Source: Parvicella tangerina | GTDB lineage: Bacteria > Bacteroidota > Bacteroidia > Flavobacteriales_D > Parvicellaceae | Reading direction: 5' to 3' | Assembly: GCF_907165195.1 (NCBI RefSeq) | Contig: NZ_OU015584.1 | Coordinates: forward strand, 2,170,001 to 2,234,000 | DNA: 64,000 bases | Notes under the pieces: generated by a model | Seen by the model: only the letters and a program-made list of their open reading frames with translations | Told to the model about the DNA's origin: nothing | Databases searched by the model: none | Made by a program: the position numbers and the translations under genes | Shown: in pieces, positions 1 through 64,000 of the stretch | How positions within the stretch are numbered: position 1 is the first letter of the stretch | Layout: each line of letters opens with the position of its first letter

Positions 1-2
1 TA

Positions 3-422
3 GATCGATGGGGGGATTATTTTGGCATCCAACGAAAGTTCAACGAACCTTGTAGTATTTGGTTGGCTGGCATGTATGGTAAAACTAACGAGAACGGATG
101 TTGGATCAGCAATGTACGAACCAGCAGCTTTTGTGAAGAAAACTTCACAAATGTAGATGAAACCTCCTCTCCACATGCCCAAGTATTTCCAAACCCTGTT
201 CATGATGTGGCAAGTATTGATTTCGATTGGCCAACAACAGAACCCGGCAACATAAAAATCGTTGACCTCTCTGGGAAATTGATTACAACGCTCTACGAGG
301 ACCTCATCAAAAAAGGAGCGAACAGAATTTCATTTTTTGTAGATCACCTGCCATCTGGCATCTACTTTATTCAGGTAAGTAGTGAACACCATAGCGTAAC
401 TAAAAAGTTCATTGTAGAATAG
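3..422 (+). CDS. T9SS-sorted secreted protein, C-terminal fragment
   Basis: The reading frame is open from base 3, so this is the 3' end of a gene that starts before the window; no internal start needs to be invoked. The visible part begins with a stretch rich in Trp, Tyr and Cys (RWGDYFGIQRKFNEP), a pattern common near the end of large Bacteroidota exported proteins. It ends in a type IX sorting domain: VFPNPVHD, then IVDLSGKLI, then LPSGIYFIQV and a basic KKFIVE tail. Proteins with this tail cross the outer membrane through the type IX system and are usually anchored or released at the surface. The catalytic or binding part lies outside the window, so the activity is unknown. Confidence 0.8.
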   Translation, partial: DRWGDYFGIQRKFNEPCSIWLAGMYGKTNENGCWISNVRTSSFCEENFTNVDETSSPHAQVFPNPVHDVASIDFDWPTTEPGNIKIVDLSGKLITTLYEDLIKKGANRISFFVDHLPSGIYFIQVSSEHHSVTKKFIVE

Positions 423-519
423 CTTTATAGTAGTTGACTTTTATCATAATTGGATTTGACATAAATCATAAATGGAACCTTAATTAAAGCTGAACTTTGG
501 GTTGATTAAAAACTCAATT

Positions 520-1560
520 ATGAAACCGAATATTGCTTTAACTATTCTAACTCTAGGACTTGTTCAAATTGGAATCTCTCAAAAGGTCGTTACACTGATC
601 AGTGGAGGAAACCATGCTTTCTACAAAGGAAGTAATCCTTATCAAAGTGCTTACAATGATGCGGTTGATGGTGATACGATTATTCTACCAGGAGGTACTT
701 TCAACGCTTTCTCCATAGACAAAGGGATAACCATCCTTGGAGATGGATATCGACCAGATAGCACTACTGCCAATGACCGAACCACTGTGAACGGTGCTTT
801 TACTATTTATGAAAATGCAGACAATGTTCACTTTGAAGGTATTTATTTCAACAACAATATTACTGTTCAAAACAACCACAAAGCAGACAGCATCACTTTA
901 AAGCGTTGCGAAATTGATGGTTCTATCACATTCACCGGAACAAGGTCTACTTCGTGTCATTCTCCTAAGATAATCGAATCGATTATTCGTGGGAGTATAA
1001 ACCTAAGTAATACTTATAATGCCTTGGTATCAAATTGTATAATAGAGGTTTCTGTTTTACACGCCTATGATGCTGCTATCCGTAACAATATTTTTCTAGG
1101 TTCTGGAGGGTATCTAGGGTATCCATATTATGACAACGCAGCGATTTACTATGGTGAGACTAGCCTAGTGGCTAATAATATATTCTATGCAGATGCTGGA
1201 GTTGGAATTATGGACAATACCTCTTATTATCTAATTCAAAACAACGTCTTTGTCATAACTCTTGGAACTTACACCAATAACACCGTTACGTCTAATTATC
1301 AAGGACAAACCCAATCAGGGTTATTTGTTAACAACGTCTCTGGAGCCACTTATGATTACAGTTCGGATTTCAACCTACAATTACCGGGAGTTTATCTAGG
1401 TGATGATGGAACCCAATGTGGTATTTATGGTGGATTACACCCTTTCAAAGAAGGCGGGCTACCTTTTCATCCTCACTATATAGAGCAAACCATTGATGGT
1501 TTCACAGATCCAAGTGGTATGATCAACGTTGATATCAAGGTTTCTGCTCAAGATCAATAA
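520..1560 (+). CDS. Secreted right-handed beta-helix protein, paralogue 1
   Basis: About 346 residues. I chose the ATG at 520 (MKPNIALTILTLG), which opens a signal peptide ending near GISQ, over a TTG 18 bp upstream. The mature protein has the GDTIILPGGTF motif and then many short strands with Asn ladders (NNITVQNN, LVSNCII, NNIFLGSGG, VANNIFYA, IQNNVFV), typical of pectate-lyase-like parallel beta-helices. It has no type IX sorting domain and ends in IKVSAQDQ. The next gene starts 5 bp downstream and encodes a clear paralogue with the same ending. Such folds bind or cleave polysaccharide or act as adhesins. No catalytic residues could be assigned, so no activity is claimed. Confidence 0.7.
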   Translation: MKPNIALTILTLGLVQIGISQKVVTLISGGNHAFYKGSNPYQSAYNDAVDGDTIILPGGTFNAFSIDKGITILGDGYRPDSTTANDRTTVNGAFTIYENADNVHFEGIYFNNNITVQNNHKADSITLKRCEIDGSITFTGTRSTSCHSPKIIESIIRGSINLSNTYNALVSNCIIEVSVLHAYDAAIRNNIFLGSGGYLGYPYYDNAAIYYGETSLVANNIFYADAGVGIMDNTSYYLIQNNVFVITLGTYTNNTVTSNYQGQTQSGLFVNNVSGATYDYSSDFNLQLPGVYLGDDGTQCGIYGGLHPFKEGGLPFHPHYIEQTIDGFTDPSGMINVDIKVSAQDQ

Positions 1561-1564
1561 GACT

Positions 1565-2614
1565 ATGAAAACCATCATCCTCTCAATCATTTTGTTAGCG
1601 GGGCTAACAATTGATGCTCAGTACAAATTTGCTCTACACAGCAATGGAAATTCACAATTCTTTAGCTCGCTAGACCTTGCTTATAGCAGTGCATCAAACG
1701 GTGACACCATCTATATTCCAGGAGGAGCTTTCAACATCGCAGGAAATATGATAACCATAGATAAAGAGATTCATTTGGTTGGTGTTGGACATTACCCTGA
1801 TTCTACTTCAGCCACCTATTACTCCTACCTAAACGGAAACATTCGATTTATAACAGGTAGTGACCAATCCTCGGTTACTGGCCTGTATATTAACGGCAAC
1901 ATTAACTTGGGTAGCTCTTCTAGCAATCAAGATGTTAATCATCTCACTATTTCAAGATGTAACGTAGGTTCGATTCAATTTGGCTATACAAGTTCTGTGC
2001 TGAATACCAGTAGCAGCGGACACCTTATTACAGAAAATGTGATTCGAGGTCAAGTTTATATCAACAGTGCACAAAACGTGCTGATCACAAACAACATTAT
2101 TTCAAATGCCGTTCAAGGATTTGATGGAAACTTGTTAGCAAAGAACAATATCTTTCTCTACTATGCTGGATGTCCGGGTTACAACATAAATGGTGTTGGA
2201 GGTGTTTTTGAAAACAACGTTTTTTACAACCTTAGTTTCGGTTGTAGCGGCAGTCCAATCCATTATTCAACAAGTTGTATTTTCACTAATAATCTATTTA
2301 CTTACAACCTCACTTTTCCAACAGGAACAAATATTGGGTCAGGAAACTTGACAGGTGTGAGCCAAAATGATGTTTTTGTCAATCATACTGGCACTACATT
2401 TGAATATACCTTCGACTACCACCTTAATCCAGCTTCTGGTGGTGTAAATGCAGGAATAGATGGTACAGACATTGGTATCTATGGTTCTTCTTTACCCTAT
2501 AAAGAAGGCGCAGTTCCTTTTAACCCTCACATTATTCAACAAAATATAGATGCTCAGACCGACTCTGGTGGCAACATCAACGTAAGCATTAAAGTTGGAG
2601 CTCAAGACCAGTAA
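1565..2614 (+). CDS. Secreted right-handed beta-helix protein, paralogue 2
   Basis: About 349 residues from the ATG at 1565 (MKTIILSIILLAGLTIDAQ, a signal peptide). It starts 5 bp after the preceding stop and is followed 2 bp after its own stop by the next gene, so the three look like one operon. It repeats the architecture of its neighbour: GDTIYIPGGAFNI, then GHYPDST, Asn-rich beta-helix rungs (ITNNIIS, AKNNIFLY, FENNVFYN, FTNNLFTY), then the PFNPHII region and an IKVGAQDQ end. The block from YKEG to the C terminus is the best conserved part between the two paralogues, which suggests that it has a function of its own. The gene pair probably arose by tandem duplication. Confidence 0.7.
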   Translation: MKTIILSIILLAGLTIDAQYKFALHSNGNSQFFSSLDLAYSSASNGDTIYIPGGAFNIAGNMITIDKEIHLVGVGHYPDSTSATYYSYLNGNIRFITGSDQSSVTGLYINGNINLGSSSSNQDVNHLTISRCNVGSIQFGYTSSVLNTSSSGHLITENVIRGQVYINSAQNVLITNNIISNAVQGFDGNLLAKNNIFLYYAGCPGYNINGVGGVFENNVFYNLSFGCSGSPIHYSTSCIFTNNLFTYNLTFPTGTNIGSGNLTGVSQNDVFVNHTGTTFEYTFDYHLNPASGGVNAGIDGTDIGIYGSSLPYKEGAVPFNPHIIQQNIDAQTDSGGNINVSIKVGAQDQ

Positions 2615-2616
2615 TT

Positions 2617-4950
2617 ATGAGAAAGCTATTTACCTTACTCTTGTTATACGGTTTTACCCCGTACATCGCTCAGCAAAATATTGCTGGATACCGCTATTGG
2701 TTTGACGATGATTTTACCAATGTTCAGGAAACAAATATTTCACCTGTAGCTACTTTTCAATTAAACACAGCTATAGATGCCAACCATCTTAACGATGGAT
2801 TGCATGTCCTGAATATCCAGTTTTCTGATGAAAACGGAGTTTTTAGTAGTGTACTCAGTCGATTTGTAACCAAGAACACACCATCGTCAGTAGCCGATGT
2901 CAAAATCACGGCATGGGAATATTGGTTTGACTTAGACCATAGTTCAGCCACTATTTCTTCAGTTCCAGCAACAGATGTACTAGATGTTAGCACTACAATT
3001 AATGGTAGTTCCTTATCAAACGGCTTACATATTATCAACTTCAGATTTCAAGACAATAAGGGAAACTGGAGCAGTGTATTAAGTCGGTTTGTGACCAAAG
3101 CCCCGTCAACTCTTTCAGTTTCCAATCACATCACTGAATGGGAGTACTGGTTTGATGAGGATTATGGGAATGTCACCAGCAGTTCTATAGCACCAACTAA
3201 TGTAGCACAACTTACAACTATGGTTGATGCTTCTAGCCTAAACAACGGCTTGCATGTTCTCAATATTCGGTTTAAAGACGAACGAGAGCAATGGAGCAGT
3301 GTCTTGAGTCGATTCGTTACAAAAACTAATGAGCAGTTAATCGTCTCTAATAAGATCTCTGAATGGGAATATTGGTTTGATGAGGATTATCAAAGTATGA
3401 CAGCTACTCCTGTTACACCAAATGCTGCGGTCCAAATTAACGACCTTGTTTCAGGCAATGGACTCACCAACGGTTTGCACATTTTACACCTTCGATTTAA
3501 AGATGAACTGGGTCAGTACAGTTCTGTATTGAGTAGATTTGTGATCAAAAGTATTGTGGAACCGGCTACACCTAACTTGATCACCTCTTACAGATATTGG
3601 TTCAACGATGGTGACTCTGCAATGATCATTCAGCATCTGCCCTCTCCTACCTCTGTTTATCACCTCACAGTGCCCATCGCCATGAGTCACTTACCGAAAG
3701 GAGATTATCAGGTCAATTTTCAATTTAAAGATACACTGCAGCACTGGAGCTCAGTTCTTTCAGACTCCGTTTACAAGAATTCTTTACCAGTAGCACTATT
3801 TGACGGAGATACATTAAACTTTTGTGATAGTGCACTCGTTCAATTCAACGATGGAAGCATCGATGCAAATCAGTGGTTCTGGACCTTTGGTGACGGAGGG
3901 TCTTCAACAGCTCAAAATCCAGATCATCAATACAGCAGTGCTGGGTTTTACGATGTTGCTCTGACCGTTACAGATACCATTAGTGGTTTAGATAGTACGG
4001 TTACAGTGGTATCCTATATCAACAGTTTTGCTACACCAAACCCAGCGATCACAGCAATCGACAACGATAGTATTTGTTTTGGTTCAGAAACCAGATTAAT
4101 GGTGGATGAAAATGCCAATATTCTATGGTCAACTTCTGAAACTAATGACACCATCACAGCCGCTGCAGAAGGTTGGCATTTCGTTAACCTGTCCAATGCG
4201 AACTATAATGTTTGTAGCGCAGAAGACTCAATCTATATTACTGAGATGCCTATGCTGACTGTTGATTTGGGTAATGATACTGCCATCTGTGATGGAAATA
4301 GCCTGGACTTATCTGCTCCCGCTGCAACATCTTGGTTATGGTCTACAACAGCAACTACGCAAGATATTAGCGTTTCAACAGCTGGTTTTTACTTCGTTGA
4401 CATTTTTGATGAACTTGGTTGCAGCAGTAGAGATAGCATCGAAGTAGGAATTAATCCATTAGCAATTGCAGACTTCAGTTACACTGCCAGCATAGGTGAT
4501 ATTGATTTTACAAGCTTATCTACCGATGCCATAGATTTCAGTTGGGTTTTTGACGATGGGAATACTTCCTCTATAGAAAACCCGAGCAATTCCTATCTAC
4601 AAGATGGCACTTATCATGTTTGTTTGACAGTAAGCAATGATTGTAATACAGATGTTTACTGCGAGGATATCGTCATTCAAGGTATTGGTATTGACGATCT
4701 GTCGAGTGCTCCATTAATGGCGCTTTATCCCAACCCTGTTATTGATGAAGCAAACCTGATCATTTCAGGTAATGCGTCAGAAGTGTATCAGGTTCGCATA
4801 TTCTCTGCAACTGGACAGTTAGTTCATCAGGAGCAAGTCAAAGGTAATTCCACACAATTGATCCGTTTAGCATCACTGGTTCCTGGTAATTACATTCTTC
4901 AAGTCTCTTCAGAGAAATCCAGAAGTAGTCTAAAGTTTGTCAAACTTTAA
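2617..4950 (+). CDS. Surface protein with five 75-residue repeats, PKD-like domains and T9SS tail
   Basis: 777 residues. A signal peptide (MRKLFTLLLLYGF...AQ) is followed by five repeats, each built as YWFD...(S/N)GLHxLNxxFxD...WSSVLSRFVTK. The Tyr of YWF(D/N) falls at residues 27, 102, 177, 252 and 327, an exact 75-residue period without indels. Next come a PKD-like domain (WTFGDGGSSTAQNP, about 415-465), an Ig-like region with DLGNDTAICDG, a second PKD-like domain (WVFDDGNTSSIENPSN, about 640-685) and a type IX sorting domain (LYPNPVIDEA to SSLKFVKL). It is probably a surface-displayed adhesion or scaffold protein. It closes an operon with the two beta-helix genes and converges on gldA with a 5 bp gap. 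Confidence 0.8.
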   Translation: MRKLFTLLLLYGFTPYIAQQNIAGYRYWFDDDFTNVQETNISPVATFQLNTAIDANHLNDGLHVLNIQFSDENGVFSSVLSRFVTKNTPSSVADVKITAWEYWFDLDHSSATISSVPATDVLDVSTTINGSSLSNGLHIINFRFQDNKGNWSSVLSRFVTKAPSTLSVSNHITEWEYWFDEDYGNVTSSSIAPTNVAQLTTMVDASSLNNGLHVLNIRFKDEREQWSSVLSRFVTKTNEQLIVSNKISEWEYWFDEDYQSMTATPVTPNAAVQINDLVSGNGLTNGLHILHLRFKDELGQYSSVLSRFVIKSIVEPATPNLITSYRYWFNDGDSAMIIQHLPSPTSVYHLTVPIAMSHLPKGDYQVNFQFKDTLQHWSSVLSDSVYKNSLPVALFDGDTLNFCDSALVQFNDGSIDANQWFWTFGDGGSSTAQNPDHQYSSAGFYDVALTVTDTISGLDSTVTVVSYINSFATPNPAITAIDNDSICFGSETRLMVDENANILWSTSETNDTITAAAEGWHFVNLSNANYNVCSAEDSIYITEMPMLTVDLGNDTAICDGNSLDLSAPAATSWLWSTTATTQDISVSTAGFYFVDIFDELGCSSRDSIEVGINPLAIADFSYTASIGDIDFTSLSTDAIDFSWVFDDGNTSSIENPSNSYLQDGTYHVCLTVSNDCNTDVYCEDIVIQGIGIDDLSSAPLMALYPNPVIDEANLIISGNASEVYQVRIFSATGQLVHQEQVKGNSTQLIRLASLVPGNYILQVSSEKSRSSLKFVKL

Positions 4951-4955
4951 AGGCT

Positions 4956-5867
4956 TTACTCTCCTTGTGTGAGTTTCTTGAACGTCTCTTCGAGTTTTTC
5001 TTTTTCTCGATGCATCTCTAGAATTAGTAAGTCATTTTGCTGCGCAAACCTTGAAACCAAGACGCGCATATCTGCACTACCAAGATATGCGATCAGGTAG
5101 GTATTTGCTCCCATTTCTTTCACTTCAGACACTCCATCCAACGCAGTGATATCTTTTATATTCACCTCTTTATCAAACTCAACCGAAATGAAGTTTCTCT
5201 CTTCAACTGTTCTTGAGATGTCAGAGGTTTTATCATCCGCTACAATCTTACCGTTCTTAATGATGATGATTCGGTCACAGATGGCTTCTACCTCTTGCAT
5301 GATATGAGTGGATAGCATGACTGTTTTCTCTTTACCAAAGTTTTTGATCAATCCTCTGATCTCAACTAATTGGTTAGGGTCTAAACCAGAAGTAGGCTCA
5401 TCCAAGATTAACACTTCTGGATCATGGATCATTGCTTGGGCTAAACCAACACGTTGTTTAAACCCCTTGGACAAAGCACCTATCTTCTTTTTCTGTTCCT
5501 TTGTCAACCCTACCGCTTCGATCATTTCCGCTACCCTCGACTTCTTATTCTTCAACTTGTAAAGATCAGCCATAAAAGTCAAATATTCTTTAACATACAT
5601 ATCAAAGTATAAAGGATTAGACTCTGGAAGATATCCAACCTTTCGTTTAACGTCCATGGGATTCTCTAGCGTATCTACTCCACATACGGAAGCTTTTCCA
5701 GAAGTTTGTGGCAAATAACAGGTGAGTATCTTCATGGTTGTTGACTTCCCAGCACCATTTGGGCCCAGAAACCCAACAATCTCTCCTTTGGGTATTTCAA
5801 AAGAAATATTGTCCACAGCATACTGCTCTCCATAAACTTTTGTTAGTCCTTCTACTTTTATCGACAT
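4956..5867 (-). CDS. gldA: Gliding-motility-type ABC transporter ATPase GldA
   Basis: 303 residues. Walker A GPNGAGKS is at 35-42, an LSKGFKQR signature at 132-139, Walker B VLILDEPTSGLD at 152-163 and a switch histidine in STHIMQE near 187. The Q-loop position reads YLPESNPLY, the variant seen in GldA and related ABC-2 ATPases. Sequence and length fit GldA, the cytoplasmic ATPase that pairs with GldF/GldG membrane subunits in Bacteroidota; these partners are not in this window. The gene is monocistronic here, with about 100 bp to the next gene upstream on the same strand. A generic ABC-2 exporter ATPase remains possible. The C-terminal domain (residues about 215-303) is typical of this subfamily. 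Confidence 0.75.
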   Translation of the reverse strand: MSIKVEGLTKVYGEQYAVDNISFEIPKGEIVGFLGPNGAGKSTTMKILTCYLPQTSGKASVCGVDTLENPMDVKRKVGYLPESNPLYFDMYVKEYLTFMADLYKLKNKKSRVAEMIEAVGLTKEQKKKIGALSKGFKQRVGLAQAMIHDPEVLILDEPTSGLDPNQLVEIRGLIKNFGKEKTVMLSTHIMQEVEAICDRIIIIKNGKIVADDKTSDISRTVEERNFISVEFDKEVNIKDITALDGVSEVKEMGANTYLIAYLGSADMRVLVSRFAQQNDLLILEMHREKEKLEETFKKLTQGE

Positions 5868-5967
5868 AATATTAAATCTTTGACCATTGAATAACCACTC
5901 TATTCAATCTCTTCCTCAAAGATAACGAAGAAAACAAGTATTGGTAACAGGAATGAGGATAAGGTAA

Positions 5968-6987
5968 TTAAGAGTTCATTGTGCAAAGCATCAACTCCAT
6001 GAGTATTCTAGCGCCTACAATCTCATTAATTACATCCTCTCCAGGTGCGACCTCATTCAGGTCAAAACCAACAATCTTTTTATTCGACTCTGACAAACGC
6101 TGCAGGAGATAAGCAGCTTCTTCAAATCTCAAGCCCCCTGGAACCGGAGTCCCTGTATTTGGACATAATGCAGGTAGTAGACCATCAATATCGAAGCTGA
6201 TATAAATATGTTGTGGCAATGCTGCGATGATTTCCTCAACTTGATCCTTCCAATTTTTTCCGTTGAATTGCTCTTCTTTCAAAGTCCAGTCAAAAAAGGT
6301 TTGAATTCTATTATCCGACTGCGTTCTGGCGTATTCTTCTTCACTAAGATCTCTGATACCCACCTGAACTAATTTTGTTATACCGTCATGTTTTAATGCA
6401 TTATGCATAATGGAAGCGTGAGACTGCTCAAATCCCTCATAAGCAACTCTCAGATCTGCATGCGCATCAATCTGTAAGATGCCAAAATCAGTATAATTAT
6501 TGGCATACATCTCTATCAATCCAAGTGGCGTAGAGTGTTCTCCTCCAAGCAAAGCCACTTTTTTTCCATCTTTCAAATAAGTTTCAGCCTTTTGGCGAAT
6601 ATCATTCCTTATTACATCTTGAAAGTCATTAACTTCCTGGATAAGTTGCTGAAAAGTTTCAGAGGAACTCACATCGCCACCATCAGCCAAAAAATCGATA
6701 TAAGACGTTGTACGTTCACCAAGTTCCTTACTCTTCTCTTGGATTGTTGAATCAATCTCTTCCATAAACACCTTAGTCTCATAAACCTTAGCATATTTAT
6801 GGTGAAAAAGATCTAACTGCAGAGAAGCTTCAAGAATTGCTTCAGGACCTTCAGCTGTTCCCCGACCGTAAGATGCAGTAGCATCCCATGGAATAGGAAT
6901 AATGATCAATTCAGCTTCTTCCTTTGTCACTGGTAACCCGCAAAAATTACCATTAGCCACACCAATATCATTTGGGTCAAACGACAT
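5968..6987 (-). CDS. Arginase/agmatinase-family ureohydrolase
   Basis: 339 residues. The binuclear manganese site is visible: GGEHS at 148-152, DAHAD at 174-178, SFDID at 264-268 and a conserved Glu at 312 in GFDLNEVAP. The family hydrolyses guanidino or formimino groups from agmatine, arginine, guanidinobutyrate or N-formimidoylglutamate. Members in this phylum are usually annotated as agmatinase. The presence of hutI 1.2 kb away makes a formimidoylglutamase role conceivable, but two unrelated genes lie between and the strands differ. The substrate cannot be decided from sequence alone. The residue after the second metal motif is Leu (DGLLPALCP) where most relatives have DP. It is not a known ligand. 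The gene is divergent from the DUF4159 gene, 48 bp apart. Confidence 0.75.
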   Translation of the reverse strand: MSFDPNDIGVANGNFCGLPVTKEEAELIIIPIPWDATASYGRGTAEGPEAILEASLQLDLFHHKYAKVYETKVFMEEIDSTIQEKSKELGERTTSYIDFLADGGDVSSSETFQQLIQEVNDFQDVIRNDIRQKAETYLKDGKKVALLGGEHSTPLGLIEMYANNYTDFGILQIDAHADLRVAYEGFEQSHASIMHNALKHDGITKLVQVGIRDLSEEEYARTQSDNRIQTFFDWTLKEEQFNGKNWKDQVEEIIAALPQHIYISFDIDGLLPALCPNTGTPVPGGLRFEEAAYLLQRLSESNKKIVGFDLNEVAPGEDVINEIVGARILMELMLCTMNS

Positions 6988-7001
6988 ACATTTAGATTTA
7001 G

Positions 7002-7009
7002 TAAATTTG
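7002..7009 (+). promoter_or_regulatory. Possible -7 box for the DUF4159 gene
   Basis: TAAATTTG matches the Bacteroidota TAnnTTTG -7 element and lies 26 bp before the GTG start at 7036. No well-spaced -33 TTTG was seen, so the call is weak. Confidence 0.3.
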
Positions 7010-7035
7010 GGTACAAATTTGATAATTTTTTATTC

Positions 7036-7716
7036 GTGCAGTTAAGATTAAGTATACTATTTCTTCTATTTATTGCGGTGACTTTTAGTACCGTTGGGAA
7101 CCCTCCAGTAAAAGGCACCTATCAATTTGCTGTCTTGAAGTACAATGGCGGAGGAGATTGGTACGCCAACCCTACTTCTGTTCCGAATCTTGTAAAATTC
7201 TGTAATCAGCAACTTTCAATGAAGATTGATGAGGAAGTTCCCTTTGTAGATGTAGGAAGCGTGGAGCTTTTTAATTATCCACTGGTACACATGACAGGTC
7301 ACGGAAATGTTGTTTTTAACAACCAAGAAGCTGAAAACCTTAGAGCTTATCTAGTCTCAGGAGGTTTTTTACATATTTCAGATAATTACGGTATGGATAA
7401 ATTTGTGCGTGCTGAAATGAAAAAAGTGTTTCCAGGCTTAGAGTTTATCGAACTCCCCTTCAATCATCCAATTTATCATCAGGACTTCGAGTTTAACAAG
7501 GGGCTTCCGAAGATCCATGAACATGACAATAAAGCCCCACAAGGTTTTGGATTGATCTACGAAGGACGATTAGTTTGTTTTTATGATTATGAATGTGACT
7601 TAGGAGATGGTTGGGAAGATCCAGATGTACACAACGATAGTGACGAAGCCAGAACAAAGGCTCTACAAATGGGTGCCAACATGGTGCAATACGTTTTTAA
7701 TGGCGATCGTGATTAA
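7036..7716 (+). CDS. Secreted DUF4159 protein
   Basis: 226 residues starting with GTG at 7036; no upstream ATG is in frame, and this start gives a good signal peptide (QLRLSILFLLFIAVTFSTVG). The body matches DUF4159 in its recognisable sequence: FAVLKYNGGGDWYANP, the MTGHGNVVF segment, LRAYLVSGGFLHISDNYG, FIELPFNHPIYH and a GLIYEGRLVCFYDYECDLGDGW stretch. The fold resembles glutamine-amidotransferase-like domains lacking a proven active site. Function is unknown; in this phylum such proteins are often near aerotolerance or envelope genes, not seen here. The stop overlaps that of the convergent SiaC-like gene by 4 bp. Confidence 0.75.
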   Translation: MQLRLSILFLLFIAVTFSTVGNPPVKGTYQFAVLKYNGGGDWYANPTSVPNLVKFCNQQLSMKIDEEVPFVDVGSVELFNYPLVHMTGHGNVVFNNQEAENLRAYLVSGGFLHISDNYGMDKFVRAEMKKVFPGLEFIELPFNHPIYHQDFEFNKGLPKIHEHDNKAPQGFGLIYEGRLVCFYDYECDLGDGWEDPDVHNDSDEARTKALQMGANMVQYVFNGDRD

Positions 7717-8093
7717 TCGAACGAGTCTACAGCAATGATATTGAACGTAGCATTGACCATATTACCGTAATCTTCTCCTGCTTCAAGCATTTCTAAATCC
7801 TCTTCCTCGTAATACCAGTTGATGGTGAGCTTATCCTTACTGAGGTTGGATAAAACCCTAAAAATATTTAGCAGTATCACAGAAGTACTCGTGTTGAAAT
7901 ACTCTAATTTGATATCAAAAACTGTTTTATCCTTTGGGTTTTCAACATACTCTTTCAAAGCATAAACAATAGGGTTATAAAACTCTACCGTATTCTCTGG
8001 AACGCTCACCCCTTCAATCTTAAAAACACCCTTATCAAAATCAAAAGAGATCAATGGTGTTTTCACAGCCTTATCAATAAAAATATTGTTCAT
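7713..8093 (-). CDS. SiaC-like regulatory phosphoprotein (DUF1987)
   Basis: 126 residues, the usual length of the family. It has the typical N terminus (FIDKAVKTPLISFDFDKGVFKIEG), the NPIVYALKEYVENP segment and the motif YFNTSTS at 65-71. In SiaC of Pseudomonas aeruginosa the equivalent Thr is phosphorylated by SiaB and dephosphorylated by the SpoIIE-type phosphatase SiaA to control c-di-GMP and aggregation. Here Thr68 occupies the matching position. No SiaB-like kinase or diguanylate cyclase is adjacent. A membrane sensor/SpoIIE phosphatase does occur 45 kb away at 53475-55778. It is an orphan gene, convergent with the DUF4159 gene and divergent from hutI. Confidence 0.75.
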   Translation of the reverse strand: MNNIFIDKAVKTPLISFDFDKGVFKIEGVSVPENTVEFYNPIVYALKEYVENPKDKTVFDIKLEYFNTSTSVILLNIFRVLSNLSKDKLTINWYYEEEDLEMLEAGEDYGNMVNATFNIIAVDSFD

Positions 8094-8102
8094 GCTTTTT
8101 CA

Positions 8103-8126
8103 TAGTTTTGTAGTTCAACAAATATA
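8103..8126. promoter_or_regulatory. Divergent -7 boxes between the SiaC-like gene and hutI
   Basis: On the plus strand TAGTTTTG (8103-8110) fits the TAnnTTTG -7 element for hutI. On the minus strand TATATTTG (plus 8119-8126) fits it for the SiaC-like gene. The two boxes are 8 bp apart in a 59 bp intergenic region. Neither has a clear -33 TTTG at 17-23 bp. Confidence 0.4.
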
Positions 8127-8152
8127 TAATTTTTTTCAGAAGGTAGTTAAAC

Positions 8153-9400
8153 ATGAAACTTTTCAAAAACACAGCAGGAATATACGGAATTCTAGAGAAC
8201 AACAACTCTCCATTGAGAGGAAAAGAAATAAACGAGTTCAAAGCCATAGCAAATGGCTATGTGGTTACAGACCAAGGAAAAATTACTGAATACGGAAAAC
8301 TAGAAGAACTAAAGCGTGCTGAAAGCGAGTTTGAGGAAATCATTGACTGTCAAGGAGGGTTGCTACTCCCTGCGTATTGTGATTCTCACACCCATTTGGT
8401 TTTTGCTACCTCAAGAGAGGAAGAATTTGTGGATCGGATCAACGGACTGACGTATGAAGAAATTGCTTTAAGAGGGGGAGGTATTTTGAACTCTGCGGAA
8501 AAATTAGCCAACCTATCGGAAGATCAACTGTTCGAAGATGCAAAACAACGACTCAATAAACTCATCAAACTTGGCACAGGGGCAATTGAGATTAAAAGTG
8601 GATATGGTCTTTCTGTTGAAGCTGAGATAAAGATGCTTCGGGTGATCAAACGTCTGAAAGAAAGTTTCAACATCCCTATCAAAGCTACTTTCCTGGGTGC
8701 TCATGCCTTCCCTAAAACATACAAAACAAATAAGCAAGCCTACATTGACCTGATCATTAATGAGATGTTACCGATCATTGCTCAAGAAGGTTTAGCCGAT
8801 TACATCGATGCTTTTTGTGAGGAGAATTACTTCACCGTTGAGCAAACGCTACAAATTATAGAAGCAGGAAAAAAAGCTGGATTAAAAGCCAAGATTCATG
8901 TGAATCAATTTAATGCTTTAGGTGGCGTATCAGCATTTGTAAAAGAGGGGGCTGTCAGCCTCGACCACCTAGAAGAAATGAACACTGAGGACTATGATGC
9001 ACTGGAGGATTCCAACACCATTGCTACTGCCCTACCGTCTTGTTCATTCTTTTTGAGTATTCCGTACACCCCCTTAAAGGAAATGCTCTCTAGAAATATT
9101 GCTATAGCTCTAGCTACTGACTTTAACCCAGGCTCAACGCCCTCTGGAAATATGAACTTTGTAGTTTCGCTTGCTTGTATCAAACAAAAACTAACACCAG
9201 CTCAAGCGTACAACGCAGCAACAATAAATGGTGCATACGCAATGGAAGTGGCTGATCAAGTTGGAAGCATCACCAAAGGAAAGCGAGCTAACTTTATCGT
9301 CACAAACCCTGTTAAAGGGTTGAACTATCTACCTTATTCGTTTGGAGAGAATAACATCCACGCTGTTTATGTGAATGGAGAGATTGTAAAGACTAATTAG
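8153..9400 (+). CDS. hutI: Imidazolonepropionase
   Basis: 415 residues, normal family length. HutI hydrolyses 4-imidazolone-5-propionate to N-formimidoyl-L-glutamate, the third step of histidine degradation, in the cytoplasm. Visible features are the amidohydrolase metal motif SHTHLVFA (His79 and His81), LRGGGILNSAEKL, GTGAIEIKSGYGL, a further His in KIHVNQFNALGG, and the ATDFNPGSTPSGN segment with the metal-binding Asp. The start ATG at 8153 follows an A-rich leader. No hutH, hutU or classical hutG is next to it; the nearest candidate partner is the ureohydrolase at 5968-6987. Confidence 0.9.
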   Translation: MKLFKNTAGIYGILENNNSPLRGKEINEFKAIANGYVVTDQGKITEYGKLEELKRAESEFEEIIDCQGGLLLPAYCDSHTHLVFATSREEEFVDRINGLTYEEIALRGGGILNSAEKLANLSEDQLFEDAKQRLNKLIKLGTGAIEIKSGYGLSVEAEIKMLRVIKRLKESFNIPIKATFLGAHAFPKTYKTNKQAYIDLIINEMLPIIAQEGLADYIDAFCEENYFTVEQTLQIIEAGKKAGLKAKIHVNQFNALGGVSAFVKEGAVSLDHLEEMNTEDYDALEDSNTIATALPSCSFFLSIPYTPLKEMLSRNIAIALATDFNPGSTPSGNMNFVVSLACIKQKLTPAQAYNAATINGAYAMEVADQVGSITKGKRANFIVTNPVKGLNYLPYSFGENNIHAVYVNGEIVKTN

Positions 9401-9437
9401 TTCTCCAACACCGTGTATAACGCCAAAATTAATAATA

Positions 9438-10247
9438 ATGAAAAAGCACAAATTTGAAATAGAACATTGGCCGAACCCATTTGGCAAACATGCCCTAAAG
9501 CGAATGATGAAGGGATACGTAAAGGGCTACATCTTCTTTGGAGCAATTTTCATCATCTCATTTGGCTTAGCCTTCGGTTCCAAGTTTTTACTTGGATTTA
9601 CCATTCCCTACACGATGTGGATCGCCAGAATCAGTGGTATTGTGCTAATTATAGCTCCCTTGATGCCATTCCTCTCCTATTTGCAGCGTGACAAGAAAAA
9701 CCCTTCTTATGGAATAAATAAAGATGGATTCTTACTTAATGAACGAGGATGGAACAGTACATTCTTTACTTGGGATGAAATTGCCTGGATCAAAGAATAC
9801 CTGGATCCAAAGTTAGGAAGAGAATTACACTTTGAATTCGTCAACTATGATGTTGCTATTAACAAAGATCCAAAGTTTCTTGTTTCGTTATCTCGTGAAT
9901 ACGAAACAGAGAAACAGCCGAAGCGTATTTCCATGCAGCTGGTGAAGGGTGATGTCAATCCATTCATTGATAAATTCATTCAATATTACAACGATTACAA
10001 ACGTAAAAACCCTGATTTAGATCAGGCAGGAGCGATGGACTTAGCAAAAGCCTATGCCTCCGAAAACAATTTTGAGTTCGACTTTAATCATGCACAATGT
10101 GAACGCAAAGAAAAGTTCATGAACATGAAAAAACCTGTTTGGTTGATTTCTTCAAATGGCAACACCATCGTAGTGGAAATCTATACCAAAAAAATTCCTT
10201 TTGTGATAGATCAGGATGGAAAGAAGAAATTCCCGCACATGAGTTAG
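9438..10247 (+). CDS. Membrane protein of unknown function with PH-like domain
   Basis: 269 residues. Two hydrophobic segments lie at about 29-52 (GYIFFGAIFIISFGLAF) and 58-82 (MWIARISGIVLIIAPLMPF), followed by a soluble region with NKDGFLLNERGWNSTFFTWDEIAWIKEY. That pattern resembles the bacterial PH-like domains (STM3941 type) that follow two membrane helices. The last 60 residues are basic and Lys-rich. I did not recognise a named family with certainty. It starts 37 bp after hutI and could be cotranscribed, though no functional link is evident. Confidence 0.6.
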   Translation: MKKHKFEIEHWPNPFGKHALKRMMKGYVKGYIFFGAIFIISFGLAFGSKFLLGFTIPYTMWIARISGIVLIIAPLMPFLSYLQRDKKNPSYGINKDGFLLNERGWNSTFFTWDEIAWIKEYLDPKLGRELHFEFVNYDVAINKDPKFLVSLSREYETEKQPKRISMQLVKGDVNPFIDKFIQYYNDYKRKNPDLDQAGAMDLAKAYASENNFEFDFNHAQCERKEKFMNMKKPVWLISSNGNTIVVEIYTKKIPFVIDQDGKKKFPHMS

Positions 10248-10414
10248 CACGACTTTTTGATTTAAGACTATTTGCCTAATCATATCTGTTATTTTAGATT
10301 CACAAATAGAATTCTCCCAAGAGTATCAAGCTCCATAATTTTTGTAACAAATCCTCCTCAACATTTTGCGCATGAAGGATACTGAACAAGGTAAGGTTAA
10401 CAATTTAGACAAAA

Positions 10415-11047
10415 CTAGTTTTCATAAATCCACATTAAAACGTCTTGACCTGTCCCTTTCAATAACTTGTCTAACTTCTCCATGAATTCATTACTTACCG
10501 CAGGACAACCCCACCCTTCTGGTGTTCCATCAGGATAGACCTCCTCGTTGGGAACATCTTTCCAGGAGTGCAGCACAATGATTCGATCATAAGCATTGGA
10601 GTTACTGGCTTCTAATCCGTGAAGCTTGTAGTTAACGTTGATTCCCCAATTACTATAACCTCTCTTTCCGATACGATATTTTCCTAGGGAGGAACAGTGA
10701 CTTTCATGTTCATTACTGAACACGGGCTTGTTACTCGTAGCATCTGTTCCCCAAGGAGCGTCACCACAGCCGTGACTTACCATTCCGCTCATGATGACAC
10801 TACCTTTTTTTAGGTCGTAGACAAACATTCTTTTCTTTCCACTATGCATGGAAAAATCGACTAGAATACAAAAGTCATCGTTGAGTCCATTTGCTTCACA
10901 AAATAATCTTGCTTCTTCAGCTTTTAATTTAAGATTGATCGGTTTTACGTTTTCTTTATCGGAAGTACAAGATAATAAGGTTAAAATTATGCAAGTTATC
11001 GTAGATAGTATCATCGTTCGTTTATCCTTTAGAATGGTGTTGTGCAT
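10415..11047 (-). CDS. L,D-transpeptidase-like lipoprotein (YkuD_2 type)
   Basis: 210 residues. A lipobox LLSC ends at Cys27, so the protein is probably lipid-anchored in the periplasm. The catalytic region resembles the murein L,D-transpeptidase catalytic-domain family (YkuD_2): VYDLKKGSVIMSGMVSHGCG, KYRIGKRGYSNWG, KLHGLEASNSNAYDRIIVLHSW and the nucleophile motif TPEGWGCPAVS, in which the Cys would attack the peptidoglycan stem peptide. Members are usually annotated as murein transpeptidase-like enzymes of unconfirmed activity. An alternative start is Met12 (11014). It lies 12 bp downstream of the next secreted protein gene and may form an operon with it. Confidence 0.75.
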   Translation of the reverse strand: MHNTILKDKRTMILSTITCIILTLLSCTSDKENVKPINLKLKAEEARLFCEANGLNDDFCILVDFSMHSGKKRMFVYDLKKGSVIMSGMVSHGCGDAPWGTDATSNKPVFSNEHESHCSSLGKYRIGKRGYSNWGINVNYKLHGLEASNSNAYDRIIVLHSWKDVPNEEVYPDGTPEGWGCPAVSNEFMEKLDKLLKGTGQDVLMWIYEN

Positions 11048-11059
11048 AAAAGATACGGA

Positions 11060-11680
11060 TTAATTAGGTGCGTTTTTCCAAAGCAGTTCAGAAAAGCATG
11101 ATTCATCAGATTCAGTGCCTTCGTAAACTTCAGCAATCTCGAAGGTGAGTTGATCACTCATTTTATACTCATAGGGAGCATCTAGAGTTTTCGCTGACCA
11201 CGTACACTTAAAATACACACCTATATCGAAATACTGAAAATGCCATGTGTCATACAACTGAACATTAGACAATAACGTATCGTTCCAGTAAATATTGAAA
11301 GACTTTATTCGTCCATGAACCATCCAGTTATTGATATCGTCACTGCAATCCCCATTAAACAGACAAATGACGCCATTGAAATCATTTCCGCAACAAAAGC
11401 ATCCTGCATCTCTATGTGGCTTATATTTTAGTCGCGCTCCAACTGCAGAATCAGAAGACCAAACAGTTTTTAAGTTCTTATCAGAGCTTTTCGGAGCATC
11501 ATTGATATAAAACTGTTCATTCCTGATGCCCCACCCTTCCCATATCTTATGACGATAGTCACGAGGAGAATAGGCATACCTGTAGTCCTCAGTTCCGATA
11601 ACCTTAGCGTATATGGTATCTGCTTGAGCATTTACATGCACAAAAGCTAAGTACACAACAAATAACAGGACTAATTTCAT
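11060..11680 (-). CDS. Secreted protein of unknown function
   Basis: 206 residues with a signal peptide (MKLVLLFVVYLAFVHVNAQA). The mature part is rich in Trp, Tyr and Cys, with a CFCCGNDFNG motif and six or more cysteines, so disulfides or metal binding are possible. Segments such as INNWMVHGRIKSFNIYWND and WHFQYFDIGVYF look like a discoidin/galactose-binding beta-sandwich, of the type called NADase-type glycan-binding domain. This is a guess from pattern only. It is 12 bp upstream of the L,D-transpeptidase-like gene and 22 bp downstream of yjjG. Confidence 0.5.
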   Translation of the reverse strand: MKLVLLFVVYLAFVHVNAQADTIYAKVIGTEDYRYAYSPRDYRHKIWEGWGIRNEQFYINDAPKSSDKNLKTVWSSDSAVGARLKYKPHRDAGCFCCGNDFNGVICLFNGDCSDDINNWMVHGRIKSFNIYWNDTLLSNVQLYDTWHFQYFDIGVYFKCTWSAKTLDAPYEYKMSDQLTFEIAEVYEGTESDESCFSELLWKNAPN

Positions 11681-11702
11681 CTTAGGAATTTCCTCCTAAG
11701 GT

Positions 11703-12401
11703 CTATAAAACCGCTTTAATTTCAGAGAGGCATTGAACGTCCGCAAGCGTTGAATGATTATGCGTAACTCGATGGGGGTTATAATAGATGGCATGCCACC
11801 CTGCATTGATGGCGCCTAATACATCTACAACAAGATCGTCTCCAACGTACACTGAACTTGCTGGGGCTGCTCCACTTTTCTCGATGGCCAAATCAAAGAT
11901 CTTTTGCGCAGGCTTCTTTACGCCAGCCATTTCTGAAGTGATCACTTCACCAAAATACTTATCCAGATCAGCATTAGCCAATTTAATGTGCTGTACTTCT
12001 TCAAACCCGTTTGTGATCATGTGAAGTTCGTATTTATTAGATAAATAATCCAACAGCTCATAAGAATGGTCTACTAATTTTGTACGCTGCGGAGAGTTTG
12101 AAACATACTGAATTCCAATCTCCTCTGATAGTGTGGAATCATCAATACCATAATAAGCCAGAGTTCTTCTAAACCGTTCACTGCGAAGCACATCCTTCGT
12201 CATCTCATCTTTACGATAGGCCTCCCAACATTCTTCATTGATTTGTTTATACACTTTTATGAATTCCTCAGGCAGACTGATTCCCTTTTGATGCAATCCA
12301 TTTCTTTTCCAGATGGCCATTAGTTCATCATGACTATTGGACTCGAAATCCCAAAGCGTGCGATCCAGGTCAAAGAATATATGGGTGATGGATTTGTTCA
12401 T
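11703..12401 (-). CDS. YjjG-family pyrimidine nucleotidase (HAD superfamily)
   Basis: 232 residues. HAD motif I is FDLDRTLWDFE (Asp11, Asp13), followed by the alpha-helical cap typical of YjjG (KQINEECWEAYRKDEMTK, LRSERFRRTLAYYG). Motif II is MITNGFEEVQ, motif III is GVKKPAQKIFDLA, and motif IV is YVGDDLVVDVLGA. The family dephosphorylates non-canonical and canonical pyrimidine 5'-nucleotides such as dUMP and is thought to clean up mutagenic nucleotides. All catalytic positions are present, so it should be active. The gene is followed on the same strand by two secreted-protein genes without obvious functional relation. Confidence 0.85.
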   Translation of the reverse strand: MNKSITHIFFDLDRTLWDFESNSHDELMAIWKRNGLHQKGISLPEEFIKVYKQINEECWEAYRKDEMTKDVLRSERFRRTLAYYGIDDSTLSEEIGIQYVSNSPQRTKLVDHSYELLDYLSNKYELHMITNGFEEVQHIKLANADLDKYFGEVITSEMAGVKKPAQKIFDLAIEKSGAAPASSVYVGDDLVVDVLGAINAGWHAIYYNPHRVTHNHSTLADVQCLSEIKAVL

Positions 12402-12439
12402 AAGTGCAAAGGTGTGATTTATTCTGAGAACTGCCGCAA

Positions 12440-13108
12440 CTACTTATCAACAGTAAACTTCCAACACTCCTGACCATCATACACTGGTTTGATCCGATAG
12501 GTTTTGTTTTTAAGAAATAAATTAATCGTAAAAAAAGTCGTCATACCCGATAGACTGAACAGCATCCATTTATTGTATCTAGTACTGTTCATTTCCCGAG
12601 TTCTAAAACTATATGAGGCTAAAGGTGAAATCACTAAAGAGGAGGTAAGACCTATCCAAGCAACTGTCCTCATCCAAGGTTTTAAACGATTCTTTAGTGT
12701 TATAGCTGTAATATCTTTGAGTTCATAGCAATAGCTCTCCCCATACCCATCTCCACCGTACGAATGAATCTCATAAAGCATTTGTAGCGAAGGAGGATTG
12801 TCTCTATCATGCGAGTACGTTCCATGCATAGTATAATTATTGACCCAAATTCCATAAACAGAGTCATCTGTAACGAAAAAATTCCACCCCTCATTGTGAA
12901 TTTCACGCTCAAAGGGAGCTGCGAAGAGATCATTGACATCACGGTAAGCCTGCAGCGTATCTTCAAACCATAGTGACTTGATGGACTTTATTTTGACTTT
13001 ATTAGTTGAGTCTGAAACATTAATTAGATGAGAATATTCCACCTGCGAACTTACGTTAACAATAGAGCAAATAAGAGATATTGTTATTAGTAACCCTTTT
13101 AAAAACAT
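12440..13108 (-). CDS. Exported/membrane protein of unknown function
   Basis: 222 residues with a signal peptide or N-terminal anchor (MFLKGLLITISLICSIVNVSS). A soluble part (residues about 25-140) is rich in aromatic residues. Two hydrophobic helices follow, about 146-166 (VAWIGLTSSLVISPLASY) and 182-200 (MLFSLSGMTTFFTINLFL). No family was recognised. The start overlaps the 3' end of the upstream gene by 10 bp, so translation of the two is probably coupled. Confidence 0.5.
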   Translation of the reverse strand: MFLKGLLITISLICSIVNVSSQVEYSHLINVSDSTNKVKIKSIKSLWFEDTLQAYRDVNDLFAAPFEREIHNEGWNFFVTDDSVYGIWVNNYTMHGTYSHDRDNPPSLQMLYEIHSYGGDGYGESYCYELKDITAITLKNRLKPWMRTVAWIGLTSSLVISPLASYSFRTREMNSTRYNKWMLFSLSGMTTFFTINLFLKNKTYRIKPVYDGQECWKFTVDK

Positions 13109-13455
13109 GGTCTTAGTTTAAAACGGTGATATGGAATCCCCATGAAATACTGCACAAAACCGTTTTCTTCTATCCATAAACCCTTTTTCAGTCGAATAAA
13201 TCTTCTATTCGTTTTCTTGCCATAATAATACTCTATGGTAGAGGAAACACCTCCTTTCTTTGATAATCGATAAACATTTCCGCTAAGTACTCGACCTTCT
13301 CCACTACATTCTTCTATAGTATTCCCAATTAATTTAGGCAATCCATTGCTATATCTCTCTATTACATGGTAATCTATACCCTCCACTCTTATTGAATCTT
13401 GAGCATAACTCCACAAACCGATAAACAAAAATAAGATGACGTATAGTGGTTTCAC
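13099..13455 (-). CDS. Small secreted protein of unknown function
   Basis: 118 residues with a signal peptide (MKPLYVILFLFIGLWSYAQ). The mature part contains alternating Gly and aromatic residues and a basic YYGKKTNRRFIRLKKG stretch. It may resemble short MORN-like or toxin-antitoxin-like repeats, but I do not recognise it. It overlaps the following gene by 10 bp on the same strand, suggesting a two-gene unit. The SRP RNA gene lies 57 bp upstream on the same strand. Confidence 0.45.
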   Translation of the reverse strand: MKPLYVILFLFIGLWSYAQDSIRVEGIDYHVIERYSNGLPKLIGNTIEECSGEGRVLSGNVYRLSKKGGVSSTIEYYYGKKTNRRFIRLKKGLWIEENGFVQYFMGIPYHRFKLRPCF

Positions 13456-13511
13456 AATAGGTATAACTCATCCAAAAATAGAAAGTTACAAAACTTCAGG
13501 GCACAAAAAAT

Positions 13512-13605
13512 GGCAAGCTACCCATATCGCACCGCTACAACCGCCTACCTTTGCTACGTTCCCGTCCTGGAGGATTCAGCAGGAGCTGGTCGTATGGGAC
13601 TTGCC
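13512..13605 (-). ncRNA. ffs: Signal recognition particle RNA (small bacterial type)
   Basis: Read on the minus strand, the region folds into one long hairpin: the first bases GGCAAG pair with the last CTTGCC, and CCCATA pairs with TATGGG. The apex carries the SRP domain IV signature CAGG-A-CG-GGAA-CG-T-AGCA: a GGAA tetraloop, a short stem and the symmetric CAGG/AGCA internal loop bound by Ffh. The order matches the E. coli sequence (CAGGTCC GGAA GGAAGCA). Length is about 94 nt by the stem ends, normal for the 4.5S type; true ends may be a few bases longer. A 62-codon plus-strand ORF over this region (13436-13624) is not a gene. Confidence 0.88.
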
Positions 13606-13609
13606 GCTG

Positions 13610-13617
13610 CAAAGGTA
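13610..13617 (-). promoter_or_regulatory. -7 box of the SRP RNA gene
   Basis: On the minus strand TACCTTTG matches TAnnTTTG and ends 4 bp before the first base of the RNA stem, the spacing expected for a transcription start at or next to the first G. No good -33 element was found. Confidence 0.6.
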
Positions 13618-13668
13618 TAAATAGAATTCTTTTGTGAAAGCTATTCTGAAAAGAAATTTAATAAAACC

Positions 13669-14142
13669 TTAAGGTCTCGTTGTCGCTGGGTCGACAATTA
13701 CCCCTCTGGAGATTCTCATAACGGTAGGAACTGACCCAATGTTAAAAAATTCAATGTAGTTATCATCTGTGGTCAGTAAAAAAGCATCTCCCTCTACCTG
13801 CTCAATCAAGAAGGTGCCGTCAATAAATTTATCAATATCAAAGTACACACTATCCTTGTGAGGCATATTCCAGTAACCTGTTCTGAAATACACTAACGTG
13901 TCGTGCGCATAATACTCCCCTCTTAATAAACCATTATCTAGCATAAAAACACGATAATCACCATTTCCTTCAACGTACTCTGGTAATACTCCTTCCATGA
14001 GGTTAGTTGCTCCTCCATTTACTTCAAAAGCGTTCACATGCCATTCTCCCTTCATAATATAGTTGTGGTTGAACTTGTAGCATCCTGTCATAGAGATGGT
14101 CAAAACAATCAATGCGCTTAAAAGTAGTTTCGGTGCTTTCAT
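13669..14142 (-). CDS. Lipocalin-like lipoprotein of unknown function
   Basis: 157 residues from the ATG at 14142 (MKAPKLLLSALIVLTISMTGC); an ATG three codons upstream is less likely. The lipobox SMTGC marks a lipoprotein. The mature part has KGEWHVNAFEVNGG, then alternating beta segments (YRVFMLDNGLLRGEYY, YFRTGYWNMPHKDSVYFDI, FLIEQVEGDAFLLTTDD), the build of small lipocalin-like lipoproteins common in Bacteroidota. Function is unknown. It lies between the SRP RNA gene and the divergent DUF445 gene. Confidence 0.55.
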   Translation of the reverse strand: MKAPKLLLSALIVLTISMTGCYKFNHNYIMKGEWHVNAFEVNGGATNLMEGVLPEYVEGNGDYRVFMLDNGLLRGEYYAHDTLVYFRTGYWNMPHKDSVYFDIDKFIDGTFLIEQVEGDAFLLTTDDNYIEFFNIGSVPTVMRISRGVIVDPATTRP

Positions 14143-14225
14143 ACAATACATTTGGATTAATTGATTCGTAAAGATATTAAAATAAAGTTTTGTTTTAATT
14201 TTAGGGTCTTAAAAACCTTGAGTGC

Positions 14226-15452
14226 ATGAATTTTTGGGCAGAGTATGGAGAATTAATCAAGTTTGCATCCATTCCGGTGATCAGTGCGATTATTGGATGG
14301 GGAACAAATGTGCTGGCACTTAAGATGACTTTTTTTCCGCTCGAGTTTATTGGTATTAAACCATTTTTAGGTTGGCAAGGTATCATTCCGAGCAAGGCTG
14401 AGAAGATGTCTAAACTATCCGTTGATCTTTGGACTTCGCGCTTAGTGGATGTAAAAGAACTTTTTGCACAGATTGATCCTGCTCAGGTAGCTGAAGAAAT
14501 GCGACCGCAATTCGATCGAATCTCCAAAGAGATCATGGACGAATTCATGGAGCAACAAATGCCTGAGGTTTGGAGTAGACTTCCAGAAGGTGTTAAGAAA
14601 GTCGCTTATGCTCGTATAAGCAGAGATATGCCCAATGTGGTGAAGGATATCATGAGTGATGTCAAAGAGAATATTGAAGATGTATTTGACATTAAAGCCA
14701 TGGTTGTGCAGCGACTGATGCAAGATAAAGGACTGCTCAATGAGATTTTCCTAAAATGCGGACGTGAAGAGTTTAAATTCATTGAAAGATCAGGTCTTTA
14801 CTTTGGATTTCTCTTTGGTCTAGTTCAAATGGGCGTTTGGTTTTTCTTTCAGGAATGGTGGATCTTACCTGTTTTTGGACTGTTAGTTGGATACGCCACT
14901 AACTGGTTAGCGTTGAAACTGATCTTTCAACCAGTGGAACCTGTAAAATTCTTAGGTATGAAGTTTCAGGGACTCTTCATCACCCGACAAAATGAAGTTT
15001 CTGCTGAATACGCAAAAATGCTAGCATACGAGATTTTTACATTTGATCGAATTTTCGCTGCAATTGTGAATGGCCCTACTAAACAGCGTTTTGTAGATCT
15101 GATCAGTCACCATGCCAAGAACGCCATTGATGATGGTGTTGGATTGAGTAAACCGCTCATTAAATTTGTAGCTGGTGAACGCAATTATGAAAAGATGAAA
15201 AACATTGCTGTTGAAAAAACAATCAAAGAGTTACCTTCTTCGGTAAAGCCTGTCTTCCCTTATGCTGAAGAAGCGATGGATCTGGAAACCGTATTCCGTA
15301 CTAAAATGCAAGCCTTATCCTCTCCAGATTTTGTTGATTTCTTAAGGCCTGTTTTTCAAGAAGATGAGTTAAAATTGATCTTAACAGGTGCTGCGTTAGG
15401 AATGGCGGCAGGAATCGGACAATTAATCTTTGTTTTTGGTGGATTGGGATAA
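14226..15452 (+). CDS. DUF445 membrane protein
   Basis: 408 residues. Family traits are an N-terminal membrane helix with GWGTNVLALKMTFFPLEFIG, the GWQGIIPSKAEKMSKLSVD motif, a long helical middle, a second membrane region about 196-226 (YFGFLFGLVQMGVWFFF... FGLLVGYATNWLALKLIFQP) repeating the NxLALK motif, and a C-terminal hydrophobic helix. The two halves look like an internal duplication, since GxGTNxLALKMxFxPxEFIG and GYATNWLALKLIFQPVEPV correspond. The biochemical role is unknown. The 3' end overlaps the GHMP kinase gene by about 14-23 bp. Confidence 0.8.
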   Translation: MNFWAEYGELIKFASIPVISAIIGWGTNVLALKMTFFPLEFIGIKPFLGWQGIIPSKAEKMSKLSVDLWTSRLVDVKELFAQIDPAQVAEEMRPQFDRISKEIMDEFMEQQMPEVWSRLPEGVKKVAYARISRDMPNVVKDIMSDVKENIEDVFDIKAMVVQRLMQDKGLLNEIFLKCGREEFKFIERSGLYFGFLFGLVQMGVWFFFQEWWILPVFGLLVGYATNWLALKLIFQPVEPVKFLGMKFQGLFITRQNEVSAEYAKMLAYEIFTFDRIFAAIVNGPTKQRFVDLISHHAKNAIDDGVGLSKPLIKFVAGERNYEKMKNIAVEKTIKELPSSVKPVFPYAEEAMDLETVFRTKMQALSSPDFVDFLRPVFQEDELKLILTGAALGMAAGIGQLIFVFGGLG

Positions 15453-16359
15453 CTCATATTGGAGTCCGGGAAAACTTCTCTTGACCAGCGAATATCTGGT
15501 TATCGATGGTGCTAAAGCTCTGGCTATTCCCACAAAGTTTGGACAAGACCTAAAAGTTAAGCGTACGTCTTCGGGAAAGATAAAATGGACGAGCTATACC
15601 GACCAGGATGAAGTATGGCTTGAAGTGGTTTTGAATTCAACAACATTGAACGTCTTATCTACCAATGACAAGAAAAAGGCTGAAAAACTAAGCGCAATAC
15701 TATCGCAAGCAAGAGCGCTCAGCACAAACTTTCCTAATGACGGTGCCATCGTAGAAACAAAACTTGACTTTCCAAGAAACTGGGGACTTGGGAGTAGCTC
15801 TACTCTACTTTGTAATATTGCAAAATGGTTAAGCATCAATGCTTTTCAACTTCATTTTCAAGTATCTAATGGAAGTGGATATGACATCGCTTGTGGTCTA
15901 TCTGACGAAGTTTTGACCTATCAGCTTTTGCGACAAACCCCACATTATGAGCTCATAGAATTTACTCCTACTTTTCTTGATCAGATTTATTTTATACACC
16001 TCAATCAAAAGCAGTTTAGCGATAAAGAAGTTGCCAGATATTCAACATTGAAATCAGAGTTGAACCTAAAAGAACTAACCTCAAAATTTTCGGATCTAAC
16101 CGACCAGTTTGTAGATGCTAAAACATTAAATGAATTTGAATCGTTAATTGTAGAACATGAACAACTGCTGTCTCACATCCTTCAACAAGAGACAATCAGT
16201 GAATCTCTTTTTCAAATGTACTCTGGTGGTGTGATCAAATCACTTGGGGCATGGGGTGGAGATTTTGTAATGGTTACAGCTGCTAATCGCAAAGACTTGG
16301 ATTACTTTAGAAACAAAGGTTATTGCACGATCATTAGCTATAAGGATATCATAAAGTAA
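15430..16359 (+). CDS. GYDIA-family GHMP kinase
   Basis: About 309 residues. The start is TTG at 15430 or GTG at 15439; no ATG fits. The start of the GHMP fold reads SPGKLLLTSEYLVIDGAKALAIPTKFG. The ATP-binding motif is NWGLGSSSTLLC, and the SGYDIACGL motif that names the family follows. In Bacteroidota these are annotated as GHMP kinases likely belonging to the mevalonate route to isoprenoids (mevalonate or phosphomevalonate kinase type), but the substrate is unproven. The gene overlaps the DUF445 gene and is probably translated from the same mRNA. Confidence 0.8.
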   Translation: MFLVDWDNSYWSPGKLLLTSEYLVIDGAKALAIPTKFGQDLKVKRTSSGKIKWTSYTDQDEVWLEVVLNSTTLNVLSTNDKKKAEKLSAILSQARALSTNFPNDGAIVETKLDFPRNWGLGSSSTLLCNIAKWLSINAFQLHFQVSNGSGYDIACGLSDEVLTYQLLRQTPHYELIEFTPTFLDQIYFIHLNQKQFSDKEVARYSTLKSELNLKELTSKFSDLTDQFVDAKTLNEFESLIVEHEQLLSHILQQETISESLFQMYSGGVIKSLGAWGGDFVMVTAANRKDLDYFRNKGYCTIISYKDIIK

Positions 16360-16364
16360 CTTTC

Positions 16365-17072
16365 ATGCGACTTACGCTTTTGATATTTATTATCGGACTT
16401 CTAGCATCTTGTGGCTCGGAAAAGTCTGAAACCAACAATCGTTCAGGAGACGATGAAATCATTGAGTGTTTCAAAGAAGTATTCGAACAGCAAGGCTTAA
16501 ATTATCATGAGCATCTATCTGAGACAATTCAAACCATGAATCAAATGGGGTTTCCAATTAAAAGCGGCAAGGCAGAAAGTCTCATTGAGGTATTAAAAAA
16601 AATGAAAGAACGTAGCTTTCCTACGAATGTCAATATAGAATCTGAAGCTATCTACAAGCGGCTTAGCATTGAGTCTCTAGCTGCTTGCGTTTTTGAGTTT
16701 CAGCATGTTGACGAAATGAGTTTCAAGACTGCCCAAAAGTTCGATGAAATTGCTGTTTATGAGGTACATACGCAGGAGCAGTTTAATCAAATGACAGATG
16801 ATGTAATCGCCAAACTACTATCGTTATCGCCACTTCCAGATTGGGCTGATCCTTTCAATGTCCACATGGCAACGCTATTTTACACACAATACTGGAGAAT
16901 AAATCATACAGAGAATGATAGCTTTTTCGATGATGCTGACTCATTGGAGAACTATTCTCCTCCAACACCTCCCATAACTCCTCCACCGCCACCTCCAGCG
17001 CCAATTGAAGTGGAGGAAATTGAAAATGAATATGAAGAAGATATTCAGATCAATCTACCTGACCACAAATAG
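16365..17072 (+). CDS. Lipoprotein with proline-rich C terminus
   Basis: 235 residues. Signal sequence MRLTLLIFIIGLLASC ends in a lipobox. The central region is acidic and helical, with no recognised domain. The last 40 residues contain a run rich in Pro (PPTPPITPPPPPPAP) followed by a very acidic tail (EVEEIENEYEEDIQ), an extended linker-like composition. It follows the GHMP kinase gene by 5 bp and so may be cotranscribed with it. Function unknown. Confidence 0.5.
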   Translation: MRLTLLIFIIGLLASCGSEKSETNNRSGDDEIIECFKEVFEQQGLNYHEHLSETIQTMNQMGFPIKSGKAESLIEVLKKMKERSFPTNVNIESEAIYKRLSIESLAACVFEFQHVDEMSFKTAQKFDEIAVYEVHTQEQFNQMTDDVIAKLLSLSPLPDWADPFNVHMATLFYTQYWRINHTENDSFFDDADSLENYSPPTPPITPPPPPPAPIEVEEIENEYEEDIQINLPDHK

Positions 17073-17115
17073 CACTAAAAAGAGGCTTTTATAAAGACAA
17101 CTTGTTCGATATCAA

Positions 17116-20100
17116 TTAAAAGTTCTCCAGATCAACGGGACGAATTACCCCCATCCATTTGATCACTCTCTCGCATCCTCCCGGCTCCTGAACGTGAATT
17201 AGATACATGCCACTGGCAATCGGAATACCCACATGGTTCTTAAGGTCCCAGTCCACACTAGTAACTGGACTGTCCTTCGTAAAGGATCGAACTAAGGTTC
17301 CTTGTGTATTATAAATCCTGATTGAACATTGATCTGGTAAGTTCACAATCTTTACGAGATTATCGAGACGGTCAAACTCATAGTTTGAATAACAATAATA
17401 GGGGTTTGGAACTACATTGATCATCTGACAAGCGCTATCCAAAGCAAGATCATCATTGGTGTGTGTTGCCATTTCATCCATAGTGAATCTGTAAAGTGGA
17501 AACCAATCATTCTGGCTGTTTAACACAGAAGTTGTATCTGTCAGTCGGTGCGGTTCATTCGAATGTCTTTCATAAGCACTAGTTGTTCTAATATGCATCT
17601 TAACATCCGATGATATAAAAGCGTAAGGATCATCTCGGTCACTTAGTTCTGCAGAAGCCGATAAAGCAGGGTATCCAACCCATGCTAATCCCCTCCATGT
17701 ATCTCTCTTATTTGCATTTGATGGATTTGCTATTAATCGGTCATAAATGTTGAACCCTCCGTCATAAGCTCCAAGTTGTTTATTAAAATTTGACATTGAA
17801 GAAGCATGCTTCCTCAAATTTTGGAAAACGTAGATGTAATGCTTCCCGCCAAACAACACATCTCCGCCACCCGAATAAATATTTGAAGTTGGGTTCCAAA
17901 GCATGTCTCTCCCTCTTTCATTTCCTAACCATGAGTCTTCACCGAACGCCATATTCAATCGTTCCCCAGTAGTTACATCTATTGCATAGCCAGGGAACCA
18001 ACTCATTCCATACGGCTGCAAACCATTGAAATCTCCTTCGTTGGGTTTGTATCCTTGTTGTCCGACTTGCTTACCATTTTTATCTTTTGAAGGCATCAAC
18101 TTAACACTACCTTTCTCTGTTGCGCCATCCCAGGAAAGATAAACATTGTCTTGAGTTTCAAGAACTGGTACTCGCGTCCATTTTGACTTGTCTGAGGTAA
18201 TTACAATGTCTACACTAGGCGAACCCTTTAAATCAATTTCATTGACGTATATATTGTAGAATGAACTAGGAAGTGGCATGTGATCACAATCTCCTGTTCG
18301 AACTAGGGAAGCGGGGGCCCACATTCCATCTAATACCGTTTCAAACACTTCATCTGCATCAATAAATCTTTCGTTTTGAGCATTTAGAACTACTTTTCTA
18401 TCATTCCAAAATGATGGGTTTTCTGAACATATTGCTCCAGAAGGGTCGTTACCGGGGTCCTCATCTGATGTTCCAGAGGCTATCCAATTTAAAGGTCCAT
18501 TTTCGTCTGCATGACCAATCGTTGTTAACCATCTTTTTGATGAATCTACGAAAACCATGTCATGATAAAGCAGTTCAGTACCATAGTATTCGTTTTTCTT
18601 TATTTCATCATGAACGTACTGTTCAATGCTCACCGAAATTCCCCATTCAGGTATTATCTGTTCATTTCCCACAGTGATCGTTCTTTCTGCATCTATAGAG
18701 GTGGTTTCTCCCTTATACGTTCTAAATATCGTCCAGGTGGCATTGTTTACATCCTTGGAAGACAAGTCTGCTCCAATCTCTGAATTAAATGCTAACGTAT
18801 ATTCACCAGCGGCAACATTTAAGGGGTCTACAACCTTAATATCAATTGGACCTGCACCATAATCAAAAGTGACGTTGTCTGGCGTATATTCATTGACAAC
18901 TCTTGCCTCCGATTCTTCGGTTAAGAAAACAATATTTCTTCCGTGTCCCCTACCTTCAAATTGTGTTATTCTTGGACCAAATCCATACTCAACCAATTGC
19001 TGCGTTCCCCCTTGTTCAGGTGTTGGGATATGCGGTATTACGGTAATATACTGTATTGCTCCTTTAGAACCTTTTCTACTCGGCAGGTAAGGCTTATCCT
19101 GACCTTGACCACCAGGAGTATACGTTTCATAATTATTATAAGCATAAGCAATAGCCATGAAATGGTATTTCTTATGATTAACAAGACGTTTATTTGTTCC
19201 TTGGGCAAAAGCATCTTCAAGGATTCTAAAAGAATGTTTTATCCCACTATCCTGACCATCAACCATCTCCGTTGCCACAGGATAACCAAGGTCTTCATCT
19301 TCGATGTAATTAATGATCTGTCCTACTCCATCTTTTATATCACACTGTCCCACGAGTCGAGCTTTCTCTGTATCATATAATTGATCTGGCCCCACTTCAG
19401 TATTCTTAATTTGATAGAGTTGGTAACCTTGAAATTTGTATGTCGCTGAATCAGGCGAAACATCAAGGGCGAGTATCGTATGATCAACTTCTTGATAATC
19501 TTCTGGTTGATTCACATAATTACTTCCTGAAATGTTGCTTTGTTCATTAGATAAGTAAATAATAGCCTCTTGATCCAACTCTTGAGCTGTAAGATCCGGA
19601 GCATTTGGACCATTAAGAATCCTGAAACAGTTATCAAACAGCGCCTGTGCTTTGTCATCTGCTTTTAACATGAGTTCTACCGAATGGGCTGCGATCCCCG
19701 TATTTGTCTTGCCATACACCACGCCAACCGTGATATTATTCAGTGCTCCAGGCTCAAGAGTAAATGGACCAGCAGCCTGAACCCATCTTCTATCTCCTGG
19801 AGAACCCGTTTCATACCATGGATACGGTGATGCCTGAATTCCACCTGTTGCCCAAAATAGCGAATCCGATGCTCCAGGAAAGCAATAATTCGTAGGAATA
19901 GCACCTCCGTTCCCTGATCCACCGTAGGTAAATGGAGTACCATCCCTCCATAAACCTGTCATGTAGTTGTAATAATCATTGTAGGTATCGGGGTCTCCAT
20001 ATATATTGCTGGGTAAAGTTCTGTCATAATAAACAAACCTTTTCATTCCCATTCTTTCGTTGTCTATAATACCATCACCGTATCCAAGACCTAAACCATC

Positions 20101-21276
20101 GTAAGGAATACCATCTTGTGCAAGAGCTGTTGGCACATCGGTCGTTAGTGGGTTATCCAAACCATCATTGTCTTGATAAGGCCCCTCAAAAAAGTCGATC
20201 CCAATAGCTGGCTGATTGGTTGCAATTGGGTGTGGACAAGGACTATTACTAGTTGAAGTATTGATCCCATTATAGGCATATCCTACTCCTCTGGAAACAT
20301 CACAGCCAACATAGTCATTATCAGAACAGCCGATGTCGGGATCCGCATAGACCGCAAAATAAGTCTCCGTAAGTCGCTGGGTAGATCGGTTTACCAATTC
20401 ATAATTGAAAAAGGTCATATTGTTAACTTCATCATTTGTTGCAAAAGCAAAAGCTTGCGCCCTTATTTCCATTCCGATAGGGTCTCCCTGTGATTCCGTG
20501 TGAATATTTCCCTTATCATTAAAGATCCACCACATCGTGTAATCTCCATACAAAGTTACTTCTCTTGAACTCTTGCAATCTACCTCATTATTCAGATCGT
20601 AATAAGGATAATCTCCGTCAAGTGGATCATAGACACCATTTTCGTTTAAATCTTTGAAAGGAGCTAAATAAAAGTCCTGAAAACGACCTACATCACCATG
20701 TGCAGGCCAGTTTAATATAGTTGATGGAATCGAGTAATTCTCGTACTCAGGACATGTTTTACAATTGAACCAAGCCACAAACTTCTCTACCTCAGCTCTT
20801 GTGATAGTAAAAAATTTATCATATTCTGAACAAACATCTGGTGTAATTTCCGCAGGGCCAAAATCTTTTGTGCCTTCTGAAATATCTCCTGTGCCAGGTA
20901 TAACAGTTAATGGTCCTGTCCAGAAATCATTCCCCTGCCTGAATTTCAAAGCAGCTACCTTAAGTTGGTTATTAACATCCTTTCCTCCCATCCACAAAGC
21001 TCCAGCATACATCAAGTATTCATCTGAACCCTTTGGCACCTCATAAGCTGCTTGATTACTACTCCGATCTTGCCACATCGAACCACCTGTTTCAATGAGT
21101 GCGCTAACATTATTGTACTCCATAAACTTTGAGGCGATTGAGGGAGAACAATTGGCTGCCTTTGCCTGTAAGGAGTTTGAATGAGTTGCAGATAGATTCA
21201 CCTTTTCAGGGTCAATCGATGCAAAAGAAAAGGAATAAAAAAGAGCCGTTAAAAATGTCAGGTAAAATGCTTTCAT
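17116..21276 (-). CDS. Very large exported protein with FlgD/T9SS-like C-terminal domain
   Basis: 1386 residues. A signal peptide (MKAFYLTFLTALFYSFSFAS) precedes a long extracellular region with many Trp, Asp and Gly residues. It includes a calcium-loop-like segment DLNENGVYDPLDGDYPYYD near residue 210 and several TYNDYYNYMTGLW and GPFTLEPGALN type segments. The C-terminal 90 residues begin with INVVPNPYYCYSNYE and continue with IRIYNTQGTLVRSF and GIPIASGMYLIHV, a FlgD-Ig or T9SS-like sorting domain. This architecture is common among large Bacteroidota surface proteins of unknown role. Neighbouring lon on the same strand is separated by a terminator. Confidence 0.7.
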   Translation of the reverse strand: MKAFYLTFLTALFYSFSFASIDPEKVNLSATHSNSLQAKAANCSPSIASKFMEYNNVSALIETGGSMWQDRSSNQAAYEVPKGSDEYLMYAGALWMGGKDVNNQLKVAALKFRQGNDFWTGPLTVIPGTGDISEGTKDFGPAEITPDVCSEYDKFFTITRAEVEKFVAWFNCKTCPEYENYSIPSTILNWPAHGDVGRFQDFYLAPFKDLNENGVYDPLDGDYPYYDLNNEVDCKSSREVTLYGDYTMWWIFNDKGNIHTESQGDPIGMEIRAQAFAFATNDEVNNMTFFNYELVNRSTQRLTETYFAVYADPDIGCSDNDYVGCDVSRGVGYAYNGINTSTSNSPCPHPIATNQPAIGIDFFEGPYQDNDGLDNPLTTDVPTALAQDGIPYDGLGLGYGDGIIDNERMGMKRFVYYDRTLPSNIYGDPDTYNDYYNYMTGLWRDGTPFTYGGSGNGGAIPTNYCFPGASDSLFWATGGIQASPYPWYETGSPGDRRWVQAAGPFTLEPGALNNITVGVVYGKTNTGIAAHSVELMLKADDKAQALFDNCFRILNGPNAPDLTAQELDQEAIIYLSNEQSNISGSNYVNQPEDYQEVDHTILALDVSPDSATYKFQGYQLYQIKNTEVGPDQLYDTEKARLVGQCDIKDGVGQIINYIEDEDLGYPVATEMVDGQDSGIKHSFRILEDAFAQGTNKRLVNHKKYHFMAIAYAYNNYETYTPGGQGQDKPYLPSRKGSKGAIQYITVIPHIPTPEQGGTQQLVEYGFGPRITQFEGRGHGRNIVFLTEESEARVVNEYTPDNVTFDYGAGPIDIKVVDPLNVAAGEYTLAFNSEIGADLSSKDVNNATWTIFRTYKGETTSIDAERTITVGNEQIIPEWGISVSIEQYVHDEIKKNEYYGTELLYHDMVFVDSSKRWLTTIGHADENGPLNWIASGTSDEDPGNDPSGAICSENPSFWNDRKVVLNAQNERFIDADEVFETVLDGMWAPASLVRTGDCDHMPLPSSFYNIYVNEIDLKGSPSVDIVITSDKSKWTRVPVLETQDNVYLSWDGATEKGSVKLMPSKDKNGKQVGQQGYKPNEGDFNGLQPYGMSWFPGYAIDVTTGERLNMAFGEDSWLGNERGRDMLWNPTSNIYSGGGDVLFGGKHYIYVFQNLRKHASSMSNFNKQLGAYDGGFNIYDRLIANPSNANKRDTWRGLAWVGYPALSASAELSDRDDPYAFISSDVKMHIRTTSAYERHSNEPHRLTDTTSVLNSQNDWFPLYRFTMDEMATHTNDDLALDSACQMINVVPNPYYCYSNYEFDRLDNLVKIVNLPDQCSIRIYNTQGTLVRSFTKDSPVTSVDWDLKNHVGIPIASGMYLIHVQEPGGCERVIKWMGVIRPVDLENF

Positions 21277-21329
21277 ATAAGCGGTAATTTAGTTGGTTTG
21301 AATTAGGAATTTAATTCAGTTTTATCCAA

Positions 21330-21361
21330 CAAAAAACAGCCATTGAGCCAACGGCTGTTTT
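21330..21361 (-). terminator. Rho-independent terminator after lon
   Basis: On the minus strand AAAACAGCC and GGCTGTTTT form a 9 bp stem around an 11 nt loop, with the T tract continuing into the flank. It lies 24 bp beyond the lon stop and separates lon from the next gene. Confidence 0.8.
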
Positions 21362-21384
21362 CAATGCTTGTATGGTCAAGCTGA

Positions 21385-23808
21385 CTACACCAACGCAATA
21401 TCCAATACCTCTATCATTTCTTTAACGTAGTGAAACTTCAAGCCTTCTAGATATTTCGGGTTAATATCCTCTACATCCTTTTGATTCTTTTCAGAGAGTA
21501 TAATCTCTTTGATATTCGCTCGTTTTGCTGCTAATATTTTCTCCTTTATTCCTCCCACAGGAAGTACTTGACCTCTTAAGGTAATCTCACCAGTCATCGC
21601 TAAATATTTCTTGACTTTTCTTCCAGTAAGTTTACTCGCCAGAGCAGTTAGCATGGTTACTCCGGCAGATGGACCATCTTTGGGGGTTGCTCCCTCAGGA
21701 ACGTGGATATGGAAGTCCAAATTCTCAAAATCAGTATCCTCCAGACTGATGTGATGCGCATTTGCTTTGATGTATTCTAAAGCGATCACTGCGGACTCTT
21801 TCATCACATCTCCCAAGTTTCCTGTTAAGGTAAGCTTTCCCTTTCCTTTATTCGTACTACACTCTACAAAAAGAATATCACCGCCTACCCTTGTCCACGC
21901 CAAACCGGTAACTACTCCCGTCACATTATTGGTTTCATATTTAGTTTTAGCATGACTCGGACCGAAGATATCCAACAGGTCTTTAATCGCTATTGATTTT
22001 TTATACGTTTCTTCTAAAGCTATTTGTTTAGCGCGATGGCGAACCAACTTAGCAATTCGCTTTTCAAGACCTCGAACACCACTCTCACTTGTGTACTCTT
22101 CAATAATCTTTTCAAGGACCTTTTCTGGCACTTTCAGATCTGATTTTTTCATTCCGTGCTCATTCAATTGCTTAGGCAGCAAATGCTTCTGAGCTATTTC
22201 TATCTTTTCCTCAACTGTATAACCATTCACTTCAATGATCTCCATACGATCTCGAAGAGCAGGTTGAATCGTACTCAAATCGTTTGCCGTAGCAATGAAC
22301 ATTACTTTAGAAAGGTCATAATCCAACTCTACATAATTATCATTAAATGCAAAATTTTGTTCAGGATCCAACACCTCTAATAGTGCAGAAGAAGGATCAC
22401 CGTGATTACTTCTTCCCAGTTTATCGATCTCATCTAAAACAAACACAGGATTATCTGATTCCGCCTTCTTTATATTATTAATTACTCTTCCAGGCATTGC
22501 TCCAATATAGGTTTTACGATGACCTCGTATTTCAGCCTCATCGTGTACCCCTCCAAGAGACATTCTCACATATTTTCTACCGATCGCTTCAGCAATTGAC
22601 TTTCCTAATGAAGTCTTACCAACACCAGGAGGTCCGTACAAACACAAAATAGGTGACTTCATGTCTCCTTTCAACTTCAATACAGCCAGGTATTCGATTA
22701 TTCTTTCTTTCACCTTTTCTAAACCCGAGTGATCTCTGTCAAGAATTTCCTGCGCTTTCTTTAGATTAAACTTATCCTTGGTATAAACACCCCAAGGTAA
22801 ATCCAGCAAAAGTTGTAAATAGTTAAGTTGCACACCGTATTCAGCTCCCTGCGGATTCATTCTTCCCAGCTTATCTAGTTCCTTATTGAAGACATCCGCT
22901 ATTTTTGCTGACCACTTCTTTTCAGCCCCACGAGCTTTCATTTCTGTGATCTCTCGCTGAACAGGGTTTTCTCCTAGTTCATTTTGAATTTCCTTTAACT
23001 GCTGGTGAAGAAAATACTCTCGTTGCTGCTTGTCCAGATCCGTTTTAACCTTTGACTGAATATCATTTTTTAATTCGAGCATCTGCAATTCTTTGCTCAA
23101 GTATTTTAATAAATGCTCTGCCCTTTTGATCAAATCCTGCTCTACCAGCAAACGTTGCTTTTCTTCAATCTCAGCCTGCATGTGGCTAGCAATGAAATTC
23201 ACCATAAAAGTTGGACTCTCAATATTCTTGATGGCAAAAGAGGCCTCTGTTGGAATATTAGGTGACTCTGTAATGATCTTCAAAGCCATGTCTTTAATCG
23301 AATCCATGATCGCATGCATTCGATTATCCATTTCTACGCTTCCAGTATCTTGAAAAGTAGCCACCTTAGCCAATAAATAGGGTTCTTCAGAAACTAATCC
23401 CATCAATTTACAGCGCTGCTTTCCCTGAATAATGGCGGTAGAAGTGCCGTCTGGCATTTTCAGTAATTTTAATATTTGCGCCACGGTACCCACCTCATTC
23501 AAATCATTGTAGGTGGGTTCTTCTACGTCCCCATTCTTTTGAGATACTACAGCAATCTGTCTTTTATTATTGTATGCATCTTGAATAAGTTTAATAGACT
23601 TATCTCTTCCAACAGTTATTGGCATTACTACCCCGGGAAACAAAACATTATTCCTGAGAGGAAGAATTGCCAACTCTTCAGGCAGTACCTCATTGTTCAT
23701 TTTTTCCTCGTCTTCAGAAGATAACAAAGGAATAAACTCGGTACCATCTTCGATCCCACTCGCTATTATTATTGATTTTTTACTCTTATCTGATAAATAG
23801 TCACTCAT
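21385..23808 (-). CDS. lon: ATP-dependent protease Lon (endopeptidase La)
   Basis: 807 residues from the ATG at 23808 (MSDYLSDKSKKS), preferred over an in-frame ATG 15 codons upstream because that extension lacks family similarity. An N-terminal LON substrate-binding domain (LPLRNNVLFPGVVMPITVG) is followed by a coiled region, the AAA+ module with Walker A GPPGVGKT and Walker B VFVLDEIDKLG, and the C-terminal protease with the catalytic Ser in PKDGPSAGVT and the Lys in GGIKEKILAAKRA. It degrades misfolded and short-lived regulatory proteins in the cytoplasm. The length is normal and all catalytic residues are present. Confidence 0.95.
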   Translation of the reverse strand: MSDYLSDKSKKSIIIASGIEDGTEFIPLLSSEDEEKMNNEVLPEELAILPLRNNVLFPGVVMPITVGRDKSIKLIQDAYNNKRQIAVVSQKNGDVEEPTYNDLNEVGTVAQILKLLKMPDGTSTAIIQGKQRCKLMGLVSEEPYLLAKVATFQDTGSVEMDNRMHAIMDSIKDMALKIITESPNIPTEASFAIKNIESPTFMVNFIASHMQAEIEEKQRLLVEQDLIKRAEHLLKYLSKELQMLELKNDIQSKVKTDLDKQQREYFLHQQLKEIQNELGENPVQREITEMKARGAEKKWSAKIADVFNKELDKLGRMNPQGAEYGVQLNYLQLLLDLPWGVYTKDKFNLKKAQEILDRDHSGLEKVKERIIEYLAVLKLKGDMKSPILCLYGPPGVGKTSLGKSIAEAIGRKYVRMSLGGVHDEAEIRGHRKTYIGAMPGRVINNIKKAESDNPVFVLDEIDKLGRSNHGDPSSALLEVLDPEQNFAFNDNYVELDYDLSKVMFIATANDLSTIQPALRDRMEIIEVNGYTVEEKIEIAQKHLLPKQLNEHGMKKSDLKVPEKVLEKIIEEYTSESGVRGLEKRIAKLVRHRAKQIALEETYKKSIAIKDLLDIFGPSHAKTKYETNNVTGVVTGLAWTRVGGDILFVECSTNKGKGKLTLTGNLGDVMKESAVIALEYIKANAHHISLEDTDFENLDFHIHVPEGATPKDGPSAGVTMLTALASKLTGRKVKKYLAMTGEITLRGQVLPVGGIKEKILAAKRANIKEIILSEKNQKDVEDINPKYLEGLKFHYVKEMIEVLDIALV

Positions 23809-23980
23809 AATCTTTCTTTTATACGTCAAACTGTCACGTTTATTTCTATTCAACTAATCTTGTCTTAGACAGATCTCAAATAATCTCCTAACTCACAATT
23901 AGTTACAGAATTCATCAATTGACTTCATTTAAATTTTTCAAAACTTGTGCCATTACTTACTTTTGCCATAATTACAGTTT

Positions 23981-24625
23981 ATGAAAGCACATATATTTGA
24001 CATGGATGGTCTTTTGATCGACTCAGAGCCATTCTGGAGAGCGGCAGAGATCAAGGTCTTTTCCTCTTTAGGTATTCCATTTAACGAGGAAATGTGTCGT
24101 CAAACCGTTGGAATGAGGATTGACGAAGTGGTCAACTACTGGAATAATGAGTTAGCGTTGAATATGCCAATTCACTCAACCGCAAATAACATTGTAGATG
24201 AACTCATCAGCCTAGTAAAACGTGACGGTATCGCTCTACCTGGCGTATACGCAACCTTAGAAAACCTTAAAGCTAACGATCGAAAAATTGCTTTGGCATC
24301 CTCTTCTCAAATGAGAATCATTGAAGAAGTCACTGAGAAATTGAACATTCAAGATTTCTTCAGTGTACTTCATTCTGCAGAATTTGAAAAGTACGGAAAA
24401 CCATCTCCAGATGTTTTTTTAACCACTGCAAAAAAACTTGGTGTATCACCAATGGAATGTGTGGTATATGAAGATAGTAAAAACGGCATGAGAGCAGGAA
24501 TAGCGGCAAAGATGAAGACGATCATAATCCCAGAATTCCCTGAACCTCATCTCAGCTGGCATGACGAAGCAGATATTAAATGGAGTTCATTGGAAAAGTT
24601 TAGTCTAGAATTATCAGAAACTTAG
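23981..24625 (+). CDS. HAD phosphatase, HxpB/YniC type
   Basis: 214 residues. Motif I is FDMDGLLIDSEPFW (Asp7, Asp9), the cap carries VGMRIDEVVNYW, motif II is LASSS, motif III is KYGKPSPDVFL and motif IV is VVYEDSKNGMRAG. This signature fits hexitol phosphatase B (2-deoxyglucose-6-phosphatase, YniC), which removes phosphate from small sugar phosphates. A beta-phosphoglucomutase is less likely because the sequence lacks its conserved cap residues as far as I can judge. Substrate range cannot be fixed from sequence. It is divergent from lon. Confidence 0.75.
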   Translation: MKAHIFDMDGLLIDSEPFWRAAEIKVFSSLGIPFNEEMCRQTVGMRIDEVVNYWNNELALNMPIHSTANNIVDELISLVKRDGIALPGVYATLENLKANDRKIALASSSQMRIIEEVTEKLNIQDFFSVLHSAEFEKYGKPSPDVFLTTAKKLGVSPMECVVYEDSKNGMRAGIAAKMKTIIIPEFPEPHLSWHDEADIKWSSLEKFSLELSET

Positions 24626-24730
24626 ACTAAAACACATGCAAAAATAAAGAAGAGCAATATTTTGCTAGTAAAATACGGCAATTCAAAAAGTACACTCGTG
24701 ACTTTATTGGATTTTTAGAATCTTTCTGCC

Positions 24731-25729
24731 ATGAAAAGTGTTTTCGTATTGATATGTTTAATTCCTCAACTATTTCAAGCACAAATAAAAAATCTCGTAC
24801 TAGAAGGCGGAGGTGTAAGAGGTATAGCTTATGTAGGAGCAATTCAGGCTCTTGAAGAGTTTGATCAATTGCACTCAATAGAAAATATTGCGGGGACTTC
24901 AGTAGGTTCAATTGCTGCAACTCTACTGTGTATTGGTTTTAACTCACATGAACTTCAAGAAGAACTTTCTTCCATAAAAATTCAACAATTCAATGATGGG
25001 AGGGGCATATTCATTGGTGGAATTCATCGAACAAACAAACAGTATGGGTGGTACAAAGGAGAAAAATTAACAGATTGGATCAATGATTTAATTGAACAAA
25101 AAACAGGCTTCAAAAATCTCACTTTTGAGCAACTATCTAAAATGGCTGACACCAGTGAAACTTTCAAGCATCTATATGTCACGGCTACTAATTTAACGCA
25201 ACAACGGCCTGTTATAATCAATCACAATAGCTATCCCAACATGAGAATAGCTGATGCCGTAAGAGTTAGCACTTCAATTCCACTTTATTACTCTGCTGTA
25301 TTTGTAGATTCTTGTGGCAACCTCTACTCAAAACCTCCTAAGGATATTGCCGTTGATGTACTCTCCGATGGCGGTTTTCTGACGAATTACCCGATCCATG
25401 TTTTTGACGCCAAATACTCTATTGAACAAACCATCGGGCTGAGATTAGACGATAGTAATCAAATCAAACAGGACACTTCTGGTAAACATCAGTTAGCACC
25501 TTATGAGATCAATAATCTTGTGGATTATATCGGTGCATTCTATAATCTCGTGATTGAAAACTTAAATCGATGCGATCTTACACCAGAAGACTGGGAAAGG
25601 ACTATTTCAATTAGCACCTGCGGAATCGGACCAAGAGTCAAAAGGCTTTCTGAAGAGGAAGTTAACACATTGATAGTTGCAGGATATCATTCCGTGAAGA
25701 AATTTTTGTCCGATAATCAAAAGAATTAG
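24731..25729 (+). CDS. Exported patatin-like phospholipase
   Basis: 332 residues. A signal peptide (MKSVFVLICLIPQLFQAQ) directly precedes the patatin core: oxyanion loop LEGGGVRGIAYVGA, nucleophile elbow GTSVGS and the catalytic Asp in SDGGFLTNYP. The catalytic Ser-Asp dyad is complete, so it should act as an acyl hydrolase on phospholipids or other lipids. The signal peptide places it outside the cytoplasm, unlike the patatin at 57876-59054. No beta-barrel domain is fused. It is the first gene of a plus-strand series with short spacers. Confidence 0.8.
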   Translation: MKSVFVLICLIPQLFQAQIKNLVLEGGGVRGIAYVGAIQALEEFDQLHSIENIAGTSVGSIAATLLCIGFNSHELQEELSSIKIQQFNDGRGIFIGGIHRTNKQYGWYKGEKLTDWINDLIEQKTGFKNLTFEQLSKMADTSETFKHLYVTATNLTQQRPVIINHNSYPNMRIADAVRVSTSIPLYYSAVFVDSCGNLYSKPPKDIAVDVLSDGGFLTNYPIHVFDAKYSIEQTIGLRLDDSNQIKQDTSGKHQLAPYEINNLVDYIGAFYNLVIENLNRCDLTPEDWERTISISTCGIGPRVKRLSEEEVNTLIVAGYHSVKKFLSDNQKN

Positions 25730-25756
25730 TACCTTAAATCCATATTTCTTCGAGCT

Positions 25757-26218
25757 ATGGATAGTATCACTTACAAGAAATCCCAAACGGGTTGGATTTT
25801 GCTAGGTATTTTACCGATTGTAATGCTTTATATTTTCCTCTCCTATTATTATCAATGGGGAGATCAGCCACTTTCTTACGAATATATGCTGATCTTCATT
25901 GGTGTTTTTGGTTTTATTCTTCTTATCTTTTATAACCTTACCATTTACATTCAGGGAAAAACGATTCACGTTAAGTTCGGTATTGGCCTCATTCATATCA
26001 AAATCCCCATAGAGAAACTTCACGAAGCTAAGATGGTCAAAACACCCTGGTGGTATGGCTGGGGAATCAGAGTTACACCTCAAGGTATGCTCTACAACGT
26101 CTACGGTAGAGATGCCGTTAAAGTTAACTATACGGGGAAAGGGAAAACGAAAACAGTCTTACTAGGTTCAGCAGAACCCGAAGAACTGCTAAAACACATC
26201 AAACAGATCCAAAATTAA
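25757..26218 (+). CDS. Small membrane protein with PH-like domain
   Basis: 153 residues. Two hydrophobic helices lie at about 11-32 (GWILLGILPIVMLYIFLSYY) and 43-63 (YMLIFIGVFGFILLIFYN). A soluble C-terminal part follows with VKFGIGLIHIKIPIEKLHEAKMVKTPWWYGWGIRVTPQG. The IPIEKL(H)EAK and YGWGIR motifs are typical of small bacterial bPH2/DUF3093-like membrane proteins. Function unknown. The stop abuts the ATG of the next gene with no gap. Confidence 0.55.
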   Translation: MDSITYKKSQTGWILLGILPIVMLYIFLSYYYQWGDQPLSYEYMLIFIGVFGFILLIFYNLTIYIQGKTIHVKFGIGLIHIKIPIEKLHEAKMVKTPWWYGWGIRVTPQGMLYNVYGRDAVKVNYTGKGKTKTVLLGSAEPEELLKHIKQIQN

Positions 26219-28300
26219 ATGAGAACACTGTTTTTCTTACTGATATTGGTTTCTTTAAGTTCCTTAGGGCAGACATTAAACGTACCTGTGAGGCCAGCTA
26301 CCGCTTTATCTGGAAGTCAGTTAGTATCCGCCATCACGAGTTTATCTTTGCATGACAGAGAAGAATTTATCCTCAACGAAGTTCTAACAGGGAACGTTCC
26401 TAATTTTCAGCGGAATATGATCTTGATCGAAGACTCAGCGCTGATCAGTGGATCTTATGTTCAGGTATCTTATTATGTAATTCCCGACTATTTGGCCTTA
26501 GGTAGTAATTCCGATTATTATTTATGTCCAATGACTCCAATCCTTGCGCAACGACTGGCAGATTCGATTGACTGTGTATTACCCACCAGAAAGATGGTGG
26601 ACCATATTTGGAGCCATGCCTCTGTAAAAATGACTCCCGAATCCATTCCTCCATCACCACAAATGACTACCGTACCTGTAATGAGTGATCACAACGATAT
26701 GGTTTGGACACAACGACAAACTTTCTTTCCTGGAAATCCTTTGGGCGACCTTGTTGCTGGAAACAAGAAAGATGTTGTCCTCAGTAATCAAATTTATTCC
26801 GGATCATTTGACAATGTCGTGATCTATGGATGGCACTATCCTAACGGTTCCAATATCCAACCTCTTTACAATGGTCATATCAATGAATATGCTGACTACA
26901 GTCATGGCATCCGATTTGTTCAAAAAGAAGTCTATGTAGATGGATCACCAATGAGTGCAGAGAACGTACTTTCTTCCACATCTCTTTACAGTTTATTGAG
27001 TGACGAAGGCGTAATCAGTCAGCCCTTCTATCCAGATACAACTTCTGGTACAACCACTCCCCCTTTGCCGAGTGTTCTAAAGTCTTTTTGTGTGCTGCAA
27101 AACTCAAGTACAGCAATTGATATTAGCATTGCTCAAAATAGCAATATTGATGCCTACGAGGTATACCTTAGCACAGACGGCATAAACTACAGTTTTCATT
27201 CTCAGCATAGTGTGAATAGCTTCACAGTATCCGGACTTCAACCCAATACGGTTTATTATGTGAAATTATTGGCTGAAAATAGTGCAGGCGTGTCTAGTTT
27301 ATCTGAAGTTCTTGGAACAGTAACCACAGACTCAACCAGTAAGTATTTAATCGTAAATGGTTTTGACAGAGGCAGCACAGGGAATACGTATGACTTTATT
27401 CGTCAGCATGGAACTGCAATTTGGAATGACACCATTGCTTTCTCTAGTGCTACAAATGAGGCTGTTTTAGATGGATTAGTAACTTTATCTGACTACCCAG
27501 CTCTCGATTACATTTTAGGAGAAGAAAGTACAATCGATGAGACTTTTGATTACAATGAGCAGGATTTGATTGAAGTATTCCTGGACGGTGGTGGATACTT
27601 ATTTGTGTCTGGAGCAGAACTAGCCTGGGATCTTCATTACCAAGGCAGCGTCCAAGATCAGACTTTCTTTGAAAACTACCTCAAATCTTATTACGTAGAC
27701 GATGCTCCAAATGGACTTTCTGGAATGTATTACCAATTTGAGGGAATGGGTAATGGACTGTTTGACACCATCTCCAGTTCATTTTTTGATGATGGTACCC
27801 ATGGCACTTACGATGTAAATTACCCAGATGTATTACTCGGTGTAGTTGGTGGCATTGAAATTCTCCAATACAGTAACGTGAGTAACCAAAGTGCTGGTGT
27901 TATGTTTGAAGGCAGGTTTCCCGGAGCCTCAGTTCAGGACACAGGTAAACTGGTTATTTTCGGTTTCCCATTTGAAACTATCTATCCAGCATCCAAAAGA
28001 CTCTCAATAATGAGTGAAATTAATGAGTTCTTTTTTCCTGAACTCTCTTCCAATAATCCAGACTTAGGTCTAAATTATACGCCAAAAAAAATAACGGTCT
28101 ACCCCAATCCAAGTTCGTCTCGAATATACTTTGAACAGGTTGTGGATGTTGCTGAAATATTCAGTCTGGAAGGAAAGAAAATAATGGAAACGAAAAATAC
28201 CGACCAAGTTGATTTAACAAATATTCCCAATGGCTTATACCTTTTGAAAATCAAAGCGAATAACGAGTCCCATCAAACAAAAATCCAAATTATTCATTAA
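26219..28300 (+). CDS. Secreted protein with fibronectin III domain and T9SS tail
   Basis: 693 residues with a signal peptide (MRTLFFLLILVSLSSLGQ). Residues about 30-280 form an uncharacterised N-terminal domain containing GSQLVSAITSLSLHDREEF. A fibronectin type III domain follows (DAYEVYLSTDGINYSF, VSGLQPNTVYYVKLLAEN, about 300-370). Next is a region typical of Bacteroidota xanthan-lyase-like or golvesin-containing exported proteins (YLIVNGFDRGS, GGGYLFVSGAELAWDL, GKLVIFGFPFETI). The C terminus is a type IX sorting domain (VYPNPSSSRIYFEQ to ESHQTKIQIIH). It is probably a surface or released protein; no hydrolytic residues could be assigned. Confidence 0.75.
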   Translation: MRTLFFLLILVSLSSLGQTLNVPVRPATALSGSQLVSAITSLSLHDREEFILNEVLTGNVPNFQRNMILIEDSALISGSYVQVSYYVIPDYLALGSNSDYYLCPMTPILAQRLADSIDCVLPTRKMVDHIWSHASVKMTPESIPPSPQMTTVPVMSDHNDMVWTQRQTFFPGNPLGDLVAGNKKDVVLSNQIYSGSFDNVVIYGWHYPNGSNIQPLYNGHINEYADYSHGIRFVQKEVYVDGSPMSAENVLSSTSLYSLLSDEGVISQPFYPDTTSGTTTPPLPSVLKSFCVLQNSSTAIDISIAQNSNIDAYEVYLSTDGINYSFHSQHSVNSFTVSGLQPNTVYYVKLLAENSAGVSSLSEVLGTVTTDSTSKYLIVNGFDRGSTGNTYDFIRQHGTAIWNDTIAFSSATNEAVLDGLVTLSDYPALDYILGEESTIDETFDYNEQDLIEVFLDGGGYLFVSGAELAWDLHYQGSVQDQTFFENYLKSYYVDDAPNGLSGMYYQFEGMGNGLFDTISSSFFDDGTHGTYDVNYPDVLLGVVGGIEILQYSNVSNQSAGVMFEGRFPGASVQDTGKLVIFGFPFETIYPASKRLSIMSEINEFFFPELSSNNPDLGLNYTPKKITVYPNPSSSRIYFEQVVDVAEIFSLEGKKIMETKNTDQVDLTNIPNGLYLLKIKANNESHQTKIQIIH

Positions 28301-28310
28301 ACCTACTATT

Positions 28311-28961
28311 ATGAAAAGAACAACTGTATTACTCATTCTTGCCTTGAGCACTCTCGCTGCATGCAATACTAACGATGAAGAACAAAGTGAAAGCACCGAT
28401 CAAAAAAAAGAAATTGAAATTAAGGTAAAAGACGACAGTTATGTACCGGATGACAATTCGGCCTCATCAGTAGCTGAAGACACCGTCATCGTGAATTATG
28501 ACATTCCCGCAAACTATGAAACAACTATCCTTGAAGAAAACGGAGATTGGTATACTTTGAAAGTTGATTTCACAGCACGAACCTACTATGTTGAGTCAGA
28601 AGATCGAATTGTTGAAATAATAGCACCCGTTGGAAACTTCTACATGACGGAACCCGCAGAATATGACGCAGCACTTTTAAACAATAAACTCGAATGTCCT
28701 TCAATTGTTGGAAAAGATCAATTTCAATCAATAACTATAGCCGCAGAAAACATGGATATTTACATTAATGACCAGTTTTTTGCTCAACATACCTTGACAA
28801 ATATGCGTCATGATTTTGATGGTCAGAACTTCTTTTTGTTTTATGAATACCATGTCTGCAATTCGTTGGACTGTGGCATTGTGGTAAGGTATATTATTGA
28901 CACACAAAGCCAAACTGTTGAAACCAGTGTGTCAGAATACAATAACTCTGAAATGTTGTAG
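28311..28961 (+). CDS. Lipoprotein of unknown function
   Basis: 216 residues. Signal sequence MKRTTVLLILALSTLAAC ends in a lipobox LAAC. A low-complexity acidic/basic linker (NTNDEEQSESTDQKKE) leads to a beta-rich domain with paired cysteines (LECPS, HVCNSLDCG). No family recognised. It is 10 bp downstream of the FN3 gene and 9 bp upstream of the next lipoprotein gene. Confidence 0.5.
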   Translation: MKRTTVLLILALSTLAACNTNDEEQSESTDQKKEIEIKVKDDSYVPDDNSASSVAEDTVIVNYDIPANYETTILEENGDWYTLKVDFTARTYYVESEDRIVEIIAPVGNFYMTEPAEYDAALLNNKLECPSIVGKDQFQSITIAAENMDIYINDQFFAQHTLTNMRHDFDGQNFFLFYEYHVCNSLDCGIVVRYIIDTQSQTVETSVSEYNNSEML

Positions 28962-28970
28962 CCAACAGTT

Positions 28971-29357
28971 ATGTTAGTGAGTCTAAAAAAAAGAACTATT
29001 TCATTCGTTACTCTATTGCTTTTGACAACCCTACTGAGTTGTGATCCGATAAGGTATATGACCATAGAAAATAAAACCGAGCAAACGGTGCTAATCTGCT
29101 ATAAGTCACAGAACAATATTCAATGGCTTAATAGAAACTGTGACACCATTAAAGTAAATGACGAATTGCGTAATAGCATGGGGTTAGGAACTTGGCCTCG
29201 TAATAGTGGAGAAGACTTCATCCAGTCTATAACATCCATCACGTTTTGCACGGATACAGATTCTGTAGTAGTTACCGAACAAGATATCTCAAATCGAATC
29301 AAAGCAAAGGTCAAAGGAATATATCATGCACATTTAAAAATTAGTATTAAACCATAA
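28971..29357 (+). CDS. Small lipoprotein of unknown function
   Basis: 128 residues; signal sequence with a lipobox LLSC (MLVSLKKRTISFVTLLLLTTLLSC). The remainder is beta-rich (YMTIENKTEQTVLICYKS) with no recognised domain. The start at 28971 gives the best signal peptide. Its stop shares one base with the ATG of nnrD, so translation of the repair enzyme may be coupled to it. Confidence 0.45.
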   Translation: MLVSLKKRTISFVTLLLLTTLLSCDPIRYMTIENKTEQTVLICYKSQNNIQWLNRNCDTIKVNDELRNSMGLGTWPRNSGEDFIQSITSITFCTDTDSVVVTEQDISNRIKAKVKGIYHAHLKISIKP

Positions 29358-30832
29358 TGTTTAACAAAATTATTACCGCATCACAAATGAAATTGGCAGA
29401 TGCATTCACAATGCAAAGTGAACCCATTTCCTCCATTGATCTAATGGAGAGGGCATCACATGCTTTCGTAGACGCCATATTACATTCGATTTCGATAGAT
29501 CAAACAAAAGAAATTGCCATTTTCTGTGGGTCTGGCAACAATGGAGGTGATGGGTTTGCTGTAACCAGAATTTTGCAGGAAAGAGGATACAATGTAAATG
29601 CTTACCTCGTACAATTTAGAACAGACTTATCTCAGGATTGCCAGAAAAATTTTAACCGACTTACAAATGTAGAAGTGATTGATGGCACAAAAGACTTCCC
29701 CTCACTTGAAGGTACTGACATCATCATTGACGCCATATTCGGTTATGGTTTTAAAGGAAAAACTAGAGGATGGGTAGCCGATTTAATCCAACACATTAAT
29801 GAACTCGATAAATTAGTTTATGCCATTGATACGCCTTCTGGTCTTGAAAGTGATGGAATTGGTAAAGGTCAGGTAATTAAAGCAAAAGAAACCTATTGTT
29901 TTCAGCGACCCAAACTTGCTTTTTTTCTTCCTGAAAACGGAGAATTCATTGGTGACTGGAAATCAGTGAATATTGGTTTGAATGAACAGTACATCCAGGA
30001 AATAGACTCCAAACTTTTCATGCTAAATGACCATGTAAAAACCTTAGTACAACCTCGTCAGAGACAATCTCACAAAGGAACCTATGGTCATGTGTTAATA
30101 ATTGCAGGTGCCTATGGAAAAATCGGAGCTTCCGTACTAGCGACCAAAGGAGCGCTGAGAACTGGAGCCGGATTGGTGACTACTTTAACTCCAAGGTGCG
30201 GTTATCAAATCTTACAATCAACTGTTCCAGAAGCCATGTGTATAACAGATGAAAATGAAAAAATCATTGCTACACCTATTGATACAAGCAGATTTTCAGT
30301 AGTAGGAATTGGGCCAGGTATTGGTGTTGAGAAGGAAACTAAAAAAGTCCTTAAGAATATCTTAAAGCAGCATCGACCCACCGTGATTGATGCGGATGCC
30401 TTGAACCTGATCAGTAGTGATGAAAAGCTATTAAAATTGCTGCATCCAAATTGTGTACTAACACCTCACATTAAGGAGTTTGATCGAATAGTCGGACAAT
30501 CAAAAACATCTCTTGAACGATTTGAAAAGCAGCGAAAGTTTGTGGAGGAACATGAATGCGTTGTTGTGCTAAAGGATGCTTATACTAGCATCATCTCTCC
30601 GATTACAGGAAATCAATATTTCAATACCTCAGGTTGTTCAGGGATGGCTACTGGAGGAAGTGGAGATGTGCTAACCGGTATGATAACAGGTTTGTTGGCT
30701 CAAGGTTACTCACCTATTGATGCGGCTTTAATTGGTGTCTATTATCATGGTGTTGCCGGACAGGCAGCGGCAGAAATTAGAGGTGAGAATGGCATGATTG
30801 CAAGTGATATTTTAGACTTCATCAGGTTGTGA
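29357..30832 (+). CDS. nnrD: Bifunctional NAD(P)HX epimerase/dehydratase
   Basis: 491 residues, the full-length fused form. The N-terminal half is a YjeF_N epimerase: the binding loop CGSGNNGGDGFAVTRIL and DAIFGYGFKG are visible. The C-terminal half is the ADP-dependent dehydratase of the ribokinase fold: GTYGHVLIIAGAYGKIGASV, GIGPGIG, VIDADALNLI, LTPHIKEFDR and GSGDVLTGMITGLLAQG. It repairs the hydrated, damaged forms of NADH and NADPH. The ATG at 29357 overlaps the previous stop by one base. The assignment is secure; often the same protein is called Nnr. Confidence 0.93.
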   Translation: MFNKIITASQMKLADAFTMQSEPISSIDLMERASHAFVDAILHSISIDQTKEIAIFCGSGNNGGDGFAVTRILQERGYNVNAYLVQFRTDLSQDCQKNFNRLTNVEVIDGTKDFPSLEGTDIIIDAIFGYGFKGKTRGWVADLIQHINELDKLVYAIDTPSGLESDGIGKGQVIKAKETYCFQRPKLAFFLPENGEFIGDWKSVNIGLNEQYIQEIDSKLFMLNDHVKTLVQPRQRQSHKGTYGHVLIIAGAYGKIGASVLATKGALRTGAGLVTTLTPRCGYQILQSTVPEAMCITDENEKIIATPIDTSRFSVVGIGPGIGVEKETKKVLKNILKQHRPTVIDADALNLISSDEKLLKLLHPNCVLTPHIKEFDRIVGQSKTSLERFEKQRKFVEEHECVVVLKDAYTSIISPITGNQYFNTSGCSGMATGGSGDVLTGMITGLLAQGYSPIDAALIGVYYHGVAGQAAAEIRGENGMIASDILDFIRL

Positions 30833-30865
30833 ATAAATAATTTAGTTAACTTGTCAATTCCTTTT

Positions 30866-30873
30866 TAGTTTTG
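30866..30873 (+). promoter_or_regulatory. Possible -7 box for the carbonic anhydrase gene
   Basis: TAGTTTTG matches TAnnTTTG and lies 22 bp before the ATG at 30896. No -33 element of proper spacing is evident. Confidence 0.4.
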
Positions 30874-30895
30874 TTGCACAACCAAAATATACATA

Positions 30896-31522
30896 ATGAA
30901 GTTAGCCCATATATTTGAAAATAATGAATCCTGGATACAGTCAAAACTTGATGTTGATCCAGATTACTTTAAAAACCTTTCAACTGGTCAAAACCCAGAC
31001 ATTCTTTACATTGGATGTTCTGATAGTAGGGTTACAGCTGAAGAATTGATGGGAGTGACTTCTGGAGATGCATTTGTTCACAGAAATATTGCAAATATGG
31101 TTCCGAATACAGACTTAAGTTCAATGTCTGTAATTGAGTATGCCGTAAAGCATTTAGAAGTAAAACACGTGGTTGTTTGTGGTCATTATTACTGTGGAGG
31201 TGTAAAAGCCGCTATGGAACCGGCTGATCTAGGGATCTTAAACCCATGGTTAAGAAATATTAGAGATGTCTACAGAATTCATCACGATGAATTGGAGGCT
31301 ATCGATAATGAAGAAGCTCGTTACAAACGTTTGGTGGAACTTAACGTGCAAGAACAATGCATCAATGTGATCAAAACGCCTGTTGTACAGCAAGCTGCTA
31401 AAAACCGAGGAATCAAAATTCATGGATGGGTATTTGATATCCACACAGGTAAATTAATAGACCTTAAAATTAATTTTGAGAAGATCCTAGAAGATATTAT
31501 GGAGATCTATCGGTTAGATTAA
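30896..31522 (+). CDS. Beta-class carbonic anhydrase
   Basis: 208 residues. Zinc ligands and active site are present: Cys41 and Asp43 in CSDSRV, His97 and Cys100 in GHYYCGG, with the usual VHRNIANMV segment between. The enzyme interconverts carbon dioxide and bicarbonate in the cytoplasm, supplying carboxylases and pH control. Length and C-terminal helices are normal. It is followed after 4 bp by a glycosyltransferase gene, probably an incidental neighbour. Confidence 0.93.
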   Translation: MKLAHIFENNESWIQSKLDVDPDYFKNLSTGQNPDILYIGCSDSRVTAEELMGVTSGDAFVHRNIANMVPNTDLSSMSVIEYAVKHLEVKHVVVCGHYYCGGVKAAMEPADLGILNPWLRNIRDVYRIHHDELEAIDNEEARYKRLVELNVQEQCINVIKTPVVQQAAKNRGIKIHGWVFDIHTGKLIDLKINFEKILEDIMEIYRLD

Positions 31523-31526
31523 GGTT

Positions 31527-32627
31527 TTGAAGAAAATACTACACATTACTACGTGGTACCCAAATGAGTACGATAATCAGCTAGGTGTTTTTATTAAAAA
31601 ACATATTCAATTGGGTCATTCCTTCGCAAACAATGTTGTGATTGCAATTATCCCAGACAGTAGAGTAAAAAAACCAAAAGCAACAGTTAATAAAGACAAA
31701 AACTTTGTGGAAATCATTGGTTACTACAGGGCTAGGGCAGGTTCAAAATGGAGTAACTACAGGAATTATCAGCGCGTTCAAACACTAGTTCTTCAAGAAT
31801 TGCTAAAAATGGATTTCATGCCAGATTTCATTCACTGTCATGTGGGTGAAAAAAGCATTGCTTTGGCTAATAAGTTTTTTCCTCAAACCCCAAGGTTTGT
31901 TACCGAGCATTGGTCAGGTTTTTTAAATGGCACCTTTGATTCGTATAAAGAAAAAAGACGAAAAAAACGTATTGCGGAAATCAATACCTGCAATCAGTTG
32001 TTTGTTGTAAGCGAGTCACTGAAGAGAGCGTTGAAGAATTATGGTGTCACCATACCCATCGCAATTATTCCCAATGTTATTGAGCAAGGAAAAGTAAAAA
32101 GCAACTACTCCACTCCACCAAAGTTTGTGGTTGTGGCAGACCTCATAGACGATGTAAAAAATATTTCTGGAATCATTAAAGCTTATCAAGATGCTGCGTT
32201 TGAAGAAGGAATAACCTTAACGATCGTTGGTGATGGTCCTGATCGAGACAAGCTAGAAAAGTTAGCACAAGATTCTTCCATAACGTTCCTTGGAAAACAA
32301 GACAATGAGTGGGTCTTAACAAACCTAAGCGAATTCGATATACTTATTGTCAACAGTAAAATTGAAACCTACTCAATGATCACTGCAGAGGCATTACTCT
32401 GTGGGCTTCCCGTTGTTGCGGCAAAGTGTGGAGGACCAGAACAATTTGTTGAGCATGGAAAAAACGGTTGGTTAGTTGAGGTAGATAATTCCAATGAACT
32501 AATGCTAACGTTGCAGAAAGCTGTAAAATTACTTCCATCCATATCTCCTGACGAGGTGTCAAAGTCCATTAAAGACCTGATCAGTATTGAAAAAGTTCGC
32601 CAGACTTTTGAACATTTATATAGTTAA
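31527..32627 (+). CDS. Glycosyltransferase family 4 protein
   Basis: 366 residues starting at TTG 31527 (KKILHITTWYPNEYDNQLGVFIKKH). It has two Rossmann-like lobes: an N-terminal acceptor lobe with HCHVGEKSIALA and TEHWSGF, and a C-terminal donor lobe with FVVVADLIDDVKNISGIIKAY, TIVGDGPDRDKLEKLA, FLGKQ and the EX7E-type motif SMITAEALLCGLPVVAAKCGG. It is probably a retaining transferase acting on envelope glycans or glycolipids at the inner membrane. Sugar and acceptor are unknown. No other polysaccharide genes adjoin. Confidence 0.85.
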   Translation: MKKILHITTWYPNEYDNQLGVFIKKHIQLGHSFANNVVIAIIPDSRVKKPKATVNKDKNFVEIIGYYRARAGSKWSNYRNYQRVQTLVLQELLKMDFMPDFIHCHVGEKSIALANKFFPQTPRFVTEHWSGFLNGTFDSYKEKRRKKRIAEINTCNQLFVVSESLKRALKNYGVTIPIAIIPNVIEQGKVKSNYSTPPKFVVVADLIDDVKNISGIIKAYQDAAFEEGITLTIVGDGPDRDKLEKLAQDSSITFLGKQDNEWVLTNLSEFDILIVNSKIETYSMITAEALLCGLPVVAAKCGGPEQFVEHGKNGWLVEVDNSNELMLTLQKAVKLLPSISPDEVSKSIKDLISIEKVRQTFEHLYS

Positions 32628-32631
32628 AAGA

Positions 32632-32643
32632 ATAATATATTAT
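32632..32643. promoter_or_regulatory. Candidate HipB operator 1 (palindrome)
   Basis: ATAATATATTAT is a perfect 12 bp palindrome in the leader of the hipBA genes. The 12 bases AATATATTATGC are repeated exactly at 32675-32686, 41 bp away, close to four helical turns, so both copies face the same side of the DNA. Confidence 0.5.
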
Positions 32644-32663
32644 GCATTTTGTCAAAAAATAAG

Positions 32664-32671
32664 TATATTTG
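32664..32671 (+). promoter_or_regulatory. -7 box of the hipBA operon
   Basis: TATATTTG matches TAnnTTTG and lies between the two candidate operators, 20 bp before the hipB start. An upstream TTTTG (32647-32651) is only 12 bp away, shorter than the usual spacing. Confidence 0.5.
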
Positions 32672-32672
32672 A

Positions 32673-32684
32673 ACAATATATTAT
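32673..32684. promoter_or_regulatory. Candidate HipB operator 2 (palindrome)
   Basis: ACAATATATTAT differs from operator 1 by one base in twelve and lies just before the hipB start. Binding of a repressor here would cover the start region. Confidence 0.45.
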
Positions 32685-32690
32685 GCTAAT

Positions 32691-32960
32691 ATGTTTGATC
32701 AAAACCTTAGAATAAAAGATGTCAAGCAAGAAATCGGGCAACTGGTTCGATCATTACGAAAGCAAGAAGCAATATCACAAAATGAGCTTGCCGAGCGTCT
32801 TGATCTCTCCAGAATAACAATCCAAAATTTGGAAGCCGGAAAGAACTTTACGATAGACACTTTGTTGAAGGTGCTCCAGCACTTTGATTTACTCCATCAA
32901 TTGAATGACCTATTTACAGCGCTCAGCAATCAAAGCGATAACCCAACCTCTTTGTACTAA
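32691..32960 (+). CDS. hipB: HipB-like XRE antitoxin/repressor
   Basis: 89 residues. A helix-turn-helix of the XRE type is clear: LVRSLRKQEAISQNELAERLDLSRITIQNLEAGKN. The C-terminal tail is short, as in HipB-like antitoxins. The gene precedes hipA by 3 bp and would repress its own operon together with the toxin, as known for HipBA. The paired palindromes upstream support autoregulation. Composition is similar to the neighbourhood, so transfer is not proven by base content alone. Confidence 0.85.
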   Translation: MFDQNLRIKDVKQEIGQLVRSLRKQEAISQNELAERLDLSRITIQNLEAGKNFTIDTLLKVLQHFDLLHQLNDLFTALSNQSDNPTSLY

Positions 32961-32963
32961 GTT

Positions 32964-34232
32964 ATGGCAAAAAATGAGATCATCAATATCGTTTGTTTTG
33001 GTAAAGAAATTGGAAGACTTGGGTTTGATGAAAATGAGCTTAAATCATTCTTTCAGTTTAACCCATCATTTTTGGAGTCAGGTGAATACACCAATCTATT
33101 TCCGAATACAGGCATCATCAAAAGAGTGCCGCAGACGCAAGTGTTCAGTCAGTTTAACAATGACACCTTTAGAGGTCTTCCTCCTCAAATTTCTGATTCA
33201 CTTCCCGATATGTTTGGTAATATCATCTTTAAAAAATGGTTAGAAACAACCAATAAAGATTTTACCAAAATATCCGTTATTGAACAATTGGCTTATGTTG
33301 CAGACAGGGGAATGGGAGCACTTGAATTCAAACCTTCAAAAGAAATTCCAAATAGCGCTACAATTGATCTCTCAGAAATCATCTCAACATTGAAGGAAGT
33401 GCTTGATCAAAAAAAAGACACTACGGCTAAAGGACTGAATCACGAGGCTTTATTGAACATCTTTAAAATAGGCTCCTCTGCAGGTGGGGCAAGACCAAAA
33501 ATACTCGTTTCTGAAAATAAAAAAACAAAAAAAATCATACCTGGAGACCTTAATCATTCAGCAGAATACGAGCACTATCTGATCAAACTGTCAATTGATG
33601 AGAATCTAGATTATAGCAGGGAGGTAATTGAGTACTGTTATTACCTTACTGCCTGCGAGTTAGGAATTGCTATGATGCCTTCAAAGCTGATTGATCATAA
33701 GCACTTCGCTACACTACGATTTGATCGTCAAGACGGACAAAAAAAGCACACACTATCTGCAACAGGCTTAACGGGTTGGGATTTCATGACTCCGAAAGAC
33801 TCCAGCTATGAAAATCTCTTTGAGCTGGCACTCTTCTTAAAAGTTCCTCACAAGGATATGGAAGAACTCTTTAGGCGGATGGTCTTTAACCTGATATTTT
33901 GTAACACTGATGATCACTTAAAAAATCATGCTTTCATCTATAACGAAATAGAAAATAATTGGAACCTTTCTCCTGCTTATGACCTCACTTATGCGCTCAA
34001 CCCGTTGATCAACTATAAAAAAACAAGTAGAGCCTTGTCGATCAACGGAAAACGTGCTGACATTAACATGAGCGACCTATTACATCTAGCTGACACCTAT
34101 ACCGTTAAAAATGCGAAGAACGTAATAAAGGAAACTCAGGAACACATTAACTTCTGGACTAAAAAAATGAAGCATTTTGAAATTCCTACTCATATCATCG
34201 AAAGTATTCGTAATGACTTTACACTTTTTTAA
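32964..34232 (+). CDS. hipA: HipA-like kinase toxin
   Basis: 422 residues, full length. An N-terminal sub-domain (residues about 7-100, with the LFPNTGIIKRVPQTQVF and LPDMFGNIIFKKWLE segments) precedes the kinase core. The glycine loop GSSAGGARPK (170-179) matches the loop that carries the regulatory autophosphorylated serine in E. coli HipA. The catalytic loop is NTDDHLKN (314-321), and the metal-binding segment is SPAYDLTY (336-343). E. coli HipA phosphorylates glutamyl-tRNA synthetase GltX and causes growth arrest. All catalytic positions are present, so this toxin is probably active; its target is not known. It follows hipB by 3 bp. Confidence 0.85.
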   Translation: MAKNEIINIVCFGKEIGRLGFDENELKSFFQFNPSFLESGEYTNLFPNTGIIKRVPQTQVFSQFNNDTFRGLPPQISDSLPDMFGNIIFKKWLETTNKDFTKISVIEQLAYVADRGMGALEFKPSKEIPNSATIDLSEIISTLKEVLDQKKDTTAKGLNHEALLNIFKIGSSAGGARPKILVSENKKTKKIIPGDLNHSAEYEHYLIKLSIDENLDYSREVIEYCYYLTACELGIAMMPSKLIDHKHFATLRFDRQDGQKKHTLSATGLTGWDFMTPKDSSYENLFELALFLKVPHKDMEELFRRMVFNLIFCNTDDHLKNHAFIYNEIENNWNLSPAYDLTYALNPLINYKKTSRALSINGKRADINMSDLLHLADTYTVKNAKNVIKETQEHINFWTKKMKHFEIPTHIIESIRNDFTLF

Positions 34233-34322
34233 GCATTTATTTACCGAAAACTTTATGGATTTATCGTAACTTTTTCATCCTATAATTATTATACGTTTAC
34301 ACCCCTATCAAATTACACGACT

Positions 34323-34943
34323 ATGAAAACACTTCTTTTTATCATTTTTGTAGCATCCAGTCTTTCGTTGTCTACCTCTGAAGCATCAACTAAAAAAGTT
34401 AAGGGAAATGTTCCAGCTTATTATAGGTGTGGCAATGCTCACCCAATCGATCGCACCTTGTTTACCCCTGAACGCGATAAGGTTCAATTTATCTTTGATC
34501 AAGACAAGTATCCAGACACTACTGATATTGGTTTTGTCAACTGGTTTCAAAAAGACGATCCTGATTACTTCACGGCCTATTTAGTGAATACGACAGATAC
34601 CACCTTCAACGCTGAAAGGCAAGACGGAAGTTTAATCATGATTCAGGAAGCACAAAATAAAGAAGGAGATTGGCAACCTATTGAGTATTGGATTTATAGC
34701 GGGTGTGGAAATAGCTACTTTAACCCATTAGTTCTAGAACCTCATGAATATGCCGAAGTTGCGATCGTTAAATATCATGGTAAATTTGAAACAAAAATGA
34801 GACTGAAATTTAAATACGATAAAAACATTATGTATTCCCAACCTTTCAATGGATCAATAAACCTGTCTCAATTCGAGAAAGAAACGGATGATGTTTACGG
34901 AATTTTGTATTCAGGGCCTGCCAATTATCTGGATGCAGAATAA
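34323..34943 (+). CDS. Secreted protein of unknown function
   Basis: 206 residues. A signal peptide (MKTLLFIIFVASSLSLSTSEAS) is followed by a mature part with YYRCGNAHPIDR, VNTTDTTFNAERQDGS, YWIYSGCGNSYFNPLVLEP and EIAEVAIVKYHGKF-like strands. Two cysteine-containing motifs could form a disulfide. The middle resembles beta-sandwich envelope proteins seen in marine Bacteroidota, but I cannot name a family. It ends 22 bp before the attC-like site. Confidence 0.5.
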   Translation: MKTLLFIIFVASSLSLSTSEASTKKVKGNVPAYYRCGNAHPIDRTLFTPERDKVQFIFDQDKYPDTTDIGFVNWFQKDDPDYFTAYLVNTTDTTFNAERQDGSLIMIQEAQNKEGDWQPIEYWIYSGCGNSYFNPLVLEPHEYAEVAIVKYHGKFETKMRLKFKYDKNIMYSQPFNGSINLSQFEKETDDVYGILYSGPANYLDAE

Positions 34944-34958
34944 TCTATTCCCTCGAAC

Positions 34959-35081
34959 TTTTAACGTCTGGCTATGGCGTGAGCCTTAGCGAGTGTACCG
35001 CTTTTGGTTTTGATTTACTTTGTAAAAAGTAAAAAAACAAAGTAGGAGAAACCATAAAATGCTCTATAGCCCTTGTTGTGT
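34959..35081 (-). repeat. attC-like recombination site (integron cassette end)
   Basis: Read on the minus strand the site runs from ACACAAC (35081-35075) to GTTAAAA (34965-34959). The inner arms GGCTAT and ATAGCC are inverted repeats. The outer AAC and GTT pair, while the following bases do not. That is the pattern of an integrated attC, in which the last bases belong to the flank. Its length of 123 nt is within the known attC range of about 57 to 141. The other half of the complementarity is found at the far end of the ORF (35771-35780). Confidence 0.5.
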
Positions 35082-35765
35082 TTAGTTTTTAATTCTTTTT
35101 CTTAGTACTTCTCTTATCGTTTTGGCGGTGTCAGTAATATATTCCTTACTTACCCCCCCTTCGACAACATACTTTTCAGAAGCCTTCCAATCATCTTGAT
35201 CTCTTAAAGAAATCGGTTCAGAATAGGCAATGTAGAAACCAGTACCTTCATAATCTCCAACTTCATCATTGTCAAGGACATCTCTAGAGTCTTTTATAAA
35301 GTCAATTAAATCCCCTGTGTAAACTTGTTGAATCATTTTTGCCCCTCTTAGAAATTGGCTATACACAATTTCACCTTCTAAAAATCCAGCAAAAAACATT
35401 GAGACATATTTTGCATTCTCATGGTCATCACATTTATCTATAATGAATAAAAGTTTTTCGCCTACTTTTAATTTAAAGTCTTGAGATGAATCAATTTTAT
35501 TTATCATCTTCTTTCTTTCTTCAGGGTCAATCGTTTTAATTTCAAAAAGAAAAGAGACTACTTTTTTTAAAAAAAGAATATCAGTAACCTTTACTGAAGT
35601 TTTGCCTAGTCCGACAATAGTGCCAAGAATAGGAATATCCTTTAATATTCCATCTTTTAAAACACTGTCTAAGACTACCTCTGACAATTCAATACTAACG
35701 TTTTGGAGGTCAGAATCTTTTATAGTCTGTTCGAAAGAGTTTGATATATTATTTATGTTGCTCAT
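35082..35765 (-). CDS. Cassette-borne protein of unknown function
   Basis: 227 residues. A Ser/Asn-rich N terminus is followed by a hydrophobic/helical segment about 33-72 (ILKDIPILGTIVGLGKTS, FLKKVVSFLFEI) and a long helical region with KLKVGEKLLFIIDKCDDHENAKYVSMFFAGFLEGEI. That helical part resembles a broad, uncharacterised family often found next to transposons or defence genes. No enzymatic motif is visible. The stop codon TAA lies immediately before the ACACAAC of the attC-like site and the ATG is 15 bp from the other boundary. A single ORF fitted tightly between the two boundaries is typical of an integron cassette. Confidence 0.65.
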   Translation of the reverse strand: MSNINNISNSFEQTIKDSDLQNVSIELSEVVLDSVLKDGILKDIPILGTIVGLGKTSVKVTDILFLKKVVSFLFEIKTIDPEERKKMINKIDSSQDFKLKVGEKLLFIIDKCDDHENAKYVSMFFAGFLEGEIVYSQFLRGAKMIQQVYTGDLIDFIKDSRDVLDNDEVGDYEGTGFYIAYSEPISLRDQDDWKASEKYVVEGGVSKEYITDTAKTIREVLRKRIKN

Positions 35766-35770
35766 TTAAT

Positions 35771-35780
35771 TAAACACAAC
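35771..35780 (-). repeat. Cassette 5' boundary, GTTGTGTTTA
   Basis: On the minus strand GTTGTGTTTA precedes the ORF. It is the exact reverse complement of TAAACACAAC at the ORF end (plus-strand 35075-35084), as expected for the two half-sites of a circularised cassette cut after the G. Confidence 0.5.
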
Positions 35781-35792
35781 GGATGATTATAA

Positions 35793-37376
35793 CTAAAACG
35801 GATCATCCTCATCGTCTCCTCCACCAAAGTTACTATCGAAGTCATCATTCTCAAAGTCATTATTCATCTTACTTGGAACTGTATAAGTTCCAAAATCTGA
35901 ATCAAAATCATCTCCTCCTTGAATACCCGCTAGTGCACTCGTGCTATAGTCATCTCCAAATGTATCCAGGTTATCAAACTTCGCAAATTTACCCACAAAC
36001 TTCAATCGGATATCTTCTAACGAACCATTACGGTGCTTGGCGATAATAATCTCTCCCTGTCCAGCACAAGGTGTATTATCAGGCCACACATCCAACTGGT
36101 AATACTCTGGGCGATAGATAAAACATACGATATCCGCATCCTGCTCAATCGCTCCCGATTCCCGAAGGTCAGATAGCATTGGGCGCTTATCTCCTCCTCT
36201 ACTCTCAACCGAACGACTTAACTGCGAAAGTGCAATGATCGGAACATCCAATTCTTTTGCGATTTCCTTGATCGAACGAGAAATCGTTGATATTTCCTGC
36301 TCTCGATTCCCTGCCGTTCCTCCTGCTGTCATTAACTGAAGATAATCAATCACAACAAGGTTTATATCGTGCTGTGCCTTCAGACGTCTACATTTCGCAC
36401 GCAACTCAAAAATTGAAAGTGCTGGTGTATCATCGATAAACAAAGGAGCCTCTGATAGCTTTTTTGTTCTTTCGAAAAACTGGTTGAATTTCTCTCTTGT
36501 AAAATTACCTTTTCGGATATCTTCTGCTGGTATCTCAGCCTCTCCAGAAATCAAACGATTTACTAACTGTAGCGAACTCATCTCCAAGGAGAATACAGCA
36601 ACTCCATGCCCATACTGAACAGCTACGTTTCTTGCCATTGAGAGCACAAATGCGGTTTTCCCCATACCAGGACGAGCAGCTAATACGATCATATCTGATT
36701 TCTGCCATCCAGAAGTAACTCGATCCAAATCCGTAAAACCAGTTGGAATACCACTAACGCCATCTTCCCGGTTCATCGCTACTTCAATCTCTTTACTTGC
36801 CTGATAAACCAAGTCTTTCATCGTATCGTAGTTCTTACGGATGTTACCCTCTGCTACTTTAAATAGAGCGCTTTCCGCATCATCCAAGAGATCAAATACG
36901 TCACTGGTTTCATCGTAGGCTTTGTTGATGATATCGCTTGAAACCTTGATCAGCTCTCGCAATATATATTTCTGAGAAATCACCCTTGCATGTGCCTCTG
37001 TATTCGCTGTAGACGCTACACGGTTGGTTAACTGAGAGATATAAAAAGGACCTCCCACTTCATCAATCACTCCTTTTTGTCTAAGACGTTGTGTTACCGT
37101 TAGAATATCTATCGGCTGCGACTCTCCAAAGAGCTCTTTGATTGCTTCATAGATTTTTTGATGTGATTCTTTATAGAACGAATGAGGTTGTAAAATATCA
37201 ATTACATCATTCACGGGATCCTTTTGAAGCATTAAAGCTCCAAGTACCGCCTCCTCCATATCAACCGCTTGTGGGGGGAGTTTCCCTCCATAAGCAACCG
37301 GGTTTTGAGCGGGTTTCCGAATTTTTCGGTTACCGCCTTGCCCAGCTTTCATTATATCTCCTATCTGTTCTGACAT
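35793..37376 (-). CDS. dnaB: Replicative DNA helicase DnaB
   Basis: 527 residues. An N-terminal DnaB domain with PPQAVDMEEAVLGALML (about 34-51) is followed by the RecA-like motor: Walker A ARPGMGKT at 234-241, the FSLEMS segment, Walker B VVIDYLQLM and the ISRSIKEIAKELDVPIIALSQLSR motif with the conserved glutamine. The C-terminal 60 residues are Asp/Gly-rich (DDEDDPF), a disordered acidic tail that many Bacteroidota DnaB proteins carry. It unwinds DNA at the replication fork. Its 3' end is 12 bp from the cassette boundary, so the cassette inserted just beyond dnaB. Confidence 0.95.
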   Translation of the reverse strand: MSEQIGDIMKAGQGGNRKIRKPAQNPVAYGGKLPPQAVDMEEAVLGALMLQKDPVNDVIDILQPHSFYKESHQKIYEAIKELFGESQPIDILTVTQRLRQKGVIDEVGGPFYISQLTNRVASTANTEAHARVISQKYILRELIKVSSDIINKAYDETSDVFDLLDDAESALFKVAEGNIRKNYDTMKDLVYQASKEIEVAMNREDGVSGIPTGFTDLDRVTSGWQKSDMIVLAARPGMGKTAFVLSMARNVAVQYGHGVAVFSLEMSSLQLVNRLISGEAEIPAEDIRKGNFTREKFNQFFERTKKLSEAPLFIDDTPALSIFELRAKCRRLKAQHDINLVVIDYLQLMTAGGTAGNREQEISTISRSIKEIAKELDVPIIALSQLSRSVESRGGDKRPMLSDLRESGAIEQDADIVCFIYRPEYYQLDVWPDNTPCAGQGEIIIAKHRNGSLEDIRLKFVGKFAKFDNLDTFGDDYSTSALAGIQGGDDFDSDFGTYTVPSKMNNDFENDDFDSNFGGGDDEDDPF

Positions 37377-37445
37377 TATTACAAAGGTAGTGGTTCGCCT
37401 CCCTCCACGAAAACAATGGGAACGAAAAAGTTATACATGATGGTT

Positions 37446-37461
37446 ATTAACAATTGTTAAT
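37446..37461. promoter_or_regulatory. 16 bp perfect palindrome upstream of dnaB
   Basis: ATTAACAATTGTTAAT reads the same on both strands. It sits in the 188 bp between the divergent dnaB and the next gene, 70 bp from the dnaB start, and could be a regulator binding site. No family of regulator can be named. Confidence 0.35.
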
Positions 37462-37564
37462 CACCGCAAGAGCTCTCAAAATCTAGTAAAACACAATAAA
37501 ATCAATGATCAAAATCATTTTATTCGAGCAGCTGCCCTTTTATTTTTGGTACAAATTCGAGCTT

Positions 37565-38506
37565 ATGAAGATCTACTCCGTCATCATGTGGTTACTGCTG
37601 TTCGCATCCAGTATTCTTTTTAGTGAAATCCACGCTCAGTTTGATATTGACACCACCAAAAAGGAGCAAATCTATCTGATCACCACGAACAATGACGGCT
37701 CATTTTTAGGTAAGATTATTTCAATAGACAGTCGTGAAGTTCTCATCCAAACAAACACAATTGGTGAGGTTTATATCCCAAAGTATCAGATTAACTCAAT
37801 TGAAGTTATTGAAGAGGATAGAATGACCGAAAATGGCAACTACCTACCTAATGAAGTTTTTGCTACTCGTTACTTTATCACGACCAATGGATTGGCCATT
37901 GAAAAAGGTGAAAATTACATTCAGTGGAATTGGTACGGACCTGATATTCAATTTGGAGTAGGAAAAAACTTTGGTGTTGGCGTCATGACTTCCTGGGCGG
38001 GTGTTCCAGTTATTGGAACGATGAAGTATTCAATTCCTCTTGGAGATAAGTTCAGTTGTGGAGTGGGCTCATTAATCGGAACGGCTTCATGGGTATCTCC
38101 AGAATCGGGAGGTGCCTTACCCTTTGGGGTTCTTACATTTGGAGACCGAAAATCAAACCTTAATATATCGGGTGGATACTCCTTTCTTTCAATTGAAGGC
38201 GATTATGATGGTCGTCCACTTTTCTCGATTGCCGGTTTAGCAAAAATTGGCAAAAAAGTAAGTCTTGTTTTTGATTCTTTCATTGCTGGTCAGGGAGGAT
38301 ATATTAAAGATATGGAATATGATCCGATCACTGGTAAACCATACGAAGTTTTAAAGCGAAGAAAAGGTGGTGCTTTACTTATTCCAGGAGTGCGTCTCGA
38401 GTTCTCTTCACAAAACACCTTTCAATTTGGATTTGGAGGGATCATAGCAGACGGAGAAATCCAACCCTTTCCTATTCCAATGGTGCAGTGGTATCGAAAA
38501 ATTTAA
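37565..38506 (+). CDS. Exported protein of unknown function
   Basis: 313 residues from the ATG at 37565 (MKIYSVIMWLLLFASSILFSEIHAQ, a signal peptide). It has an N-terminal module with YLITTNNDGSFLGKIISIDSREVLIQTNTIGEVYIPKYQINSIE, a small beta-barrel-like motif often found in Bacteroidota secreted proteins. The remainder is rich in Gly and aromatic residues in alternating strands (GVGVMTSWAGVPVIG, GALLIPGVRLEF, FQFGFGGIIADGEIQP), suggesting an outer-membrane beta-barrel. The family is not recognised. It converges on the acyltransferase gene with a 4 bp overlap. Confidence 0.6.
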   Translation: MKIYSVIMWLLLFASSILFSEIHAQFDIDTTKKEQIYLITTNNDGSFLGKIISIDSREVLIQTNTIGEVYIPKYQINSIEVIEEDRMTENGNYLPNEVFATRYFITTNGLAIEKGENYIQWNWYGPDIQFGVGKNFGVGVMTSWAGVPVIGTMKYSIPLGDKFSCGVGSLIGTASWVSPESGGALPFGVLTFGDRKSNLNISGGYSFLSIEGDYDGRPLFSIAGLAKIGKKVSLVFDSFIAGQGGYIKDMEYDPITGKPYEVLKRRKGGALLIPGVRLEFSSQNTFQFGFGGIIADGEIQPFPIPMVQWYRKI

Positions 38507-39390
38507 CTACAGTGCAGTGGCATATCATCAGGACGTTCTCTTTTCCATCGTTTGTGTGACCACAACCAGAACTGAGGAGCAAGTTGAATATCTTCTTCCA
38601 AAATTTTCACATGTTTTTGGGTAATCTCTCCATAACCTGATTCTTTCGGCTCTTCTGTGATCACCTGATGCACCACATCATAATAGCCTCTTTTCTTTTT
38701 GTACATACTCGAATAGACTACAGGTAAATCAAAGTCTTTCGCAATCTTTTCAGGTCCAAAGAAAACTGGTGTTTCCTGATTTAAAAACATCATCCAATAG
38801 CACTTACTCACATTAGATGGTGTTTGGTCTGCAGCAAACAACAGCGCTGAAGGTCTTCCGTAATCTTTCTTTAGACTATCGATTGTTTCTTTCATTGGCA
38901 CCATGATTAACCCATGTCGTTCACGAGAAACACGCATTTTTTTATCAAAGAACTTGTTGCTTAACGGCTTGTAAATCCCTAGTGGCTGATGTTTGATCCC
39001 CTTACCACTGGCCGTCCCCACCATTTCCCAGTTGTTATAATGACCCGTGACTACAATAACTGATTTACCTTGGTCAAAGAATTGATCCAACACTTCATTA
39101 TTCTTGAATGTCACTCGCTTTAGGATTTGCTTCTCAGAAATCGTAAATCCTTTAACACTTTCTACCATTAAGTCACACAAATGCTTAAAGAACTGCTTTT
39201 CTAAAAACTTGAGTTCCTTCTCATCTTTGCTAGGGAATGAATTCTTAAGATTTTTAAAGACTACTTTTTTTCGGTATCCAACGATATAGTAGATCATGAA
39301 GAAAGCAAAATCACTCAACGCATAAAGCATAAAAAAAGGCATTCTTGACAAAGGAATCAAGACTAGATAATACAATATCTTTGCTCCCAT
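38503..39390 (-). CDS. LpxL/HtrB-type lysophospholipid/lipid A acyltransferase
   Basis: 295 residues. An N-terminal membrane helix (YYLVLIPLSRMPFFMLYALSDFAFFMIYYIVGYRK) and the HX4E acyltransferase motif TGHYNNWEM are present, followed by LGIYKPLSNKFFDKKM and LLFAADQTPSNVSKCYWMMFLNQETPVFFGPEKIA. This fits the LpxL/LpxM family, which adds secondary acyl chains to lipid A on the inner membrane. Bacteroidota often have one such enzyme making penta-acylated lipid A. It is followed after 0 bp by a small lipoprotein gene upstream. Confidence 0.85.
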   Translation of the reverse strand: MGAKILYYLVLIPLSRMPFFMLYALSDFAFFMIYYIVGYRKKVVFKNLKNSFPSKDEKELKFLEKQFFKHLCDLMVESVKGFTISEKQILKRVTFKNNEVLDQFFDQGKSVIVVTGHYNNWEMVGTASGKGIKHQPLGIYKPLSNKFFDKKMRVSRERHGLIMVPMKETIDSLKKDYGRPSALLFAADQTPSNVSKCYWMMFLNQETPVFFGPEKIAKDFDLPVVYSSMYKKKRGYYDVVHQVITEEPKESGYGEITQKHVKILEEDIQLAPQFWLWSHKRWKRERPDDMPLHCS

Positions 39391-39807
39391 CTACAACTTT
39401 TTTACATCCAACCTGATCGAAGATTCCTCGTAGCAAGTTTCGCCACAATCATCATAAGATTCTTCATTTAGTTTTTTCCCGTCCAAAGCCACTATCGTTT
39501 GACCTCCGTAGTTATAATACGCTTCCACAGCATATCTAGTTCGTGTAGGAACCCAAAAGATCAATTCATCCGTGAAAACCGTATCTGCCCAAATAATTAC
39601 TTCATCCTCAGCGTACCCTTCATAAAGAATGACTGGAATCCCAGGTCCAGAGCCAGGGTAACTTACATCCACGTAAACATAACCACTATCCCAAGGGAAC
39701 GGATAGCAATCAGAAGATGGTACACAATCCGTGTTTGAACTATACTTTGAACACGAAATAACCGTGAACAAAGCTAAAATAAGTATGGTTATACTAACTC
39801 TAAGCAC
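39391..39807 (-). CDS. Small lipoprotein of unknown function
   Basis: 138 residues. Signal sequence MLRVSITILILALFTVISC ends in a lipobox. The mature part starts with several cysteines (CSKYSSNTDCVPSSDC) and a WDSGYVYVDVSYPG beta-strand region, ending with a CGETCYEESS motif. The cysteine number suggests disulfides. No family recognised. It overlaps cdd by 8 bp and abuts the acyltransferase gene, so the three may be one transcript. Confidence 0.45.
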   Translation of the reverse strand: MLRVSITILILALFTVISCSKYSSNTDCVPSSDCYPFPWDSGYVYVDVSYPGSGPGIPVILYEGYAEDEVIIWADTVFTDELIFWVPTRTRYAVEAYYNYGGQTIVALDGKKLNEESYDDCGETCYEESSIRLDVKKL

Positions 39808-40297
39808 CTAAAACCTTTGTATTGAATGATAAAGGTAACAAATCCTTCACAGAGTCAAACACCATAATACTATCTCGTTCTCCTTTCAGAATGACTTGCA
39901 TATCTTCCTTTTGAACCCTTTCATACTCGCTCATAACCTGTCTGCAACCTCCACACGGGGAGATTACTTCAAGAAGGTCTCCTTCTTCAGACTTAGCCAT
40001 GATTGCTATTTTCTTGACCACAGCATCAGGATAATGAGCTTTGCAATAATAAAGTGCCACACGCTCTGCGCACAACGAACTCGGATAAGCAATGTTTTCC
40101 TGATTATTGCCAGTCACAACCTCTCCATTATCCAGTAACAAAGCAGCACCCACATGGAACTTCGAATAAACAGCATACGCATTCTCTAATGCCTCCTCCG
40201 CTTTACTGATCAACATGGCATTTTCTTCAGATAATTCTTCCTTTGAAGCGAATAATTGATAGCTGATATTTATTGTCCTATTTTCCATTATTTTCAT
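39800..40297 (-). CDS. cdd: Cytidine deaminase
   Basis: 165 residues. The zinc site is visible as LCAERVALYYC and PCGGCRQVMSEY, in which the ligand is Cys rather than His (the C-A-E class of small tetrameric deaminases). It converts cytidine and deoxycytidine to uridine and deoxyuridine for pyrimidine salvage. An N-terminal extension of about 20 residues precedes the core (ENAYAVYSKFHVGAALLLDNGEVVTGNNQENIAYPSS). The start may be either the first or the fourth codon (40297 or 40288). All catalytic residues are intact. Confidence 0.92.
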   Translation of the reverse strand: MKIMENRTINISYQLFASKEELSEENAMLISKAEEALENAYAVYSKFHVGAALLLDNGEVVTGNNQENIAYPSSLCAERVALYYCKAHYPDAVVKKIAIMAKSEEGDLLEVISPCGGCRQVMSEYERVQKEDMQVILKGERDSIMVFDSVKDLLPLSFNTKVLGA

Positions 40298-40415
40298 TTA
40301 AAAAGAATCAACCTGAAGGTCGATTACTAAAAAACCAAAGTTAATAAAAGAATTTTAGCGAATGTCAAGCCCTGCGGAACATTCCTATTTTTGTGTAATT
40401 AGGTGTATTAGACGC

Positions 40416-41171
40416 ATGACAACATTAACAGACATATTAGCATCTTTTCAACCCATCTCATTAAAAGATATGGATAGCGTGCAATTAATGAATCGTATAG
40501 ACACCAAGTTCATTCTTTCCATCACTGAGCTCATGCCACTTCTTAATGAGTTAAGTAGTCATTATCAGATATTGGAAATTCGAGGGTTACGAACGGCCAG
40601 ATACAGGAGTCTTTACTTCGACACCCCTGATTATAAACATTACATGCATCATCATAATGGCCACCCAAATCGTTACAAAATTAGGATTAGGCGATATGTT
40701 GATAGTGACCTTTGTTTTTTAGAAGTAAAACACAAGAAAAAAGGAAGAACCGATAAAAACCGTATCCGTATCGAAGATTTTGAACTTGATCTCTCTGAAC
40801 GTTCGATTAACTTCATCAAAGAGATTGTCCCAGAAATAAAAACACTTAGTCCCACACTATGGAATTCGTTTGAGCGGATCACTTTGGTTAGTCCTGAACT
40901 ACAGGAGCGGGTCACTCTTGATTTAGGCCTTCATTTCAAAGAAGATCTTCACAGTCAAAAAGACATAGGTTATGATGACATTGTCATTGCAGAAGTGAAG
41001 CAAGAGCGTGTGAATAGGAACTCCCCGATCATGCGAATGCTAAAAGAAAATAACATTAGAAAAGCTCGTGTGAGCAAATACTGCATCGGCATGGGATTGA
41101 TCAATCCAGCTATTAAGAAAAATAGATTCAAACAAAAGTACCGAATGATCGAAAAGGTCAGAGAACAATAA
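40416..41171 (+). CDS. VTC-domain polyphosphate-polymerase-like protein
   Basis: 251 residues from the ATG at 40416 (MTTLTDILASFQPISL). Typical VTC/CYTH motifs are present: the start DTKFILSITEL, the strand RTARYRSLYFDTPDYKHYMHHHNG, the basic RYKIRIRRYVDSD, FLEVKHKKKGRTDKNR and the acidic metal-binding strand IVIAEVKQERV. In yeast this domain (Vtc4) makes polyphosphate from ATP. In bacteria it is called polyphosphate polymerase domain protein but its product is mostly undetermined. It is followed by a DUF4956 gene, a pairing seen in many bacteria. Confidence 0.8.
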   Translation: MTTLTDILASFQPISLKDMDSVQLMNRIDTKFILSITELMPLLNELSSHYQILEIRGLRTARYRSLYFDTPDYKHYMHHHNGHPNRYKIRIRRYVDSDLCFLEVKHKKKGRTDKNRIRIEDFELDLSERSINFIKEIVPEIKTLSPTLWNSFERITLVSPELQERVTLDLGLHFKEDLHSQKDIGYDDIVIAEVKQERVNRNSPIMRMLKENNIRKARVSKYCIGMGLINPAIKKNRFKQKYRMIEKVREQ

Positions 41172-41182
41172 ACAACACAAAA

Positions 41183-42031
41183 ATGCAACTGAGATTATTA
41201 TTGCTTATACTAGTTTTTATTCCGCTAATTTCCTTTGGCCAGGCCAATAGTGAAACGGAAAGTTTTGAAGATGAGGCTACAGAGGAGACCTTTGACACTA
41301 ACGATGATGCTGAAGAAAAAGACAAGAAGAAGAACAAAGAAAAGGTAGAGGAAGACGAGGAGGAAACCAGTTTTGGAGACCTTACTTTTCAAAAAATAAA
41401 ACTCTACGACAATGATTTTGAGAAGTTATTGCTCAGGTTTTTACTAAACTTAACGTTTACGTTAATCTTGGTTAGAGCTCTTTATTTCCCAACGACCCAG
41501 CGCAAGGATTATCTTTTCTCTTTTATCATTACCAATATCGTGGTATTCATGATCATTTTTGCCATGAAGAAATACGATATCGGTACAGGAATTGGGTTAG
41601 GTTTGTTTGCGGTTTTCGGGATCATCAGATTCAGAACGACAACCATGCCCGTGAGAGAGATGACTTATTTGTTCATGGTTATCGGGATAGCTGTGCTGAA
41701 TGCTTTAGCTTCTAAGAAGTTTAGTTGGGCTGAATTAGCCTTTGCTAACCTAGTCATTGTTGGAGCTACATTTGTCATAGAGAGAATGTGGTTGCTGGAG
41801 CACGAAGCCAAACTGAATGTCACTTATGAAAAAATAGATCTGATTAAACCCGGAAGAATGGATGACCTCTTAGCAGACCTTAACGAACGCACAGGGCTTG
41901 TAATCAACCGTGTGGAAATTGGTAAGATCAACTTTCTTAATGATACTGTTAGGATTTCAATCTACTATTACAAGGATCAGCAAACTTCTCCCATATACAT
42001 GGATGAGAATGATGATTCAGATGGAAACTAA
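41183..42031 (+). CDS. DUF4956 membrane protein
   Basis: 282 residues. A signal peptide (MQLRLLLLILVFIPLISFGQ) precedes a strongly acidic and then Lys-rich stretch (about 25-60, ETESFEDEATEE and EKDKKKNKEK). Three or four membrane helices follow (LLRFLLNLTFTLILVRALYF; LFSFIITNIVVFMIIFAM; GIGLGLFAVFGIIRFR; YLFMVIGIAVLNALA). The motif IIRFRTTTMPVREMTYLF is the DUF4956 core. The C-terminal half is soluble. DUF4956 proteins partner VTC-domain proteins in bacteria, plausibly at the membrane. The gene starts 11 bp after the VTC gene and is followed with no gap by the next one. Confidence 0.8.
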   Translation: MQLRLLLLILVFIPLISFGQANSETESFEDEATEETFDTNDDAEEKDKKKNKEKVEEDEEETSFGDLTFQKIKLYDNDFEKLLLRFLLNLTFTLILVRALYFPTTQRKDYLFSFIITNIVVFMIIFAMKKYDIGTGIGLGLFAVFGIIRFRTTTMPVREMTYLFMVIGIAVLNALASKKFSWAELAFANLVIVGATFVIERMWLLEHEAKLNVTYEKIDLIKPGRMDDLLADLNERTGLVINRVEIGKINFLNDTVRISIYYYKDQQTSPIYMDENDDSDGN

Positions 42032-42643
42032 ATGAAGTATTTTTTACTGACATATCTTTTTTGTCCGTGGATGCTCTACGCGCAAGGCGAATATGAAGCT
42101 GAAGAATTTGTATCTGATCATGATCTCAAATTCGCAGTAAAGCAGATGCAACGAAGTGAGTATATCGGTTCAGCTATTGTTTGTGAGCAAGCTTCTCCTG
42201 ATATCTGCGACAGTATAGAAAGTATAGAATTCGAAGCGTCTAAGGGAGCTTTAAGTCTTCCGATCAAAAGTTTCACTTTTATTAATCACTACTCTATTGA
42301 TACCACTCAACTGATGAGTGCAAAAAATCCTCAAATCAATCGGTTGATTATTGATGCGGCTCCTGGGGCGCAAGTGGATGCCGTTTTTGAAGGAGAAGTG
42401 ACCAGTATTTTTGAAATACCGGGTAACGAACAGGTTATCATGATTAAAAGAGGAGCTTACCGCATGGTATACGGATCGCTCACAAACGTAAATGTGAAAG
42501 TTGGTCAGTGGGTTTCTTCTGGAGAAAAGATTGGAGAAGTTACGGACTATTCGAATGGCAAAATGATCTTTGAGATCTGGAAGACGCAGCAAGGAATTAG
42601 CAAAGCATTAAAAGTAGAAGAATGGATCGAATTGGGGAGTTAG
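42032..42643 (+). CDS. Secreted M23/LytM-like protein lacking catalytic histidines
   Basis: 203 residues with a signal peptide (MKYFLLTYLFCPWMLYAQG). The C-terminal half is an M23 peptidase (LytM) fold: INRLIIDAAPGAQVDAVFEGEVTSI, then VIMIKRGAYRMVYGSLTNVNVKVGQWVSSGEKIGEV, then MIFEIWK. The catalytic HxH and the preceding His have been replaced (RGAY where HG is expected; IFEIW where HFE is expected). The protein is therefore likely a catalytically dead LytM factor, similar to EnvC-type activators of amidases. It sits in the VTC/DUF4956 operon, abutting that gene and overlapping the thioesterase gene by 22 bp. Confidence 0.75.
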   Translation: MKYFLLTYLFCPWMLYAQGEYEAEEFVSDHDLKFAVKQMQRSEYIGSAIVCEQASPDICDSIESIEFEASKGALSLPIKSFTFINHYSIDTTQLMSAKNPQINRLIIDAAPGAQVDAVFEGEVTSIFEIPGNEQVIMIKRGAYRMVYGSLTNVNVKVGQWVSSGEKIGEVTDYSNGKMIFEIWKTQQGISKALKVEEWIELGS

Positions 42644-43062
42644 CACATAAGATCCTAACCACTTATGATCAAAACAACCATTTTGGTCGATTTATGGGTA
42701 TGGATTATGAAGTTATTGAACCGGGACTAGTGCACTATAGCTTGAACATAAAAAAAGAACTTCTAGCTACTCCTACTGCTGCACATGGAGGCGCAATAGC
42801 AGGTTTTATGGATGGCATTGTCGGTGTTTCAGCATTGAGCGCTACGGCTCCAGATGGTAAGGTTGTCAGTACGATTGAATTCAAGATCAACTTTTTGAGA
42901 CCAGCATTGTTTGAAGATCAAGTGAAAGGTATTGGTACCGTTCTAAAAAAAGGCAAGTCTACTTTGGTCGTAAAGGGTGAAATTTTTAACTCCAAAAATG
43001 AATTGGTTGCTACTGCACTGGCAACGTTAAATGCCTACCCTGTGGAAAAGAGTAGCTTTTAG
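42622..43062 (+). CDS. PaaI-family hotdog thioesterase
   Basis: 146 residues. The hotdog fold shows the AAHGGAIAGFMDGIVGVSA helix with the His-Gly-Gly motif and the FLRPALFEDQVKGIGTVLKKGKSTLVVKGEI strands of the PaaI/YdiI family, acyl-CoA thioesterases for medium-chain or aromatic acyl groups. The substrate is unknown. It overlaps the preceding M23-like gene by 22 bp and is the fourth gene of the VTC/DUF4956 operon, possibly linking lipid metabolism to it. Confidence 0.8.
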   Translation: MDRIGELAHKILTTYDQNNHFGRFMGMDYEVIEPGLVHYSLNIKKELLATPTAAHGGAIAGFMDGIVGVSALSATAPDGKVVSTIEFKINFLRPALFEDQVKGIGTVLKKGKSTLVVKGEIFNSKNELVATALATLNAYPVEKSSF

Positions 43063-43067
43063 GTGTA

Positions 43068-43550
43068 TTAATTCATCAATTGTTTGTGCCAGCTATTCTT
43101 TAGCTGCGTTTCCCACTGATCGCGAAATTCTCCAAACGTAGTGATCATGTTGTTAAAGACTATCGTATCAGCAGTTATATTTCCCAACTGAATCTCCTGC
43201 TTGAAGTCGGGCATTTTTTTAACGAGCACTTTAGATGAGCTATTATCGGCTTTATAAGCCAACTGCATACGATCTGTCAGATCGATACCCAACTCCTCTC
43301 CTATCTCTTTTATAAACCTCACCTGAGCATCTTGAGCTCTTCCGCACATATTACCTCCGCAATCGTCTGCTACTACAATCACGAAATGATCATAAGCAAT
43401 ACCAATTTCTCCTTTTACTTTATCCCCATGGCTCTCCCAGGATTTTAAAAACGCTTCCGCACGTTGTAAAAGAAAATCCTTTTGAGACGGAGTAAACTCT
43501 TTTGCCGAAGTATATACCCAAACTTTATCTGATGCTTTAAAACTACTCAT
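43068..43550 (-). CDS. Conserved Bacteroidota protein, often annotated ABC transporter ATPase
   Basis: 160 residues from MSSFKASD (43550); an ATG five codons upstream is less likely. It matches the Bacteroidota family with SKVWVYTSAKEFTPSQKDFLLQRAEAFLKSWESHG, the strand IAYDHFVIVVADDCGG and FIKEIGEELGIDLTDR. It is commonly annotated 'ABC transporter ATPase', but it has no Walker motifs. The biochemical role is unknown. It contains two Cys in DDCGGNMCG. It is a member of the plus/minus boundary after the VTC operon. Confidence 0.6.
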   Translation of the reverse strand: MSSFKASDKVWVYTSAKEFTPSQKDFLLQRAEAFLKSWESHGDKVKGEIGIAYDHFVIVVADDCGGNMCGRAQDAQVRFIKEIGEELGIDLTDRMQLAYKADNSSSKVLVKKMPDFKQEIQLGNITADTIVFNNMITTFGEFRDQWETQLKNSWHKQLMN

Positions 43551-43568
43551 AACACAAAGATACAATAT

Positions 43569-44018
43569 TTAGTACGGTACGATAATACTTGACTTATTCG
43601 TGAACCTCTTTCCATTCTTTTGAAGGTACATTTCAAAATAAAAATCTTGAGAATAATTAACAAGAGTAACCTGATAAGCAAAGGTATTCTCTTGCGAGTT
43701 GATTGAAAGATGTCCATTTCCATCAAAAGTGCACCCCCCGTTATCGCAGTTCATTGAGTAAATTTGAGTACTTTGTTTTCTCACTACGAAAACCAAGTCT
43801 GTTAGTTGAATGGCATCTGCCAACTCAGCATGTCCATAAATGGTAAATATAGCATTTCCAAAAGATATTGATTCTCTTGAAGCAGAGTCTATATGCATGA
43901 AATCTCCATTAGATGGATGAAACATATTATCTACTAGCGTTAAATCTTCCAGCTCGTTCTTTGTGCAAGAACATACGCACGCAGCAACAATACCTATTAT
44001 AATTAGAGAAATTCTCAT
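43569..44018 (-). CDS. Lipoprotein of unknown function
   Basis: 149 residues. Signal sequence MRISLIIIGIVAACVCSC ends in a lipobox VCSC. The mature part is beta-rich and has Ser/Asp segments (DSASRESISFGNAIFTIYGHAELA, DNGGCTFDGNGHLSINSQ). No family recognised. It starts 4 bp after the stop of the PEGA-domain gene. Confidence 0.45.
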   Translation of the reverse strand: MRISLIIIGIVAACVCSCTKNELEDLTLVDNMFHPSNGDFMHIDSASRESISFGNAIFTIYGHAELADAIQLTDLVFVVRKQSTQIYSMNCDNGGCTFDGNGHLSINSQENTFAYQVTLVNYSQDFYFEMYLQKNGKRFTNKSSIIVPY

Positions 44019-44022
44019 TTTT

Positions 44023-44742
44023 TCAGAAATTCACAGCAATATTAATTCCTGTATTTTTTAAATCAAAGTTGTAATATGGTAATATACTCAATCTAGATAA
44101 TTCAGCATTGTAACTTGGTCTTTCATCTTTTGAAGACTTAATAATTCCCTTAACAATAAAAAAAACACCTCCAGCAATTAACACAGCGCCCCCAATTTTA
44201 AAGGTATTCGTGTAATTCACCTTTTTGTCATAATCTCCTTTTAATCTATCAAAATCCGCCTTTAATTGATCATACTCATCTGAAAACACATTAGTTTCAT
44301 AGGCGGTTTTTGCTCCCAAAACATCAAACTTTAACTCATCAAGGGCATTGTAGTTCTTTCTATTACCAATAAAATATAAAATTGAAACTCCGGTAGAGAA
44401 TAGAATTGGCAACCCAATTCTAGCAAATTTCTTCCTTTTGTAATTTGATAGATCATCCAAGTATTGAATGTACATTGGGTCTTGCTCAAGCGACACTCTG
44501 AAAACCTGACTTGAATCGGAAATGATATCAATATCAAAAGTTTCCGTTAAGTAATATTCTTTAGAAACTTTTAGCTCATAATGTCCTGAATCCAAAATAT
44601 AATGCTTTCTTGGATATACCTTCATGGTATCAATCGACATCTCACATGAAGGGGGGTTAGTGTAAAAAATAATACCTCCTTGTTGAGCCTGGATTATAGT
44701 TGCGAAGAAAATTGGGGGTAGTATGAACAGTAAAAACTTCAT
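44023..44742 (-). CDS. PEGA-domain-like membrane protein
   Basis: About 239 residues from the ATG at 44742 (MKFLLFILPPIFFATIIQAQ), one base after the stop of the upstream Fe-S gene, so translation is likely coupled. A signal peptide precedes a PEGA-like beta-sandwich (GIIFYTNPPSCEMSIDTMKVYPRKHYILDSGHYELKVSKEYYL). Two hydrophobic helices follow (about 113-132, ARIGLPILFSTGVSILYF; 182-202, KIGGAVLIAGGVFFIVKGI) with an intervening heptad-like segment (EYDQLKADFDRLKGDYDKK). The C terminus resembles a barrel strand (SILPYYNFDLKNTGINIAVNF). It may be a membrane-linked surface or secretion accessory. Confidence 0.5.
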   Translation of the reverse strand: MKFLLFILPPIFFATIIQAQQGGIIFYTNPPSCEMSIDTMKVYPRKHYILDSGHYELKVSKEYYLTETFDIDIISDSSQVFRVSLEQDPMYIQYLDDLSNYKRKKFARIGLPILFSTGVSILYFIGNRKNYNALDELKFDVLGAKTAYETNVFSDEYDQLKADFDRLKGDYDKKVNYTNTFKIGGAVLIAGGVFFIVKGIIKSSKDERPSYNAELSRLSILPYYNFDLKNTGINIAVNF

Positions 44743-44743
44743 G

Positions 44744-45538
44744 TTACAAATCCGCAGCATTAGCGATTAGCTCTGCTACATCCATCACTTGTATATCGTT
44801 CTCCTTTTCAAAGTGTTTAACCCCATCCGTCATCATCGTATTACAGAACGGACATCCTGTAGCTACGAAATTTGGCTTTACCTCCAGAACATCTTCAGTA
44901 CGCTCTACATTGACTTCTTTGTTTCCTTTCTCCGCTTCCTTAAACATTTGAGCACCACCTGCACCACAACACAATCCTTTGGTTTTACATCGTTTCATTT
45001 CAACAAGCTCACTGTCTAATTTGGTTAACACCTCTCTTGGCGCCTCATACACATCATTTGCACGTCCCAAATAACACGGGTCATGAAACGTTATCTTTTT
45101 CCCTTTAAAATCTCCACCTCCAGCTATTTTCAATCGACCTTCTTTTAATAATCCATTGATCAACTGCGTGTGATGGATCACATCATAATTACCACCTAAT
45201 TCTGGATATTCATTCTTAAGGGTATTGAAGCAGTGCGGACAAGCAGTAACGATTTTCTTAATCTCATATCCATTTAAGACCTGGATATTCTGCATAGCCG
45301 CCATCATGAAGTCAAACTCGTTGCCCGCGCGTTTTGCAGGATCACCCGTACATGACTCTTCCGTTCCTAACACAGCGAATTTGATTCCGCAATTATTCAG
45401 TATTTTAACTACAGCTTTTGTGATCTTTTTAGCTCTGTCATCAAAACTTCCAGCACAGCCAACCCAAAAAAGAATCTCTGGGGTTTCTCCGGCCATTGCC
45501 ATTTCTGCTACTGTAGGTACTTTCAATAATTCTGACAT
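44744..45538 (-). CDS. CCG-domain Fe-S protein, HdrB/LutA-like
   Basis: 264 residues from the ATG at 45538 (MSELLKVPTVAEMAMAGETP); an extension upstream to 45616 is unlike the family. Two CCG domains are visible: GCAGSFDDRA with TEESCTGDPAKRAGNEF and CPHCFNTLKNEYPELGG, then HDPCYLGRANDVYEAPREVL with LCCGAGGAQMF and TGCPFCNTMM. These hold an unusual [4Fe-4S] cluster as in heterodisulfide reductase HdrB and lactate oxidase LutA. It acts with the membrane Fe-S protein encoded 84 bp upstream in an electron-transfer complex of unknown donor. Confidence 0.85.
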   Translation of the reverse strand: MSELLKVPTVAEMAMAGETPEILFWVGCAGSFDDRAKKITKAVVKILNNCGIKFAVLGTEESCTGDPAKRAGNEFDFMMAAMQNIQVLNGYEIKKIVTACPHCFNTLKNEYPELGGNYDVIHHTQLINGLLKEGRLKIAGGGDFKGKKITFHDPCYLGRANDVYEAPREVLTKLDSELVEMKRCKTKGLCCGAGGAQMFKEAEKGNKEVNVERTEDVLEVKPNFVATGCPFCNTMMTDGVKHFEKENDIQVMDVAELIANAADL

Positions 45539-45622
45539 AATCTTATTTATTTGACGTTTGACTACTAATGGTTCTGACAAAACAATTACTCGACAAACGA
45601 TGTATTCTTTCATCAACTTAAA

Positions 45623-46957
45623 TTATTCTTCTTTTGCCCAGTTCAACCGATCACTTTGAGCGAATTGCCAAGGTGCACCATTATTCTGGATATTAGTCAA
45701 CATACCAGCCAATTCGCTGGGCACTTTAGACTCTTCCATTACAAGATACCTCCTTAAGTCAACAATGATTCCCAATGGGTCTATGTTAACTGGACACTCT
45801 TGGACGCAGGCATTACAGCTTGTACAAGCCCAAACTTCTTCTTCTGAGATGTAATCAAACATTAATGATTTACCATCTTCAGCATCCTTTCCATTCTTCT
45901 TCTTGTAGGCGGAGAGCTCTTCCAAACGATCTCTCGTATCCATCATGATCTTTCTGGGAGAAAGTTTCTTTCCTGTTTGATTGGCTGGACAAGCCGAAGA
46001 ACAACGTCCACACTCCGTACAGGTGTAACTATCCATCAACTGTTTCCAGGTAAGGTCTGTTACATCTTTAGCTCCAAATCTTTCTGGCTCACTCACTTCT
46101 CCTTCATCAGGGGCAGCATAAGGATCAAAACTTGGATCAAACATCTTCTCTACTTCACTCTTAACACTCTCCAGGTTGGTAAACTGGCCTTTTTTCTTCA
46201 AATTGGAATAGAACGTATTCGGAAAGGCCAAGAAAATATGGAAATGCTTAGAGAATGGAAGATAACACATGAACGCTAAAACAATTACAATATGTCCCCA
46301 CCAGCCAATTCTTTCAAGTAATTCTAGCGTTCCTGTTTCCATCCCACCAAAAATTGACGGTCCGATTAAGCTAGAGATTGTAAACCCAAAACCTCCTGAA
46401 CCTGCAGCATGGCTAGCTCCTCTTAGGTGCAAAGCTTCGTCAGCCCCATTCATCGTGAAGATAAACATGACCAACAAAAACTCCAGATACAGTATGATAT
46501 TACCATCTAACTTGGGCCATCCTGTCATCTCGCTCATGTGAAAACGGGGTATTTTCAGCAGATTTCTTCTAGCTAAAAATGAGAACGTGGCAACCAACGC
46601 TAGTAGAGATAAAATCTCAATCAATGAAATCATAAAAGTGTAAAAGCCTCCTAAGGCTTCCATAAATATTCTGTGTTCCCCTGTTACACCGTCTACAATA
46701 ATCTCAATTAGCTCTATTTGTGTAATAACAAAAGCTGCATAGATAAAGAAATGCAAAAGTGCTGGTATTGGACGCTGAAACATTTTCTTCTGACCAAATG
46801 CCACTAAGGTCATCGTCTTTAATCGTTCAGAGAAATTATCAGAGCGGTCTACCGACTTCCCCATTTTGATATTTCCAGCAATTCGTTTAACCTGCAGAGC
46901 GAAAAAGGTCATTGCTCCCAAAAACAACACGATAAAAATTATACTTCCAATACCCAT
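45623..46957 (-). CDS. Membrane Fe-S oxidoreductase, HdrD/HdrE-like
   Basis: 444 residues. About six membrane helices occupy residues 1-260 (for example SIIFIVLFLGAMTFFAL; LLHFFIYAAFVITQIELIEII; IVIVLAFMCYLPFSKHFHIFL), probably holding haem through conserved His. Two [4Fe-4S] cluster motifs follow: CTECGRCSSACP and CTSCNACVQECP. The protein resembles the fused membrane plus ferredoxin-like subunit of heterodisulfide-reductase-like complexes. The adjacent CCG protein would be the catalytic partner. In Bacteroidota this pair is conserved next to amidase and MlaD genes, as here. Confidence 0.85.
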   Translation of the reverse strand: MGIGSIIFIVLFLGAMTFFALQVKRIAGNIKMGKSVDRSDNFSERLKTMTLVAFGQKKMFQRPIPALLHFFIYAAFVITQIELIEIIVDGVTGEHRIFMEALGGFYTFMISLIEILSLLALVATFSFLARRNLLKIPRFHMSEMTGWPKLDGNIILYLEFLLVMFIFTMNGADEALHLRGASHAAGSGGFGFTISSLIGPSIFGGMETGTLELLERIGWWGHIVIVLAFMCYLPFSKHFHIFLAFPNTFYSNLKKKGQFTNLESVKSEVEKMFDPSFDPYAAPDEGEVSEPERFGAKDVTDLTWKQLMDSYTCTECGRCSSACPANQTGKKLSPRKIMMDTRDRLEELSAYKKKNGKDAEDGKSLMFDYISEEEVWACTSCNACVQECPVNIDPLGIIVDLRRYLVMEESKVPSELAGMLTNIQNNGAPWQFAQSDRLNWAKEE

Positions 46958-47025
46958 TTATTCGAATTTTACGTATTTACAAAGAAACAAAGAATTCAAA
47001 ATTATCCCTTGGATTTCAACACTTT

Positions 47026-47056
47026 TTTAAAAAGAAAAGGCGGTCAAAAACCGCCT
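47026..47056 (-). terminator. Rho-independent terminator after mlaD-like gene
   Basis: On the minus strand AGGCGGT and ACCGCCT form a stem around a TTTTG loop, followed by TTTTCTTTTT. It lies about 28 bp beyond the stop of the mlaD-like gene. Confidence 0.8.
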
Positions 47057-47083
47057 CTCACTATTATTCAAAATCATTCTAAA

Positions 47084-48139
47084 TTATGGATACCACTTTC
47101 TTAAGGAGTCTTTTGCAAACTCTTTAAGTCTTTTCTCGTCAGCATTAATCAGGTTAGCTCCCTTGTCCTTACCGCCAAACACAGAGAATTGTAGATATCT
47201 ATTAGGGTGCATCATGATATTATTAATCAACAATGTAGCTTCATCCAACATTTCATTCACGTTATCATACAACACAGAATCTTGCATCAGCTTCGTCAGG
47301 GTTCCATCTCCATTCTTGATTTCGTCTAAGATCAGCGCAACTTCATTTAGTGCGTTATTTGCTTTGTCAATGGTAGGTTGAAGATCAACTTTTGACATGT
47401 TTTCAGAGATCGTATTAATGTTGTCAATCATAGAAGTTATTTGCTCGTTGCTTTCCTTCAGGTTTCCAGTTATTGAATTGATGTTAGAAACTGTAGAGGT
47501 GATCAAATACTTGCTGTTATTTAGTACATGAGATAAAGAATCTACGTTTTGAGCAATATGCTGGAAGTTGGTCATCGACTGATTTAACTTTTCGAATGTC
47601 GCATTCAGGTTCCCCGTATTGTCCCCAAAGATTGTTTCTATCGTTCCAATGGCATTATCTGCTGTTCCAATCAGCTCATTGATCTTAGCCATTAGCGGGT
47701 CAAACTTCTTTTCAATGGTTTTTTGAATATCCTCAGCGATTTGCGCTTGAAGTGTATCTCCATTTTTGTGAAAGCTACCGTCTCTCAATGAATCAACAGG
47801 GTAAATAATGTTTAGCGTTACCGTACCCAAAATATCTCCCTTCATTTCCGCAACGGTACCCATAGGCAACTTTACATCGGGGTTGGAGATGGAAAACTTG
47901 ATCAACGTAGAAGATTCATCATTTGGATTCAACGCCACTGACTTTACCTTTCCTACTTGAACTCCATTAAGTTTAACAGCATTACCTGAAGCTAATCCAT
48001 CAGCGTTGTTATAAACTACGTAGTACTCTGTTTTATCACCGAAGAACGACTCACCTTTTAAATAGAAAAAACCCAGGATCAACGCCACGATCCCAGCCGC
48101 AGAAAAAATACCGACAATAAACTCCTTTCTTATTTTCAT
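47084..48139 (-). CDS. MlaD/MCE-family lipid transport protein
   Basis: 351 residues. One N-terminal membrane helix (FIVGIFSAAGIVALILGFFYL) is followed by an MCE domain (YYVVYNNADGLASGNAVKLNGVQVGKVKSVAL to GTVAEMKGDILGTVTLNIIYP, about 37-115). A long coiled coil from residue about 140 has repeated TSMIDN and LNEVALILDEIKNGDG type heptads. MCE proteins form hexameric rings that carry phospholipids between membranes. The long helical tail probably bridges the periplasm. It lies 38 bp downstream of the amidase gene. A similar order of LptD, amidase, MlaD and Fe-S proteins recurs in the phylum. Confidence 0.85.
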   Translation of the reverse strand: MKIRKEFIVGIFSAAGIVALILGFFYLKGESFFGDKTEYYVVYNNADGLASGNAVKLNGVQVGKVKSVALNPNDESSTLIKFSISNPDVKLPMGTVAEMKGDILGTVTLNIIYPVDSLRDGSFHKNGDTLQAQIAEDIQKTIEKKFDPLMAKINELIGTADNAIGTIETIFGDNTGNLNATFEKLNQSMTNFQHIAQNVDSLSHVLNNSKYLITSTVSNINSITGNLKESNEQITSMIDNINTISENMSKVDLQPTIDKANNALNEVALILDEIKNGDGTLTKLMQDSVLYDNVNEMLDEATLLINNIMMHPNRYLQFSVFGGKDKGANLINADEKRLKEFAKDSLRKWYP

Positions 48140-48177
48140 AGTTATAGGTTTTCACAACCATTCAGTTGCGAGTGTTT

Positions 48178-49335
48178 TTAGTTTAATTTTTTTACAGCCT
48201 CACTTACGTTAATCTTCTTCCCGTTTTCATAAGCTACAATAAAAGCGGTATCATAACCTATCTCCTGCACCTCTTTTTGTCTTGCCTTCGCTTCATCAAT
48301 ACTCTTATAATTTCCTACAAAGTATTTATACCACTTACCAGCAGCCACCATTTCAACATCCGTCATCCCTTTGAAGTTTTCAGGCTTCGTGGGTAGATTA
48401 AGACTTGATGTTGCAATCTGCACTTTAAATATAACCCCTGTCTCTTCAATCGTAACGGGTACTACTTCCTCATCTTCTTTTTCTGGAACAGTTATTACTT
48501 CATTCGGATCATCACTCAATCCATCTACTTTTTCTTTGTGCTCCTTGTATGCTACAAACGCATCAAAAAGCTCCGAAGCCAAGCTTTCCTGACCTTCAGA
48601 ACTTGCTAAAAACTTTTCTTCATCCTTATGAGATAGAAAACCTAACTCGACTAATACTGAAGGCATCGTTGCTCGATAGAGCACAACAAAACCAGCTTGT
48701 TTCACACCTCTGTTGTGTCGTTTCAAATCTCCAACACAATTCTTCTGAACATAATCTGCGAAAACTAAAGACTGATCTAAAAACGCATTTTGTCTCATCG
48801 CCAACGCAATATAGGCGTCTGGATCATTTGGATCAAAATCCTCATAAGTACTCTCGTGTCCATCCTCCATGAGAATGGCGTTATTTTCTTTTTTAGCTAC
48901 TTCTAGAGATGCTGCTGATTTATGAAGACCTAAAACCCATGACTCTAATCCTTTTGCCGATTTATTACCTGCTGCATTACAGTGTAAAGAAATAAAGAGA
49001 TCGGCTCCCGCCTTGTTAGCAATCGAAGCTCTGTCCGCAAGACCAATAAATTCATCTTTATCTCTCGTGTAGATCACTTTCACTTCAGGATAAGCTTCCT
49101 TTATTTTCTTCCCTAATAACAGTCCGACTTTCAAGACTACTGTTTTTTCGTAAACATCAGAACCTCCTACAGCTCCGGGATCCTTACCTCCGTGACCAGG
49201 ATCGATCACTACCGTTTTAACTCCCAAACCAGTTTGCGCAAATGAAGCGCCAACAACGAATCCAACCATCAAACAGACAACAAGTCGCTTGAAAATTCGT
49301 TTCTCAGGATAATATTTTACTTTTGCCTTGCTCAT
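48178..49335 (-). CDS. N-acetylmuramoyl-L-alanine amidase with SPOR domain
   Basis: 385 residues. An N-terminal membrane or signal segment (RLVVCLMVGFVVGASFAQ) precedes an Amidase_3 domain: VVIDPGHGGKDPGA with the first zinc His, ISLHCNA with another, and SVLVELGFLSHKDEE with the catalytic Glu. A linker (about 250-295) rich in Glu and Val leads to a C-terminal SPOR domain (VIFKVQIATSSL, WYKYFVGNYKSIDEAKARQKEVQEIGYDTAFIVAY), which binds denuded glycan at the septum. It cleaves the amide between muramic acid and the peptide stem in cell separation. It is divergent from lptD. Confidence 0.9.
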   Translation of the reverse strand: MSKAKVKYYPEKRIFKRLVVCLMVGFVVGASFAQTGLGVKTVVIDPGHGGKDPGAVGGSDVYEKTVVLKVGLLLGKKIKEAYPEVKVIYTRDKDEFIGLADRASIANKAGADLFISLHCNAAGNKSAKGLESWVLGLHKSAASLEVAKKENNAILMEDGHESTYEDFDPNDPDAYIALAMRQNAFLDQSLVFADYVQKNCVGDLKRHNRGVKQAGFVVLYRATMPSVLVELGFLSHKDEEKFLASSEGQESLASELFDAFVAYKEHKEKVDGLSDDPNEVITVPEKEDEEVVPVTIEETGVIFKVQIATSSLNLPTKPENFKGMTDVEMVAAGKWYKYFVGNYKSIDEAKARQKEVQEIGYDTAFIVAYENGKKINVSEAVKKLN

Positions 49336-49413
49336 TTTTATATTGTTTTGCCAGTAAATACCACATCACAATACATCAGGTTCAAAAATAGTGCCTTACT
49401 CCGTTCAATCCCA

Positions 49414-51948
49414 ATGAACGGGTTGAGAGTTATACCCGTTTTGATGTTAATAATGGTATTATCAAACGCTTTCGGGCAAGACACCATTTCTCAGTTAGAA
49501 ACACCCGTAAATTATAATGCGGAGGACTCGATGGTGATGGATTTGAAAAAAGAGAAGGCATATCTCTATGAAAACGCACACATTGACTATGGAGCGTATT
49601 CATTGGAAGCCTGTTTTATTGAGTTTGACTTCAAAACCAAAAACGTTCTCGCGAAATACTGTGTTGACTCTACAGGGAAAAAGCGAGGAATACCCATTCT
49701 TTCGGATGGAGACACAGAGACCGAAGCGGATAGTTTGATGTTTAATTTTGAATCCAAACGAGGAATTACTTATCACGTAAAGCTACAAGAAGGCGAAGGA
49801 TATGTACACGGCAATAAGGTGAAACGACAAACAAATGGAGAGATACACATTGACACGGCATTATACACCACTTGCGATCTGGATCATCCTCATTATTACT
49901 TTAAACTTCGAAAGGCAATTATTATACCTGAGGACAAAATTATCTCTGGTCCAATTAACCTATATGTAGCAGATATTCCTACTCCACTCGGATTACCCTT
50001 TGCCTTCTTACCCAACCAGAAGAAAGGTTCCAACGGAATTATAATTCCAACCTATGGAGAGTCCTCAAGTCTTGGATTTTTTCTAGCCAACGGAGGGTAT
50101 TATCACAAGTTTAAAAACGACCAACTATCCACCGCAATAACTGGAGATATCTACACGAAGGGAAGCTGGGCACTCTATAACACCACCAGCTACAAAAAAC
50201 GTTACAAACACAGTGGAAACCTAAAGTTGACCTTCAGAAAAACAAAAACAGGAGAGAAGGAATTTGACGATTACTCCGAAAAGACCGACTTTCTTGTAGA
50301 ATGGTCGCATAAGCAAGATCCTAAAAGCATTCCAGGCATGTCTTTCAGAGCAAACATCAAGGCAGGTACAGGAAGTGTTTATGAAAATGATTTTGGAAAC
50401 AATGTTGTTTCTCCAAATAATTACCTAACCAATACCTTCAATTCGAATATCGCCTTTGGTAAGACCTTTAAAAAGGTTCCCAGCAATATCAGTGTAAATT
50501 TACGTCACAGTCAGAATACGAATACGGGTCTAATCTCCTTTACACTGCCAGACATCACATACAGCATCAACAGATTCTATCCTGCTAAATGGTTCAATTC
50601 GAGCAATGTGGTTAAAAGCAAAGCCAGAAAACAACTCGAAAAGATTGGTATTACTTACATCATCAATTCAAAAAATGAAACGACCATCGCAGACACTCTT
50701 CTTAGCTTAAATCATCTTGATCGACTGAACGATAATATGCGTAACGGGATTAAACACACCGCCACAGCTTCAGCCAGTTTTCCCTTTTTAGGCAATGCGA
50801 TCACCTTCACCCCATCAGTAAATGCCAATGCCTTGATGTATTCTTATCGGACAAGAAAGTATTTTGATAACGAAACTGGGACAGTACTCACGGATACGAT
50901 TAATGATTTTATGGCTCCCATGTGGGCCACATTTTCTGCTTCGTTTACCTCTAAGGTTTATGGTTTTTATCAGTTCGCAGACTTTATGCAAGGAGCCAAG
51001 CAGAGTAAAATAAGACACGTACTCACCCCAAATGCAAGTTTTAGTCTAAGACCTGATAATGGCTGGCAGTATAGTTACATCGCAGACTCTCTTGGGTCAC
51101 TGAATTATGCAACACCTTTTGACTCGCAGATCTATGGTTCAACACCAACTGGTAGCTCAGGAAAAGTTAGCTTTAATTTGATCAACTCGTTCGAGATGAG
51201 ACAAAATAACCAGAACGATACCACTGGAGATAATCCTTATGTTTATAAAAAGCTACTTGACAACCTTACCTTGTCTTCAGGTTATGATTTGATGAGAGAT
51301 TCACTCAACTGGGACAATCTCAGTATTTCGGGAAGAACCAATATCGCCAAACTATTTAACACCCGTTTTGGCGCTACCTTCGATCCGTATGCAAGAGATA
51401 CCAACAACGTGATCATGAATCAGTTCACAAAAGATGTTGAAGGGAAGCTCTTCAATATTACTGCCGCTAATCTCGCTTTTGGGATTAACCTGAGGAGCAA
51501 AAAGAACAAAACCAAAGTAGAAAGCAACAAAGGATCTGAAGAGGAACTGGAGGAAATCAATGAAAACCTTGACCAATACAAACAATTCGGAGAAGCTTGG
51601 AACTGGTCATTAAATTTAGGCTATAATTTCCAGTACAACAGAAGGTTTCAATACGATGCCAAAGATACTTTTCAGCTCACTCAAACACTCAATGTTAGCG
51701 GACAAATGAACATCACCGCCAATTGGAACATGAGTTTTCAAACCAATTATGACATTACCAATAAAAAGTTTAGTTATACTTCTGTAGAAGTAACCAGAGA
51801 TCTTCATTGCTGGGAACTCACCTTTAATTGGGTTCCTTTTGGATTTATGAAGAGCTACAACATTCAGATTAACGTGAAGTCCTCTCTGTTACAAGACCTA
51901 AAATTACAGCGCAGAAGAACCTGGTACGATAACGGAGTCCGTGACTAA
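49414..51948 (+). CDS. lptD: Putative LPS-assembly outer-membrane protein LptD
   Basis: 844 residues from the ATG at 49414 (MNGLRVIPVLMLIMVLSNAFGQ); the frame extends 22 codons further upstream without good signal features. An N-terminal OstA/LptA-like beta-jellyroll region contains YEDSMVMDLKKEKAYLYENAHIDYGAYSLEACFIEFD and YVHGNKVKRQTNGEIHIDTALYTTCDLDHPHYYFKL. A large C-terminal beta-barrel has many aromatic-ended strands. LptD inserts lipopolysaccharide into the outer membrane. The Bacteroidota form is longer and divergent but shares this organisation. The stop overlaps the GTG of the glycosyltransferase gene by 8 bp. Confidence 0.85.
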   Translation: MNGLRVIPVLMLIMVLSNAFGQDTISQLETPVNYNAEDSMVMDLKKEKAYLYENAHIDYGAYSLEACFIEFDFKTKNVLAKYCVDSTGKKRGIPILSDGDTETEADSLMFNFESKRGITYHVKLQEGEGYVHGNKVKRQTNGEIHIDTALYTTCDLDHPHYYFKLRKAIIIPEDKIISGPINLYVADIPTPLGLPFAFLPNQKKGSNGIIIPTYGESSSLGFFLANGGYYHKFKNDQLSTAITGDIYTKGSWALYNTTSYKKRYKHSGNLKLTFRKTKTGEKEFDDYSEKTDFLVEWSHKQDPKSIPGMSFRANIKAGTGSVYENDFGNNVVSPNNYLTNTFNSNIAFGKTFKKVPSNISVNLRHSQNTNTGLISFTLPDITYSINRFYPAKWFNSSNVVKSKARKQLEKIGITYIINSKNETTIADTLLSLNHLDRLNDNMRNGIKHTATASASFPFLGNAITFTPSVNANALMYSYRTRKYFDNETGTVLTDTINDFMAPMWATFSASFTSKVYGFYQFADFMQGAKQSKIRHVLTPNASFSLRPDNGWQYSYIADSLGSLNYATPFDSQIYGSTPTGSSGKVSFNLINSFEMRQNNQNDTTGDNPYVYKKLLDNLTLSSGYDLMRDSLNWDNLSISGRTNIAKLFNTRFGATFDPYARDTNNVIMNQFTKDVEGKLFNITAANLAFGINLRSKKNKTKVESNKGSEEELEEINENLDQYKQFGEAWNWSLNLGYNFQYNRRFQYDAKDTFQLTQTLNVSGQMNITANWNMSFQTNYDITNKKFSYTSVEVTRDLHCWELTFNWVPFGFMKSYNIQINVKSSLLQDLKLQRRRTWYDNGVRD

Positions 51949-52942
51949 TGAGCAAGATAAAATATCAATCATTACGCCATTTTACAATGCTGAAGCTTTC
52001 CTTGAGGAGTGCATTCTTTCGATCCAAAGACAGACTTTTACAAGTTGGGAGCTCATTTTAGTCAATGATCAATCTTCAGATCAGAGCAATGAGATTGCGC
52101 TTAAATTCTCACGCAATGACGAACGAATTCACCTTTTTCAAAATGTGAACAAAGGTTTAATACAGGCACTAAGACTTGCTTACAAAAATTCATCTGGAAA
52201 CTATATCACACGCATGGATGCGGATGACAAAATGACAAGCAAGCGATTAGAGTTAATGTTAAATGAGTTAGCAAAGAAAGGTCGGGGACATGTTTGTGTG
52301 GGTAAAGTAAAGTATTACTCAGAATATGAACTCGGTGACGGATACAAGATGTATGAAAAATGGTTGAACGCTTTAACTGAACAGGAAGCTAACTTTGAAG
52401 GCATCTATCGTGAATGCAGCATCCCCTCTCCTAACTTTTTGATCCACAGGAGCGACTTTGAGAGCATAGGAGGTTTTGAAAATGATACCTACCCCGAAGA
52501 TTATGATTTAGCTTTTAGGATGTATAAGCACAAACTTCAGGTCTGTAGCGTAAAGGAAGTCACGCATCACTGGCGTGATCATTCCACACGTTCTACTCGA
52601 ACTCAAGCGCATTACCAACCGATTCGCTTTATCCCCTTGAAGGTGAAGTATTTCTTAGAAATCGATTACGATGATAAACGGCAATTGGTTTTATGGGGAG
52701 CTGGAAAAAAAGGAAAACTAATTGCTCAAGAACTGGTTAAACATCAGGTTGATTTTAAGTGGGTCACCGACAATGAAAAGAAGGTTGGAAAAGATATTTA
52801 TGGAGTGAGACTGGAAGTCAGTCATTCAATTATTGATGAGCAAACACATGTAATCTTGGCAGTTTCCAACCCGCAAGAAATTATGGCCATCGAGCAAACT
52901 CTTAAGTCACAACAAAGCTGTTCATATTGGCCATTTTTTTAA
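51941..52942 (+). CDS. Glycosyltransferase family 2 with C-terminal Rossmann-like domain
   Basis: 333 residues starting with GTG at 51941, which overlaps the lptD stop; the ATG at 51948 is out of frame. GT-A motifs are IITPFYNAEAFLEECILSIQRQTFTSWELILVNDQSSDQS, the DxD-type TRMDADDKM and FENDTYPEDYDLAFRM with the acceptor base ED. After residue about 245 the sequence LVLWGAGKKGKLIAQELVKHQVDFKWVTDN is a Rossmann-like nucleotide-binding fold. Such GT2-Rossmann fusions occur in Bacteroidota glycan loci. Sugar and acceptor are unknown. Confidence 0.8.
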   Translation: MTNEQDKISIITPFYNAEAFLEECILSIQRQTFTSWELILVNDQSSDQSNEIALKFSRNDERIHLFQNVNKGLIQALRLAYKNSSGNYITRMDADDKMTSKRLELMLNELAKKGRGHVCVGKVKYYSEYELGDGYKMYEKWLNALTEQEANFEGIYRECSIPSPNFLIHRSDFESIGGFENDTYPEDYDLAFRMYKHKLQVCSVKEVTHHWRDHSTRSTRTQAHYQPIRFIPLKVKYFLEIDYDDKRQLVLWGAGKKGKLIAQELVKHQVDFKWVTDNEKKVGKDIYGVRLEVSHSIIDEQTHVILAVSNPQEIMAIEQTLKSQQSCSYWPFF

Positions 52943-52952
52943 TTTCCATTTT

Positions 52953-53480
52953 ATGAAAGAGACGTTTGAAAAACTTGCGAAAAAGTACCACGGTAAATTT
53001 ACCTATGAGGACAAACTCAATCCCGTTTTCACGACTTCAACCCCTGGAGTAAAGCACAACCAGCAGACATTCAAACTGTTATTCAATTTAAAATCAGCGG
53101 AAATCGAACTATATAATGGAATGGGAATTATTAATGAAGGTAGAATTGTTAGTTCATTGATGGATATTTCTGAGCATTACGATTTCAGCATCTCATTCAA
53201 GGATCATTTTAGCAGACTATTCCTTTTCGGAAGACCATTCTACAATATCGAATCCAACAACCTTAATGTCAAGGAATTTATTCAAGGGAGTGATAGTTTT
53301 CACGAACTTCTGGTGTTATCAAAAAAGTATAAATTCTATCCAGATACTACAGGAAAAAGTTCTGCTGGCTTTTATGAAATCACAACCGTTTATTCAAATT
53401 TATTTAAAGAAAGAGCGGAACTTCTTGACCCATTGTGTAAGTTTCATATAGATCTAGTAAACTGGTTTCAAGATCTATAA
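52953..53480 (+). CDS. Protein of unknown function
   Basis: 175 residues, no signal peptide or membrane helix. A helical N terminus (ETFEKLAKKYHGKFTYEDKL) is followed by beta-rich segments (HNQQTFKLLFNLKSAEIELYNGMG) and a basic-aromatic region (DHFSRLFLFGRPFYNIESN). It ends with a helix (HIDLVNWFQDL). I do not recognise a family. It converges on the SpoIIE phosphatase gene with a 6 bp overlap. Confidence 0.45.
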   Translation: MKETFEKLAKKYHGKFTYEDKLNPVFTTSTPGVKHNQQTFKLLFNLKSAEIELYNGMGIINEGRIVSSLMDISEHYDFSISFKDHFSRLFLFGRPFYNIESNNLNVKEFIQGSDSFHELLVLSKKYKFYPDTTGKSSAGFYEITTVYSNLFKERAELLDPLCKFHIDLVNWFQDL

Positions 53481-55778
53481 CCTCAACCCAATCACACAAA
53501 CATCATCCACCTGCTCAAAATCAGACATCCACTCTACAAAGGCATCTTCAATCAAGTCTTTTTGTTCATGCATTGGCAAGTGCATATTTGACAACAACAT
53601 CTGCTGGAAAGGTTTATACTTCAACTTCTTTCCTTTCATACCTCCGAACTGATCCGCATAGCCATCGGTGAACACATACAGACAATCTCCTTCAGATAAC
53701 TGCAGCTCATGCGTTGAGAACGGTACAGCATGATCAAACTTACCAATTGGCTGTTTATCAGCCTTGATCACTTCCATCTCTTTAGTATTTTTATGCGCTA
53801 TCCAAAGTGGATTATTGGCCCCAGCAAACTCTACTTTTTTACTTTGTTTATCAATGGCTAGTAAAGCGATATCCATTCCATCTTTAACCTCACCTTCATG
53901 AGAGGCATTAAACGTTTCAATCACCAACTCTCTTAGTTTATTTAGAATATCACCAGGCTTTTTTAATCCGAATTCCTTAACACATCTATTCAGCCCATTT
54001 GCTCCCACAATGCTTACCATTGCGCCCGGAACCCCATGCCCCGTACAATCCACTGCAGCCACATATACTTTACCATCAATATCTGTCATCCAATAAAAAT
54101 CACCAGACACAATATCTTTAGGCTTGAAGAGAATAAAACTATCTCTTAAGTTCTCATAAATATATTGGGAAGTAGGTAAGATAGCCGTTTGAAGACGTTG
54201 AGCATAATGAATAGAGTCCATCACTTCACGGTTCTTTTCCTCAATCAGGTCCTTTTGCAGTTTTAGTTCTTGCGTACGTTTAGCCACTTTATCCTCGAGC
54301 GTATGATTCGCTTCATTCAGATTATCAATCATCTTGTGCAATGATTCCTGCATACTTTTAAAACTCAGTGCAAGAATCCCAATTTCATCTTTCTGCTCCA
54401 CTTTTACTTCTACATCCCAGTTTCCACGAGCCAATTCACGAGAGGTTTTTGTAAGTGACTTGATAGGCTTGGTAATTTGTCTGGCAACGAAAAATGAAAT
54501 GATCAAAATAATCAAGATTGTAACACCAAAAAAGAATAAGATCTGATCCCTGAGGCGGGTAATTGGAGCATAAGCTTCTGCTTTGTCAATCTCTGACATG
54601 ATCACCCAATTAAGCCCTCTAATATTAAGCGGCTTATAAGAAGACAACACTTCTACTCCTCTGTAGTCTTCAAAAATCTTCGTATTAGACTCACCGTTCA
54701 GTGCTGCGATCGTACCTTCTGTTCTCACTTCTTGCAAACCAATACAGGAGTGGAACGCTTGAATTTTATCAATGGTTTCCTTAGGAGTTCCAATTTCTTC
54801 TATCATCTTAAAATAGTTCTCCCTATCCTCTATTAAAAATCTCGATTGATTTCTCAGCGTATAATCTTCACTCACCAAATACGTCTCTCCGCTCTCACCA
54901 AGTCCTACGTTCATCCACTCCTGGCGATTCGTCATTATATTATTGATCTTCTCAATAGGCATTTGAAAAGCTAAAACGCCAATGCATTCATCACCATCAA
55001 AAATAGGCGAAGCCATAAAAGCGGCAGGTGCGTTATAAGAAGGTTCATAAGGTTGGAAGTCGATAACGGTTACAAAATTATCATCGTGAGAACCAACAGC
55101 AGCTTTATAAACATTTGCCAAATTAGAATTCGAGAACTTACCATCTTTTAAGGATGTACCATAGTCTACTTCCTTAAATACGGTATAGACAATATCTCCA
55201 GACTTACTGTCAATGAGGAAAATATCATAGTAGCCGAATTTCTCTAAAAAATCCTTAAAAAGCGGATGATAATAGGTATGTGTCTGCGTATAACTCAGCG
55301 AATCCTCAACATACGTTAGGTTGTGTTTTTCACCTATAGGATTAGGATTCTCAGCAATATAGATGTTTTGTAATATTTCGCCTGATTCATGCTCAATGAT
55401 AAAATCTTCTGCCTTGTTTTCAATGGTTGAATTATCATTTAATCTGTCTATGAATTCACTTTCATAATATTGATGAAGATGCTCTAGATCATGATGCGTT
55501 GAATCAATTTCAGAAGGAACCAATTTAAATCCTTCTTTGAAATCTTTCATTGCTTCTATCACCGTTCTGTTCTGGGAATAGGAAATGATTTGATTTTCAA
55601 TTTGAACGAAGTAATCCTCAATTTGAGAAGCCTTCATCTCTCTTACCGCAGTAAGTCGATTAAACGATTCTTCCTGCAATCCGGTTTTTCCTTGTTGATA
55701 GGAAATCCAACCAATGATGGACACCGATATCAAGCTAATTGCGACAAAAGTCAGGGTAAGTTTTAAACCTATTTTCAT
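53475..55778 (-). CDS. Membrane sensor protein with HAMP and SpoIIE (PP2C) phosphatase
   Basis: 767 residues. A membrane helix at about 6-24 is followed by a large periplasmic region (about 35-390), probably a double Cache-type sensor (ESGETYLVSEDYTLRNQS, GLNWVIMSEIDKAEA), then a second helix (ILFFFGVTILIILIISFFVA) and a HAMP linker (ARQITKPIKSLTKTSRELARGNW). A coiled segment leads to a PP2C/SpoIIE phosphatase with the metal motifs FYWMTDIDGKVYVAAVDCTGHGVPGAM, DGMDIALLAID, FTDGYADQFGG and the final DDVCVIGLRL. The domain order resembles SiaA, so the SiaC-like protein at 7713-8093 is a possible substrate. No substrate gene adjoins. Confidence 0.85.
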   Translation of the reverse strand: MKIGLKLTLTFVAISLISVSIIGWISYQQGKTGLQEESFNRLTAVREMKASQIEDYFVQIENQIISYSQNRTVIEAMKDFKEGFKLVPSEIDSTHHDLEHLHQYYESEFIDRLNDNSTIENKAEDFIIEHESGEILQNIYIAENPNPIGEKHNLTYVEDSLSYTQTHTYYHPLFKDFLEKFGYYDIFLIDSKSGDIVYTVFKEVDYGTSLKDGKFSNSNLANVYKAAVGSHDDNFVTVIDFQPYEPSYNAPAAFMASPIFDGDECIGVLAFQMPIEKINNIMTNRQEWMNVGLGESGETYLVSEDYTLRNQSRFLIEDRENYFKMIEEIGTPKETIDKIQAFHSCIGLQEVRTEGTIAALNGESNTKIFEDYRGVEVLSSYKPLNIRGLNWVIMSEIDKAEAYAPITRLRDQILFFFGVTILIILIISFFVARQITKPIKSLTKTSRELARGNWDVEVKVEQKDEIGILALSFKSMQESLHKMIDNLNEANHTLEDKVAKRTQELKLQKDLIEEKNREVMDSIHYAQRLQTAILPTSQYIYENLRDSFILFKPKDIVSGDFYWMTDIDGKVYVAAVDCTGHGVPGAMVSIVGANGLNRCVKEFGLKKPGDILNKLRELVIETFNASHEGEVKDGMDIALLAIDKQSKKVEFAGANNPLWIAHKNTKEMEVIKADKQPIGKFDHAVPFSTHELQLSEGDCLYVFTDGYADQFGGMKGKKLKYKPFQQMLLSNMHLPMHEQKDLIEDAFVEWMSDFEQVDDVCVIGLRL

Positions 55779-55868
55779 GAGTTTCAGTAGCTAGTGAACA
55801 GTCAAATGTAATAAAATAATGCGACCCCAAATAATTGAAGTTTTATTGATATTTTTTATCATTTTCGA

Positions 55869-55897
55869 TTGCATAAATGCGGAAATAATTATATTTG
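55869..55897 (+). promoter_or_regulatory. Promoter of tRNA-His
   Basis: A -33-like TTG at 55869-55871 and TATATTTG (TAnnTTTG) at 55890-55897 are separated by 18 bp, the spacing of the Bacteroidota housekeeping promoter. The -7 box is 30 bp before the mature tRNA end. Confidence 0.7.
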
Positions 55898-55927
55898 CAG
55901 CCCGATTTACTGTGGTAATCGAAAAAT

Positions 55928-56001
55928 GGTGGTTGTAGCTCAGCTGGTAGAGCGCTAGATTGTGGTTCTAGATGTCGCGGGTTCGAGCCCCGTCTTCCAC
56001 C
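55928..56001 (+). tRNA. tRNA-His(GTG)
   Basis: The cloverleaf is visible: D-stem GCTC/GAGC, anticodon stem CTAGA/TCTAG with loop TTGTGGT and anticodon GTG, and T-stem GCGGG/CCCGT with loop TTCGAGC. The extra 5' G (G-1) and discriminator C73 needed for histidine identity are present. The acceptor stem is not perfect: positions 5 and 6 (TT) face TT at 67 and 68. The 3' part overlaps the minus-strand recombinase gene, whose stop lies in the anticodon stem. This is the left boundary of the mobile element. Confidence 0.9.
55955..56001. other. Probable attachment site (attL) in the tRNA-His 3' half
   Basis: The recombinase gene starts from the right and ends in this segment, which is the 3' half of tRNA-His. 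An integration at this tRNA would leave a repeat of it at the far end of the element, which lies outside the window. The exact core cannot be set. Confidence 0.5.
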
Positions 56002-57571
56002 CTACATGGGGGATTTCACTTAAAAAAGTGGAATCCCCTTTTTTATTTCCCTTCAAAAGCCTTGCTAACTCTGGGATTGGTGAAAAGAAGGTGTTAATTC
56101 TTGGAGTTCGAACTCTATCATGCTTCCGATTGTAGATAATTCCCTCTGGAAACAGCATTTCTTGAAAAGCTCGCTTTGTATGCAAATCTCCCTTTTCCCA
56201 CATTTTCAGGAGGTTTGAGCATATATTTGTGGCAAAATCTATCACTTTTGAGAGGTTCGAACTATTCAGGGTAGTATTGCTGAGTTCTTTTTGAATTCCG
56301 TCCTGCTCTTTCTGGAATTTCTTCTTGAATTTCTCGTACATTTCCTTATCAATTTCTCCTACAACATATCGTTCTTCGATCTTTTCAATCTTGGATAATG
56401 TTTCCTGCAAACTCTTTTTTAGAAGTTTCTTTTGATTGAGTTGTTGCTCAAAGAAATTTTCAAATTGTTCCTCTAGTGAAATTTTGATGATCTCTAATTC
56501 TTCCTTGGCAATAACGAATGATTCAAGCATCCCTTTAAAAAGACTGTGCATTGCTTTTGCACTTCTATTATTCTTACAACCTCTTGTTCTACACTTGTAA
56601 TAGTACAGCCCTTTTCTTTTAGCTAAATAACCTGTAATTGTTCCTTGACAATGGTCACACTTGGTAAATACCTTTAAAGGGAGGTTTTCATTATTAGGCT
56701 CTTTGGTGTAGCCCTGAGAACGGTTTTCTTCTCTAATTCCATTTACAGTTAGAAATAGATCAACAGGAACCATTGGCTCATGGTGTCCTTTAATTACTTG
56801 GTCAGGAATCATTTTACTGGTAATAGCTCCACAATAGAAAGGATTTGAGAAGAGATTGTTCAATCTACGCTCATCAATCTTCATACCCATCTTTTTGAGC
56901 TTTCTGGTTATATCAGCATTGGACATTTTCTTGTAGGCTTTCCATTCAAACGCCTTTCGGAGTAGTTTTCCCTCATCACTAACAACCAATTGTCTTTCGT
57001 TTGCTCTTCCTCCCTTATTCAAATCAATATATCCTCTTGGTGCTTCCCAGATCCAATATCCTTTTAATAGCATTTCTTTCATCCCTGCCATGGACTTCTC
57101 ACGTCTCATTTCGTTATCCATTTGACTAAATAGAAATAGAATCTTCTGTTGGAACGATCCTGAAGGAGTTGTTGGATCAAGTTCTTGAGTAACAGCTAAC
57201 GTGATTACTCCATACTTTTTGAGAAGGTCATCTGCAATTTGGGCTCCGTTAATTCCAGAACGAGAAAAACGCTCGTAAGAATAAACGATTACATACGTAA
57301 TATTCTTAGAGCGTTTAACAAAGTTCAACATTCTATTGAACTCCTTTCTATCATCTGTTTTTGCAGATTCGTAAGTACCTCCGAAATAACCTACTACATT
57401 GAGATCTCTTTTTCGTGCGTAATTTTCACAATGTTTCTTTTGTGAACCAAGACTGGTGTTATCTTCTTGCTCGGCTGATGATACACGTGTATAGATTACT
57501 GCGTTCTTGCCATCATTTATGGGCTTGTCACTTTTTGGTGCGAATTGCTGTAATAAATTCAAATCTTTCAT
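55955..57571 (-). CDS. Large serine recombinase/integrase
   Basis: 538 residues. An N-terminal resolvase catalytic domain opens with AVIYTRVSSAEQEDNTSLGSQ (nucleophile Ser31), has the VIVYSYERFSRSG helix and continues to about residue 165. A recombinase domain follows (GYWIWEAPRGYIDLNK, NADITRKLKKMG, NNLFSNPFYCGAI), then a zinc ribbon (CDHCQGTITGY, CRTRGCKN) and a coiled coil (EEQFENFFEQQLNQKKLL). It catalyses site-specific integration and excision. Its C-terminal end (GWKTGLEPATSRTTI) is read from the antisense of tRNA-His, so the gene ends inside the attachment site. Transcription of the tRNA and the recombinase is convergent. Confidence 0.85.
   Translation of the reverse strand: MKDLNLLQQFAPKSDKPINDGKNAVIYTRVSSAEQEDNTSLGSQKKHCENYARKRDLNVVGYFGGTYESAKTDDRKEFNRMLNFVKRSKNITYVIVYSYERFSRSGINGAQIADDLLKKYGVITLAVTQELDPTTPSGSFQQKILFLFSQMDNEMRREKSMAGMKEMLLKGYWIWEAPRGYIDLNKGGRANERQLVVSDEGKLLRKAFEWKAYKKMSNADITRKLKKMGMKIDERRLNNLFSNPFYCGAITSKMIPDQVIKGHHEPMVPVDLFLTVNGIREENRSQGYTKEPNNENLPLKVFTKCDHCQGTITGYLAKRKGLYYYKCRTRGCKNNRSAKAMHSLFKGMLESFVIAKEELEIIKISLEEQFENFFEQQLNQKKLLKKSLQETLSKIEKIEERYVVGEIDKEMYEKFKKKFQKEQDGIQKELSNTTLNSSNLSKVIDFATNICSNLLKMWEKGDLHTKRAFQEMLFPEGIIYNRKHDRVRTPRINTFFSPIPELARLLKGNKKGDSTFLSEIPHVGWKTGLEPATSRTTI
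56009..56046 (+). terminator. Terminator after tRNA-His
   Basis: GGGGATT-T-CACTT and AAGTG-G-AATCCCC form a stem of about 13 bp including one G-T pair, followed by TTTTTTAT on the plus strand. It lies inside the recombinase coding region, 8 bp beyond the tRNA, so it belongs to the element side of the junction. Confidence 0.8.
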
Positions 57572-57685
57572 ATCTCAAGTATTGTGAAGAAAGTCTTGAA
57601 CTAGCAGCTATATTCGTTCAGACTTTCTTCAGATTATTATCATGTCTTGTTGACTTCTCCATTTTTTGAGCTTTAAAACTTCGTT

Positions 57686-57892
57686 TTAAAAATCGCTGCT
57701 TTGTGCAGAGATAAAGGATTCTAGGATCAAAATTGTAATTTTCTCTACGTTCTTTATCAACAGAAAATATTGTTCCTCAGTTATGTCCTTGTATTTTGGA
57801 ATTAGACGTACTTTTTCCAGAGGCATACGTTTCATAAGCCTTTCAGTAGCATTTTTGATCTTATGTTCACTCGGCTTACGCATTGTGAACAT
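57686..57892 (-). CDS. Small protein of unknown function, mobile-element gene
   Basis: About 64-68 residues. The start is one of two close ATGs, at 57892 or 57883; either overlaps the upstream patatin gene's 3' end by 8-17 bp, typical of coupled translation. The sequence is highly basic in the first half (ATERLMKRMPLEKVRLIPK) and has a C-terminal helix (LLIKNVEKITILILESF). It could be a small regulator or a component of the neighbouring patatin module. No family recognised. Confidence 0.5.
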   Translation of the reverse strand: MFTMRKPSEHKIKNATERLMKRMPLEKVRLIPKYKDITEEQYFLLIKNVEKITILILESFISAQSSDF

Positions 57893-59054
57893 CTTTTTTA
57901 TCGAACGCCAACTGAGCCATTGTACGTCCATGGATCATTCTATTGGCAATTAATTTCTCGTTTGCGACCAAAGAGCTTCCCATATCAATTCCCTTGCTAG
58001 GGTTGATAATCACGGCATCAAAATCCTTGATTTGATGTTTGTCGCTCCCGAAAAGGACAATTTCACTATCCCAAGCTTGCGCTTGTTTCACAACATCATT
58101 CAGCTTAGTAAAATGCTCAACATCATTATTAAACACTTCTGTAATTGCAATCTCATATACTGATCGAGCTGCAATAGCTGCGATTGATTTTCCTGAGTAG
58201 TCCTCCACTTTGGGTGTTCCACTATTGCAATTGATTACAATAATCTTGTATTCAGAGTTTGGATCTTGGTTGATTAACTTAATCACATCACCTAAAGGCG
58301 ATACATTTCTTACACCTCCATCAACATTGTTCTTACTGGTGTACACTCCATTCTTTCCATAGAAGGATACCGATTCAACAGGATTCCAGATCATTGGAAT
58401 TGCCGTTGAAGCTAATACCCCTTGATGAAAGTCTTTATCTGAGTAAAACTCGGAATGCTTAACAGAGTGATATGCTCCAGTATCTAATGAAACGAACCCA
58501 CACATATAGATTGTGTCCATAATTGTTGAGCGATCCAAGTATTTATCTAACTTCTTAGATAATGGCGTGTTATCCGCTATTGATCTGAACTTAGGCAGAT
58601 TCAATTGGATAGATTTTTCTACTTGCTTTAGGGCGTTCTCTATGATTTTTGCCCTTTGCTTCTTTGAGAATACCAACCCTAACTTTTTGAAGAAGTTTAA
58701 TTGAATATTGACTTCTGGTAGTAACTTCTTAACCAGTTTCTTTAGATCAACTTTTAATTTGATCTTGTCGGACTTACTGGTAGTATCAATAAACTCGGAA
58801 GTATAGATTTCACTTACTCCATTTCTTCCAATCTGATTTACCCATAGATCATTTAACAAATCAAGTTGATTCATAGCTAACAATGCACCATTCAATGCAC
58901 CTACACTTACACCTGCAATCAAATCAAACTTCATAGGAGAATCTAGTCCAGATATACTTTTCCAGTTCTCATTAATGTAGTTTAATGCTCCTAGTTGGAA
59001 AGCTCCATTAAAGCCACCACCAGATAAAACCAATGCAAATTTTTTCTTTTTCAT
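57876..59054 (-). CDS. Cytoplasmic patatin-like phospholipase, mobile-element gene
   Basis: 392 residues. A complete patatin active site is visible: oxyanion loop LSGGGFNGAFQLGAL at about 10-24, nucleophile elbow GVSVG near 49-53, and the catalytic Asp in the VDGGV motif near 243. There is no signal peptide. Patatin enzymes of this sort hydrolyse membrane phospholipids and serve as effectors in some anti-phage systems (for example CapV in CBASS). No cyclase of that kind is adjacent here. Between the elbow and the DGG motif lies a long insertion (about 75-190) rich in Lys. Its 3' end overlaps the small downstream gene. Confidence 0.85.
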   Translation of the reverse strand: MKKKKFALVLSGGGFNGAFQLGALNYINENWKSISGLDSPMKFDLIAGVSVGALNGALLAMNQLDLLNDLWVNQIGRNGVSEIYTSEFIDTTSKSDKIKLKVDLKKLVKKLLPEVNIQLNFFKKLGLVFSKKQRAKIIENALKQVEKSIQLNLPKFRSIADNTPLSKKLDKYLDRSTIMDTIYMCGFVSLDTGAYHSVKHSEFYSDKDFHQGVLASTAIPMIWNPVESVSFYGKNGVYTSKNNVDGGVRNVSPLGDVIKLINQDPNSEYKIIVINCNSGTPKVEDYSGKSIAAIAARSVYEIAITEVFNNDVEHFTKLNDVVKQAQAWDSEIVLFGSDKHQIKDFDAVIINPSKGIDMGSSLVANEKLIANRMIHGRTMAQLAFDKKDVHNA

Positions 59055-59090
59055 TTTTCAATGTTTTAAAGGATTAATAATGCTTTCAGC

Positions 59091-60581
59091 CTAGCTGAAA
59101 ATGTTTACTTCTCCTCCTTGATTGAATCGTCCAAATTGGACTGCCTTGCCTTTTTCTGGTACTTCAATAACCACATCTACATCATGCTGAAATTCATTTC
59201 CCCCTCTGAAATTTCCAAGCTTTGTGGTTTGAAATATGTTGATGAATGAAGTATTCGGAAATGATCTGGATAGTTCTTCTAAATCTTCAGGTGCTAACCC
59301 TAGTTTATTTACGCTATCCAAGAACACAAAATCATAATCATTCAAATATTCTGGTAAATAATCGCTCACGTATAAATCAGGATGAGCGACTTTTTTGTCT
59401 TTGAGTTTTTGTTGCAATGTGTCGTCAATTCCCTCTTCACGTGCAACATAAAGTACTGTTCCATGGTTACGAGCCAAATACCCTGCAAAGTCCACAGCTA
59501 AATATGATTTTCCCATTTTTGGTTTACCGAAAATCATAGCCTTAAATCCTTTAGATGGGTCTCCGATAAGCTTTAGCCACTTGCCTTTGAACCCTAATTT
59601 GTGAAAGTCCAGGTTTATGATGTCCGTACTACTCATAATTGTATTTCTCGGAACTGTATTTTCTTCAATTCCGTTGAGCATTTCGCAATCACACCCCTCA
59701 ACAATCCCTTGAAGCCCGTTGAGTTCTTTTGATGAAACAATCAACTGTCCCTGTGCAGGGTTCTTTTTTACAAACGATTTTAATGTTGACATAATCTGAT
59801 CGACTTGTGACCAGTATTTATCTTTTTTAGTCAACTTATTTGTATTAATCGCTCTCGCAATTCGGTTGTAGAGATTCTTTGCTTTATCATTCGGAATAAG
59901 CTTTCCTTGAAGATTGATATAGCTCTTGATAAACTTTACAGATCGAAGTTCAGCTTGTTTTCCCACTAAGGTTAAATAGTGAGACCTTTTCTTTTCTGAC
60001 AACTCAATTTTAATACTATCATTTGCCGACTTGAATTTTCCCATCAGATTAATTAAACTGTCTTGTATCTCCATAATCTCTTTCGCATGAGGAGATGTTT
60101 TTCGGATACGTTTTTCGGTAATCGCTCTTTGTAAGGCGTTAATGAATAGCCTAATTTGATTTTGAGTTTTCACCTTATCGTGCATTAAAGCAAATCGCTT
60201 AATCAGTTTTAGTTCAGGACTAATCAACTCGACTTTATCTGCTTTTTGATAGGCTTCTTCTCGTTTGCTTAATTTAGAAGTTCTACTACTTGAAGTAGTT
60301 GTTCTTCTTCTTGTAGTCGGTTTTCTGGTAGTCTGCTTCGACTTTGTAGCGGTGAGTTTTGTTTTAGTTTCCTTTGGCTTATTTGAATTTACAAACTCGT
60401 TTAACTTTGATAAATACAAGTCAACCGTCTTTTTAATTGAATCGCTTGCATGATAAGCATCCCATGAAGCTCCATCTTGTGTTACCTTATCTACAAATGA
60501 CCATCCCTTTTTTAAAGTTTCTGGCAATGATGAAAGTTGTAACGACTTCTTCTCTGTATAATAATTTGTTATTGTAATCAT
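59091..60581 (-). CDS. RecA-fold ATPase with long N-terminal region, mobile-element gene
   Basis: 496 residues. Residues 1-70 form a small conserved-looking domain; residues 70-110 are a basic low-complexity linker (TTRKPTTRRRTTTSSSRTSK), probably DNA-contacting. Residues about 110-290 are helical. The C-terminal 150 residues are a RecA/RadA-like ATPase core: Walker A GKPKMGKS at 352-359, Walker B DFVFLDS near 418-424. Such proteins accompany replication or transfer modules in Bacteroidota mobile elements. It is 10 bp downstream of the helicase gene and 36 bp upstream of the patatin gene, so the four genes probably form one transcript. Confidence 0.7.
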   Translation of the reverse strand: MITITNYYTEKKSLQLSSLPETLKKGWSFVDKVTQDGASWDAYHASDSIKKTVDLYLSKLNEFVNSNKPKETKTKLTATKSKQTTRKPTTRRRTTTSSSRTSKLSKREEAYQKADKVELISPELKLIKRFALMHDKVKTQNQIRLFINALQRAITEKRIRKTSPHAKEIMEIQDSLINLMGKFKSANDSIKIELSEKKRSHYLTLVGKQAELRSVKFIKSYINLQGKLIPNDKAKNLYNRIARAINTNKLTKKDKYWSQVDQIMSTLKSFVKKNPAQGQLIVSSKELNGLQGIVEGCDCEMLNGIEENTVPRNTIMSSTDIINLDFHKLGFKGKWLKLIGDPSKGFKAMIFGKPKMGKSYLAVDFAGYLARNHGTVLYVAREEGIDDTLQQKLKDKKVAHPDLYVSDYLPEYLNDYDFVFLDSVNKLGLAPEDLEELSRSFPNTSFINIFQTTKLGNFRGGNEFQHDVDVVIEVPEKGKAVQFGRFNQGGEVNIFS

Positions 60582-60591
60582 GGCGTACTTT

Positions 60592-63500
60592 TTAAAAGGA
60601 TAATAACTCTAGTTCTAGTTCAAGGGCTTCTGCTTCAAGCTCAAGCAATCGTGCATCAATTTTCAATTCTTTTTCAGGTGGCGGAGGTGTAATTTTGGCT
60701 CTGCGCTTAACTTTTGTCACAGTTAATCCAACACTATCTATCTGGCTTTGATTTAATGAGGTTGTAACTCCAAGCTGTTCTTGCAAAACATTCAAAAATG
60801 CTTCAAGATCATTTTCTTCAACATAGCTTGTCATTTGATCTCCCACCTTTTCAAAATTGTTTGAGCGCACGAGCTTTAATAAGGATTCATTCAAATAGAT
60901 GTCCGCTCCTTTCTTTCTTGATGCAGGAACACTAACTCTGAAAGATCCATCATACATTTTGAATATTGCTAGGTTGTGACTACCGTATGTTGCAGCACCA
61001 TTTGTCATTGATCGAATAATCTTAAAAGCTTTGGCTATCGGAACTATTACACGTCCTTTAGTCTCTGTATCTGGCGACCAATGTTCGGGCATTATAATTC
61101 CTTTCTTGACCTCATTTTTATTGGTTGTATAACTGACCAACTTTCCTTTAAAGTCTGAAAACGCCTGAAGAATATTCCCTGTGACGATATAGCGAATTGA
61201 TCGGTCTTTTGAATCCTCCAAAATTGTTTCTTCCCATTCTTTGGCAAGATCCTCTAATCGAGTATCATAATTCCCGACACTCGCACCTTTGATCGCATTG
61301 ATGTCTTTTCCATAACTAGCAGGTATCGCTAAATATTTTTGACTGGAAGCAATAGCAAATTTTAATTTGATTGCACTTGGTGCATAAGGATTGTTTCTCT
61401 TCTTATCAATCTGAAAACCTAAGAATACTGCCAATTGATTTTGGGTTGTTCCGTCAAATGAAGGAACAGGATAAAGCAATCGTTTCCCAACTTTGAAGTA
61501 TTTAAAAAGCCCACGTATATATTGCTTTTTATTGGCTGTTACTTTCTCCTCATCACGTAGTCTCTTATCTTGTGCTTGACGCAATTCGGCTGTTCTTTCT
61601 TCTATTAATCGCTGTGCAGCTTGTGGATCAGAATCAAGTAACTTTATGACTTTCTTTTCACTTGGTACATTGTTGATCAGAGAACGATATTTATCTGAGA
61701 TTTCATTGATTGTTAATTGAAGCTTTTCAGCCATGAATCGCTCATAATCATCAATCATTCGATCCATAATATCTTCGGCTGTTCTACCCTCTAATGATTG
61801 TAAAACCATATTCTTCATTTCCTCTGCCTTGAATGGTTTTTTCAATACATTGGCGTAAACCTTTTCCAGAATACTATCCTCCCCAAAGCTTGAATTACCT
61901 CCTTTACCGATTTTAATAATGGTAGATGAAATAAGCTCCGTTTGTAAATCCAATTGCTCTACCTCCAAATCATAATCACCAGATTGTTTTAAGTACTCAA
62001 CCATTGTATCGTAACGGTCTTTTATATCCTTGTAAAAATCTTCCTGCATTTGAGTTGAAAGCACAGCTACACGACCAGAAACTTTATGTGCAGCTCCATC
62101 TTTGATTTCGTTTCCTGTTCCAAGCTTTAAAGGATCTCCTAAAAGTTCATTCACCTCTGGATTTTCCATCAGATACTCAACAACTACTTTGTCTCCGTAC
62201 TTATTTAAAAAGTCGGGAACATCTAAAATACTGTTGCTCTGTTTTTGATTAGAAGAAGTATTCGCATCCAAACTTTTAAGCTTCTTTTGAAGCATCATCA
62301 TTAAACGTTGTTCGGCTGGAATGGCAGAATTAACGTAATCATAAATTGGTTTAAGAATCTGACCAGTACGATTAATTCGACCTCTTTTCTGAACTTCTGT
62401 ATTAATGTCAAGTTCTGGTTGCAGCACAATCATAACACGCTGTCTCACTTCATCTGCTGAAACTTTATCTGTTACGATTGCATGGGCTGAAGCTCCAGTA
62501 CTACCAGATTGATTAATGAGTAAAACATCAACTTCATTGTTGTTGAACTCTCTGAAAGCATCATTGGTATTGACTTTCTTTCGTGGTTCAATCACTCCCA
62601 TACCTGATTGTAAGTTGAGCTGAAGTTGTAGTTTTCTTCCTGTTACTTCCGCTACTGAATAACCTGCTTTCTGAATTTTCTGGATGATGACATCAATCGG
62701 AGAAATTGTAATTCCTGTGGCAATCTTCTTGATGTTCTCGGAAATTCTAAAGTATTCTTCTTGAGCATCAATTGATAGTTCGGCAATATCAAATTTTGCA
62801 TACGACTTAGAGCCGTCAGGTTCAGTAACAGTATAGCGCATAACACCTTCAAGACCTTTTTCTAAAACGATTGAAAAGTCTGCTTTTACGGTATCGCCAT
62901 GACTTACTGGCATTCCGTTTTGATCTTCCATTTGCTCAATGAAACTACCCATGGTACTGGCGAATGCTATAATTGGCTTTTTGCCCTCTTTTAATCGTGC
63001 AATAGCTTTTTCAGCAACCGCTTCTGCTTTGATGGAGAAAAGCATTTGATTAATCACATTGAACACTTTTGAGAAGTATGGTTGGTTATCAACTCCTGCT
63101 TGGTTTGTTCCCTCTCTTAAATCAACTTCTTTCCCCTCGGCTGCTGCTATTTCATCCAACTCATCAACTCGGTTGTCAATATGATTAGTTTGAAAAGCGA
63201 TAATATCTCGAACAATGTTTGTGATATTGTCTGCTATCGCTTTATGTTCATTGGCTTTATCAGTAAGTGTTATGTAGTTTACTTCGATTCCCTCATAGGT
63301 TCGTTCTCTTCTTATCATTTGACCTTCAGCCACCAATTGACTGGCTAATACCTCTTGCAATGCGACCCCACCTTTGTTGATTGAATCCACCAATTCTTCT
63401 TTTGACATATTCGCTTCTGAAATAGCCGTTTTCATGGCATAGATGGGCATATTGTCTGGTCGCTTAGCGAATGTTGCCGATAAAAACACAGCTCCAGAAG

Positions 63501-63999
63501 TTCTAGCTAATACACCTTGCATGAAAATTCCTGTATTGGATGAACCGCTAGAATTATGACTTTCATCCATTATGATAATGCTGTTTTTTGCAATGGATAA
63601 AAGGAATTGTGGTTTTTGAGGTTTCTTTTGTGGTGAGTTGAATTGAGAATACGTAGCTACAACAAAATCGTATTCGCTTGGAATTTTTCGATCTTCAAAA
63701 ATTTGATCTTGTTCTGGTTTTGATAACGCTTCATACACTACATTTCCATTCTCATCTTTGATTTGAGTTTTACTAGCTCTAGCATTCACTATAAATGGCT
63801 TTAAATGCGCTGAACCAATGGCTGATAAATCTCTGTAGATGTCTGAAAACAGGTTGGCTTTCTCGGTAAGAAAAATGGGCGTTATGCCCTGATGAACCGC
63901 ATAGCGAATAATTGATGCAGCCACTCGACCTTTACCAATACCTGTTTGATCTCCAATAATTACAGCTTGGTTAAGTGCTTCAATATTATAAACTGCCAT
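60592..63999 (-). CDS. Strawberry-notch-type superfamily 2 helicase, 5' end outside window
   Basis: At least 1135 residues. Walker A GDQTGIGKGR lies only about 16 residues from the first visible ATG, too close for a complete domain, so the real start probably lies outside the window. Also visible are the DESH Walker B in IIIMDESHNSSG, the AFLSATFAKRP motif and the helicase C-terminal arginine motif QKRGRINRTGQ, with the NQSGSTGASAHAI segment between. This is the SNO2/Strawberry-notch helicase type, found in large phage and plasmid proteins. The remaining 500 residues have no recognised domain. It is transcribed first in the minus-strand module. Confidence 0.8.
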   Translation of the reverse strand: MAVYNIEALNQAVIIGDQTGIGKGRVAASIIRYAVHQGITPIFLTEKANLFSDIYRDLSAIGSAHLKPFIVNARASKTQIKDENGNVVYEALSKPEQDQIFEDRKIPSEYDFVVATYSQFNSPQKKPQKPQFLLSIAKNSIIIMDESHNSSGSSNTGIFMQGVLARTSGAVFLSATFAKRPDNMPIYAMKTAISEANMSKEELVDSINKGGVALQEVLASQLVAEGQMIRRERTYEGIEVNYITLTDKANEHKAIADNITNIVRDIIAFQTNHIDNRVDELDEIAAAEGKEVDLREGTNQAGVDNQPYFSKVFNVINQMLFSIKAEAVAEKAIARLKEGKKPIIAFASTMGSFIEQMEDQNGMPVSHGDTVKADFSIVLEKGLEGVMRYTVTEPDGSKSYAKFDIAELSIDAQEEYFRISENIKKIATGITISPIDVIIQKIQKAGYSVAEVTGRKLQLQLNLQSGMGVIEPRKKVNTNDAFREFNNNEVDVLLINQSGSTGASAHAIVTDKVSADEVRQRVMIVLQPELDINTEVQKRGRINRTGQILKPIYDYVNSAIPAEQRLMMMLQKKLKSLDANTSSNQKQSNSILDVPDFLNKYGDKVVVEYLMENPEVNELLGDPLKLGTGNEIKDGAAHKVSGRVAVLSTQMQEDFYKDIKDRYDTMVEYLKQSGDYDLEVEQLDLQTELISSTIIKIGKGGNSSFGEDSILEKVYANVLKKPFKAEEMKNMVLQSLEGRTAEDIMDRMIDDYERFMAEKLQLTINEISDKYRSLINNVPSEKKVIKLLDSDPQAAQRLIEERTAELRQAQDKRLRDEEKVTANKKQYIRGLFKYFKVGKRLLYPVPSFDGTTQNQLAVFLGFQIDKKRNNPYAPSAIKLKFAIASSQKYLAIPASYGKDINAIKGASVGNYDTRLEDLAKEWEETILEDSKDRSIRYIVTGNILQAFSDFKGKLVSYTTNKNEVKKGIIMPEHWSPDTETKGRVIVPIAKAFKIIRSMTNGAATYGSHNLAIFKMYDGSFRVSVPASRKKGADIYLNESLLKLVRSNNFEKVGDQMTSYVEENDLEAFLNVLQEQLGVTTSLNQSQIDSVGLTVTKVKRRAKITPPPPEKELKIDARLLELEAEALELELELLSF

Positions 64000-64000
64000 T

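Follow-up and report, generated by a model that had tools for sequence, protein, structure and literature searches.

Bacteroidota probably carry a widespread and overlooked class of integron, with a Xer-like integrase that lacks the I2 (IntI-specific) helix and a palindromic attI site downstream of the integrase's own gene. The class also appears to place cassettes singly at sites resembling attI, among them the end of dnaB. Integrons are bacterial gene-collecting devices. One such single integron-type cassette, inserted outside any array, is very probably represented by a 227-aa open reading frame and its flanks (Table 1) in the 64-kb stretch of DNA that was analysed (the window). Judged from sequence, the associated integron class is the more important result, ahead of the lone cassette.

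A single cassette behind dnaB

Table 1. Features of the cassette region (window positions) and the integrase gene (chromosome positions).
Feature	Position	Strand	Remarks
Putative complete cassette, 815 bp	34965–35779	minus	complementary 10-bp ends and attC arms; sole detector match
5′ terminal repeat GTTGTGTTTA	35771–35780	minus	exact complement of 35075–35084; initial G is part of the dnaB flank
3′ terminal repeat TAAACACAAC	35075–35084	minus	complement of the 5′ repeat
Cargo open reading frame, 227 aa	35082–35765	minus	stop codon overlaps the 3′ repeat
attC-like site	34959–35081	minus	R″ ACACAAC; stem GGCTAT/ATAGCC; A.C mismatch behind the stem; R′ GTTAAAA
dnaB	35793–37376	minus	cassette 3′ of dnaB in the same orientation; orthologues in 3 congeners
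Target site, left half: GGATGAT-N14-ATCATCC, then G^TT	35780–35808	minus	starts in the last dnaB codons
G of the R′ box and target site, right half TTAAAA	34959–34965	minus	predicted from the sequence
Tyrosine recombinase, 381 aa	chromosome 3916379–3917524		directly before the 3918 kb array

The initial annotation of the window described a reading frame tightly bounded by exact reverse-complement ends, and this is confirmed: the cassette ends (R′/R″) are complementary at 10/10 bases, and the paired arms of the attC-like site are present. The boundaries that it had proposed are also supported, with crossovers after both G residues; the cassette starts with the T that follows one crossover G and ends with the crossover G of the R′ box. 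On the minus strand, the order is the dnaB stop codon (TAG), 12 bp, G^TTGTGTTTAATTAA-ATG, the open reading frame, and TAAACACAACAAGGGCTATAG...CCATAGCCAGACG^TTAAAA, where the carets mark the cassette limits. The sequence between dnaB and the open reading frame reads ATAATCATCC-GTTGTGTTTAATTAA-ATG, and TAAACACAAC is followed by AAGGGCTATAG...CCATAGCCAGAC-GTTAAAA.

The 227-aa open reading frame fills the cassette, with 14 nt ahead of its start codon, and the 3′ repeat opens with its stop codon, TAA. The attC-like site displays a 6-bp L″/L′ stem, spacers of 3 nt and 4 nt, the sequence CGTT and a proper R-box spacing. As a single strand, the attC region folds better than shuffled sequences on both strands (z = −2.4 and −3.1). 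One base does deviate from the classical R-box consensus, as was pointed out initially, but this is not unusual here: the identical end GTTGTGTTTA is found on two other cassettes, one in the genome's 1337 kb array and one in another genome (G291).

The gene at 34323–34943 ends 21 bp beyond the cassette. Farther along, still close to the cassette, an XRE-type repressor (32691–32960) is followed by a HipA-like protein (32964–34232), both judged from their sequences; the two are likely a hipBA-type toxin-antitoxin pair.

Comparison with chance and with the resident attC sites

A strict cassette detector was used, which required terminal repeats no shorter than 9 bp, AACA, a fixed-spacing attC stem of 6 bp, CGTT, and an open reading frame filling at least 70% of the cassette. 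It gave exactly one match in the window, the dnaB cassette, and 14 cassettes in the genome's own arrays. Neither 120 dinucleotide-shuffled versions of the window nor 345 kb of real non-array sequence from the same genome gave a match. These counts argue against an accessory gene that by chance has a 10-bp inverted repeat and a weak hairpin, as does a run of 17 bases common to the dnaB attC and the array attC at 3942020. Such a coincidence is extremely unlikely, even though a covariance model alone misses the dnaB site genome-wide.

This model was trained on 12 attCs from the genome's main array only, and the dnaB site was outside the training set. The initial annotation had envisaged a scan of the genome with an attC model. 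The array-trained model reveals eight attC clusters; the dnaB site is missing from its genome-wide list and is not significant genome-wide by the model alone. In a 1-kb search the dnaB site scores 16.2 bits (E-value = 0.0024). The score is only this high because the centre of the site differs; its arms fit. In most of the 16 resident attC arms that were compared, the 6-bp stem is followed by two A.C mismatches spaced five bases from each other, and the dnaB cassette carries the first of these in register. A DNA search with the attC region showed no relatives in the same genome apart from short pieces. Across 299 genomes, too, the matches were all short, and the eight inspected looked like AT-rich chance matches. 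The genome-wide counts rest on model searches and on individually retrieved stretches. A loose IUPAC attC pattern, also applied genome-wide, was uninformative (605/614 matches vs. 694/656 in a reversed control).

Resident attC clusters

The eight attC clusters lie on the chromosome at approximately 173–183, 1334–1341, 1522–1525, 1721–1724, 1873–1882, 2126–2135, 2580–2581 and 3918–3943 kb. The last of these sits directly behind the gene for the 381-aa tyrosine recombinase, and its successive cassettes start with GTTnnnnnn and end with the complement of that sequence. Such complementarity between the start and end of successive cassettes is the defining arithmetic of integron arrays. Because the genome has resident cassette arrays, the claim of a lone cassette is far stronger than it was from the window alone. 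Insertion at a secondary site, which the initial annotation had offered as a possibility, is likewise supported.

Judged from GC skew, the origin of replication lies near 0 and the terminus near 2.0 Mb. The eight arrays all run against the replication fork, and the dnaB cassette runs with it, opposite to all of them.

Introns of the IIC-attC type are known in or beside attC arrays. Four group II introns (Rfam RF02001/RF01998) have such positions here, in the retrieved stretches L026 (653–916), L063 (7100–7399) and L069 (11008–11307 and 13936–14235). In addition, four attCs (1340756, 1723259, 2126683 and 2135049, in stretches L063, L065 and L069) are broken by other DNA at the same point, CATAG/G, and three of the four show the same continuation, TACTGTGTCAAAAAACAACTATT.

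The Xer-like integrase and its clade

No integrase is present in the window, as had been stated. The genome does have a matching system; its integrase, however, is Xer-like and not a classical IntI. The 381-aa recombinase matches both XerA-type and integron-integrase models, below the cut-off of each, and scores 204.6 bits against the IntI model TIGR02249, for which the cut-off is 265. The IntI-specific insert near patch III is missing (21 residues, vs. 64 in VchIntIA). With a score below the IntI cut-off and no IntI-specific insert, the recombinase is not a classical IntI, and no other protein of the genome reaches that cut-off. Its best sequence matches are XerA/XerC/XerD proteins (NF040815; 4a8e, 1a0p), and its catalytic domain is Xer-sized. 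Unlike those enzymes, which are associated with a single dif site, it is found in association with cassette arrays and a palindrome.

About 23 full-length relatives of the recombinase, with 46%–53% identity, are found in many families of the order. In those 13 of 21 clade proteins (this one included) where both motifs are locatable, 89–90 residues separate the catalytic R from the H. A palindrome follows the stop codon of the recombinase gene in 17 of 21 loci examined, again including this genome, and is directly followed by GTT, which lies 34–63 bp past the stop codon (107 bp in one locus). In eight genomes, this one among them, the first cassette at the palindrome ends in an attC with a complementary end of 9–10 bp. 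Most of the other recombinase contigs examined end less than ~3 kb from the gene; a few loci have more flanking sequence, but no first cassette was recognised there. By its functional definition, an integron platform combines a recombinase gene with an adjoining attI-like site and attC array; this arrangement is seen in this genome and seven relatives.

Matching attC sites are present in about half of the 299 genomes sampled from the order, many of them with a recombinase beside the sites. Matches to attC occur in 92 of 126 genomes with a recombinase match and in 51 of 173 without one (Fisher p = 7e-14, ignoring phylogeny). Fourteen recombinase/attC pairs, chosen for sharing a contig, are 1–14 kb apart.

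In 8 of 20 integrase genes (L095 and L137–L155), the final codons coincide in part with TAnnTTTG, the promoter box of Bacteroidota, where ~0.016 would be expected in each. The box is possibly a Pc promoter; the conserved integrase C-terminus SPIDSLNL may explain part of the excess.

Insertion site and origin of the cassette

On matrices built from 17 attI-like sites, the target behind dnaB ranks in the top 0.6% of 15,671 GTT sites. This rank is owing to its right half-site; the left motif scores no better than 28% of sites. The inverted repeat of 7 bp that ends at the dnaB GTT is in the top 0.7% of sites, a feature spotted after the fact. The data suggest that the target is weakly attI-like and that the integrase saw a poor attI.

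Given the cassette anatomy, the resident system and the array-adjacent integrase, this integrase very likely seeded the cassette off-array. In the proposed recombination step, the Xer-like enzyme would have joined the attC of a circular cassette, by a crossover at G^TT, to the weakly attI-like site that overlaps the 3′ end of dnaB, and dnaB would have been left intact. The predicted empty site is ...ATCATCCG^TTAAAAGTTCG, also written ...TTATAATCATCCG^TTAAAAGTTCGAGGG..., and the excised form would be an 815-bp circle with the joint ...CCAGACG^TTGTGTTTA. Searches for an empty site by way of dnaB showed that congeners carry other genes behind dnaB, and no relative with the same flanks was found among the genomes searched; a search by way of the neighbouring gene at 34323–34943, itself accessory, also found none.

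The same region could be read as the remnant of a former array that has lost its attI and further cassettes here, with no secondary-site insertion. Several integrase-less clusters of the genome begin at attI-like palindromes, so that platforms without an integrase exist, and the 7-bp inverted repeat before GTT in the dnaB flank would fit such an origin. Except for one 14-aa piece, tblastn showed no integrase remnants before the integrase-less clusters. However, the left flank of the cassette is the coding end of dnaB, the right flank reaches the end of the neighbouring gene in 21 bp, and neither the covariance model nor the detector found a second attC in the window. A former array is therefore unlikely. 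Still less probable, indeed very unlikely, is some other small element that resembles a cassette, such as a transposon with short inverted ends or a module that depends on XerC/D. In favour of this reading, no recognisable cassette surrounds the cargo's relatives in other taxa; against it, no transposase and no second open reading frame are present, and attC arms with a spacer, CGTT and a mismatch of the resident type are foreign to these elements.

An off-array cassette remains the preferred reading. Since the centre of its attC has no relative in the genome, the cassette is probably not from a resident array; it was probably acquired from outside, i.e. a different strain or species, or is old. 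No TAnnTTTG promoter lies between dnaB and the open reading frame, and one is found within the dnaB end. The cargo lacks an obvious promoter of its own; its transcription probably depends on read-through from dnaB.

The cargo protein

Relatives of the cargo number 15 in genomes (Flavobacteriia, Bacteroidales, Clostridia and others) and two in viral contigs; among the 298 other genomes searched in the order, only 1 contains a relative. The sequence DGILKDIP is invariant in 18/18 aligned proteins, and the cargo belongs to an uncharacterised family marked by it. No Pfam, NCBIfam or PHROGs family was assigned to it, and no convincing family or fold match was obtained. The structure prediction is moderate (pLDDT 74), with the conserved N-terminal part poorly modelled, and gave no PDB match with an E-value below 0.4. 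For these two reasons no function is claimed.

Discussion

Insertion of cassettes at attG or secondary sites has been reported (Loot et al. 2024, Nat Microbiol, as cited in PMC11023631 and PMC12901181). As represented in those citing papers, attG insertion likewise places a single cassette outside an array in a bacterial chromosome; it is known for the classical IntI, whereas here the integrase is Xer-like and the target, at which a GTT is seen, is weakly attI-like. Elements with a single attC can be true positives (IntegronFinder 2.0, PMC9024848). The dnaB cassette resembles CALIN and single-attC elements in having an attC without an adjacent integrase, but differs from them in that eight clusters and an integrase coexist in one genome.

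Compared with the sedentary chromosomal integron of Vibrio cholerae, the system described here also has an array of short open reading frames, structured attCs of 60–200 nt and an adjacent tyrosine recombinase. Unlike the V. cholerae IntI, the recombinase has no IntI-specific insert and carries ~105 extra N-terminal residues; in addition, its gene points in the same direction as the cassettes, and the attI-like site is a palindrome downstream of that gene. In Vibrio-type integrons the attC bottom strands are described as lying on the leading template (PMC11023631), and the head-on orientation of the arrays here is the opposite.

The IntegronFinder 2.0 survey reported first only In0 elements in Bacteroidetes and then one complete integron, in Salinibacter (PMC9024848). 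The integrase rule of that program combines PF00589 with an IntI-specific profile (PMC9668308) and would probably miss the 381-aa recombinase. The reported scarcity of complete integrons in Bacteroidetes is plausibly a result of detection that requires the IntI-specific domain. No paper describing the Xer-like class was found in the literature searched; most subscription journals and all preprints are outside that search, and an earlier description is possible.

It has been proposed that gain of the I2 domain let a Xer-like ancestor recognise single-stranded sites, and handling of folded sites has been ascribed to this added domain of roughly 20 residues (PMC4792948). A Xer-like enzyme that stands alongside attC arrays without an I2 domain would make this idea directly testable, and the dnaB cassette would be a natural example of spread off the array.

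Follow-up and report, generated by a model that had tools for sequence, protein, structure and literature searches.

We found that the VTC-type polymerase and the DUF4956 membrane protein encoded at this locus belong to an old gene pair, which is widespread in bacteria and little studied, and that a gene for a degenerate LytM-like protein has been added behind it within one genus. Our preferred but tentative reading, with a probability of about 0.37, is that the LytM-like protein works in the periplasm as an accessory, confined to the genus, of a module at the membrane that synthesises polyphosphate or another polyanion, the fourth gene being incidental. For work on the role of the VTC-DUF4956 pair in bacteria, the locus provides a small and testable set of genes (Table 1). 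The locus lies within a 64,000-nucleotide stretch of DNA that was analysed as a whole and is referred to here as the window.

Table 1. Features of the VTC-DUF4956 locus (positions in the window)
Feature	Position	Strand	Support
Cytidine deaminase, divergent neighbour of the VTC gene	39800..40297	-	Pfam
VTC-type (triphosphate tunnel) polymerase, 251 aa	40416..41171	+	Pfam VTC, 3.6e-33
DUF4956 membrane protein, 282 aa	41183..42031	+	Pfam, 2.2e-50
LytM-like protein, N-terminal part: probable signal peptide and acidic helical stretch	42032..42229	+	
LytM-like protein, degenerate EnvC-type LytM domain (including stop)	42230..42643	+	Peptidase_M23, 2.2e-12
Hotdog-fold thioesterase (gene 4)	42622..43062	+	Pfam 4HBT, 1.6e-13; TIGR00369 above cut-off

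Organization of the locus

The preliminary description placed four genes on the + strand with spacers of 11, 0 and -22 bases, and both the coordinates and the Pfam families agree with this layout. All four genes exceed the cut-offs of their families (VTC, DUF4956, Peptidase_M23 and 4HBT), and the whole of gene 3 occupies 42032-42643 on the + strand. Judging from the spacing, the genes probably form one transcript. A longer frame starting at 40362 is a possible alternative for the VTC gene. Promoter-like and terminator-like sites were not clearly more frequent than in shuffled sequences (9 versus 7.9 and 3 versus 2.0, respectively). Two origins or roles for the locus were considered and rejected: a plasmid origin, since a plasmid collection gave no match, and anti-phage defence, since none of the four genes had a PADLOC match at E 0.01. 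Nor does the GC content, at 0.38 to 0.40 compared with 0.383 for the window, hint at a foreign source.

We also found a small lipoprotein-like gene at 39391-39807, between the cytidine deaminase gene and a lipid A acyltransferase gene, which has no Pfam match and is also present in the congener G063.

The VTC-DUF4956 pair

The VTC protein scores 115.5 bits against a curated Pfam cut-off of 23, and the DUF4956 protein 171.1 bits against the PF16316 cut-off of 30.6. Among 100 genomes of the order that were searched, including the host genome, DUF4956 is found in 85 and VTC in 81. We read the neighbourhoods of 41 order-level loci and 40 class-level loci selected by hand from the search matches, of which 38 and 37, respectively, carry a DUF4956 gene call; the host genome accounts for two of the 38. 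VTC immediately precedes DUF4956 in the same orientation in 35 of the 38 order-level loci and in 33 of the 37 further loci of the class, counts in which neighbours may fall across contig ends because many genomes are fragmented. The six loci left out for want of a DUF4956 call (L080, L084 and L099 in the order; L154, L155 and L183 in the class) were searched with tblastn, and in five of them VTC stands beside a DUF4956 that the gene caller had missed; L084 has VTC alone. The pairing reported in the preliminary description is thus real.

A neighbourhood of the order pdhA-cdd-VTC-DUF4956-porV-porU, in which pdhA stands for the pyruvate dehydrogenase genes, cdd encodes cytidine deaminase and porV and porU are type IX secretion genes, recurs in many relatives of the family and order. 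The window retains the deaminase side of it, and the downstream genes include a frame at 43068-43565 that has no Pfam family and a CCG-domain gene at 44744-45616, neither of which is porV or porU by Pfam. The host genome carries a second VTC-DUF4956 copy (L062:7101-9628, at about 1129100-1131627 of G000:C1), in the order EF-hand, VTC, DUF4956, DUF2490. It also encodes a gene of the PPK1 family, so that the VTC enzyme would not be needed for ordinary polyphosphate.

Two further observations concern the surroundings of VTC genes. In the congener G063 (L084:1-1400), VTC is next to the deaminase gene, and the expected place of DUF4956 is taken by a short-chain dehydrogenase-like frame with an odd end at the contig end. 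Upstream of VTC, several loci of the class encode a pair of small proteins, probably secreted, with lengths of about 135 and 170-195 aa (L161:4925-5930, L164:4853-5853 and L181:4857-5784); the larger of them looks repetitive, and the one in L164 has no Pfam match.

With regard to the enzyme itself, the tunnel residues K31, R90, R92, E193 and K221 are invariant in 32 aligned rows. A profile of 32 relatives gave a weak match to yeast Vtc4 (E 0.0014) in which the R-x-R pair is aligned and the reported stretch is the N-terminal half; E193, which lies beyond the reach of this alignment, would correspond to Vtc4 E426. In yeast, the R264A/R266A/E426N form of Vtc4, changed at this R-x-R pair and at E426, has been used for inactivation (PMC9911596). 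The conserved tunnel is consistent with polymerase activity of the window protein.

The DUF4956 protein is built of an N-terminal hydrophobic helix, an acidic linker, five further long helices and a small alpha-beta C-terminal domain (AlphaFold2 mean pLDDT 78), its signal peptide having been judged by eye. Foldseek returned no PDB fold for it at or below 0.001, and the best VIA-align comparison reached Z 5.3, over unrelated folds and with mainly the C-terminal domain compared. No tested function of DUF4956 was found in the passages available from the literature searched for this family.

The arrangement of a tunnel polymerase beside a membrane part resembles that of the yeast VTC complex (Vtc1/3/4), in which the exit of the Vtc4 tunnel faces a transmembrane channel (PMC9911596). 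It differs from the yeast complex in that Pfam finds no SPX domain and the sequence match is weak; a relationship between DUF4956 and Vtc1 would be conjectural, and a channel function for DUF4956 is a guess.

The LytM-like protein

Gene 3 was initially described as encoding an M23-like protein whose catalytic histidines are replaced, and the zinc-site residues are indeed replaced: all three M23 zinc ligands are lost both in the window protein and in its orthologue from a congener. The histidine before G-x-Y is lost in the window protein and kept in the congener. The protein has 203 aa, of which about 48 separate the likely signal from the LytM domain, and it corresponds in alignments to the LytM end of EnvC-type relatives. 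Its N-terminus, judged by eye, carries a probable signal peptide, and the protein is probably secreted. Foldseek ranks the LytM structures of EnvC, Csd1-Csd2 and DipM first, with E values of 2e-7 to 7e-7 for 4bh5, 8c0j and 7qrl. From the sequence and the predicted fold, gene 3 is assigned as a probably secreted, stand-alone and catalytically dead LytM domain of the EnvC type with its zinc site lost, which upholds the earlier identification as a dead LytM protein.

In the AlphaFold2 model the LytM part is mostly above pLDDT 90, except for a loop at 89-100 that is below 50. Within the N-terminal part, a helix at 29-53 has low confidence and one at 56-68 has rising confidence. This part, residues 19-66, has 27 of 48 aligned residues identical to those of the congener, and two cysteines are common to both proteins.

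Matches to the LytM-like protein at E 0.001 or better occur in 99 of the 100 order genomes, mostly in open reading frames some 400 to 500 aa long; the full-length EnvC of the host has 400 aa. The NCBIfam EnvC model does not discriminate between them, since against its cut-off of 270 bits the LytM-like protein scores 16.8 and the host EnvC 43.5. A recent copy of the host EnvC is a doubtful source of the gene: both short proteins cluster with each other and outside the EnvC clade of the genus, though on a long branch. The first zinc-site histidine is an asparagine in 30 of 33 EnvC proteins of relatives and a histidine in none of them; the aspartate is kept in 32/33 and the last histidine in 33/33. 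In the EnvC of these relatives, including L064:4708-5910, two M23 zinc ligands out of three are thus retained, which is not the case in E. coli EnvC.

A clear orthologue of the LytM-like gene is found in only two of 399 order genomes (scan at 1e-22), namely the window genome and G109, one of its three congeners, whose protein is 54% identical. There, the order is deaminase (reverse), VTC, DUF4956, LytM and DUF4159, and the LytM gene overlaps DUF4956 by 8 bases. Between the two species the LytM proteins are 54% identical, compared with 52% for VTC, 58% for DUF4956, 75% for the deaminase and 64% for EnvC. Within the genus (n=4), both genomes that have DUF4956 carry the LytM-like gene, and the two that lack a DUF4956 match do not; its absence there is weak evidence, since one of these congeners keeps VTC with the next frame running off the contig end and the other is 82% complete. 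A LytM profile matched the called genes of 81 neighbourhoods in the window and in G109 alone. In searches of genome contigs, none of 113 pattern matches of the window protein encodes a relative, and the congener protein gave two loci, the congener itself and a 39-residue match in another bacterium. The LytM-like gene is a minor, genus-level addition and no general part of the VTC-DUF4956 operon.

A scan of the same class for LytM at 1e-10 matched 205 of 295 genomes; short forms were judged among the matches listed, so some may be missed. Two loci in other families (L065:8987-9511 and L141:3695-4204) encode short LytM proteins that are degenerate, stand alone and are probably secreted; neither VTC nor DUF4956 lies in the surrounding 18 kb and 12 kb, respectively. 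They may represent a recurring kind of stray LytM domain that has escaped notice.

A proposed membrane module with a periplasmic accessory

We suggest that the two proteins of the pair constitute a module at the membrane, in which the cytosolic VTC tunnel enzyme would polymerise phosphate or make a related polyanion. DUF4956 would hold the enzyme at the inner membrane and perhaps pass its product through, comparable with the Vtc4 tunnel and channel of yeast. In this genus, a dead stand-alone LytM domain has been added immediately downstream, in a slot that is often filled by DUF2490 in relatives, and would most likely act as a periplasmic, non-enzymatic docking protein for the module, its partner being other than the amidase of EnvC; the thioesterase would play no part. 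Gene order, protein families, the lost zinc site and the distribution among the sampled genomes are observed; polymerase activity, the role of DUF4956, the secretion and the docking function are inferred. The module is supported by the adjacency of VTC and DUF4956, by the invariant tunnel residues, by the place of the LytM gene being kept in G109, where the gene has diverged about as far as VTC and DUF4956, by its occurrence alongside DUF4956 within the genus, by the agreement of the two orthologues in the groove and by the exported look of partners at other loci. On the other hand, the LytM gene occurs in two genomes only, and its tie to the module may be due to chance; moreover, the second VTC-DUF4956 copy of the host has no LytM gene.

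This leads to a competing explanation that we consider somewhat unlikely, namely that a single ancestor acquired the LytM gene behind DUF4956 and that the gene is merely co-transcribed. Its restriction to the genus (2/399) fits such chance neighbours, as do the related short dead LytM genes that lie elsewhere (L065 and L141) without VTC or DUF4956 around them, and the thioesterase is evidence that the site takes in genes. Against it, position and close spacing of the LytM gene are the same in both species, although their VTC proteins have diverged at nearly half of their residues.

Comparison with amidase activators

In a sharpened form of the idea raised in the preliminary description, the LytM-like protein could instead be an EnvC-like amidase activator freed from FtsEX control, which would couple expression of VTC-DUF4956 to cleavage of the cell wall. 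We regard this as unlikely. The LytM domain of EnvC, a murein hydrolase activator (4bh5, 8c0j and 6tpi), resembles the predicted fold of gene 3 and also has a degenerate M23 site, and there is a precedent in E. coli, where the EnvC LytM domain by itself binds AmiB and its expression is toxic, far more so than that of forms that include the restraining arm (PMC7668044). A candidate partner is encoded at 48178-49335, by an amidase gene whose product can be aligned over the regulatory stretch with AmiA, AmiB and AmiC; the host genome has a second Amidase_3 protein (G000:C1:1369809-1370345). The long FtsX-binding coiled coil of EnvC is missing from the gene 3 protein, and a restraining arm is not clear, the helix predicted at 29-53 being of low confidence. 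Loss of the coiled coil is what would allow escape from FtsEX control, but it also sets the protein apart from EnvC, and the same genome carries a full-length EnvC.

The groove of the LytM domain was compared at 12 positions. Y366 of E. coli EnvC, which we take to belong to the groove, was counted as the twelfth. The other 11 positions are those given in PMC10336132. The window protein agrees with the congener at 8/12 positions, with the host EnvC at 4/12 and with 33 EnvC proteins at 2 to 7 of 12, while for the host EnvC and its 32 relatives the agreement is 5 to 10 of 12. The groove varies even among true EnvC proteins, as that of the host and that of E. coli are alike at only 3/12, and a mismatch alone is no disproof of the activator role. 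At 8/12 positions the residue of the window protein is also present among the 33 EnvC. However, at E. coli positions 315, 317, 324 and 401 it has residues found in 0/33 EnvC, and three of these positions are conserved: 315, 324 and 401 are His, Asp and His in 33/33, 32/33 and 33/33 EnvC, respectively, and Thr, Ile and Ile in the window protein. Positions 320 and 322 are likewise changed. Charge also argues against the activator role, since the regulatory stretch of the amidase is acidic (-8) and the LytM part of gene 3, unlike that of most EnvC, is not basic; its net charge is -2 in the window protein and 0 in the congener, whereas the LytM domains of 31 of the 33 EnvC are positive and two are not.

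Taken together, the groove and charge comparisons lend moderate support to a groove that has been retained for some partner besides the amidase, as in the docking role of the preferred reading. The DipM protein of Caulobacter offers a parallel, as the groove of its dead LytM domain (7qrl), which has a fold like that predicted for gene 3, is a docking site for several wall enzymes (PMC10336132). It is a distant one, with 22% identity over the Foldseek match, and gene 3 has no further Pfam domain, unlike DipM.

The slot downstream of DUF4956

The gene that follows DUF4956 shares its orientation in 32 of the 37 class-level loci and in 16 of the 38 order-level loci, and is DUF2490 in 22/37 and 5/38, respectively, which is probably an undercount as it rests on one BLAST query at 1e-5. 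The window differs from the VTC-DUF4956-DUF2490 gene set of relatives in that the LytM gene stands in the place of DUF2490, as it also does at L107. DUF2490 proteins are probably outer-membrane barrels, as weak Pfam side hits hint. Other companions of the pair are a CotH protein with a type IX (T9SS) sorting tail at one locus and EF-hand proteins at two loci. In Bacteroides thetaiotaomicron, BT3498 (DUF4956) and BT3499 (DUF2490) appear together in an iron-response table (PMC10434189). According to the passages available from PMC7112168, Gram-positive pel clusters hold CotH, a gene of the polyphosphate polymerase type and DUF4956 contiguously. The window shares the contiguity of the last two, but its four genes include no CotH and the third is LytM-like.

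Across the class, the companions of the pair are mostly of exported types, and this recurrence, along with the LytM domain that one genus has in that slot, directs attention to the envelope. A broader form of the module is conceivable, in which VTC-DUF4956 would be the core of a polyanion synthase and exporter with an exchangeable periplasmic or outer-membrane partner (DUF2490, CotH, EF-hand or LytM). The LytM domain would then be a re-purposed fold of wall enzymes, with a former amidase groove that would now dock the exporter, or else a partner in the wall or outer membrane, and no longer an amidase. In this general form we consider the proposal quite unlikely.

The thioesterase gene

Gene 4 had been labelled a PaaI thioesterase, a label that proved too specific: it scores above the cut-off of TIGR00369, a general model of hotdog thioesterases (66.4 bits against 36.6), and falls below the PaaD model for PaaI (30.6 bits against 118.9). 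It had also been counted as one of four members of a single system, which we rejected on the distribution of the thioesterase and LytM genes. It is very improbable that all four genes act together, with the thioesterase cleaving an acyl group from some product of the envelope: the 22-base overlap between genes 3 and 4 speaks for this, whereas such a thioesterase lies within five genes of DUF4956 in 0 of the 37 class-level loci and in one of the 38 order-level loci, the window itself, DUF4159 follows the LytM gene at the thioesterase position in G109, and the nearest relative (63%, in G081) is placed elsewhere in a genome with no VTC match. Co-conservation with VTC-DUF4956 thus fails for gene 4, and for gene 3 it holds within the genus (G109) and fails beyond it. 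Relatives of the thioesterase are present in 57 of the 100 order genomes, in three of them about 22 kb from the pair on the same contig; with places compared by eye, only that of the window adjoins the pair, and gene 4 is probably an incidental neighbour.
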